Positions 1 through 37,157 of a DNA stretch of 37,157 nucleotides are shown here, one piece after another (within the stretch, counting starts at the first letter, position 1; the number at the start of each line of letters is the position of its first letter). The DNA is from Bdellovibrio sp. GTDB lineage: Bacteria > Bdellovibrionota > Bdellovibrionia > Bdellovibrionales > Bdellovibrionaceae. The position numbers and the translations under genes were made by a program. The notes beneath the pieces are model-generated. The model had not been told where the DNA came from, searched no databases, and worked only from the letters and a program-made list of their open reading frames with translations. Location: positions 1 through 37,157 of the forward strand of contig JANYDD010000030.1 of NCBI GenBank assembly GCA_025359945.1, read 5' to 3'.

Positions 1-742
1 CGGGCTCGGTCAAACCAAAACACGGAATTTCAATTCCCTTAGCTAAGCGAGGTAAATAATATTTTTTCTGTTCGTCCGTACCGTAGTGAATCAGCAACTC
101 TGCAGGCCCCAAGGAATTGGGCACCATCACTGTCACACACGCAGGAATCGATCGCGAAGCCAACATTTGCACCACTTCCGAATGTGCCAACGCCGAAAAC
201 TGAAGGCCTCCGTATTCCTTCGGAATAATCATGCCGAAAAAACCGTTCTCTTTGATAAAGGTCCAAACATGTTGTTCCATCTCGCGCGTTTTCCAGATCT
301 TCCATTGGTCCAGCATTTCGCAAAGTTTTTTACACGGACCGTCCATAAACGCTTTTTCTTCTGCGGTTAAAACAGGATAAGGTTCAGCCAGAATTTTTTT
401 AAAATCGGGGCGCCCTGAAAATAAATCTTTCTCGACCCACACGACTCCGGAATCCAAAGCCACCCGCTCGGTCTCGGAAATCTTGGGCATAAAGCCCTTC
501 ATAATTTTTAAAAGAATCGGGCTGATCAAAACTCTACGCAAGAAGGTCAAATTTAAAACTAACAGTACGGCAAAAACGACCCCTAAAACTTCGGGGCCGG
601 CACCAATTAAAAACGTGTATCCAAGGATTGCTAAACTCCACAAAATCAATGGGCTTGAGAAAAAGCCCAAGAATAAAACAAGAACTAACATACCAGCGTG
701 GATCCAGCCGCAAAGTTCCGGAACGGGTGTGGTGAAACTCAT
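1..742 (-). CDS. FadE-type acyl-CoA dehydrogenase, 5' part only
   Basis: The minus-strand reading frame opens with ATG at 742, preceded by a good GGAGA Shine-Dalgarno 8-9 nt upstream, and runs off the left edge after about 247 codons without a stop. The protein begins with two hydrophobic segments (about residues 12-30 and 35-65). A stretch resembling the FadE N-terminal region follows (ALDSGVVWVEKDLFSGRPDF, about 95-114), then the acyl-CoA dehydrogenase N-terminal helical domain with FGMIIPKEYGGL (about 168-179) and VPNSLGPAELL, ending in CFGLTEP where the FAD-binding beta domain should start. This layout matches the membrane-anchored FadE subclass (about 800 residues in E. coli), which catalyses the first oxidation of fatty-acid beta-oxidation. 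The C-terminal two thirds lie outside the window. It is separated from mutM by about 145 bp and transcribed in the same direction. Confidence 0.9.
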   Translation of the reverse strand, partial: MSFTTPVPELCGWIHAGMLVLVLFLGFFSSPLILWSLAILGYTFLIGAGPEVLGVVFAVLLVLNLTFLRRVLISPILLKIMKGFMPKISETERVALDSGVVWVEKDLFSGRPDFKKILAEPYPVLTAEEKAFMDGPCKKLCEMLDQWKIWKTREMEQHVWTFIKENGFFGMIIPKEYGGLQFSALAHSEVVQMLASRSIPACVTVMVPNSLGPAELLIHYGTDEQKKYYLPRLAKGIEIPCFGLTEP

Positions 743-887
743 GATGAAATCTCCTTCAAAATTTTTTAGTCTCTTCAATTAAAAACCTAACAAGATAAAA
801 GGGCAAGACCTCACCGACCAAATTTTTTGACAGTTTCTGTTTGTAGCTAAAGATTTGGCTCTAAAAGTGGCGCAATATCATAATTAT

Positions 888-1718
888 TTATTTTTGACAG
901 TGCTGACACCAAAAGGTGCTGCGGCCAGCTTGCACGGTCTTTCGAATCGGCGATCCGCAAATCCGGCAAGGCTTTGATGCCCTACCGTAGACAAAGTGTT
1001 GATCTTGATAGTTTCCCAAAATGCTATCCAAAGACTTAAAATCACGAATGGTGGAACCACCTCGATCGACGGCCTCTCGCAAGACTGACTGCAGAGACTG
1101 GACTAGTCTTTGAACCTGTTTTGATTTGAGACGACCTGCATTTTTCTGAGGCCTTATCCCGGCATGAAACAAAATCTCTGACGCATAAATATTTCCGACG
1201 CCGACGACTGCCAAGGGGTTCATCAAAGCTGATTTCACATTTTGAGTTTTCGCTTTAAAGAATTTTTGCAAGTGCTTTTGCAAGAAAGCAGGTTCACTTT
1301 CCAAAGGCTCGGGACCTAAATTTTTGGCAGACTCTAGGTGTTGCCAGGTTTTGTGAATTTCAAAAAAACCAAATCGGCGGGGGTCGTTATAAACTAACTT
1401 TAGAAAATCCGAATTTGTATTTTTAAATTTGAACACAAAATGATCGTGCAGCACGGTCGACTGGGGGTTGGCTTTCCATGAACCCGACATTCCTAATGAG
1501 TTCAGCAGAATTGAAGTCTCAAACCGAAACAAAAGGTATTTAGCTCGACGAGAGACCCCCAGAAGTTTTTGCCCCAACAACGAGTGAAATTCCTGGGCAC
1601 TTGGACTTTTTCGCAAAGGTTTGCCAACCCATTCGACCGCCATTAACTGAAAGCGCAAATCTTGAAGCTTTTTGTTCAACTGAATTTTAACGTTTTCAAC
1701 TTCTGGCAATTCCGGCAT
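888..1718 (-). CDS. mutM: Formamidopyrimidine-DNA glycosylase (Fpg/MutM)
   Basis: Base-excision repair enzyme that removes 8-oxoguanine and ring-opened purines and nicks the abasic site. The 276 residues fit the family length. The start is the catalytic MPELPEVE signature, where Pro2 is the Schiff-base nucleophile and Glu3 the acid. Lys60 lies in SRRAKYLLF, equivalent to E. coli Lys57. The central domain carries GNIYASEILF and GGSTIRDF, and the C-terminus has the zinc finger C251-x2-C254-x16-C271-x2-C274. The ATG at 1718 is preceded by AAGGTG at 5-6 nt. It stands as a single gene: fadE lies downstream on the same strand and the VC0807-like gene is divergent 86 bp away. Identification is firm. 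Confidence 0.97.
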   Translation of the reverse strand: MPELPEVENVKIQLNKKLQDLRFQLMAVEWVGKPLRKSPSAQEFHSLLGQKLLGVSRRAKYLLFRFETSILLNSLGMSGSWKANPQSTVLHDHFVFKFKNTNSDFLKLVYNDPRRFGFFEIHKTWQHLESAKNLGPEPLESEPAFLQKHLQKFFKAKTQNVKSALMNPLAVVGVGNIYASEILFHAGIRPQKNAGRLKSKQVQRLVQSLQSVLREAVDRGGSTIRDFKSLDSILGNYQDQHFVYGRASKPCRICGSPIRKTVQAGRSTFWCQHCQK

Positions 1719-1804
1719 CGGGGCACCTTAAATCCAGACCTCAGTGTCCAGCAAGCCAGATTTTTGTTGGAAAAGAAAAAGTTCTCGCCTAGATCTTACA
1801 AACT

Positions 1805-2506
1805 ATGACGTCGTCTTCTAAAGAAAATCCGTTTATTAATCTTTTTGTTAATATTTTAATTCCAATTTTTATTCTAAATAAGATGACTAAAGTTTGGGGT
1901 CCGCAGAAAACTCTAATTATCGCTTTAGCTTTTCCCGTCGTATATGGAATTTACGACTTGATTCGTAGGCGCCGCGCGAATCCTTTTTCCATTTTAGGCA
2001 TCGTCAACATTAGTGTCACCGGCACCTTGGCGCTGTTGGGTCTTGGGGGAATCTGGTTAGCGATCAAAGAAGCTTTATTTCCGGGTCTGATTGGCGTTTT
2101 TGTTTTTGCCTCATCGTTTTCTAAAAAGCCTTTTGTTTTGAGTCTGCTTTACAATCCACAAATTTTTCATACAGATCGGATTTCCGAGGAGCTGGAGAAG
2201 CAGCAAAAGAAACCGGAATTTGATGGTCTTTTAAAAACTTCGACCCAGCTGTTATCGGGTTCGTTTTTTTTAAGCGCCTGCTTAAACTTTTTTATTGGAC
2301 TTTCTGTGTTCAAACCTTTGAGTGACTCGTTGGGTGCCAATGAAAGATCCGAATTGATTAATCAGCAAATCGCGCAAATGACTGGTTGGGGATTTACCTT
2401 TATTTTGGTTCCATCGATGATCTGTTTGATGTTGATTTTTTGGCATCTTCTTAAAGGACTGGAACGCATCACTTCCATCCCAACCAAAGAACTTCTCAAA
2501 ACTTAA
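1805..2506 (+). CDS. VC0807-like multi-spanning membrane protein
   Basis: A 233-residue integral membrane protein with about five or six hydrophobic helices: residues 10-25, 36-50, 62-86, 90-105, 150-170 and 196-215. The pattern of an N-terminal LFVNILIPIF, then YGIYDLIRRRRANPFSILG, then a Lys-Glu-containing helix (IKEALFPGLIGVFVF) is what I associate with the VC0807 family of uncharacterised inner-membrane proteins. No catalytic residues are evident and no function should be assigned. The ATG at 1805 has no Shine-Dalgarno; the best upstream promoter-like match (TTGGAA, 17 nt, TAGATC) is weak. It is divergent from mutM and convergent with the proline-rich gene at 2518, with an 11-bp gap between stops. 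Confidence 0.75.
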   Translation: MTSSSKENPFINLFVNILIPIFILNKMTKVWGPQKTLIIALAFPVVYGIYDLIRRRRANPFSILGIVNISVTGTLALLGLGGIWLAIKEALFPGLIGVFVFASSFSKKPFVLSLLYNPQIFHTDRISEELEKQQKKPEFDGLLKTSTQLLSGSFFLSACLNFFIGLSVFKPLSDSLGANERSELINQQIAQMTGWGFTFILVPSMICLMLIFWHLLKGLERITSIPTKELLKT

Positions 2507-2517
2507 AACTTTTTTCT

Positions 2518-3219
2518 CTAAAAATCGTCGTCGTACAAAGACGGCGGTGGTGGTGGCGGGTTATCAAAATCTTGGCTGTTGTCAAAGGGCATTGGCGCCG
2601 GTGGTGGTGGTGGGAAGTTTCCACTGTTAGCATCGTAAAAATCGCCCTGAGACCCAGGAGGTCTTGACGGAGCTGGCGAAAATCCTCCACTGGGGATGGC
2701 TCCCGCCCCCGGCGGCGATGGGGTTGGCGATTTACCGCCCGTGAACGTATTCGGGAAAGAATTTCCGGTCGATTCAAAATAACGGCGATTTTGCGGCCGA
2801 ATCCGCGGTCTTTGATCCAACAAGCCCAGCTCTAATTCCTCACTTATAGGGCGCTGCAATTTTTGAGAATCAAAAATGCGTCGATCCGACAAATACTGCT
2901 GGTAAAGCGATTTTTTTTCCGAACGTTCTTTTTCGCGAGCCTGTAAATATTGTTTTCGAACGTCACCATACTCGGAAAAAAATTGACGTTGCTGATCCTT
3001 TTCCTGCTGAGACTGGGCCAGGCCCGACAAACGCAGGGCCTCGAAAGATTTCCTGGCCTCGATTTCCTTGGGCAGTTGGCTTTTGCGTTCCCTCTCAAAA
3101 TCCTGATTTACTTGCTGCTGCTCAGAAAAGGCCTTTAAACGCTTGAACTCCTCGGCCGTCACCATGCCTTGGGAAGTCCACCCCGGTTTGAAAAAAGAAA
3201 TAAAAAAAAGAATCATCAT
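2518..3219 (-). CDS. Secreted proline-rich protein with poly-Pro tail
   Basis: Unrecognised 233-residue protein. It has a short hydrophobic N-terminus (about residues 2-11), a highly charged Gln/Lys/Glu-rich helical middle (about 22-125) likely to form a coiled coil, then a disordered Pro/Ser/Gly tail. The tail holds a run of five prolines near residue 204, a run of six near 223, and ends in an acidic DDDF. The poly-Pro parts come from GGT/GGC-type trinucleotide repeats visible on the plus strand at 2541-2560 and 2595-2615. An in-frame TAG lies directly before the ATG at 3219, so the start can only be 3219 or 3216. There is no clear Shine-Dalgarno, and the N-terminus lacks the usual positive residues of a signal peptide, so export is uncertain. 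Surface or envelope exposure is inference only. Confidence 0.7.
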   Translation of the reverse strand: MMILFFISFFKPGWTSQGMVTAEEFKRLKAFSEQQQVNQDFERERKSQLPKEIEARKSFEALRLSGLAQSQQEKDQQRQFFSEYGDVRKQYLQAREKERSEKKSLYQQYLSDRRIFDSQKLQRPISEELELGLLDQRPRIRPQNRRYFESTGNSFPNTFTGGKSPTPSPPGAGAIPSGGFSPAPSRPPGSQGDFYDANSGNFPPPPPAPMPFDNSQDFDNPPPPPPSLYDDDF

Positions 3220-3322
3220 GCTACGGTACTAGATTACGCGCTGATCTTTTTTATCACAAGTCTTCGGACTCGACTTTCAGCGGGATTTAGCGATAATATC
3301 TTCGTTTCGAAACGAGGTTGAT

Positions 3323-4366
3323 GTGATTGAAATTGGTGTCTTCGCAGCGCAGGCTTTGGTTGTAGTTTTAGCCCTTGGAATTTTGATTGTTTTAATTGCG
3401 GTTCTGGTGGCGCGGGCTCAAATGAAACCGGACCTTGAGATGGAACCGCTGCACAAAAAACATAAGCATATTCACGAGTACCTTGAAAGCATGACCCTTG
3501 AAACCAAAGGCCAACGTAAGAAATTTAAAAAACGCTTGAAAACCGAAGCCAAGTTAGAAAGCAAAGAAGACAAGCGCAGCAAAGAAGACAAGCACGCCAA
3601 AGAGGAAAAGCCTAAACTTTTTGTCATCGACTTCAAAGGCGACAAGGAGGCCCATCAAGTCGATTCACTTCGCGAAGAGATCAACGCCGTTCTGCAAATC
3701 GCAAAAGCTCCCGACGAAGTTTTAGTCAAGGTCGAATCTCCGGGCGGAACCGTGCATGGATACGGTTTAGCAGCAGCCCAGCTGCTTCGCTTGCGAGAGA
3801 AAAATCTAAAACTCATTGTCGCAGTTGATAAAGTGGCTGCCAGCGGAGGCTATTTAATGGCGTCGACCGCGCAAGAAATTATTTCATCCCCTTTTGCGAT
3901 CATTGGCTCCATCGGTGTTGTCGCTTCAGTACCGAACTTTCATCGGCGTTTAAAGAATTGGGATATCGATTATAAAGAATACACCAGCGGAGAATTTAAA
4001 AGAACTGTCAGCGTCTTGGGCGAAATCACCCCTCCGGGTGAAAAGAAGTTTGTGGATCAGCTTGAAGCTATTCATCAGCAGTTTAAAGATTTCGTGAAAA
4101 ATGGCAGACCGCAAGTGGACATTCAAAAAATAGCAACGGGTGAATATTGGTTTGGCGAACAAGCTTTTAAGTTAGGACTAGTGGATCGCATTCAAACAAG
4201 CGACAGCTATTTGCTTTCGGTTTTCGAAAAAAATTGGGCCGTCTATTCGTTGAAACACACATCAAAACTTCCTTTTTTACAAAGAATCAGCGAGGCTTTT
4301 TCTTTGAGTTTAGAAAAAGCAGGAATGCGGTTCTTGGAAAAGATTGAAAAACCAAGTATTCAATAA
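3323..4366 (+). CDS. sohB: SohB-like inner-membrane serine protease (family S49)
   Basis: A 347-residue S49 peptidase with the same architecture and nearly the same length as E. coli SohB. An N-terminal membrane helix (about 8-32) is followed by a strongly charged Lys/Glu linker (about 42-97) and the ClpP-fold catalytic domain. The nucleophile is Ser174 in the VAASGGYLMA motif and the general base is Lys226 in TSGEFKRT, giving the Ser-Lys dyad of the family. Further family blocks are VESPGGTVHGYGLAA, GSIGVVA and ATGEYWFGEQA. It probably degrades membrane or signal-peptide fragments at the periplasmic face. The start is GTG at 3323, supported by GAGG five to six nt upstream. The ABC-importer operon begins 50 bp downstream. 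Confidence 0.93.
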   Translation: MIEIGVFAAQALVVVLALGILIVLIAVLVARAQMKPDLEMEPLHKKHKHIHEYLESMTLETKGQRKKFKKRLKTEAKLESKEDKRSKEDKHAKEEKPKLFVIDFKGDKEAHQVDSLREEINAVLQIAKAPDEVLVKVESPGGTVHGYGLAAAQLLRLREKNLKLIVAVDKVAASGGYLMASTAQEIISSPFAIIGSIGVVASVPNFHRRLKNWDIDYKEYTSGEFKRTVSVLGEITPPGEKKFVDQLEAIHQQFKDFVKNGRPQVDIQKIATGEYWFGEQAFKLGLVDRIQTSDSYLLSVFEKNWAVYSLKHTSKLPFLQRISEAFSLSLEKAGMRFLEKIEKPSIQ

Positions 4367-4416
4367 TTTCCAGCGACCTTTTTAAAAACTGTTTTCAAAA
4401 TTTGGAGAACTAAAAA

Positions 4417-6087
4417 ATGAAATTTGCTCTTCCTTGGTTCTTGATTTTGGCTTCGCAAATTTTAAGTGCTTTGCCTTCGTCTAAAGAACTTAAAATCGGC
4501 ACGACCCAAGAATTCGAAACACTGAACCCCGTGATCGCGCAGATGTCGGCCACCAGATATATCAATGCGATGACCAATCGGGCCCTGGCCCAGTTGGACC
4601 CCGACGGAAAATGGTATCCTCAGTTGGCGCAGACGATCCCCAGTTTTGAAAATAAATTGGCTCAGTTTAACCCTGACAAAACCAAAATCATTGCCACTTG
4701 GAATCTAAAACCCAAAGCAACCTGGGGCGATGGAACACCCGTCACCTGCGCCGATTTAGAATTCACTAGGCAAGTGGCGACCGCCCCAACCGTCACTGTG
4801 GGTGAAAAAGAAATTTACGAATCTGTCGAAAAAATTGAATGGAAATCCGAAACTCCAAAAAAATGCATTTTCACCTATCGCAAAGCCACCTACGACTATT
4901 ATCAATTGGCGACTTTTTTTGTGCTTCCAGCCCACATCGAGAAAGCCGTTTTTGAACAATATAAAGCGCAGAATCAGGGTTATGAAAAAAACACTTTGTT
5001 CGTAAAAAATCCAAGTCTTCCTGGTCTTAGCAATGGACCCTATCAGGTCAGCGAAGTGAAACTGGGCAGCCACGTGGTGCTGATTCCTAACCCGCATTTT
5101 TACGGCAAAACTCCGCAGATCCAAAAAATCGTAGTGAAGTTAATTCCTAATTCGACAACGTTGGAAGCCAACCTTCGATCGGGGAATATCGATAAAATTT
5201 CGCCAATGGGCCTTAGCTTTGACCAAGCTTTAGCTTTCGAGAAAAAAATTAAACTTGAAAATCTGCCCTATAAAATTGTCTTTCGCACTGGATGCACTTA
5301 CGAGCATATAGATTTCAACTTGGACAATCCTATTCTCAAAGATAAAAAAGTCCGCCAAGCTTTGACCTATGGACTGAACCGACAAGAACTGGTGCAGGCC
5401 CTTTTTGAAAACAAACAAAAAGTCGCCGTCCATAATATTTCTCCGATGGATAAATTTTGGTTTATTGCCGATCCTAAAATCATAACTCTTTACCCCTTCA
5501 ATCGGGCAAAGGCCGAAAGCCTTTTGGATGAAGCCGGATGGAAATTAAATGGCAGCGGCGTGCGCGCCAAAGACGGACAAAAATTAAGTTTGGCCTTAAT
5601 GACGACGGCGGGTAACAAACAGCGTGAAACCGTTCAAACTTTTATTCAAGACCAATGGAAAAAACTAGGCATCGAGGTTGTGATTCGAAACGAACCCGCT
5701 CGAGTGATGTTTTCTGAGTCGATGAAAAAAAGAACCTACCCTGCATTGGCCATGTACGCTTGGGTTAGTGCTCCGGATATTTTGCCGCGTTCAAATCTTT
5801 ATAGTAAAAATATTCCCAGTGAAAAGAACGGCTATTCGGGCCAAAATTTTCCTGGTTGGAATAACTCCGAAGTGGATCGATTGCTGGATTTGACTCGCGA
5901 AGAGCAAGATCCAAAAAAACGTCAAAAAAATGTTCATGATCTTTTAAAAATTTACACCGATGAACTTCCGGTTTTACCGCTATTTTACCGTGCGGATATC
6001 GCGGTGATCCCCGAAAATTTAAAAAACTTTCGACTGACGGGACATCAATTTTACGAAACTTATTTTGTTGAAAACTGGGAACTCTAG
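4417..6087 (+). CDS. Oligopeptide-type ABC transporter substrate-binding protein (SBP_bac_5)
   Basis: A 556-residue periplasmic solute-binding protein of the DppA/OppA class. A hydrophobic signal peptide (about 1-20) has no lipobox cysteine, so the protein should be soluble in the periplasm. Family features are IGTTQEFETLNPV at the mature start, WNLKPKATWGDGTPVT (about 93-109), SNGPYQVSEV, FNLDNPILKDKKVRQALTYG (about 303-322) and a C-terminal FPGWNNSEVDRLLD. Three cysteines, in VTCADL, KKCIFT and RTGCTY, may allow a disulfide. The ATG has GGAGA 8 nt upstream. It is the first gene of an importer operon, with the DppB-type permease 5 nt after its stop. The substrate could be peptide, nickel or another molecule; sequence alone does not decide. 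Confidence 0.92.
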   Translation: MKFALPWFLILASQILSALPSSKELKIGTTQEFETLNPVIAQMSATRYINAMTNRALAQLDPDGKWYPQLAQTIPSFENKLAQFNPDKTKIIATWNLKPKATWGDGTPVTCADLEFTRQVATAPTVTVGEKEIYESVEKIEWKSETPKKCIFTYRKATYDYYQLATFFVLPAHIEKAVFEQYKAQNQGYEKNTLFVKNPSLPGLSNGPYQVSEVKLGSHVVLIPNPHFYGKTPQIQKIVVKLIPNSTTLEANLRSGNIDKISPMGLSFDQALAFEKKIKLENLPYKIVFRTGCTYEHIDFNLDNPILKDKKVRQALTYGLNRQELVQALFENKQKVAVHNISPMDKFWFIADPKIITLYPFNRAKAESLLDEAGWKLNGSGVRAKDGQKLSLALMTTAGNKQRETVQTFIQDQWKKLGIEVVIRNEPARVMFSESMKKRTYPALAMYAWVSAPDILPRSNLYSKNIPSEKNGYSGQNFPGWNNSEVDRLLDLTREEQDPKKRQKNVHDLLKIYTDELPVLPLFYRADIAVIPENLKNFRLTGHQFYETYFVENWEL

Positions 6088-6092
6088 ATCCG

Positions 6093-7055
6093 ATGTTTTG
6101 GCTTCGGCGCATTTTCCAGCGCATTTTTTTGCTGATTCTTTTGACCCTTTTTTGTTATCTGCTGATGGATTTTATGCCTGGGGATCCACTGGATTTAATG
6201 ATTCAGTCGAATCCCCAGATCACATCCCAAGATATCATTCGGTTGAAACAGCTTTACGGAATGGATCAACCAGTCCTGGTGCGCTTTAGCCGTTGGGCGA
6301 CGGATATAGCACAGGGAAATCTAGGTTACTCTAGCACGTATCGAATTCCAGTGGCCGAGCTTATTGGTCCAAAACTTTTCAATACTTTTATTTTGTCGAT
6401 GGCCACTTTAGCGGCCGCCATTCTATTGGCTATCCCCTTGGGAATTTGGGCGGCATTAAAACCACGCAGTAGAACCGACTATTTAATTAATTTATTTTCC
6501 TTTGCAGGACTTTCAATGCCGTCGTTTTTCTTAGGCTTGGTGTTAATTTTATTTTTTGCAGTCCAGCTTAAAATATTGCCGGCCGGTGGAACTTTATCGT
6601 TAGACTATTCCCAACTGTCGGCTTGGGAACAAATCAAAGACCGTGGAATGTATCTGGTGCTGCCGCTTTTGTCTTTATCCTTGCAGCAAATCGGAGTTCT
6701 GGTGCGCTACACTAGGGCCGCTTTTTTAGAAGTTTTAAAGCAAGATTTCATTCGCACGGCGCGTGCGAAGGGACTGTCGCGATTCAAAGTTTTGTCCCGT
6801 CACGCATTTCGAAATGCCTTACTGCCAATAATTACAATTTTAGTGGTCAGCTTCTCGCAGATTTTCTCGGGCGCAACAGTCACTGAATTTATCTTTGCCT
6901 ATCAAGGTGTTGGAAAATTGGTTTACGATTCTATCTTAGCTAATGATTTTAACGTCGCGATGATTAGTTTTTTAATTTCTGTCGCCATGGTTTTATTTTT
7001 TAATCTTTTGGCTGATTTTCTTTACGCGTGGGCGGATCCAAGAATTGAATATTAA
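6093..7055 (+). CDS. ABC transporter permease, DppB/OppB type
   Basis: A 320-residue inner-membrane permease. The N-terminus (MFWLRRIFQRIFLLILLTLF) is the typical OppB_N helix, followed by a periplasmic stretch with PGDPLD and LYGMDQPVLVRF, then the BPD_transp_1 domain with about five more helices. The cytoplasmic coupling (EAA) loop is visible as TARAKGLSRFKVLSRHAFRNALLP. The length is normal. It begins 5 nt after the binding-protein stop, and its last 11 nt overlap the next permease, so the genes are co-transcribed and probably translationally coupled. It forms half of the membrane channel together with the following gene. Confidence 0.94.
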   Translation: MFWLRRIFQRIFLLILLTLFCYLLMDFMPGDPLDLMIQSNPQITSQDIIRLKQLYGMDQPVLVRFSRWATDIAQGNLGYSSTYRIPVAELIGPKLFNTFILSMATLAAAILLAIPLGIWAALKPRSRTDYLINLFSFAGLSMPSFFLGLVLILFFAVQLKILPAGGTLSLDYSQLSAWEQIKDRGMYLVLPLLSLSLQQIGVLVRYTRAAFLEVLKQDFIRTARAKGLSRFKVLSRHAFRNALLPIITILVVSFSQIFSGATVTEFIFAYQGVGKLVYDSILANDFNVAMISFLISVAMVLFFNLLADFLYAWADPRIEY

Positions 7056-8340
7056 CTTCTTCAAAAGCAGTCCATTCTGGCATCGATTTTTGCGGCACCG
7101 ATTGGCCACGGCAAGCTTAATCCTGTTGTCGGTGTTCGCGTTAATAGCGATGAGCGCGCAGCTGATATCGCTAAGCCTTGGAATTGGGCCCGATGAACAA
7201 AACCCTCGAGCACGCTATTCAAAAGTCGGACAGTTAGTAGAAGTGACTGACGAATCAAAAATCCCCGAAGTAGACGAACTGATGCGGAAAACTAGTCCCC
7301 AGCTTCTAACCGTGGCTTCAACACGAAAATTCTTGGAACTGCTAAAGGAATTTTATTTAAAGCAAAATGCCGCGTCGGATTTTTCGGACGCTAGTGAGGG
7401 GTCTTTGGATGCTTTTTCACAAAATCCTGAATCTCAAGACAATGCTGCTTTTTCTGAACTACCCAGAGCAGATCAATTACGTCTTTTTCTTTTGAAAATT
7501 CCCGCTGATGATGTGCTTCGAATTTTGCAGCAGATCCAAAACCCCGGCAAAGAAAATTTTGATTCCGATTTTTTAGAATTCAAGAAACAAACTCAAAGCA
7601 TGTTAAAAAATTTTCGTGTGATGCATCTTCTGGGCACTGACGAATTAGGGCGAGATAATTTAGTTCGATTGATTTTTGGCGCGCGAGTTTCGCTGGGTCT
7701 TGCCTTGATAGTAGCTCTATTTTCAAGTTTTGTGGGCCTGACCCTGGGTGGTTTAGCAGGCTATCTTGGCGGAGCCGTTGATGCTCTATTGATGCGGGTC
7801 ACAGATTCGATGTTGGCATTGCCAACGATTCCAGTCTTAATTATTTTTTCAGCGATTGATCTGAATAAAATTCCGGGCTTGGCATATTTAACATCAGCCA
7901 ATAATCAAAATCTTTTTAAACTGAGTTTAATCCTCTGTATTTTTTCGTGGATGACCAGCGCACGCATGGTTCGATCGCAGATTCTTAGCCTCAAACAGCG
8001 AGATTTTATTTTGGCTGCCAAATCCTTAGGAAGTTCTCGATTTACAATTATTTTTAAGCATCTGCTTCCCAACGTCACCAGCGCATTGTTAGTCTCGGTC
8101 AGCCTAGGGGTAGGTCAGGCTGTTTTGAACGAATCAATTTTAAGTTTTTTAGGAATGGGGGTACAGCCTCCCCGACCCAGCTGGGGAAATATGCTTCTGA
8201 ATGCGCAGGAGCTTTTGTCCGCAGCCCCGTTGCAAGCACTGCTGCCGGGACTTTTAATTTTCCTAACGATTGTGAGTTTTAATTTTATTGGTGATGGATT
8301 ACAGGAATCTTTAAACCCGGAAACTTCCAACAAATATTAA
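7045..8340 (+). CDS. ABC transporter permease, DppC/OppC type, with large periplasmic insertion
   Basis: Second permease of the importer, 431 residues against roughly 280-310 usual for DppC. The start is TTG at 7045, inside the end of the upstream gene; there is no nearby ATG, and FWHRFLRHRLATASL is the expected N-terminus, so an upstream start is needed. TM1 is about 20-44. The hallmark LGTDELGRDNLVRLIFGARVSL appears only at about residue 196, leaving some 120-130 extra residues (about 55-190), hydrophilic and predicted mostly helical, in the first periplasmic loop. The rest is normal: five helices and the EAA loop AAKSLGSSRFTIIFKHLLPN. No ATPase genes (DppD/DppF) follow; the next gene is on the other strand. 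Confidence 0.92.
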   Translation: MNINFFKSSPFWHRFLRHRLATASLILLSVFALIAMSAQLISLSLGIGPDEQNPRARYSKVGQLVEVTDESKIPEVDELMRKTSPQLLTVASTRKFLELLKEFYLKQNAASDFSDASEGSLDAFSQNPESQDNAAFSELPRADQLRLFLLKIPADDVLRILQQIQNPGKENFDSDFLEFKKQTQSMLKNFRVMHLLGTDELGRDNLVRLIFGARVSLGLALIVALFSSFVGLTLGGLAGYLGGAVDALLMRVTDSMLALPTIPVLIIFSAIDLNKIPGLAYLTSANNQNLFKLSLILCIFSWMTSARMVRSQILSLKQRDFILAAKSLGSSRFTIIFKHLLPNVTSALLVSVSLGVGQAVLNESILSFLGMGVQPPRPSWGNMLLNAQELLSAAPLQALLPGLLIFLTIVSFNFIGDGLQESLNPETSNKY

Positions 8341-8744
8341 TAACCGTTTCCTTCCAGGGGTTTTGGTTCAGGGATGTCCATTTCGGTTTGATTCACATCC
8401 AGAACGCCTTCAGAAACGTGTTCTTCTGAAAGTTTAGAGATTTTTTTCGAAGATGCCGAACCTTTTTTCTTGGCACCAATTCCGGCTAATTCGCCTTCGT
8501 AATCTTTTTTAAGCCGATCTAATTTCTCTTGGAAAGTTTGTTTGATGCGTTCGATTTCTTTACTTTTATTTTCAGTCACACACCCTCGATAAGTTTCGGT
8601 AGCCACTTCTTTCGCTTTAATTCTGCAGGTACTTTCGATCTGCGAAGAATCTGCTTTTGCCAAAGCTAGCTGAGAAACAAAGAGCAACAGCATTGAAACC
8701 GCCAAGGTTAAAATAAATCGGGTATCATAGATATTGGATTTCAT
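8337..8744 (-). CDS. Small secreted helical protein, unknown function
   Basis: Unrecognised 135-residue protein. I place the start at the ATG at 8744 rather than at the upstream in-frame ATG at 8789, because a near-perfect AAGGAGG lies 6 nt before 8744. The protein then begins MKSNIYDTRF with a clean signal peptide (h-region about 11-25, cleavage likely after ALA near residue 29). The mature protein has two cysteines (CRIKAK and RGCVTEN, about 18 residues apart) that could form a disulfide, then a Lys/Glu-rich coiled coil (about 65-90) and a Ser/Lys then acidic tail ending EGNGY. Its stop overlaps the stop of the DppC-type gene by 3 bp in convergent orientation. A periplasmic location is inferred. 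Confidence 0.75.
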   Translation of the reverse strand: MKSNIYDTRFILTLAVSMLLLFVSQLALAKADSSQIESTCRIKAKEVATETYRGCVTENKSKEIERIKQTFQEKLDRLKKDYEGELAGIGAKKKGSASSKKISKLSEEHVSEGVLDVNQTEMDIPEPKPLEGNGY

Positions 8745-8812
8745 CGAAAACCTCCTTTTAAAGACTTCATCTGAATCAAAATGATACAAAATTTGAGCCA
8801 GCCCAAATTGGC

Positions 8813-8823
8813 AGGCAGTGCCT
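8813..8823. promoter_or_regulatory. Perfect inverted repeat, possible operator
   Basis: AGGCAGTGCCT is an 11-bp perfect palindrome (5-bp arms, 1-nt centre) about 70 bp upstream of the start of the small secreted protein at 8744. It could bind a dimeric regulator. It is short enough to occur by chance. Confidence 0.2.
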
Positions 8824-9086
8824 ATTTACCCGACTGCGCACGAATAGGCCGTCTAAGGATTAGACAAGTGACCAAAATTTGTGACCCAACTCCGGACCGG
8901 TGAAAACGCACTTTTAAACTTTCACCTTCATGTCGAACTGTTAGACATTGTCACCGCTTTTTCGACAGTACTTTTTCAAATACGCCCTAAAAAGATCTGG
9001 ATTGGACGGTGATACCGGAAGCCCAAAAAATCGAGTCTTAAATCCGTTACAACCATCATAAAAAAGTCATCTTACTGGACTTAGTT

Positions 9087-9094
9087 TCCGATAA
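9087..9094 (+). promoter_or_regulatory. Sigma-28-like -10 element before the 1054-residue gene
   Basis: TCCGATAA matches 7 of 8 bases of the flagellar sigma-28 -10 element GCCGATAA. It ends 6 nt before the ATG at 9101. A TAAA-type -35 at the normal distance is absent (the nearest, TAAAAAAG at 9059, is about 9 nt too far), so this is weak evidence. Confidence 0.2.
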
Positions 9095-9100
9095 AAACAC

Positions 9101-12100
9101 ATGCCCTACTTTAGTCTACGACTAACCATCAAACCACTGAAACGATTAAGTTTTTTCTTAAGTTTGGGGCTGGCTTTTTCAAGTGGCGCGGACAAGACTG
9201 AAATTTCGGGAACAGGCGGCTCAAAAGTCTCTCAAGGAACAACTGGTGAAAACCCGAACCGCTGCTATTCGTGGATTCGCGAATGGGCTGATCAAGATTC
9301 ACGATCTGCCGAAACTTCGCTCACTGGATTTGTGGTTGAACCCACAGAGCAAAAATACTGCCGCCAATCCACCAATACCTACACCGTAAAAAAAACTTTT
9401 GGAAGCGATCGAAATTTTGCCAATTACCTGAACCAGAAATTTAATAGGTCGTTGGGGGTTGCGAATCATTTTGATTTCGATCAATGCACACCGCAAGAGA
9501 CCGCGCAGCCTTCGAACGCGACCGCCAAATATTTTTTCTTCCTTCAACAGATTCAATCCAAGCAATCAAGCTTTCTTTCAGACGCTATCGCGATCGATCA
9601 ATTGTTGAACACTCAGTTTTCAGATGAGACCAAATGCAGGCACTCAAATTTTCCAGAGGTTTCAAAAGTTTGTCGGGAGGCGCAGAAATGCAAGGCCGGA
9701 AAAAATCCCGACCAGCGAATCAAAGAATTATCTCAGCTGACAGAAGAAAATTTGATCAAAATTAATTTACAGCGGCAAAAAACGAAAGAAGAAAACGATC
9801 AACTGCATCTTCTTCTTCAGCACCCAAGGGCTTCGGATTCCCAGACTCAACAGAACTTGTTAAAAAATATTGCGCTTCGAAAATTTTCGATTGCTCAGTT
9901 AGTGTCGCTGACTCCATGGATTCAAGGTGCTACATTTAAATCGCTTTATCATCAGCAAACACTGCCTCAGGCGATCGAAGCTCAACTTCGAAAAAATGGT
10001 GACGATGCCGTCAAAAAATTTCAACACCTAGAAAAAGCTAAAGACTGCCTGCAAGGAAGGGCGCCGAAAGAAGTAAAATGCGATGAAAAACTTTTTTTAG
10101 ATTTAGCCGAAGACACATCTGATTTGGACGAACAGTTTCCTGATCAGTGGTTGGATAAATCGGCTCCTTCAACAGAAAAATTAAAAAATACTTTAGCCAA
10201 TCTTGAGATGGCCGCCCAAAGCTGCTTGATCTTGGGTAAGAGACAACAACTGCAGATCGTTGACCAACTAGAAGATCTTGAGCTTGAACTGGCCGTCACC
10301 GGAGCGACCGGTGGTTTTTTGTTAGCTCCACGAATGGCGTCGCGATTTGCAAGACAGGCTTATATTGCAACGAAAACCTCAAAAAAAATCGAACTGCTTT
10401 CAAGCCTTGCTCGAAGAGGTTTGAACTGGTCAATGCTCGCCAAAGAGATTTTGCAGGCTCGCGAAGTTTGCATGAAAGAGGTTCCAGCAGAAAAACTAGA
10501 AAATTCTGAAGACCCCGCCACTCGTCCAAAACTTTGCCAGATCGAAAGTGCACTATCGGTGCACCAGCCTTCGAAGAAGTTTGTTGATTGCATGATCTCG
10601 GTCGCTTTTTTGGCGACGGGCACCGGAAGACTTCATCGGTCGGAAGTGACCTCAGGCGATATTTCAGGTCTTAGAGATCGTCGGTCTGGGATTCAAGCTG
10701 GGCGGCTGGAACCTGATGCGGCCAGGTCTCCTCAGCGGCAAAAGGTGATCGATGAATTCGAGAAAAGTGAATTTACTTCGCGCGAAGAAAACGTGGGTTG
10801 GATCAGTCACGCCAGTGATTTTAAACCCGACGGAAAAACAAAGTTTTTAACTTTCGTAAATTCGGTGATGAAAGGCCTGAATGACTCGACCGGGGATAAA
10901 CCTTTTGTGACGGCACTGACGAACAAAGCTAAACAGCTTCACGAAAAGGCAATCAAAGAAGTTTTGCAAGCTTACCCGCAGGTGATTCGCCAAAAATACA
11001 GCGACTACAATCCCATTCGCCACACTCTTGAAGAGCACGATGTTTTGCAAGTTCCCGAAAATCTTGAAGCTGTCGTCGCCGCCGCTTTTCAGAAATCAAA
11101 TAAAGAATTTCGGGATTTTGTGGTGGCCAACAAGCTGGTACGAAATCCAGACAAATCCATTGATTGGTTTCATGCTGGCATGGGTGATACTGCCGAAGAA
11201 GCGGATCGCGCCGCCCGCGCAGCCCGCGACCTGAAAGGACAAAACCGATTGCGGATGTTCAAGGATCCTGAAGTTCAAAGTAAGATTGTCGGGGGCTTCA
11301 ACAAGGCCAAAGAACTTCGATCCCAGCTCTCAGATCGCTTGAAAGGAACGGATCTTTTTGAGGGCATTCCTGATTCGCAGTTAGACACTCTTAGCGAAGA
11401 AGTCTTTGCGCTTTTCCGGCGTTCCAGTTCGCCTGAAGATTTTGGAAGAATTCTATCAAATCGCTTTAAAGGCATAGACTTTGATCCCAAACTTTCCAGC
11501 GATCTTCATGCTTACGCGAAATTGATCAGTGAAGCCACACCTGGAAATCGTATCCCTGAGCGAATTGTGGCAAACCTGGATGAAGCAGCTCACGGCGGGT
11601 TTAGCGCGGATATTCAAGGTTTAGGATCTGCAAATTTGCGCGCCACCGCCGAAGCCATGGCCAATGCCAAAGACGTCAATGAAGCGTTGGCACTTGCCCG
11701 AGCCGGCGAAGTCCAGGTGACGGAGCGCTTAAATAAAAGTATCTCGAGTTTGAAAAATACTGCCGAGAAACCCATCACGAAAGATTTGAAAATTGTTGCT
11801 AAATGCACTGGCGATGATTGCAACGGCGTTGCTTCTAGAGCCCTAACCACCCCTGAGAAGCAAAACCTGCTGATGCAATTTGCCGAAGATCCGTCGACAG
11901 CCCGAGTCCGAGTGGCTTTTATCCCGGCCGGCATTAAAAATTCTTTAGACCGAAATCTTTTATCATCGCACGGTGAAGGAATCGAAAAACTTCTGCGCGC
12001 TAGGCTTGAAGGTCAAATTCCATTTCAGAAATCCAAGGACCTAGTCTTTGGCATTGATATGAAAGGACAAAAAGTGGGTCAGGGTGGCGTCGAACTGTTG

Positions 12101-12265
12101 ATCGCCCCCAGGCCCGGTACAGATCTTTCCGTGGCCGAACTAAAAAAAATCCGGTCAGCAATGAAAAAAGCGATCGATGACTACAATCGAAAAATGCAAA
12201 AGCAAGGACAAGAAACTTTTTATTCTTCAGAGTCCACGATCAGGCTATCCACGCCCCAACTATAG
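9101..12265 (+). CDS. Very large secreted protein, unknown function
   Basis: A 1054-residue protein I do not recognise. It starts with an N-terminal signal peptide (basic n-region to about residue 15, then LSFFLSLGLAFSSG to about 29). An N-terminal third follows with paired cysteines (for example CRHSNFPEVSKVCREAQKC, about 186-204). Residues about 215-245 are a Lys/Glu/Gln coiled coil, and a moderately hydrophobic segment sits near 395-415. A central Arg-rich linker (about 510-545) leads to a long, Ala/Asp/Glu-rich helical region. The C-terminal roughly 150 residues look like a compact alpha/beta domain (VRVAFIPAG, then VFGIDMKG, then GGVELLIAPRPGTDLS). No catalytic motif is identifiable. The ATG lacks a Shine-Dalgarno. 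The 3' end overlaps the convergent phosphodiesterase gene by 46 bp. The multidomain layout suggests an exported effector or scaffold, which is inference. Confidence 0.8.
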   Translation: MPYFSLRLTIKPLKRLSFFLSLGLAFSSGADKTEISGTGGSKVSQGTTGENPNRCYSWIREWADQDSRSAETSLTGFVVEPTEQKYCRQSTNTYTVKKTFGSDRNFANYLNQKFNRSLGVANHFDFDQCTPQETAQPSNATAKYFFFLQQIQSKQSSFLSDAIAIDQLLNTQFSDETKCRHSNFPEVSKVCREAQKCKAGKNPDQRIKELSQLTEENLIKINLQRQKTKEENDQLHLLLQHPRASDSQTQQNLLKNIALRKFSIAQLVSLTPWIQGATFKSLYHQQTLPQAIEAQLRKNGDDAVKKFQHLEKAKDCLQGRAPKEVKCDEKLFLDLAEDTSDLDEQFPDQWLDKSAPSTEKLKNTLANLEMAAQSCLILGKRQQLQIVDQLEDLELELAVTGATGGFLLAPRMASRFARQAYIATKTSKKIELLSSLARRGLNWSMLAKEILQAREVCMKEVPAEKLENSEDPATRPKLCQIESALSVHQPSKKFVDCMISVAFLATGTGRLHRSEVTSGDISGLRDRRSGIQAGRLEPDAARSPQRQKVIDEFEKSEFTSREENVGWISHASDFKPDGKTKFLTFVNSVMKGLNDSTGDKPFVTALTNKAKQLHEKAIKEVLQAYPQVIRQKYSDYNPIRHTLEEHDVLQVPENLEAVVAAAFQKSNKEFRDFVVANKLVRNPDKSIDWFHAGMGDTAEEADRAARAARDLKGQNRLRMFKDPEVQSKIVGGFNKAKELRSQLSDRLKGTDLFEGIPDSQLDTLSEEVFALFRRSSSPEDFGRILSNRFKGIDFDPKLSSDLHAYAKLISEATPGNRIPERIVANLDEAAHGGFSADIQGLGSANLRATAEAMANAKDVNEALALARAGEVQVTERLNKSISSLKNTAEKPITKDLKIVAKCTGDDCNGVASRALTTPEKQNLLMQFAEDPSTARVRVAFIPAGIKNSLDRNLLSSHGEGIEKLLRARLEGQIPFQKSKDLVFGIDMKGQKVGQGGVELLIAPRPGTDLSVAELKKIRSAMKKAIDDYNRKMQKQGQETFYSSESTIRLSTPQL

Positions 12266-12978
12266 TAATCTTCGATAGGATCGCCCGGCTGAATGGTCCA
12301 AAGGGCAATTTTAAATAAACGACGTTTAAAAAACTGAATCCTTTCTTGATCGACCATCGATTTTTCTAAATGCAAAAATTGAATATCTAAAAAAGGCAAA
12401 AAAGCCATGTTTTTTAGATACCACGCGTTTTGAGCATCCGAAAATTCACTGACCAACAAGGCTCGTGGGATCTGCGGCCAGTCTTTCGAAAGTTCCACCA
12501 GAGAAAGCGGATTAAAGCTTGAAAAAAGCAATCTTCCAATAAGGGGCGTGTTTCTCTCGCTCAATTTACGTAGCAAGTGCGAAATATTTTTTTCTAAAGT
12601 CCTATCGAAAGCTTTGGTCGATTTGACTTCGATATTAAATTTCATTTGCAAAAGTTCGGGATGACATAAAATTTCTTCTAGAGTGGGAATCTGGAATTGG
12701 CAAAGTTCGTTTGGTTTGAGGTCAGCTATCTTGAATTTTTGATTTTCTAACCGCTGCAAATCATTGTCGTGATAACAAACGATAGTCCCATCCGAAAGTG
12801 TGTGAACATCAAATTCACACATTTCAAAACCAGCACTGCACGCCGCTAAAAAAGCGGGGATCGAATTTTCCTTAAATCCTTTTTTCCAAAGACCGCGATG
12901 GGCTTGGCGAGCCGGCAAATCAAAATTCAACTTGTTAGAAACACCGGCCATCTTTTGAAAAAAAAAAGGGGATTTCAT
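12220..12978 (-). CDS. Glycerophosphodiester phosphodiesterase family protein
   Basis: A 252-residue TIM-barrel phosphodiesterase of the UgpQ/GlpQ type, which hydrolyses glycerophosphodiesters to glycerol-3-phosphate and an alcohol. The active-site set is complete: His27-Arg28 in AHRGL, Glu37-Asn38 in KENSIPAF, Glu55 and Asp57 in CEFDVHTLSDG, and His70-Asp71 in CYHDND. NIEVKS near 130 supplies the further metal or substrate residue. No signal peptide is seen, so it is probably cytoplasmic. Its ATG overlaps the stop of the upstream AsmA-like gene as ATGA (12975-12978), indicating translational coupling and a shared envelope-lipid theme. Its 3' end overlaps the convergent large secreted-protein gene by 46 bp. 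Confidence 0.9.
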   Translation of the reverse strand: MKSPFFFQKMAGVSNKLNFDLPARQAHRGLWKKGFKENSIPAFLAACSAGFEMCEFDVHTLSDGTIVCYHDNDLQRLENQKFKIADLKPNELCQFQIPTLEEILCHPELLQMKFNIEVKSTKAFDRTLEKNISHLLRKLSERNTPLIGRLLFSSFNPLSLVELSKDWPQIPRALLVSEFSDAQNAWYLKNMAFLPFLDIQFLHLEKSMVDQERIQFFKRRLFKIALWTIQPGDPIEDYYSWGVDSLIVDSEE

Positions 12979-14981
12979 TCTTTAATTGGGTCGCTTTTGC
13001 CGGTTCTTGCAATTTGAGGTTGGTCCCGCGTTCCAGTGATCAGCCAATTTTTCATTGGGGTGGGCCGAATTTGTTGAAGCACGCCCTCTATACGTCCAGT
13101 TTCATCCCACTGTCCCGAGGATAAAAATTCGCGCTTGGACTCGCGAAAATAAATTTTCTTCCAGCGCAGATTTTTAAGTTGATCGCCCTCTAGGCCCCCT
13201 TGCACTTGGCTGAGCGAAAACTCTTCGCCTTCGTCCCCTAAAAACGCTCTAAAATAGGGTGAAAATGGATTGGATTTTTTTAATTTCATCCGGTCTAAAT
13301 TGACGGTCATATTTTGCAAAGTCTCGGAGATATTAAAATCAAACCGCAATTTTTCGATTTGGATTTCAGAAAAATTGGCTTTGGGAAGTTTAATAAATCC
13401 TTTCAACTGACTTAGGTGCCCCATGCTAAAAACTGATTCTAAACGGCCTGAAAAACTTCCCATATCTCCACCCAAAGTCATCAGGCGCTGAACTGAAGGC
13501 GAAAACGTAAGATCTTCAAATTGAGTTTTGATTTTAATTTTTTTAAAACTTCGGTCGCCATCGAGCTGCAGCGATCCTAAAAAAACACCTTCTAAAAGTT
13601 TCAACTGATCCAAGGCTAAATTCCATTGCTCACCATCCAAATTTAAAACACCCGACGCCAGCGTCAACGTCTGCGCCACGCGAGACCCTTGATTCGAAAA
13701 AATAAATTCCAAGCCGCTCAGATCCCCCTGCAGTTTAATATTATTTTGTTTCTCAAAAAAAAGATCGCCGCGAAAAGTTCCTAAGTTGCCAATTCCATCG
13801 GAAGGATGATCTAGATCAAAAAGATTTAACAGCGCATTCAAATTGAGCGAGCTGATCATCATCCGAAAGGGCTTCAGCTCTGGCGGATCCGTGTGCTCCA
13901 AACTTAGCTCTGGAATAACCACTTCACCTAGATCGCCCTCGATTTTTAAAGGACCGATTTTGACGTTAAGATCATCAGCACTAGCCGAATTTAGTTTTTT
14001 CTCAAAATTCCCCTGAATTGACAGCCAAAGATTTTCTGCATTCAGATCACGCTGCAACAGATGATATTTTCTAAGAATAGGCTCTAAATAACTGACCGGT
14101 AAATGCTTTCCGCTGAGCTGCGCTTTAAGCGTTTGAGAATTTTTTAGGTAGCTGCTTTCAATTTGATACTGGCCTTCACGTAGCAGCCCCGACAGTTGCA
14201 AAGTTACTATAGCATCGGACTGCGGATGATAGAATAGCTCCAACTGAGCTTTCGATGAATAGTCTCCAAAAAAAGTTTCACCTTGAAGAATCAACAAAGA
14301 ACTTAAAACTATCGAGGAATCCGAGGTCTTGGTGTCAATAGTGGTGTTGCGCATTTCGATCGAGGTAAATGCCCGGGGCAAATAGTGAACAAAAAGTTGA
14401 TCAACCCGAACTTGTTCAATCACTTGGTTGGGCGCTGGTTTGAATGCCGATTTTAGATCAGATTCGGTTTCGTGGTTCACGCCAGAACTGCTGACGGAAT
14501 TACTCCCATAATTTATCCCAGCAGCCTGAGTAATGGGGTCCGCAGAACAATTTTTAAGCTCATCCCGAATCAACAAATGCGCCTGATCGATTTCGGCCAT
14601 GGAAAATTGAATCTCACCCATAAGTAGTTTACGAAAACTCAGAGGCAATCGGGCCTGGTGAACCTGAAGTTCAGGGCGTGCCCAGCACAAGTTTTCGGAT
14701 TTGACCGAGACCTCTTGAATCACCAAGGCCACTTCCGGCCAACCATTTTGCGAAAGGCTAACAAAGGCGCGCTGAAATTGAATTTGCAAAGGCGCCAAAG
14801 AAATCTCGGCGATTGATTTGCGCAGGATCGGTTCGATAGTGTCGGGGCCCATCCAAGATTTAACCCACGTGCCGACCACGAAAGAAAAAATCAAACCTAT
14901 CAAAAGCGTTGTTAATCCCGATTGTTCGGCGACCAGTTCATTTTGAATTTTTTTATATTTTTCTAGCGAAGTCAGTGCCAT
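12975..14981 (-). CDS. AsmA-like membrane-anchored envelope protein
   Basis: A 668-residue protein with one N-terminal membrane helix (about 22-45) and a long periplasmic part made of alternating short beta strands. Typical blocks are LPLSFRKLLMGEIQFSMAEI, LSGLEFIFSNQGSRVAQT and LDLDGDRSF-like repeats with frequent GxLQLDG. This is the character of the AsmA/YhdP repeating beta-groove proteins implicated in phospholipid movement between inner and outer membrane. I assign it by pattern rather than by a diagnostic motif. A low-complexity Ser/Asn linker lies near 155-170. The start is ATG at 14981, with AAAGG only about 3 nt before it. The downstream phosphodiesterase gene is coupled by ATGA, and greA lies 35 bp upstream on the same strand, so the three may share a transcript. 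Confidence 0.6.
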   Translation of the reverse strand: MALTSLEKYKKIQNELVAEQSGLTTLLIGLIFSFVVGTWVKSWMGPDTIEPILRKSIAEISLAPLQIQFQRAFVSLSQNGWPEVALVIQEVSVKSENLCWARPELQVHQARLPLSFRKLLMGEIQFSMAEIDQAHLLIRDELKNCSADPITQAAGINYGSNSVSSSGVNHETESDLKSAFKPAPNQVIEQVRVDQLFVHYLPRAFTSIEMRNTTIDTKTSDSSIVLSSLLILQGETFFGDYSSKAQLELFYHPQSDAIVTLQLSGLLREGQYQIESSYLKNSQTLKAQLSGKHLPVSYLEPILRKYHLLQRDLNAENLWLSIQGNFEKKLNSASADDLNVKIGPLKIEGDLGEVVIPELSLEHTDPPELKPFRMMISSLNLNALLNLFDLDHPSDGIGNLGTFRGDLFFEKQNNIKLQGDLSGLEFIFSNQGSRVAQTLTLASGVLNLDGEQWNLALDQLKLLEGVFLGSLQLDGDRSFKKIKIKTQFEDLTFSPSVQRLMTLGGDMGSFSGRLESVFSMGHLSQLKGFIKLPKANFSEIQIEKLRFDFNISETLQNMTVNLDRMKLKKSNPFSPYFRAFLGDEGEEFSLSQVQGGLEGDQLKNLRWKKIYFRESKREFLSSGQWDETGRIEGVLQQIRPTPMKNWLITGTRDQPQIARTGKSDPIKE

Positions 14982-15016
14982 GGACCTTTAGAAAAACATG
15001 TCCACGGAATTGATGT

Positions 15017-15505
15017 CTATTTAAATTCGATTTTTAAAATTTCGTACTCGCGATCGCCTTTGGGACTTTGGACAAAAATGACTTCTTTCACTTTTTTCCC
15101 GATTAAGGCCCTTGCTAGCGGAGACATAATCGAAACTTTCCCCTGCTTGACGTCCGCTTCGTCGACGCCGACAATTTGGTAATTTACTTTTTCACCGGAT
15201 TCGACCTCTTCCAAAGCGACAGTGGCACCAAAAACGATGTGTTTTGATTTAATTTCTGAAGGGTTGATGACTTCGGCGGTGGCGATCTTTGACTGGATGT
15301 CGCCGATGCGACCCTCGATCATGGCTTGCCTTTCTTTGGCGGCGTCGTATTCTGCGTTTTCTGAGATGTCGCCGTGGGCTCGGGCTTCTTCGATGGCTTT
15401 GATGACTGCGGGACGCTCTTCTTGCATTAGCCTTTTCAATTCAGAGTCTAGCTTTTGTTTCCCATGAAGGGTCATTGGGGTTTTGTCGGATTGGTCAGTC
15501 ATCAT
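15017..15505 (-). CDS. greA: Transcription elongation factor GreA
   Basis: A 162-residue Gre factor that rescues backtracked RNA polymerase by stimulating transcript cleavage through the secondary channel. The N-terminal coiled coil (about 12-80) carries the tip motif ARAHGDISENAEYDAAKERQ with Asp46 and Glu49, equivalent to the essential acidic pair of E. coli GreA. The C-terminal FKBP-like domain ends VQSPKGDREYEILKIEFK. Two adjacent ATG codons (15505 and 15502) follow GGAGA; either could be used. It is divergent from the DHH phosphoesterase gene across about 100 bp, which must contain both promoters. Confidence 0.97.
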   Translation of the reverse strand: MMTDQSDKTPMTLHGKQKLDSELKRLMQEERPAVIKAIEEARAHGDISENAEYDAAKERQAMIEGRIGDIQSKIATAEVINPSEIKSKHIVFGATVALEEVESGEKVNYQIVGVDEADVKQGKVSIMSPLARALIGKKVKEVIFVQSPKGDREYEILKIEFK

Positions 15506-15607
15506 TCAATCTCCATTGTCGTAAAAAAGGCAAAAGTCTAACAACTGAAAACAGCAAGATCAACGATCCTCGAAAGGCTTTATGACATTGCGCTTCATCT
15601 TACTGTC

Positions 15608-16693
15608 TTGCAGGGGAATCAGGACTTCGGTCCGTTGCAGAGGAAATTTCGGCCCGATATTCTAAAAACTCGGAGAAAACACATCTTGGATCAGCTGACT
15701 TCTTTGATTTTGAAATCCCAAGATTTTGTTCTATCGACCCATCGAAATTGTGACGGAGACGGTTTGGGCGCCGAATTGGCCTTGTACTACGCCTTGAGAA
15801 AAATCGGAAAAAGCGTATCGGTGATCAATGTGGATCAAACGCCCAGGCGCTATCAGTTTTTGAATCCCGACGACAATATTCAGTACTACGATTCTTCCCC
15901 GCACCTGCCAGAAAAAATCGACGTGGTCTTAATTTTTGATACCAACGATGAACGTTTGGTCGAGCCCCTTTACTCCGCTTTAAAGAAAAAACACCCAGCC
16001 CTGGTTTTTGTCGACCACCATCCTATCTTGAAAAAAGGTCCTAAGCCCCCCCCACTTTCATTGATCAACACTAGCGCCGCAAGCACTGGCGAGATCGCCT
16101 TTGATTTGATTAGAAAATTAGATATCCCCTTGGACGTTGATATCGCGCGATGTCTTTACACCAGTTTAGCTTTTGATACTCAGCTGTTTCGATTTATTCG
16201 AAGCTCGCCCAACACACATTTAATCTGCGCTGAACTTTTAAAATTTCCGATCGCAGCAGAAACTATTCACCGCCACTTGTTTGGAAATCAGACGGTGCAA
16301 AAGATGGCTTACTTGGCCAAGGCGCTTGGGCAGATCGAGTATTTCTTCGAGGGTAAAGTCGCCCTGCTTCGACTGCGCGACGAGGATTTATTCAAATATC
16401 AGTTGGAACCAGAAGAGTCTCGCGATGTGGTGGACATGGTGATGAATATCGAAACCTTAGAATTGGCAGCCCTTTTTCGCGAAGAAACCAAAGATATTTA
16501 CAAACTGAGCTTGCGCAGCAAAGGCACACACGAGATTCTATCTGTCGCCGAGGCTTTCGGCGGTGGGGGACATATGTTTGCGGCCGGTGCCACTGTCCAC
16601 GGAACGTATGCGGATCTAAAGACCCAGATGGTGCAACAGCTGGCAGCGGTTTTAAAAATGAAAGTTCCTTCAACTTCCAAAAAGACAAAATGA
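15608..16693 (+). CDS. DHH/DHHA1 phosphoesterase (NrnA-like)
   Basis: A 361-residue DHH-family hydrolase of the oligoribonuclease/pAp-phosphatase (NrnA) type, which degrades 2-5-mer RNAs and possibly pAp or linear dinucleotides. DHH-domain metal ligands are visible as His45, Asp49 and Asp51 in STHRNCDGDGLG, Asp111 in LIFDTND, and Asp136-His137-His138 in VFVDHHPI. Asp190 lies in SLAFDTQLFR. The DHHA1 domain ends with the substrate-binding GGGGHMFAAGA (318-328). The family motif HxxPDGD reads HRNCDGD here. The start is uncertain: TTG at 15608 has no Shine-Dalgarno, and another TTG lies at 15635. The last 4 nt overlap the BFD-like gene as ATGA, so the two are coupled. Confidence 0.9.
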   Translation: MQGNQDFGPLQRKFRPDILKTRRKHILDQLTSLILKSQDFVLSTHRNCDGDGLGAELALYYALRKIGKSVSVINVDQTPRRYQFLNPDDNIQYYDSSPHLPEKIDVVLIFDTNDERLVEPLYSALKKKHPALVFVDHHPILKKGPKPPPLSLINTSAASTGEIAFDLIRKLDIPLDVDIARCLYTSLAFDTQLFRFIRSSPNTHLICAELLKFPIAAETIHRHLFGNQTVQKMAYLAKALGQIEYFFEGKVALLRLRDEDLFKYQLEPEESRDVVDMVMNIETLELAALFREETKDIYKLSLRSKGTHEILSVAEAFGGGGHMFAAGATVHGTYADLKTQMVQQLAAVLKMKVPSTSKKTK

Positions 16694-17016
16694 AACGCGG
16701 CCAACGCAAAGAAATTATTTGCCGCTGCAATAGTGTCGCACGCGACACGATCGAAACCGCCATTCGAGAAGGCCGCGACACCTTGGATAAAATCTTTGAT
16801 GCCACCACCGCCGGAGTAGGGCCCTGCGGAGCCTCGTGCCGAAGAAAATTAGGCCGTCTGCTACAGGCTTATCTTCAGACCGGAAAATTCCCTGCGAAAA
16901 TTGTGGAGGACCTGACTGGTCGCATTCCAATGGGAATAAAAAGTGAAAGCTATGACTTGGCAGAAAATAAAAAAGATTTAGGCCGTTGTCCTACAAAGAA
17001 AATAAACCACAAGTAG
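16690..17016 (+). CDS. BFD-type [2Fe-2S]-binding small protein with altered cysteine spacing
   Basis: A 108-residue protein whose first 60 residues match the bacterioferritin-associated ferredoxin (BFD) fold. It has Cys11-x-Cys13 (IICRCNSV), the helix AIREGRDTLDKIFDAT, and a second cysteine pair. The second pair reads C46-G-A-S-C50 (CxxxC) where the family has CxxC, although the sequence around it (VGPCGASCRRKL) aligns well. A Lys-rich tail of about 45 residues (60-108) has no match I know. BFD domains bind a [2Fe-2S] cluster and act as electron-transfer or redox-sensing modules. The gene is translationally coupled (ATGA) to the DHH phosphoesterase. A second BFD-type gene faces it 96 bp away. 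Confidence 0.85.
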   Translation: MKRGQRKEIICRCNSVARDTIETAIREGRDTLDKIFDATTAGVGPCGASCRRKLGRLLQAYLQTGKFPAKIVEDLTGRIPMGIKSESYDLAENKKDLGRCPTKKINHK

Positions 17017-17112
17017 TTCCTATCGGGGCGAACTCATTCACCTGGTGGCTTGAGAACCAATTAGCCGGAAACAAAAACTAGGCGATTTTTTAACCAACTC
17101 TCAGTGACGAAA

Positions 17113-17658
17113 TTACTTCAAAAAATAATCTAGTAAATTTTGAACGTCGCTTCGGCAGGTGCCGCAGCTGGTGGAAGCTTGGGTGACGCGGCTGACTTCA
17201 TTGGTGGTGTGTGCGCCGGACTTGATGGCGCAAATGACTTTTTCGGTAGGTACTCCCCTGCAGTGACAGATTTCATCGGCCGTGTAAGGTGGCTGCCAAT
17301 CGCCATGGGATTTTAAAATTAATTCTCGAATCAAAAGATGCGAGTGCGAATTACCGACCGGCAGCGCCCAAGTGCGCGGGTCAGGATTTTTTTGCTGCAA
17401 GAGATTCAATAAGTTTAAACACGACGAACAAGCCTTGATCGTCCAGTGCACCGGATCTGGGGTCTTTCCGGTGAACTCAACTTGAATATGATCTCGAAAC
17501 GGAATACTGACGTGGATAATGGGGCCAACGGGAAAGACCTTTGCGCTTGACCCAGAAATTGTATTGGTACTGGAAGTTGTATTAGAAATTGAACCAGTGA
17601 TTGAATTTTCTCCTGAAAGTGACTTTGATGCTGTTTTTTGAGTTTCAACGCTTTTCAT
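17113..17658 (-). CDS. Two-part protein with C-terminal BFD-type [2Fe-2S] domain
   Basis: A 181-residue protein in three parts. Residues 1-40 are Ser/Thr/Asn low complexity. Residues about 41-115 form a small domain of unknown type with a CxxC (Cys77, Cys80 in KACSSCLNL). Residues about 128-180 are a canonical BFD domain: Cys131-x-Cys133, the AIKSGAHTTNEVSRVT helix, then Cys165-x2-Cys168 (TSCGTCRSDV). All four cluster cysteines are present. The ATG at 17658 has no Shine-Dalgarno and is the only in-frame ATG, so the true start may be a later non-ATG codon, which would remove the low-complexity leader. It is divergent from the ATP-grasp gene with only 15 bp between start codons. Electron transfer or cluster sensing is likely; the partner is unknown. 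Confidence 0.8.
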   Translation of the reverse strand: MKSVETQKTASKSLSGENSITGSISNTTSSTNTISGSSAKVFPVGPIIHVSIPFRDHIQVEFTGKTPDPVHWTIKACSSCLNLLNLLQQKNPDPRTWALPVGNSHSHLLIRELILKSHGDWQPPYTADEICHCRGVPTEKVICAIKSGAHTTNEVSRVTQASTSCGTCRSDVQNLLDYFLK

Positions 17659-17673
17659 TTTTTAAAGGATAGC

Positions 17674-18513
17674 ATGACAATTTGGATCCTATCAGCAGGA
17701 AAAGCCATAGCCTCGACTCGAAGACTAGCTCAAGTTTTAGAAGCCGCATTGGAAAACTGCACGGTCAAAGTTTTTTCGCCCCTAGATTTAGAATTTTCCC
17801 AAAACCAAATTTTTTTTCAAGATAAATCCCTGGCGCTGCCCGACGGTGTGATCCCAAGGTTTGGGCTTAGGACCTACGACCAGGGCCTTTCGGTCTTGCA
17901 GTTTCTAGAAGCGCTGAACGTGCCCACATTAAACTCAAGTACATCGATCGCAAGAGTGCACCACAAATTGCAAACGCAATTGATGTTAAAAAAAATCGGC
18001 CTTGCCGTGCCTGAATTTTATTTCCAACATTTCGAAAAAGAATCCGCCTACAAATTTAATTTCTTTCCCGCCGTGATAAAATTAACAGTAGGTAGCCAAG
18101 GCAAGGGAGTGCAAATTTTAGAATCCCAACAAGATCTCAATCAAGCCTTGGATACCCTAAGAACTTTGGAAGCCGAATTTTATCTAGAAAGATACATCGA
18201 AGGAGAAGAACTGCGGTCGATCATGTGGGGTGAAAAAGTTTTGGCAACGATCCAAAAAACGTCGACATCAAAACGAAAAAATTTGGGTTTAGGGGCAAAG
18301 GCCAAGCTGGTAGAAATCGAAAGTAAAGACATGGCACAACTGCAAAGAATCCAAGCACAGACTGGCCTCAACTTCACAGCCATCGACTGGATAAAAACCC
18401 AAAGCGCAAATATTTTTATCGACGTCAACGCGTTCCCGGGCCTGCAACACTCGCTAGAATTCTTCGCCCAGCCACTGGCGAATTCCTTAGCGGAATATTT
18501 TCGGCTCAAGTAG
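17674..18513 (+). CDS. RimK-like ATP-grasp ligase
   Basis: A 279-residue ATP-grasp enzyme of the RimK family, which joins an amino acid (glutamate in E. coli RimK) to a protein or small-molecule carboxylate. I start it at ATG 17674, where AAAGGA lies 4-5 nt upstream and MTIWILSAGKA is the expected first strand. Family blocks are GVIPRFGLRTYDQGLSVLQFLE (about 55-76), ARVHHKLQTQLMLKKIGLAVPE (about 90-111), the ATP-binding strand AVIKLTVGSQGKGV (about 131-144), FYLERYIEGEELR (about 169-181) and the metal-binding end IFIDVNAFPGLQ. The target cannot be told from sequence. The very short divergent promoter space with the BFD-type gene suggests linked expression. Confidence 0.88.
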   Translation: MTIWILSAGKAIASTRRLAQVLEAALENCTVKVFSPLDLEFSQNQIFFQDKSLALPDGVIPRFGLRTYDQGLSVLQFLEALNVPTLNSSTSIARVHHKLQTQLMLKKIGLAVPEFYFQHFEKESAYKFNFFPAVIKLTVGSQGKGVQILESQQDLNQALDTLRTLEAEFYLERYIEGEELRSIMWGEKVLATIQKTSTSKRKNLGLGAKAKLVEIESKDMAQLQRIQAQTGLNFTAIDWIKTQSANIFIDVNAFPGLQHSLEFFAQPLANSLAEYFRLK

Positions 18514-18530
18514 TTGGCAAGGAGCCAAAA

Positions 18531-18668
18531 ATGTCGAAAAAATACTACCGTCAATTGCACATTGATGAAGGACGCTGCCCTCACCTAAAACGCCAATCCG
18601 CCGACGATTTTTTTTCGGTACTCAAAAATTTTTCGCACGTCGGATTTCACATACCAGCCTGCTGCTAG
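18531..18668 (+). CDS. Candidate 45-residue small protein
   Basis: Begins at ATG 18531 with a strong AAGGAG 6-7 nt upstream, 17 nt after the ATP-grasp stop on the same strand. The product starts MSKKYYRQLHIDEGRCPHLK and ends with two cysteines, 45 residues in all. The last 84 nt run antisense to the 3' end of the SDR-SRPBCC gene. The Shine-Dalgarno and operon-like spacing favour translation. The overlap with a conserved antisense gene and the short length argue for caution. I know no homologue. Confidence 0.35.
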   Translation: MSKKYYRQLHIDEGRCPHLKRQSADDFFSVLKNFSHVGFHIPACC

Positions 18669-19949
18669 GGTGCCTGCCAGGCCCAAGGGCAAACGATATT
18701 TCACGGTGTCGGTCATCAGCGTACCAGCGCCTAGCTTTTTAAATTGATGAGTGTGGTGCCATTGCGTGTAGGGACCCTTCAATTGGGTGTCGACAAAATG
18801 AATGGGCGGCGCCCATTCTTCAATTCTGGTGCGCCATCGGACCGGGATGCCGCGGATTTTCAATCGATAGTCGATCAAGCTTCCCGTTTGAATCTCAGGT
18901 GTCGAAACCTTTTCCACTTTAAATTGCAAAAGCGGTGGTGTAATTTTTTCTAGATTATAGGCGTCGGCGAAAAAGGGGAAAACTTTTTCAGGAGCTGCTG
19001 GCAGGTATTGCTCGGTGATATAAACTTTGTTTCCATCTTTGATCACCTGACAAATATTTTCTAAAGCCTGATCAATCGTTTTAAATTTAAATTTAAAGCC
19101 CAATTCCAATGCTTTTTTGGGCCAGACTTTTTGCGATTGAATAACAACTCTTGAAAATTCACCGTACAAAATTTTTAACGCTAAACTTGGCACTGCGGGG
19201 CCCAGGGGCTTGTGCAACTGTCGACAAAGACTTTCTGTGAATTCCTGATTGGTCACCGGCGAAGGCCCCACCGCATTGATCACACCATCGTACTTGGAAT
19301 TCTCTAAGGCTTCGAGAAACAAAGCGCAAAGATCATCAATATGAATCCAGCTGGTCCATTGTTTTCCGGATGCCAAAGGCCCGGCCAAACCGAACTGCGC
19401 CGGCGGCACCATTTGCGCCAACGCACCACCATCCAACTTTAAAACAATTCCAATCCTTAAAGAACACGACCTAGTATTTTCAGCGCTTGAAAAAACGGCG
19501 ACTTCCTTTTCCCACTGCTGGCAGACTTCGACTAAAAACCCTTCACCCACGGCGGAAGTCTCGTCCAAATCTCGGTCGGCGCCGTCGCCATAATATCCAA
19601 TGGCAGAAGCCGAAATCAGAACTTTGGCCGACGTCGATTTCAAAGTTTGCAACAAATGCCGGGTGCCCAAAATTCTTGAATCTAGAATTTTGTTTTTTTT
19701 CTGCGACGACCATCGCCCCACTACGGATTCACCCATTAAATGAATTACCCCTTGGACTTCAGACAACTTAGGGTCGGAAATTGGCCCCTTTGAAAGATCG
19801 CCCCGAATTCCTGTAAATGGAAATGGCATCTCTTTTTCTGCTTTTTGCAGGTCGCGCGTAATCACAAAAACTTGGTGGCCCTTTTCTACTAAAAGTTTGC
19901 CAACTTCTTTTCCCACCAAACCAGTGGCACCGGTCACTAAAACTTTCAT
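18585..19949 (-). CDS. TIGR01777/YfcH-like SDR epimerase fused to SRPBCC domain
   Basis: A 454-residue fusion. Residues 1-300 are an extended short-chain dehydrogenase/epimerase with the NAD(P)-binding VTGATGLVGKEVG (about 4-16), the IHLMGESVVGRWS block, SASAIGYYGDG with the catalytic-position tyrosine, and TSWIHIDDLCALFLEAL, all typical of the TIGR01777 (E. coli YfcH) group. Residues about 308-450 form an SRPBCC (START-like) ligand-binding domain, beginning VYITEQYLPAAPEKVFPFFAD and including LKGPYTQWHHTHQF. Many organisms encode these as separate genes or in the opposite order. AAGGAG lies 4 nt before the ATG. The start overlaps the photolyase stop as ATGA, so the two proteins are made together. 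The reaction is unknown. Confidence 0.92.
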   Translation of the reverse strand: MKVLVTGATGLVGKEVGKLLVEKGHQVFVITRDLQKAEKEMPFPFTGIRGDLSKGPISDPKLSEVQGVIHLMGESVVGRWSSQKKNKILDSRILGTRHLLQTLKSTSAKVLISASAIGYYGDGADRDLDETSAVGEGFLVEVCQQWEKEVAVFSSAENTRSCSLRIGIVLKLDGGALAQMVPPAQFGLAGPLASGKQWTSWIHIDDLCALFLEALENSKYDGVINAVGPSPVTNQEFTESLCRQLHKPLGPAVPSLALKILYGEFSRVVIQSQKVWPKKALELGFKFKFKTIDQALENICQVIKDGNKVYITEQYLPAAPEKVFPFFADAYNLEKITPPLLQFKVEKVSTPEIQTGSLIDYRLKIRGIPVRWRTRIEEWAPPIHFVDTQLKGPYTQWHHTHQFKKLGAGTLMTDTVKYRLPLGLAGTLAAGWYVKSDVRKIFEYRKKIVGGLAF

Positions 19950-21310
19950 ACATCTCCTTTAAGGAATTTAAAATTTTCAAGCGCTCGCTGTCGCGCAAAC
20001 ACATGATCCACCATCGGTTCAGGATACTGGGGCGTCTGATATTCTGGAACCCATCTTCGAATGTACGCATATTGCGGATCAAATTTTTCAATTTGAGTCA
20101 TCGGATTGAAAATTCGAAAGTACGGAGCCGCATCACAACCTGACCCCACCACCCACTGCCAATTTCCATTATTTGCAGAAAGATCATAATCCAAAAGCCA
20201 GTCAGCAAAAAATCTTTCGCCTTTCAGCCAATGAATAAATAAATGTTTTGTGAGAAAACTTCCCACAACCATTCTGACTCGATTGTGCATCCAACCGGTT
20301 TCGCGAAGCTGGCGCATTCCAGCGTCCACTAAAGGATATCCTGTTTTTCCAAGAGTCCATTTTTTAAATTCAGCGGGCTGATCACGCCACGGAAGACGAT
20401 CGTACGCCGATCGAAAAGACTGATCCACGACTTGGGGATAATGAAACAAAATCTGCATAAAAAATTCTCGCCAGATCAGTTCAGAAAGCCAAACATCCGA
20501 AACTTTCTGAGCTTGCTTTACTAGCTGCCGAACCGAAACAGTTCCAAACCTTAAATGAATTCCTAACTGCGATGTCGCAGGCTGCGCCGGAAAATTGCGA
20601 TGGTCAGCATAGTTTGATAAAAGTGTTTTAGAAACTTGCGCGGGCGAAAAATCGAAAGCTTCGGGCGTAAAATTCATTTCGGATAAAGAAATCAACGGCG
20701 ATTTTTTCTTTCGTGGGAAAAAATTTTTCTGGAAGCTTGCGCCATCAAACGACCCAAGCTGATCATTGCTACATAGCGAAAGCCATTTTTTTTTGTAGGG
20801 CGTAAACACTGTATAGGGCCTGCCGGATTCGGTCAGAATCTGGGATCTCTCGAAAACCACTTGGTCCTTGAAGGTTTTTAAATCTGAATTATTATCGGTA
20901 GCCAATTTTGAAATTTTTAAATCTCGGGCGATGGCCTGGGGTTCGTAGTCATGATTGCAAAAGATATTTTGAATTTGAACCTGACTAAAAAGCTGTTTGA
21001 AAATCTGCAAAGGCGATCCGTAAAAAACTAAAAGATCAGACCCCATTTCTTGCAATTGGGATTTCAAATTTTGAATCTGCTGCCAAATAAATAAAACCCG
21101 CCGATCTGCTTCGCGCAGATGTTTTAAAATCTCGCTATCAAAAATAAAAACAGGTACGACGGGCTTGCCTGACGACAGGGCTTTAAATAATCCGTGATTG
21201 TCATCCAGTCGCAGATCTCGACGAAACCAAAAAAAATTGAAGACTTGTAATTTCTCATCATTTAGGGATTCAATTTGAGATAAAAAATGGGCGTTGCTAA
21301 AGCTCATTTT
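19946..21310 (-). CDS. phrB: Deoxyribodipyrimidine photolyase (class I CPD photolyase)
   Basis: Light-driven repair enzyme for cyclobutane pyrimidine dimers, using FADH- and an antenna cofactor. I start it at ATG 21310, giving 454 residues. The reading frame stays open a further 150 nt upstream, but that part is encoded by the 14-bp repeat array and is not family sequence. The N-terminal alpha/beta domain opens with FFWFRRDLRLDDNHGL (about 25-40). The FAD-binding helical domain has LGIHLRFGTVSVR, WTLGKTGYPLVDAGMRQL, GWMHNRVRMVVGSFLTKHL, LDYDLSANNGNWQWV and YFRIFNPMTQ. All look intact. There is no clear Shine-Dalgarno. It is coupled to the SDR-SRPBCC gene; photolyase and such SDRs co-occur in light or singlet-oxygen regulons of other bacteria, so a shared stress role is reasonable. 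Confidence 0.96.
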   Translation of the reverse strand, partial: KMSFSNAHFLSQIESLNDEKLQVFNFFWFRRDLRLDDNHGLFKALSSGKPVVPVFIFDSEILKHLREADRRVLFIWQQIQNLKSQLQEMGSDLLVFYGSPLQIFKQLFSQVQIQNIFCNHDYEPQAIARDLKISKLATDNNSDLKTFKDQVVFERSQILTESGRPYTVFTPYKKKWLSLCSNDQLGSFDGASFQKNFFPRKKKSPLISLSEMNFTPEAFDFSPAQVSKTLLSNYADHRNFPAQPATSQLGIHLRFGTVSVRQLVKQAQKVSDVWLSELIWREFFMQILFHYPQVVDQSFRSAYDRLPWRDQPAEFKKWTLGKTGYPLVDAGMRQLRETGWMHNRVRMVVGSFLTKHLFIHWLKGERFFADWLLDYDLSANNGNWQWVVGSGCDAAPYFRIFNPMTQIEKFDPQYAYIRRWVPEYQTPQYPEPMVDHVFARQRALENFKFLKGDV

Positions 21311-21370
21311 TTTAAGTTTAATGAATCTTAAACTTAAATCAAGACCCAAATTTTTTATCTTCGAAAGTAA

Positions 21371-21454
21371 ACACACCAAATCAAGGGCGCCAGATAAGGG
21401 GCGCCAGATGAAGAACACCAAGTGAAGGGCGCCAACTAAAGGAACCAATGGAAG
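21371..21454. repeat. 14-bp tandem repeat, six degenerate units
   Basis: Units begin at 21371, 21385, 21399, 21413, 21427 and 21441 with exact 14-bp spacing. The best units (21385 and 21399) share the 11-bp core GGGCGCCAGAT; the others vary (ACACACCAAAT, GAACACCAAGT, GGGCGCCAACT, GGAACCAATGG). A core CC/CACC(A)A is kept throughout. The array occupies the space between the divergent photolyase and ABC1-kinase genes, and the last unit contains the ABC1 start codon at 21448 and its GGA Shine-Dalgarno. On the minus strand the unit would encode a 14-residue peptide repeat over three units, which explains a spurious N-terminal extension of photolyase. Confidence 0.85.
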
Positions 21455-22875
21455 ATCCAAAAAAAATGTCTAAAATTAAAACTTCTCTTTTTATGCGAAG
21501 TTTATCTTTGGCACGAATGACGATTAACACTGGGTCGTCGTTGGCCTCACACGGGCTGACCTCGTGGATGTCATCTGATGAACAGAAAAAAGAAAAATGG
21601 GCGGAACTTTTGCGCTCGCAAGCCACCCAAATCTCTGGCGAATTGGGCGAGCTAAAAGGAAGTCTAATGAAAGCAGGCCAAATGCTTTCGATGTACGGCG
21701 AATATTTCTTGCCTCCCGAGGCCAACGAGATTTTAAAATCCCTGCAAGGGCAATCCCCGGCCGTTGAATGGTCACAAATAGAATCGGTGTTGAAAAGTAA
21801 TTTGGGCGAGCTTTTATCAGATCTTGAAGTTGATCGGGAACCCATCGGAACTGCTTCGTTGGGTCAAGTTCATAAAGCCCGAATCAAATCGACCGACGAA
21901 ATTGTGGCTGTCAAAGTGCAATACCCTGATCTTGACAAGGCTGTCGACAGTGATCTTTACGCCATTCGTTCTTTTTTGAGTTTGCTGAAAATACTTCCTC
22001 GCAGTATTGCCACCGACCAAATTTTTTCTGAAGTGAAAGAAATGCTACAACAAGAATTGGACTATGGCCAAGAAGCCAATTTGACCGAACGCTACGGAAA
22101 ACTTTTGGTCGGAGACTCAAGGTTTATCGTCCCCAAAGTTTATCGCAAATATTCGACACCGAAAGTTTTGGTGACTTCCTTCGAAGAGGGTCTTCGTGCC
22201 GATGCGGTCGCCGTTCAAAATCTGCCACTGAAAAGAAGAAATCAGATTTCGATGGCCTTCTTAGAATTGTATTTTAAGGAACTTTTTGAGTGGGGCGTCG
22301 TCCAGACGGATCCGCATTTGGGCAATTACAAAATCAGATTGGGTGCCGACAACGACAAATTGATCTTGCTAGATTTTGGAGCCGTACGAACTTACCCAGA
22401 AGCTTTTTTAGTCCCCTATACCAAAATGGTTTACGCTGCCTTTCAAAACGATACGGCGCTGTTGGAAAAAAATGCTGAGGACCTGAAATTTTTGGCTGAA
22501 GGCGATCCCACAGATTTAAAAAAATATTTTATCGAATTTTGTATTGGCACCGTCGAGCCCTTTTTGACTTCAGAAAACCCCGGCCATAATCCTGAATTTT
22601 TAAATCTGCACGAAGAATACAATTGGAAAAAATCTGATCTTCCGCAGCGGCTCACAAAAAAAGTTTTTAAAATTATTCAAACTTTCAAGGTGAGGGCTCC
22701 GCCACGGGAAGTGCTTTTCCTGGACCGAAAAACCGGTGGTGTTTTTATTTTCCTGAAGGTTCTTGGGGCGCAATTGAATGCGCATCAGATGTTAAAAAGT
22801 TATTTAGAAAAAAAATTGCACATCAAAGATGGCGGTCAAAAAGAAGGACAAAAAGCTGTTCAGAAAAAAAATTAG
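21448..22875 (+). CDS. ABC1/UbiB-family atypical kinase
   Basis: A 475-residue ABC1 (ADCK/UbiB) family protein. It has the diagnostic KxGQ motif (LKGSLMKAGQML, about 70-80), the A-rich loop GTASLGQVHKA (134-144) in place of a Gly-rich loop, the ATP lysine Lys156 in VAVKVQYP, the catalytic-loop QTDPHLGNY (about 288-296) and LLDFGAVR (about 308-315) for magnesium. Members support quinone biosynthesis as weak ATPases or lipid-binding kinases. UbiB has C-terminal membrane helices that are not seen here; the tail is Lys/Gln rich. The start at 21448 has AAAGGA 4 nt upstream; a second ATG at 21466 is possible. No ubiquinone genes are nearby. Its 3' end overlaps the convergent CDF gene by 4 bp. Confidence 0.93.
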   Translation: MEDPKKMSKIKTSLFMRSLSLARMTINTGSSLASHGLTSWMSSDEQKKEKWAELLRSQATQISGELGELKGSLMKAGQMLSMYGEYFLPPEANEILKSLQGQSPAVEWSQIESVLKSNLGELLSDLEVDREPIGTASLGQVHKARIKSTDEIVAVKVQYPDLDKAVDSDLYAIRSFLSLLKILPRSIATDQIFSEVKEMLQQELDYGQEANLTERYGKLLVGDSRFIVPKVYRKYSTPKVLVTSFEEGLRADAVAVQNLPLKRRNQISMAFLELYFKELFEWGVVQTDPHLGNYKIRLGADNDKLILLDFGAVRTYPEAFLVPYTKMVYAAFQNDTALLEKNAEDLKFLAEGDPTDLKKYFIEFCIGTVEPFLTSENPGHNPEFLNLHEEYNWKKSDLPQRLTKKVFKIIQTFKVRAPPREVLFLDRKTGGVFIFLKVLGAQLNAHQMLKSYLEKKLHIKDGGQKEGQKAVQKKN

Positions 22876-23846
22876 TGGTGTGGATCCCAGCAGCCCTCTT
22901 TTTCAGATTCAATCTCTAAAGTGGCCTCGGCAATTCGAAACTCGTGGTGCAAAGTTTTTTTAACATTATTTTTTATCGCGCTGGTCTGGTTCATTTGCGT
23001 CGACGGCGATACGACCAAATGTGCCGTCAGAATATGAGAATTTCCATCTAAACTCCAAATATGAAGATGATGAACCTGTAAGATGCCGGGCACTTTCAGA
23101 ATGGCAGATTGAACAGCATTTAAGGTCACGCCCTCGGGCAGGCCTTGCAAAAAAATTCGAAAAGACTGTCGCAGATTTTGAACGGCGTTATAAATGACCC
23201 AAATCGACAAGATGATCGCCAGCAACGGATCTAACCAATGAAAGCGAAAAAAATAAATAACGATCGCACCGACTAAGACGATCGCCCATCCTAGTAAGTC
23301 CTCGATAAAATGAAGGCTGAGAATTCGCTCCTGAAGACTTTGTCCGAGATCATGGCCAGATCCAAGTCCATGGGATACATCGTGGGAAACACCCTGGGAT
23401 AGCCCGTGTGAGTGGGTGTGAAGGACGGGGGAATTTTTAATTTTTAACAATGAAAAGCCATTGATGAACAATCCTAAAATCGCAAAGCCGATCATTGCCA
23501 AGGGTTTTGTCTCAACAGGGTTTTGCAATCGTTCGATAGCTTCCCAAAAAATAAATCCCGCCCCGCCCACCAAAAAAAAGCCTAGTAAAAAAACGGATAA
23601 GAGCGACCATCGTTGGTAACCGTATGAAAAGTTCGGATCCCCGGCTTGCTCTGATTTTTTATGCATCCAGTAGGATGCAAGCAAGGCAATGGCGTCGCCA
23701 AAATCATGAAGTGCATCCGATATAATCGACAAACTATTAGTTATTAAACCGCCCAGAAGCTCAACGATCGCAAAAAATAAATTAAGTCCGGCAACAAAAA
23801 GAATTCGATTTTTCATTGAAGCATTGGAAGTGTGCTTAGATTTCAT
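22872..23846 (-). CDS. Cation diffusion facilitator (CzcD/ZitB-like metal exporter)
   Basis: A 324-residue inner-membrane exporter of Zn2+ or similar divalent cations, driven by proton exchange. Six helices are visible. The transport site consists of His47 and Asp51 in ALHDFGDAIAL (TM2) and His179 and Asp183 in HFIEDLLGW (TM5), the HD-HD set typical of zinc CDFs. A His-rich cytoplasmic loop lies between TM4 and TM5 (about 143-166, seven histidines, quasi-repeated SHGL/SHDV). The C-terminal domain (about 235-315) is the ferredoxin-like CDF dimerisation domain with VHHLHIWSLDGNSHILTAHLVV. The start may be ATG at 23846 or 23816; neither has a strong Shine-Dalgarno. It is divergent from the lipoprotein gene by about 90 bp. 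Confidence 0.95.
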   Translation of the reverse strand: MKSKHTSNASMKNRILFVAGLNLFFAIVELLGGLITNSLSIISDALHDFGDAIALLASYWMHKKSEQAGDPNFSYGYQRWSLLSVFLLGFFLVGGAGFIFWEAIERLQNPVETKPLAMIGFAILGLFINGFSLLKIKNSPVLHTHSHGLSQGVSHDVSHGLGSGHDLGQSLQERILSLHFIEDLLGWAIVLVGAIVIYFFRFHWLDPLLAIILSIWVIYNAVQNLRQSFRIFLQGLPEGVTLNAVQSAILKVPGILQVHHLHIWSLDGNSHILTAHLVVSPSTQMNQTSAIKNNVKKTLHHEFRIAEATLEIESEKEGCWDPHH

Positions 23847-23939
23847 TCAGATATGAGTGTCGCCCATAGCCAAGGCAAAAATCAAAGGATCTTTGACAAG
23901 AGTTTTAATATCACTATAACCCGAAGAACGGGGGTCATT

Positions 23940-24560
23940 ATGAAATCACGACACGGATTTATTTTTTCGAATGCTTTGGCAATGATCAGCTTGGTCGGTT
24001 TTTTAAGTGCGATCGGTTGTGGGGGCGTCCGCTTTACCGAAACCGACTCACAATCCATGTCGGGATTGACCTTGCCTGAATCGGCTAGTTTTTTATCCAG
24101 CTATCAGATGAAAGTCAGCGATTGGACTCCGCCCAGCCAAATCATCATTTCTAGCGAGAGTCTAAAATTATTGGGGACACTAGATATTCTGCCATCTGAA
24201 AACGCTAACTTGAATCTGATCGTAAATTTTTATGCCAGCAAACAATCGCCACCTTTAGAAAAAATTCGTAAAGACCTTAGCCAATCGGTTACAAAAATTT
24301 TAGCCAACTACAAAGAAGATAAAAGCACTAAAAAATCTTCCGTCGTCTTGGACGAATCACTAATGAAAGATTCTGTCTGGTGCACAAATCGGATGGGCGT
24401 TTATTATACCCATCTCACCGAGCTTCGCAAAAAAGGGAAAACTGTAGAGAACATCGATAGCGTTTTGTTCACCAGTTTGGATTCAAAAACTACTGGGACT
24501 TATTGCATTTCTTCGATTACCTTGTATTTGCCGGCAACAACTGAAGTGATCCGTCCTTAA
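23940..24560 (+). CDS. Putative lipoprotein, unknown function
   Basis: I choose ATG 23940, preceded by GGGGG five nt upstream, over in-frame starts further left. The product is 206 residues, beginning MKSRHGFIFS with a hydrophobic h-region and lipobox SAIGC, giving a lipidated Cys27. The residue after the cysteine is Gly, so outer-membrane sorting is plausible. The mature part is mixed alpha/beta with no motif I recognise; two cysteines (VWCTNRM and GTYCISS) may pair. It is followed 43 bp later by the heme A synthase gene on the same strand, so the two may be co-transcribed. A role in respiratory-chain assembly would be speculation. Confidence 0.75.
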   Translation: MKSRHGFIFSNALAMISLVGFLSAIGCGGVRFTETDSQSMSGLTLPESASFLSSYQMKVSDWTPPSQIIISSESLKLLGTLDILPSENANLNLIVNFYASKQSPPLEKIRKDLSQSVTKILANYKEDKSTKKSSVVLDESLMKDSVWCTNRMGVYYTHLTELRKKGKTVENIDSVLFTSLDSKTTGTYCISSITLYLPATTEVIRP

Positions 24561-24603
24561 TTTAAATATTGCGAATGGATTTCACTGGGAATACCTTTGG
24601 CCG

Positions 24604-25590
24604 GTGGAATCCAATAGAGTCTATCTTCATAGATTTTTAAAATTTTTTGTTTTTTATACCCTTCTGGTTATTCTTTGGGGAGCTTGGGTACGGATATCCC
24701 ACTCTGGCGATGGCTGCGGCAATCACTGGCCGTTGTGCGAAGGGGTGATTCTTCCGGCCAGAAATGCGGCGACAAAAACTTGGATCGAGCTCGCCCACAG
24801 AATAATGTCGGGAACGTTTGGAATTCTTTCCGCTGGTGTTTTTTTCTGGGTCAGAAGTATTTATCCCAAACGGCACGCCATTCGATTTTGGAGCGCACTT
24901 TCACTGGCGTTAACCATCACTGAAGCTTTATTGGGAGCAAAACTTGTTCTGTTTGGATTAGTGGGGTCAAACGATTCACCATTTCGAAGCTTCGCCATGG
25001 TCCTTCATTTAATCAACAGCCTAAGTCTGGTGATGAGTTTTCAAATCACCTCATTACTTTCTGGCAAAAGCCTATGGGAGAAACAAACGCAGCTGTCCAC
25101 TGTTATCACCCCTACCCTGCTACGACGATTCAAACTGCTGGGGATTGTAGCTCTGGCACTACTGGCGGCCTCGGGATCGCTAGCGGCATTATCAAATACG
25201 CTTTTTCCTTCGACCGATTTGTGGAGGGGTTTAGAATCTGATTTTGCAACATCTTCCCACTATCTGTTGCGTTTAAGATTAATCCATCCGGTGCTGGGCC
25301 TGACAGCCGGCATTGGATTTTCGTTTTTGGCTTTCTGGTCGGCGCAATTTTGGCGAAAATCAGAAAAAACTTTTTTGCTTTCCAAACAAAGTCAGCGTTT
25401 GGGTGTTTTATTTCTTTTGGCGTTTGCCATTGGATTGCTGACTTTACTAAGCCTTGCGCCCGTTTTCCTAAAGCTAACCCATCTGACCATGACTTATTAT
25501 TTGTGGATGGAAATTGTTAGGTGGGGATTTCTATTTTACTATCAGAAGTCCTCAATGAAAGAGTCTTTAAACAATCTCTCCCGAAGCTAA
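24604..25590 (+). CDS. ctaA: Heme A synthase (COX15/CtaA)
   Basis: A 328-residue membrane enzyme that oxidises the C8 methyl of heme O to make heme A for aa3-type cytochrome oxidase. Eight helices are visible. The four invariant heme-ligand histidines are His65 (WIELAHRIMSG, with Glu62), His135 (VLHLINS), His228 (RLIHPVLG) and His293 (KLTHLTM). The N-terminal part shows GAWVRISHSGDGCGNHWPLC, with the loop cysteine pair Cys38 and Cys45 as in the B. subtilis type. The start is GTG at 24604, with only weak ribosome-binding sequence; the N-terminus fits the first helix. The 3' end overlaps the convergent LON-domain gene by 24 bp. No heme O synthase (ctaB) gene is in the window. Confidence 0.93.
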   Translation: MESNRVYLHRFLKFFVFYTLLVILWGAWVRISHSGDGCGNHWPLCEGVILPARNAATKTWIELAHRIMSGTFGILSAGVFFWVRSIYPKRHAIRFWSALSLALTITEALLGAKLVLFGLVGSNDSPFRSFAMVLHLINSLSLVMSFQITSLLSGKSLWEKQTQLSTVITPTLLRRFKLLGIVALALLAASGSLAALSNTLFPSTDLWRGLESDFATSSHYLLRLRLIHPVLGLTAGIGFSFLAFWSAQFWRKSEKTFLLSKQSQRLGVLFLLAFAIGLLTLLSLAPVFLKLTHLTMTYYLWMEIVRWGFLFYYQKSSMKESLNNLSRS

Positions 25591-26181
25591 CAACCCCGAA
25601 ATCAATTTCACTTTGTGGTTGATGCTGTCGGTTTCTAAAATTAATTGTTTCATATCATTGTCGGCAACCAAGTACGAGGCATAGCAGCCGATCACTTCTT
25701 GCGGGGTTTGAATTTGATTTAAAAATTGCCCGCGCGCCTGAGGGTCAGGGATATGATTTTGAAGCCACTTCACCAAAACTTTTTGGAGCAAAAATAAATC
25801 TTCGGTTAAATTCTGATGCAAATCCAAATCTTCTTCCACGGGTGTGGCTTCACAGACAATAAATGTTTTTTCCGAGGCCAACACCTGACCCAAACGCGCT
25901 TTTCCATTTCCCTTCAGAAACACCAAAAGGCTTCCGTCTTTGCGGTCCTCGACAATCTGAGGAATGCCGTAGCCAACTATTGGCCTCACAAACTTCAGTG
26001 GCTCGCCCGACCGATAATTATAAAAGCGATCGGGCTCATCGACAAAACCGATTGCAACTGGAACTTTTTCGCTAATGGAATCGCGAATCATTTGAACATA
26101 TCTAGGTTCAAAAACGTAAATTGGTTTCGATATACTGGGGTAAAGCAAAACTTGACTTAAGGGGAACACAAATACTTTCAT
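25567..26181 (-). CDS. LON substrate-binding-domain protein
   Basis: A 204-residue stand-alone Lon N-terminal (PUA-like) domain protein with no ATPase or protease part. Markers are FPLSQVLLYPSISKPIYVFEPRYVQMI (about 6-32), which matches the LPLxxxVLFPG and ExRYxxM pattern of the family, then VGYGIPQIVEDRKDGSLLVFLKGNGKARL (about 69-97). The C-terminal half is helical. Such proteins are common next to unrelated genes; their role is unproven, possibly peptide or protein binding. The ATG at 26181 has no clear Shine-Dalgarno. It is convergent and overlapping with ctaA. Confidence 0.88.
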   Translation of the reverse strand: MKVFVFPLSQVLLYPSISKPIYVFEPRYVQMIRDSISEKVPVAIGFVDEPDRFYNYRSGEPLKFVRPIVGYGIPQIVEDRKDGSLLVFLKGNGKARLGQVLASEKTFIVCEATPVEEDLDLHQNLTEDLFLLQKVLVKWLQNHIPDPQARGQFLNQIQTPQEVIGCYASYLVADNDMKQLILETDSINHKVKLISGLLASGEIV

Positions 26182-26286
26182 ATAGGACCATTGTCTCGTT
26201 ATTGGGTCAGAAACGCGATGAAATCGTCATCAGGATGTCCCATTTTGATTTATTCGGCTTAAGATTTTTAGAAAGAAGAAGTAAAC

Positions 26287-26315
26287 TTTAAATCTCTGAC
26301 TACAACAATTATGAT
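26287..26315 (+). promoter_or_regulatory. Candidate promoter for the DCC protein gene
   Basis: TTTAAA (26287-26292), a 17-nt spacer, and TATGAT (26310-26315) give a reasonable sigma-70-type match (4/6 and 5/6). The -10 ends 12 nt before the ATG at 26328, which has no Shine-Dalgarno, so any 5' leader would be only a few nucleotides. Confidence 0.4.
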
Positions 26316-26327
26316 ACGAATCCCACA

Positions 26328-26747
26328 ATGAAAAACCAGCATCCACAAACAGTGATTTTTTTTGATGGTGTTTGCAATCTGTGCAACGCACTTATCGATT
26401 TTGTGTCTCAAAGTGAGAAAAAATCCCCGATTTTTATGGCCTCATTGCAAGGTGAAACGGCAGGCCTTTACCAATTAAAAAACCAACTTCCCGTTCGGCA
26501 GGGCCCAGATTTCCAAACTATTTATGTCGTGCAGTCTGGAAAGATATTTGAAAAATCAGATGCGATCATTGTTATTTTAAAAAATTTGAAAAAACTAAGT
26601 TGGCTGGGAACCGCACTAAAGGTTCTTCCCCGACCTTTGCGAGATCTTTCCTACAATTTTGTCGCGAAGAACCGATATCTTATTTTTGGAAAACGAAAGT
26701 CCTGTCGAATTCCTACTGCTGATGAACGACACTTTTTTCTTCCCTAA
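26328..26747 (+). CDS. DCC-family thiol-disulfide oxidoreductase-like protein (DUF393)
   Basis: A 139-residue protein with the family signature FFDGVCNLCN (Asp13, Cys16, Cys19), a DxxCxxC thioredoxin-like redox motif. It continues with FMASLQGE, DFQTIYVVQSGKIFEKSDAII and a C-terminal LSYNFVAKNRYLIFGKRKSCRIP, all in family order, including a late cysteine in KSCRIP. It is predicted cytoplasmic; the substrate is unknown. There is no Shine-Dalgarno before the ATG. It is followed 27 bp later by the phosphate-transporter gene on the same strand. Confidence 0.92.
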   Translation: MKNQHPQTVIFFDGVCNLCNALIDFVSQSEKKSPIFMASLQGETAGLYQLKNQLPVRQGPDFQTIYVVQSGKIFEKSDAIIVILKNLKKLSWLGTALKVLPRPLRDLSYNFVAKNRYLIFGKRKSCRIPTADERHFFLP

Positions 26748-26774
26748 TTTATTGGAGTAGTTTCATAATATAGT

Positions 26775-28379
26775 ATGGTCCATTTCAGCGACTCGCATTT
26801 ACTTTTACTTTTTTCTGGAATCGCTTTCTTTCTTTTTGGGATGCAGTTGTCGTCGCAAGCCCTTGAAAAATTAATGGCCAATCATATTTCGTCGCTGTTG
26901 AATAAACTTTCGCAAAGTCAGTTTTTAGCCATTGCCGTAGGCGTCAGCCTGACCACTTTGTTGCAAAGTTCAGGGGCAGTCACTTCGATGTTGGTCAGCT
27001 TAGGATCAGCAAGAGTCATCGCCTTATCGCAAGTGATGGGCGTTATAATTGGAACCGCTATTGGATCTACCTTGACAGTGCAATTGATCAGCTTTGATCT
27101 TTCGTCTTACGCGTTACCTTTGTTTACTTTTTCATTCGCGTTTTATTTTGTCGTCAAGAAACCAAATGTCAAAAATATTCTTCAAGTGTTAATGGGTTTT
27201 GGCTTGGTATTTATTGGCCTTGGGTTGATCTCTCAAGCATCCCATTTCTTCGCCAGCCAACAGGAACTAAAAAACTTTTTGACGAACATTAGAGAAAATC
27301 CTTACCTATCGTTATTTTTGTCAATGTGCTTTTGCGCTTTTGTACATTCAAGTGCCGTCACCATTGGACTGGCCATGTCGCTGGCGCAAGCTGGAATTAT
27401 CACAACTAACGAGGCCCTTTTTTGGGTTTACGGCGCTAATATTGGAACAACTTCCACCGCACTTTTTGCGGCGATCGGCAGTAATTATATTGGCAAGCAA
27501 GTGGCTTGGGCGCATTTCTTTTACAAAACATTAAGCGTCTTGCTTTTTTTAATTCCCCCAATCCACGAACTTTTCGTGAGCATTCTGAATTCGTTTCATG
27601 CTCCCGTCACGCGGTCGATCGCCAATGGACATTTAATATTTAATTTAATTTCGGCAGCGATTTTCTTTCCGTTTATTCGCCCTGGGGCAAGATTTATTGA
27701 ATCCCTTTTCCCAAAAGGTGAAAAAGAAGAATTCGAGGCCAAGTACCTTAAGCAAAATTATTACCAAAGCTCGGCTTTGGCGATTGGCTATGCCAACCGA
27801 GAAATTCTGCGTACGGCAGACATTGTTATTTCGATGATCCAAGATTCAGCCAAGCTGTTTGAAACCAACGACCCGTCGCTCATTGAATCCATTAAAGATC
27901 GCGACAACAAAGTCGATTTTCTTTACCGCGAAATTAAAATGTTTTTATTAGATCACGCCAATAAAAGCACAACTGTAGTCCATCAAAATATTATGAACAT
28001 GATTATGTTTTTAAGTGATCTGGAACGGGCCGCTGATTCTATCGATATCAATCTGATTACTCTATCGGTGAAAAAACACGCCTTGAAATTGGAATTTTCG
28101 CAGGAAGGTTGGGATGAAATCAAAGTCCTGCACGAAGAGGTCATGCGTTTGGCTCAACTGGCGGTTAATTCTTACCAAAACCGAGCTTTGTGCGAAGAGG
28201 TCATCCAGTACAAACGCGAATTGGCGAAGCTAGAATTACAAATGCGCGAACACCATATTGGACGCCTGAACCGAGGTCTTCGCGAATCGATCAACACGTC
28301 ATCAATCCATCTGGATTTATTAAGCGAGTATAAGCGCATAGCAAGTCTGATGTGCTCTCACGCCTACAAACAAAGTTAA
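26775..28379 (+). CDS. Na+/phosphate cotransporter family protein with PhoU-like tail
   Basis: A 534-residue protein of the NptA/YjbB type. The N-terminal membrane part (about 1-305) contains the inverted-repeat substrate motifs: VGVSLTTLLQSSGAVTSMLVS (QSS at 64-66) and CAFVHSSAVTIGLAMSLAQAG (HSS at 191-193, where QSS is usual), followed by WVYGANIGTTSTA. The C-terminal part (about 330-530) is a PhoU-like helical bundle with IKDRDNKVDFLYREIK and FLSDLERAADSIDINL, resembling the E/DxxxD metal motif. The likely role is sodium-coupled phosphate transport or export with PhoU-type control. The ATG at 26775 lacks a Shine-Dalgarno. The substitution in the second motif may alter specificity. Confidence 0.92.
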   Translation: MVHFSDSHLLLLFSGIAFFLFGMQLSSQALEKLMANHISSLLNKLSQSQFLAIAVGVSLTTLLQSSGAVTSMLVSLGSARVIALSQVMGVIIGTAIGSTLTVQLISFDLSSYALPLFTFSFAFYFVVKKPNVKNILQVLMGFGLVFIGLGLISQASHFFASQQELKNFLTNIRENPYLSLFLSMCFCAFVHSSAVTIGLAMSLAQAGIITTNEALFWVYGANIGTTSTALFAAIGSNYIGKQVAWAHFFYKTLSVLLFLIPPIHELFVSILNSFHAPVTRSIANGHLIFNLISAAIFFPFIRPGARFIESLFPKGEKEEFEAKYLKQNYYQSSALAIGYANREILRTADIVISMIQDSAKLFETNDPSLIESIKDRDNKVDFLYREIKMFLLDHANKSTTVVHQNIMNMIMFLSDLERAADSIDINLITLSVKKHALKLEFSQEGWDEIKVLHEEVMRLAQLAVNSYQNRALCEEVIQYKRELAKLELQMREHHIGRLNRGLRESINTSSIHLDLLSEYKRIASLMCSHAYKQS

Positions 28380-28475
28380 CTTTTTTAAGAAAAATTTTCC
28401 TTGCACCATTTGGCCCAGGCATTATTTAGTGTCTATGGTGTAACTGAGTCTGACACAAAAACTAAGGAGTTCCAT

Positions 28476-29003
28476 TTGAGAACATGGGCGAGCCACTGGA
28501 CAGTTTTAAATTTCGTAATTTTAATTCTTGGTTCAGGCCATTTCGCTTCGGCTAAAACCATAGTGTGCGGTGGTGACCAACCAGGGACTATAGGTGCAAA
28601 AATCTCTATTAGTTTTTCAGAAATGCCCAACGGGCGATTTTACGTAGATTTCGATCGATCCACAAATGGTGGAAAATTCTCTTCTGCTCGCCCTTTGGTG
28701 ACTGGCCTTACCAGTTGTCAATTTTCTACGATCGACGAAAGAATTGTGACTTGTTCTGGTGGTCCTCGACGTAGTCCGAAGTATTTTCAAATTTCTCTGA
28801 TTCAAGAGACCCACGCCGAGTCTTCGGCTGTTGCATCCCGATTCCAAATCACTGCGGTCTCAGATGAAATTGAGCCCATTAATCAAAAAGAACTTGATAT
28901 TAGCGGCGTCTTTAATAGTTCAACCGACGTGCACTCTTCCTTTATGGAATTAAATTTTTCCCAACCCTACACGTGCACCTTTCAAAACGAACAAGAAAAA
29001 TAA
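28476..29003 (+). CDS. Secreted protein, unknown function
   Basis: I start this gene at TTG 28476 because a clear AAGGAG lies exactly 6 nt before it. The frame is open further upstream to 28401, but that extension does not look like a signal peptide and would overlap the likely promoter region. The 175-residue product begins (M)RTWASHWTVLNFVILIL, a signal peptide with probable cleavage after ASA near residue 26. The mature part is beta-rich, with cysteines in VCGG, TSCQF, VTCSGG and YTCTF that suggest two disulfides. No family is recognised. It stands alone between the phosphate transporter and the receiver-cNMP gene. Confidence 0.75.
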   Translation: MRTWASHWTVLNFVILILGSGHFASAKTIVCGGDQPGTIGAKISISFSEMPNGRFYVDFDRSTNGGKFSSARPLVTGLTSCQFSTIDERIVTCSGGPRRSPKYFQISLIQETHAESSAVASRFQITAVSDEIEPINQKELDISGVFNSSTDVHSSFMELNFSQPYTCTFQNEQEK

Positions 29004-29095
29004 GGTAAAGCGGAGGTCATCACTTCTGACCATTCCCTGGGAAGTTAGTAGAAAAGTAACTTGCACCTTTTCAGAAAGTTTCTTCAAATATCTAA

Positions 29096-29851
29096 ATGGA
29101 AAACAAGAAAACTGCTCTTTTAGTCTCAGCAAACGCACTAGCCCTAACCTACTACGAACAACAGATGCGCCAATTTTTTCCTGACGTTATCGTTTACCAA
29201 GCCTCCGATGCTTTAGATGCTATGGCTAAAATCACGAATGCGCCCCCCAATGCGATGATTATGGACTACGAACTTCCCAAAACTACCGCGGGCGAATTAT
29301 CAGAGCGGATTCTTAGAAAGCCCCAGTTCGAAAAAATCATGATTGTGCTAGTTGCAGTCCTACCAAAAAAAGAACAATTCATCGACGAATTCGTCACAGG
29401 CCGCGTCCAGTTTTTGGAAAACCCCAATGACGATAAAGAATTCTCGACAGTAATTCGAAAAGCGTTGGGTCTTTCTACGGGCGAAGCGAAAGCTCCTGAT
29501 TTCTCGATTGTTAAAATTTCGGCGGGAAAAATGTTTTTGACAGAAGGTGAAATCGCCGACGCCGTCTACATTCTACGCGCTGGCGAAATGCGAGCTTTTA
29601 GAAACATCGACGGCAAGGAAGTGGCCTTGGGTCCCATTCTGCCGGGCGAGTTCGTCGGTGAAATGGCTTACTTGAATCAACAACCTAGGTCGGCATCAGT
29701 TCAAGCTGTAACGGATTGTGAGGCCGTATTTATTCCGATGGGAACTTTCGAACGAGTTCTGTTGCAAAGACCGATGTGGTCAAAGGCTCTGCTGCATACA
29801 TTATCTAAACGATTATCGGTTTCAAACGAAGCCAAGCTTTCTGTGACTTGA
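29096..29851 (+). CDS. Degenerate receiver domain fused to cyclic-nucleotide-binding domain
   Basis: A 251-residue two-domain regulator. Residues 1-125 have the fold of a response-regulator receiver: Asp57 in AMIMDYELPKTTAGEL sits at the phospho-acceptor position. The acidic pair after strand 1 is replaced by Ser11-Ala12-Asn13, and the conserved Lys-Pro reads ENP at 108-110, so phosphorylation is doubtful. Residues about 135-240 form a cNMP-binding beta-barrel with LTEGEIADAVYILRAGEMRAF and the phosphate-binding cassette PGEFVGEMAYLNQQPRSASV, including the Glu and Arg needed for nucleotide contact. No DNA-binding helix-turn-helix follows, so it is unlikely to be a direct transcription factor. 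The ATG has no Shine-Dalgarno. It is convergent with DUF366, with 2 bp between stops. Confidence 0.88.
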   Translation: MENKKTALLVSANALALTYYEQQMRQFFPDVIVYQASDALDAMAKITNAPPNAMIMDYELPKTTAGELSERILRKPQFEKIMIVLVAVLPKKEQFIDEFVTGRVQFLENPNDDKEFSTVIRKALGLSTGEAKAPDFSIVKISAGKMFLTEGEIADAVYILRAGEMRAFRNIDGKEVALGPILPGEFVGEMAYLNQQPRSASVQAVTDCEAVFIPMGTFERVLLQRPMWSKALLHTLSKRLSVSNEAKLSVT

Positions 29852-29853
29852 TT

Positions 29854-30405
29854 TTACAAGAGCTTCACTTTCCAAGTGGCTTCTAAAATGGATTTCCACT
29901 CGTGAACCACGGAAGCCATTAAATCTTCGCCAAATTTTTTTGGATCTATCCCAAATTCCGACAGACAACACGTCGGCACCGGAGTGCCCTCGTTTGAAAT
30001 ATTTAGAGCTAAATGAATTTTTGCACTGACCGAAGAAATAGCCGCAATTGAAATACTTAATTTTCTTTTCTCGAAATAAAGATCGTCGCCCTGGCGGTCC
30101 AACGAAATCTGATATTCGGATTGTATGGTTTTTTGGGCCATGCAAACCATCAGCCGCTGAAGCGTCACCGCTAGCGGAAATGACTGATGGAAAACTTCCA
30201 CAATAAAATGCAGCATATCTGCGCCTTGAATTTTTTGGTGCGCACGCAGATCTTCGATATCCAAAATATTTTCAGCGGGAATTTGGCAAGGCCCCCTGAA
30301 TGCGACAATTGAATCGCCCATGACGCCAAAATTCTGATAGGTCCAAATCGGATTCATTTGAAGGCCATCGTACTTTATCGCTTGATCTAGCCACTGATGC
30401 TTCAC
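29854..30405 (-). CDS. DUF366 family protein, linked to queuosine genes
   Basis: A 183-residue protein that matches the DUF366 family as I know it: IWTYQNFGVMGDSIVAFRGPC (about 20-40), LDIEDLRA, DMLHFIVEVFHQSF (about 63-76), LQRLMVCM, RQGDDLYFEKRKLSISIAAISSVSAKIHLALN (about 104-135). Many charged and aromatic residues in these blocks are family-conserved, suggesting an enzyme, but the reaction is unknown to me. Its start codon overlaps the queC stop as ATGA (30402-30405). It is the last gene of the queA-to-queC operon, which points to a role in deazaguanine (preQ0/queuosine) metabolism. This functional link is inference. Confidence 0.85.
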   Translation of the reverse strand: MKHQWLDQAIKYDGLQMNPIWTYQNFGVMGDSIVAFRGPCQIPAENILDIEDLRAHQKIQGADMLHFIVEVFHQSFPLAVTLQRLMVCMAQKTIQSEYQISLDRQGDDLYFEKRKLSISIAAISSVSAKIHLALNISNEGTPVPTCCLSEFGIDPKKFGEDLMASVVHEWKSILEATWKVKLL

Positions 30406-31094
30406 AAAGATCTCCGAAATCCAAACACTTGGTTATTTAAAAATGCGCTCTCGGCGCGCTGACACGATTCACATCGCCCACACCATTTGGCGCGGCCCAA
30501 ATAACAAGGCCAAATCAAGTCCCAATTGACCTCTAAAGACTCTCCTAATTTAACAATCTGAGTTTTATTTAAACCAATCGTATAACAATGAATTCTGGCA
30601 TGGTTTCTAGTTGAAAATAAAAAGGAATCATTCACTTTTTTTAAATATTTGAATGAGTTGTCTGGAAACGTTTGTGCTTCTTCTTTGTTAAACCCTGGAA
30701 TGATCAAATCAATATTCATGCTGTCCGCATAGGCCCCCGCCACGTTTAAAAAAACACCATTGCGATTGGGAACCCAAACACTTTTTGCAGACTTTTGACT
30801 GGTCTTAAAGTCTTTGATTTTAACTTGAGATCCAGAGGGTATTTTTTTATCCCCACGGGTTAAACTGGATCCCGAAATATCTGCCAAAAAAGGAAGCGCG
30901 ACTGATTTCCAAGCAATTCCCAGCTGGGCACAAATTTTTTTTGAACACTCAATTTCTTTTTTGGCCGCTTTTTGGCCGTAATTAAAGGTCAGCGCTAATT
31001 TCACTTTAGTATTCTTCAGCGCACAGTAAACATTAACCGTGGAGTCCAATCCTCCACTTAGCAAAACTAGTGACGACTTCTTTCTAACATTCAT
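30402..31094 (-). CDS. queC: 7-cyano-7-deazaguanine (preQ0) synthase QueC
   Basis: Makes preQ0 from 7-carboxy-7-deazaguanine using ATP and ammonia, a step toward queuosine in tRNA. The start is ATG 31094, giving 230 residues; the open frame further upstream is secF sequence in another phase. Motifs are the PP-loop SGGLDST (13-19), FNYGQKAAKKE, WVPNRNGVFL (PNRN 109-112) and the zinc ligands Cys197, Cys205, Cys208 and Cys211 in PCY and CGRCESC, followed by RAESAF. All are intact. The start overlaps the secF stop as ATGA (31091-31094), and its own stop overlaps DUF366 the same way. queD, queE and queF are not in the window. Confidence 0.96.
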   Translation of the reverse strand: MNVRKKSSLVLLSGGLDSTVNVYCALKNTKVKLALTFNYGQKAAKKEIECSKKICAQLGIAWKSVALPFLADISGSSLTRGDKKIPSGSQVKIKDFKTSQKSAKSVWVPNRNGVFLNVAGAYADSMNIDLIIPGFNKEEAQTFPDNSFKYLKKVNDSFLFSTRNHARIHCYTIGLNKTQIVKLGESLEVNWDLIWPCYLGRAKWCGRCESCQRAESAFLNNQVFGFRRSL

Positions 31095-32020
31095 GTCGCC
31101 GGATTTTTTCGCAGTTTTTCCATAAAAATCACAAACGGCGCGGCCACATAAATCGAAGAGTAGGTTCCAAATACAATCCCTATGCAAATAGCAAAGGCGA
31201 TGTCTGAAACAGTTCCACCAGCAAATAAGTACAAGCAAAGCGCAGAAATAAAGGTGGTGCCCGAAGTAATAATCGTTCGTTCAACCATATCGTTGATCGC
31301 TCGGTTGATAATAAAGTTAATACCCCGATCTTTGTATAGATGCTCGGTTTCGCGGATACGATCAAACACCACGATCGTATCGTTCAACGAATAACCAATC
31401 AAAGTCAAAATCGCCGCCAGAATGGGAATATTTACTTCTTTACCGACCAAAACAAAAATCGCTAAAGTGATCACGGCATCGTGAAACAAACAGATCACTG
31501 CACCCGGGGCGTACTTGTAATCAAAACGAAGCGCGATATAAATCAGAATAACTAACAAACAATAAAAAACCGCCAAAAACCCATTGCGTTTCAGTTGTGC
31601 CCCCACCTGAGGACCGACGGAATCAACTCGGCGGATCTCTGGCGCATAAGCTTTTAAATCTGTTTCAATCGCGGCTTTCAATCGGGCCGTCGATTGGTTC
31701 TGTTTTTCATTGGTTTCTTTGTCAGTTTTTCCGTTTTCGGTTTGAAAACGAATAATAAATTCGTCTCCTTCTCCGAAAGCTTGCAAACCCACATTCAAAA
31801 GATTTTGTTTGTCGGCGACGGCGCGAACTTCGTCGATAGAAACTTTTTTATTCATTTTAACTTGAACTTCGGTGCCGCCGGTAAAATCAATACCGTAAGA
31901 CACACCATGCAAGGCCAAGTAAACCAGGGATGCGACTACAAAAAGGACCGAGATTCCACCAAAAATTCCAATTTTGCCGACGAAATCAAACCGGCCAAAA
32001 GATTCTATCTGCTTTTTCAT
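31091..32020 (-). CDS. secF: Protein-export membrane protein SecF
   Basis: A 309-residue RND-type subunit of the SecDF complex, which uses the proton gradient to help pull secreted proteins across the inner membrane. TM1 is about 16-36. The first periplasmic domain begins GVSYGIDFTGGTEVQVKM, the family signature. The membrane domain follows from about 145, with GFLAVFYCLLVILIYIALRFDYKYAPGA, LTLIGYSLNDTIVVFDRIRE (about 217-236) and RTIITSGTTFISALCLYLFAGG. AAAGG lies about 8 nt before the ATG. It follows secD by 11 nt and is coupled to queC by ATGA. Confidence 0.97.
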   Translation of the reverse strand: MKKQIESFGRFDFVGKIGIFGGISVLFVVASLVYLALHGVSYGIDFTGGTEVQVKMNKKVSIDEVRAVADKQNLLNVGLQAFGEGDEFIIRFQTENGKTDKETNEKQNQSTARLKAAIETDLKAYAPEIRRVDSVGPQVGAQLKRNGFLAVFYCLLVILIYIALRFDYKYAPGAVICLFHDAVITLAIFVLVGKEVNIPILAAILTLIGYSLNDTIVVFDRIRETEHLYKDRGINFIINRAINDMVERTIITSGTTFISALCLYLFAGGTVSDIAFAICIGIVFGTYSSIYVAAPFVIFMEKLRKNPAT

Positions 32021-32031
32021 AAAACCAACCT

Positions 32032-33723
32032 TTAAACTGAAAGTTTTTTAACGCCAAATTTCTGCATTAAAACATCCACTAACACTTTTGAGAAAAACAC
32101 ATTGGCAAAAAGGGTCGTCATGATCCCAATCAGCAAAGTCACTGCAAAACCCTTCACCGGACCGGTTCCAAAATAAAGCAGCACAAAGGCTGTTGCGCCT
32201 GTTGTGATGTTCGCATCTAAAATGGCTGACATGGCTTTGCTGTAACCCTCTTTGACGGCAAGCTGAAAGCCGGCCCCTTTGCGAAGTTCCTCACGCATCC
32301 TTTCATTGATCAACACGTTGGCGTCGACGGCAAAACCTACGGTCAGGGCAATTCCTGCGATTCCAGGCAATGTCAAAGTGGCTCCCAGTGAGGTCAGCAT
32401 CGCCAACACTCCCAAAATATTTAGCCCCAAAGATAAATTAGAAATTAAACCCATGGATTTGTAGCGAAGAAGCATAAACAGAATAATTATAATCGACCCG
32501 ATCAGACTGGCGAACTCGGCCTTGCGAATCGAATCTGCACCCAGCGTTGGTCCCACACGACGTTCTTCAAGCTGTTCTAATGTGGTCGGCAATGCACCCG
32601 CGCGAAGTGAGGTCGCAATCATCTGAGCCTCTTCACGCATTTGATCCTGATTTCGCGAAGCTCCTAAAGTGATTACAGCTTCACCAGTACCTATTTCAAG
32701 TTTAATAGCTGGAGCTGTTTTAACAACTTTATCCAAAACCACGGCTAATCTTTTGCCCACATTTTGCCCGGTGATATTTTTAAATCCCAAAGACCCCGAC
32801 GAATTAAACTTCAATGAAACTTGCGGAGTTCCAAATTGCGGATCAAAGCTAACAAAGGCGTCGTTCAAAACATCGCCCGAAAGCTGTCCGTCTAATTTCA
32901 CCAAGTAAGGAATTCGTCCGGACTCTAAGCTTGTCGAATTTCCGGATTTTTCAAAATAGACCACGGTTTTCTCTGGCAGTTTTCCTTTTAAGTCCTGATT
33001 GATACGAGCGACGTAATCTGAATACTTAAGACTTTTAAAATCGTAATTTCCTTTTTTCTCAACTTCCGTGATCCAATCGGCAAGTTCTTGCGGATTTCGT
33101 TCTTCGACCAGCATAAAGTCTAATTTTGCGGCGGTATTGATCAACGCTTTGGCGCGCTCGGCATCGGCCATCCCAGGAAGTTGAACTAAAATTTTATCGG
33201 GACCTTGCTGAGAAATGCTTGGCTCGGCCACCCCAAATTCGTCAATTCGGTTTCGAATGGTTTCTATCGATTGTTGAATCACGCGATTTTTATAATCTAA
33301 AAGATAAGCGTCGAAATACCGATAAACTAACACTTCTTCTTTATCAGACATTTTCTGCAAGGTGGTCGTATAGCGTTCATCCATCAGTGCAAGCACTTTA
33401 GCTTTGTCAGCGGCAGCGAACGAAATTTCAATCTCGCCCTGATTTTCAGGCAATACTTTAAGATCACGTAAAATGATACTTTTTGCGCCCATTTCAAGTT
33501 TGATCGAACTGACCAATCGCGAATAACTTTCTTTGACCACGCTATCAACATCAACACCCATCACCAGATGCAGACCACCTTGAATATCCAAGCCGTAGTT
33601 CAACTTTTTCGTCGAAGGCCACCAGACTTTTTCCGTATTCAAAAAGTTGGGGACAAAACCAATCACTATCAGGAAAAATCCTAAGAGGGCCAGGGTCACC
33701 CGCAGTTTGAAAAATTCTACCAT
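32032..33723 (-). CDS. secD: Protein-export membrane protein SecD
   Basis: The 563-residue partner of SecF. TM1 (about 7-27) is followed by the hallmark LNYGLDIQGGLHLVMGVDVD (about 42-61). The large periplasmic P1 domain carries RNRIDEFGVAEPSISQQGPD and ILVQLPGMADAERAKALI, the P2 region RLAVVLDKVVKTAPAIKLEI, and the membrane domain from about 390 the motif GIALTVGFAVDANVLINERMREELR (about 455-479), including the proton-relay Asp. A good AAGGAG lies about 9 nt before the ATG at 33723. The length is normal for one-domain-pair SecD. It sits between yajC and secF in the standard order. Confidence 0.97.
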   Translation of the reverse strand: MVEFFKLRVTLALLGFFLIVIGFVPNFLNTEKVWWPSTKKLNYGLDIQGGLHLVMGVDVDSVVKESYSRLVSSIKLEMGAKSIILRDLKVLPENQGEIEISFAAADKAKVLALMDERYTTTLQKMSDKEEVLVYRYFDAYLLDYKNRVIQQSIETIRNRIDEFGVAEPSISQQGPDKILVQLPGMADAERAKALINTAAKLDFMLVEERNPQELADWITEVEKKGNYDFKSLKYSDYVARINQDLKGKLPEKTVVYFEKSGNSTSLESGRIPYLVKLDGQLSGDVLNDAFVSFDPQFGTPQVSLKFNSSGSLGFKNITGQNVGKRLAVVLDKVVKTAPAIKLEIGTGEAVITLGASRNQDQMREEAQMIATSLRAGALPTTLEQLEERRVGPTLGADSIRKAEFASLIGSIIIILFMLLRYKSMGLISNLSLGLNILGVLAMLTSLGATLTLPGIAGIALTVGFAVDANVLINERMREELRKGAGFQLAVKEGYSKAMSAILDANITTGATAFVLLYFGTGPVKGFAVTLLIGIMTTLFANVFFSKVLVDVLMQKFGVKKLSV

Positions 33724-33780
33724 TAATTCTGTCTCCTTAAAAATAGGGAATTAAAATATTTGCCAATGCCTTGATGGGAT

Positions 33781-34092
33781 TTAGGCTTTTTTCGGCGAAT
33801 CAGCCAAAAGCGCCGCTTGTGAACCGGCGATTTGTTTTTTCAAAACTTTCACCTGGATGCCGTTGGCGATTTCAAGACTAACGATATGTTCAGTCAGCCC
33901 CTCGATGCGGCCCAAAATTCCGCTGTTAGTAACAACCTGGTCGCCGCGTTTTAGCTCGCCAATAAAGCGATCGTGATCTTTGGCTTTCTTGCCTTGCGGG
34001 CGAATAATCAGAAAATAAAAAATCGCAAAAATAAAAACAAAGGGCAGAAGCATTTCTAAAATATTGGGCTGGGCATTTGTAGACGTGGGCAT
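33781..34092 (-). CDS. yajC: Preprotein translocase accessory subunit YajC
   Basis: A 103-residue single-span protein associated with SecDF. A membrane helix (about 11-30, MLLPFVFIFAIFYFLIIRPQ) is followed by the family block GKKAKDHDRFIGELKRGDQVVTNSGILGRI and a small beta domain. I start at ATG 34092, with AGAGG exactly 6 nt upstream; the adjacent in-frame TTG at 34095 is less likely. It lies between tgt (37 bp) and secD (57 bp) in the order common to proteobacteria. Confidence 0.96.
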   Translation of the reverse strand: MPTSTNAQPNILEMLLPFVFIFAIFYFLIIRPQGKKAKDHDRFIGELKRGDQVVTNSGILGRIEGLTEHIVSLEIANGIQVKVLKKQIAGSQAALLADSPKKA

Positions 34093-34129
34093 CAAGAACC
34101 TCTTTTAAAAAAGTCGAAATTAAACTTTT

Positions 34130-36369
<2,240 letters not shown>

Positions 36370-36382
36370 CGACGTTGGATAT

Positions 36383-36414
36383 AAAAAAAGCGGAAGCTTT
36401 TATCAAGCTTCCGC
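36383..36414 (-). terminator. Strong rho-independent terminator just upstream of queA
   Basis: A perfect 10-bp inverted repeat, GCGGAAGCTT (36390-36399) and AAGCTTCCGC (36405-36414), with a 5-nt loop. On the minus strand it is followed by seven T residues (36383-36389). The plus strand has no T-tract after the stem, so the terminator works in the minus direction, toward queA, whose ATG is 13 nt further on. Confidence 0.88.
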
Positions 36415-36504
36415 CTCAAAAGAAAGTTCAAGGGAACCACCTAAACCTGGAACTCTCTTATAAAACATGAACCGAACAACCCATGTGAATTTCAAGGAGG
36501 ACAT
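36403..36504 (-). CDS. Possible 33-residue leader peptide running into the terminator
   Basis: Opens at ATG 36504 and ends at TGA 36405-36403, inside the queA-proximal terminator hairpin. The product begins MSSLKFTWVVRFMFYKRVPG and ends FEAEA. A translating ribosome would cover the 5' arm of the terminator. No Shine-Dalgarno is seen, and the start lies within a stable hairpin, so translation is doubtful. Confidence 0.2.
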   Translation of the reverse strand: MSSLKFTWVVRFMFYKRVPGLGGSLELSFEAEA

Positions 36505-36679
36505 CACATGATTTAGAACTAAAAATTACGCTCTTTAAACCGAGCTCCTATCGGAAGCCCGAGCTTTCATCCGTGAAACCTCAAACTCCACTCTTTCTTG
36601 ACTTCGGTTTCTTCATCCTGAATCAACCGCTCATGCTTAAAAGACAGGCATGCCAGCCCGATGGGTTAACGCCCGGGAA

Positions 36680-36708
36680 ATAAAATTTTATTTTTTTAAA
36701 AGTGACAA
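36680..36708 (-). promoter_or_regulatory. Candidate promoter for the queA leader RNA
   Basis: On the minus strand, TTGTCA (36708-36703, 5/6 to the -35 consensus) and TTTTAT (36685-36680, 4/6) are separated by exactly 17 nt in an A/T-rich stretch. Transcription would begin near 36673 and proceed toward queA. It is divergent from tRNA-Leu. Confidence 0.5.
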
Positions 36709-36761
36709 AAAGATTGGATCCAGGGCATCTTTAAAGGCTTAAAAGCCCTTCCCTAAAGTTT

Positions 36762-36846
<85 letters not shown>

Positions 36847-37031
36847 ACTTCGAAACGGATCACGAAACGGAATCGAATGAAAATCATCAAATCGAAAATC
36901 AAAAAATAAAAAGCCTGAGCTGATTTGGCTTCGTTCCCTGACGTTGGAGTGTTGAATATTTTTGTAAGAAAAATTGAGAAATACGCTTTTATCTTCCAGA
37001 GTTTCGAAGACCTCGCCATATTAGATCTCTT
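36847..37031. other. Spacer between tRNA-Leu and transposase fragment
   Basis: No gene is seen. It begins with an A-rich run containing two direct ACGAAACGG/CGAAACGG-like copies (36848-36873) and should contain the outer end of the IS element on its right side. A weak AAGCC/GGCTT stem (36911-36931) without a T-tract might end the tRNA transcript. Confidence 0.4.
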
Positions 37032-37157
37032 TCACATTACCTCTAGATTTTCGTAGTTATAGATCCCGCAGATTAGGTTAAATCGGAGAGCAAATCTTTT
37101 GCGTCGATTTCGATACTTGGTATTGAGTATTTTAAATTTTTTAAGATGCCCAATGAC
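37032..37157 (-). CDS. IS5-type transposase, C-terminal fragment cut by window edge
   Basis: The minus-strand frame is open from the right edge to TGA at 37034-37032, giving 41 residues: VIGHLKKFKIL, then NTKYRNRRKRFALRFNLICG, then IYNYENL. This matches the C-terminal end of DDE transposases of the IS5 group (pattern LKxFxIL-xxxYRNRRKRFxLRFNLIxxIYNYE). The catalytic part lies beyond the window. The element end, with its inverted repeat, should fall between 37031 and about 36900, but cannot be fixed with only one end visible. It sits 185 bp from tRNA-Leu. Confidence 0.8.
   Translation of the reverse strand, partial: VIGHLKKFKILNTKYRNRRKRFALRFNLICGIYNYENLEVM

Follow-up and report, generated by a model that had tools for sequence, protein, structure and literature searches.

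A family-wide RNA gene of the Bdellovibrionaceae with GGA-loop hairpins is a candidate CsrA sponge

Results

A strongly folded RNA is encoded between tRNA-Leu(GAG) and queA

The window, by which we mean the whole stretch of 37,157 nucleotides from a Bdellovibrio sp. contig that we analysed, carries on its minus strand a run of seven genes. As an earlier note on this DNA had described, queA leads the run, and six same-strand genes come after it: tgt, yajC, secD, secF, a queC-like gene and a DUF366-like gene, names that reflect our reading of the translated open reading frames. The last two (29854-31238, minus strand) come after secDF, and queuosine genes therefore flank the sec genes in one run.

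The same note had placed about 290 nt of strongly folded RNA ahead of queA, ending in a perfect 10-bp hairpin and seven U just 13 nt before the start codon. The folding was borne out: a 303-nt RNA from this place has a predicted energy of -102.1 kcal/mol, compared to -82.4 (sd 5.2) for dinucleotide shuffles (z -3.8, 0/100 as low). The terminator is also present, with a perfect 10-bp stem of GCGGAAGCUU and AAGCUUCCGC (36414-36405 with 36399-36390, minus strand), a GAUAA loop, U7 at 36389-36383, and 13 nt from there to the queA ATG at 36369. No Shine-Dalgarno sequence is visible in those 13 nt (36370-36382, minus strand). The parts of the locus are as follows.

36762..36846, plus strand: tRNA-Leu(GAG), an Rfam match and conserved neighbour, head-to-head with the RNA gene
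36717..36724, minus strand: CCTGGATC, resembling a CC-T-R-G-A-Y element in a by-eye reading of the upstream alignment
36383..36669, minus strand: sRNA gene, from UUAACC to the end of the terminator U-run (287 nt), with homologues family-wide
36663..36669, minus strand: conserved 5' element UUAACCC (UUAACC in 51/56 copies, a count that carries no evidence because the copies were anchored on UUAACC; the evidence is its neighbourhood)
36605..36629, minus strand: GGA hairpin 1, CGGUU..UUC(AGGAU)GAA..AACCG, closing-pair probability 0.97, GGA unpaired 0.99
36565..36578, minus strand: GGA hairpin 2, UUUC(ACGGAU)GAAA, a canonical ANGGAN hexaloop with a probability of only 0.17 in the full-length fold
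36540..36554, minus strand: possible GGA hairpin 3, CCGA(UAGGAGC)UCGG, with a non-canonical 7-nt loop
36482..36510, minus strand: linker hairpin CAUGUGA..UCACAUG, read from the sequence
36501-36494, minus strand: CUCC element UCCUCCUU, inside the linker-hairpin loop
36420..36459, minus strand: signature hairpin, closing-pair probability 0.90, with a stem that covaries between genera
36445-36434, minus strand: loop of the signature hairpin, UUUAGGUGGUUC
36383..36414, minus strand: intrinsic terminator of the sRNA, with a stem that covaries in homologues
35260..36369, minus strand: queA, which comes next after the RNA gene here and in several further genera, though not in Bdellovibrio

The true 5' end of the sRNA may lie up to ~40 nt upstream of UUAACC (36669). 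It is uncertain because a scan with the sigma-70 consensus does not back the promoter that the earlier note had proposed at 36708-36680. By eye, a CCTGGAY/CCTAGAC-like (CC-T-R-G-A-Y) element is seen in many genera and most copies, 28-56 nt 5' of UUAACC; it is possibly a -35 or other promoter element, or an activator site.

Homologues across the family share a covarying 3' end

Searching 100 related genomes with blastn, we recovered just the 3'-terminal 65 nt, before queA in one other genus. We also compared 60 queA-upstream regions among the relatives, as the earlier note had advised, and found the hairpins and terminator in many genera. Their common layout is UUAACC, GGA-loop hairpins, a linker that may include a small ORF, what we call the signature hairpin, which has a UUUGGUGGUUC loop, and the terminator. 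A pattern search placed the signature hairpin in almost all genomes of the family, in most cases as a single copy, and also in genomes where other sequence precedes queA. At signature-hairpin places that are not in front of queA, the rest of the RNA was seen again.

We take genome G036 to be B. bacteriovorus HD100, and hence the family to be the Bdellovibrionaceae. The c-di-GMP-I riboswitch of G036 matches the published merRNA of HD100 in place and strand (PMC3627812). We built a covariance model for the 3' hairpin together with the terminator on 28 sequences, leaving out the window copy and most copies of g3 and g5. It has a match in 55/66 Bdellovibrionaceae genomes at E <= 0.001, including copies outside the model building. 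As this model, built without the window sequence, finds the window copy at E = 4.3e-5, the 3' end in the window is more than chance. The RNA occurs once per genome except in G011 (contigs C44 and C57) and G040 (contigs C1 and C135). Each of these has two queA and two RNA copies, which reflect either a duplication or two strains in one assembly.

In the covariance-model search, genera g11, g16, g17, g18 and g20 seem to be without the RNA, and outside the family, in the order and the class, nothing convincing was found. Model matches in G065 (outside the family) and G044 (inside it) proved to be plain terminators and were rejected, as were pattern matches outside the family in G064, G065, G085, G079 and G122, where the other features of the RNA are absent. 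A candidate match in G069, also outside the family, scores E 0.004. Beside tRNA-Leu(GAG) in genomes without a match, there are no GGA hairpins in G016 and G017, and the G044 contig ends there. Members range from 184 to ~400 nt in length; the smallest, in G039 (184 nt), keeps two ANGGAN hairpins, the signature hairpin (the GGUGG hairpin) and the terminator.

The signature hairpin has the form GG-UUUGGUGGUUC-CC, on a stem that covaries between genera. Across the 3' hairpin and terminator, standard pairs fill 82% of pair cells, compared to 66.9% in shuffles. The covariation score, a check that the earlier note had called for, is 0.478 versus 0.200 in shuffled alignments (0/500 as high) and 0.06-0.19 in slid registers, and a count over 44 distinct GGUGG-hairpin stems agrees. 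The invariance of the loop is partly a product of selection, since its pattern served to collect the copies; G060 shows a small loop variant. We also considered pairing between the 5' UUAACC and the GGUU of the signature loop, but both sides are invariant.

The RNA gene is separable from queA

The earlier note had offered two readings of this RNA, an independent sRNA or, as its preference, an attenuator or riboswitch-like element that acts in cis on the queA operon. The second draws on proximity: the terminator ends only 13 nt before queA in the window and 21-85 nt before it in most linked genomes, with queA within 100 nt downstream in several genera. However, the RNA and its terminator are kept where queA is far off or on the other strand. 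The distance from RNA to queA is 282, 463, 495, 643, 1065, 1254 and 1255 nt in G029, G035, G052, G012, G006, G023 and G054, respectively; in HD100, queA is ~23 kb away on the opposite strand, and in G043 the two are also on opposite strands. tRNA-Leu(GAG) lies upstream in most copies with enough flanking DNA, usually head-to-head with the RNA. Because linkage to queA is lost while linkage to tRNA-Leu(GAG) is kept, the RNA gene is separable from queA.

The proposed antiterminator was not conserved either. Its upstream segment, GCUUCCG, does exist (36558-36552, minus strand), but in just one relative does the RNA match its own terminator arm over 7 nt, and across the relatives the matches are about as long as those in shuffled sequence. 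In Rfam, the window RNA matches no family at gathering score except the neighbouring tRNA, and no preQ1, SAM or T-box model. As queA linkage is lost and the antiterminator is not conserved, we rejected a queA attenuator or riboswitch as the main function and regard it as very improbable. What stands is the independent sRNA; regulated termination for a queuosine operon does not. We are nearly certain that the RNA is an independent gene specific to the Bdellovibrionaceae, and infer that it is expressed. Leaky termination is a possible influence on queA in cis where queA follows closely, and transcription of queA in the window would depend on read-through or on a promoter within the RNA gene.

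CsrA-type GGA sites recur in hairpin loops

Usually, 1-4 hairpins per RNA have ANGGAN or AGGAU loops. The hairpin with an ANGGAN hexaloop is a known target of CsrA and is contacted by RsmE, and the winners of CsrA SELEX mostly had six-nucleotide loops with GGA (PMC7652899). Since the copies are related, per-copy statistics are not independent; counting one RNA per genus, which reduces kinship without removing it, we find 24 strict sites in 14 genera compared to 1.26 expected (0/1000 shuffles). The reverse strand has 0 strict sites, and queA-upstream regions without the RNA have a mean of 0.06. ANGGAN falls in hexaloops closed by at least 4 bp in 57/154 distinct contexts, versus 282/10932 (2.6%) for other hexamers. 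The flanking stems vary (25 distinct flank pairs) while the loop stays. The first site is mostly 42-51 nt past UUAACC, and the next sites are mostly 26-39 nt apart.

The window itself has one strict site, and only its AGGAU hairpin is predicted at high probability; in G008 (g9), the strict count is zero. The window holds a divergent copy, and the argument draws on the family as a whole. Among the 66 family genomes, 65 encode csrA and 63 encode fliW, near csrA. The CsrA sequence of the source genome itself was also read.

The linker holds a small ORF or a CUCC element

In g2, g3, g6, g10, g13, g14, g19 and one g4 genome, the linker contains a conserved small ORF (FCxFYSGVVxxxLWxT) of ~38 residues with a purine-rich site upstream. 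It lies at 1346-1468 of L101 and at corresponding places in L048, L049, L051, L093 and others, and in HD100 its product starts MTDLQDVAMFCLFYSGVVMYALWITVAR. Changes by codon position number 2981/1594/6011, and are thus concentrated at position 3. The product, which has no Pfam or NCBIfam match, is probably a single-pass membrane peptide. Although many relatives have this ORF, it is absent from the window RNA, g5, g8, g12, g15, G003 and G039.

An anti-Shine-Dalgarno-like CUCC element is found in the linkers of 15/19 RNAs examined, compared to 1.4 expected. Mostly UUCUCCUU or UCCUCC, it occurs in the ORF-lacking window, g5, g8, g12 and g15 and also in g10, g14 and g19, and is absent from g3 and most of g6. 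Ribosome-binding sites, or the GGA motifs of the RNA itself, are possible pairing partners.

Discussion

The anatomy of the RNA, together with the co-occurrence of csrA, suggests that its main action is probably the sequestration of CsrA. Its ANGGAN and AGGAU loops would bind CsrA dimers and, in the manner of CsrB and RsmZ in gammaproteobacteria, draw CsrA off mRNAs; production of the RNA would thereby relieve CsrA control. Counting against a sponge, the sites are few (1-4 per RNA), the window has a single strict one, and five genera of the Bdellovibrionaceae carry csrA but no detectable copy of the RNA. A second function would probably come from the GGUGG hairpin together with the small ORF or the CUCC element, depending on the genus, as in the dual-function McaS. 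We tentatively propose, while leaning somewhat against the full combination, that the RNA is an undescribed family-wide dual-function CsrA sponge working alongside FliW, CsrB-like outside the gammaproteobacteria, to which some genera add a conserved membrane micro-peptide and others an anti-Shine-Dalgarno-like element.

The RNA might instead be a base-pairing sRNA that meets its target mRNAs through the CUCC element and the near-invariant UUUGGUGGUUC loop; CsrA binding would then be secondary or would regulate the RNA itself. That the signature loop is the most conserved part, and that most linkers carry CUCC, are consistent with this. However, the GGA hairpins are kept while their stems change, some genera lack CUCC, and the loop invariance owes something to how copies were collected; we consider this reading unlikely. 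The conservation of the ORF, with its purine-rich upstream site and its codon-position pattern, would also fit a molecule that is mainly an mRNA for the small membrane peptide, with the GGA hairpins as a CsrA-controlled 5' leader. Yet where the ORF is absent, the GGA and GGUGG hairpins and the terminator remain, which makes a primarily coding role quite improbable. A single-copy, family-wide gene adjoining a tRNA gene might instead be a divergent housekeeping RNA (6S, SRP RNA, RNase P RNA or tmRNA), but neither the window RNA nor five relatives have an Rfam match, the length varies more than twofold, and 6S RNA is encoded elsewhere in the genome (G000:C90), so that we rejected identity with 6S RNA and give the housekeeping reading almost no weight.

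As a candidate sponge, the RNA resembles CsrB/CsrC of E. coli and RsmX/Y/Z of Pseudomonas in having repeated GGA-loop hairpins, ANGGAN hexaloops and an intrinsic terminator, and in being a trans-encoded single gene. It differs from them in lying outside the gammaproteobacteria, in coexisting with FliW, in its few sites where CsrB has 22 GGA, in its signature GGUGG hairpin, and in the small ORF of many members. The window RNA and five relatives match no Csr or Rsm family of Rfam even at a relaxed threshold. Csr sRNAs under GacA/UvrY control have an upstream TGTAAG-N6-CTTACA box; none is present near the presumed promoter region in the window, and relatives have at least 3 mismatches to this consensus. 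McaS and GadY of E. coli also have few CsrA-binding GGA sites and a possible second, base-pairing function (PMC7652899), but they are unrelated in sequence and have another taxonomic range, and in the present RNA a small ORF can occupy the linker position. The 3' ends of two members gave a sub-threshold match to SorX (RF02784; 21.6 bits versus a cut-off of 46.6), in which the alignment covers mostly the terminator and leaves the first stem unaligned, and we rejected it.

CsrA, which often governs lifestyle decisions, is described as under the restraint of sponge sRNAs in many gammaproteobacteria, with FliW taking that part elsewhere. In this family, HD100 included, a candidate CsrA sponge accompanies csrA and fliW. 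BarA-UvrY, the driver of sponge sRNAs, and FliW are strongly anti-correlated (PMC4682653), and a 2020 review left it undecided whether any species has FliW and sRNAs acting jointly on CsrA (PMC7652899). As FliW is encoded in these genomes, the RNA bears on this question, and the co-occurrence of all three genes in a family that includes HD100 makes it directly testable. If our reading is true, then a CsrA sponge exists in bacteria thought to control CsrA with FliW alone.

Other small RNAs are known from the same organisms. Eight attack-phase sRNAs have been reported for HD100, and the absence of the present RNA from among them counts against our reading, though that list is restricted to attack-phase-specific RNAs; merRNA has been proposed as a sponge for c-di-GMP (PMC3627812). 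Unlike these, our RNA lies at different places and is without a c-di-GMP aptamer. A literature search, which covered few subscription journals, returned nothing on sRNAs linked to CsrA in Bdellovibrio. HD100 is a laboratory strain that switches between a swimming, hunting state and growth within its prey, and CsrA often governs lifestyle decisions of this kind. On the plus strand of HD100, the RNA occupies ~2,159.85-2,160.18 kb; tRNA-Leu(GAG) lies next to it, and a carboxylate-amine-ligase-like gene is found downstream.
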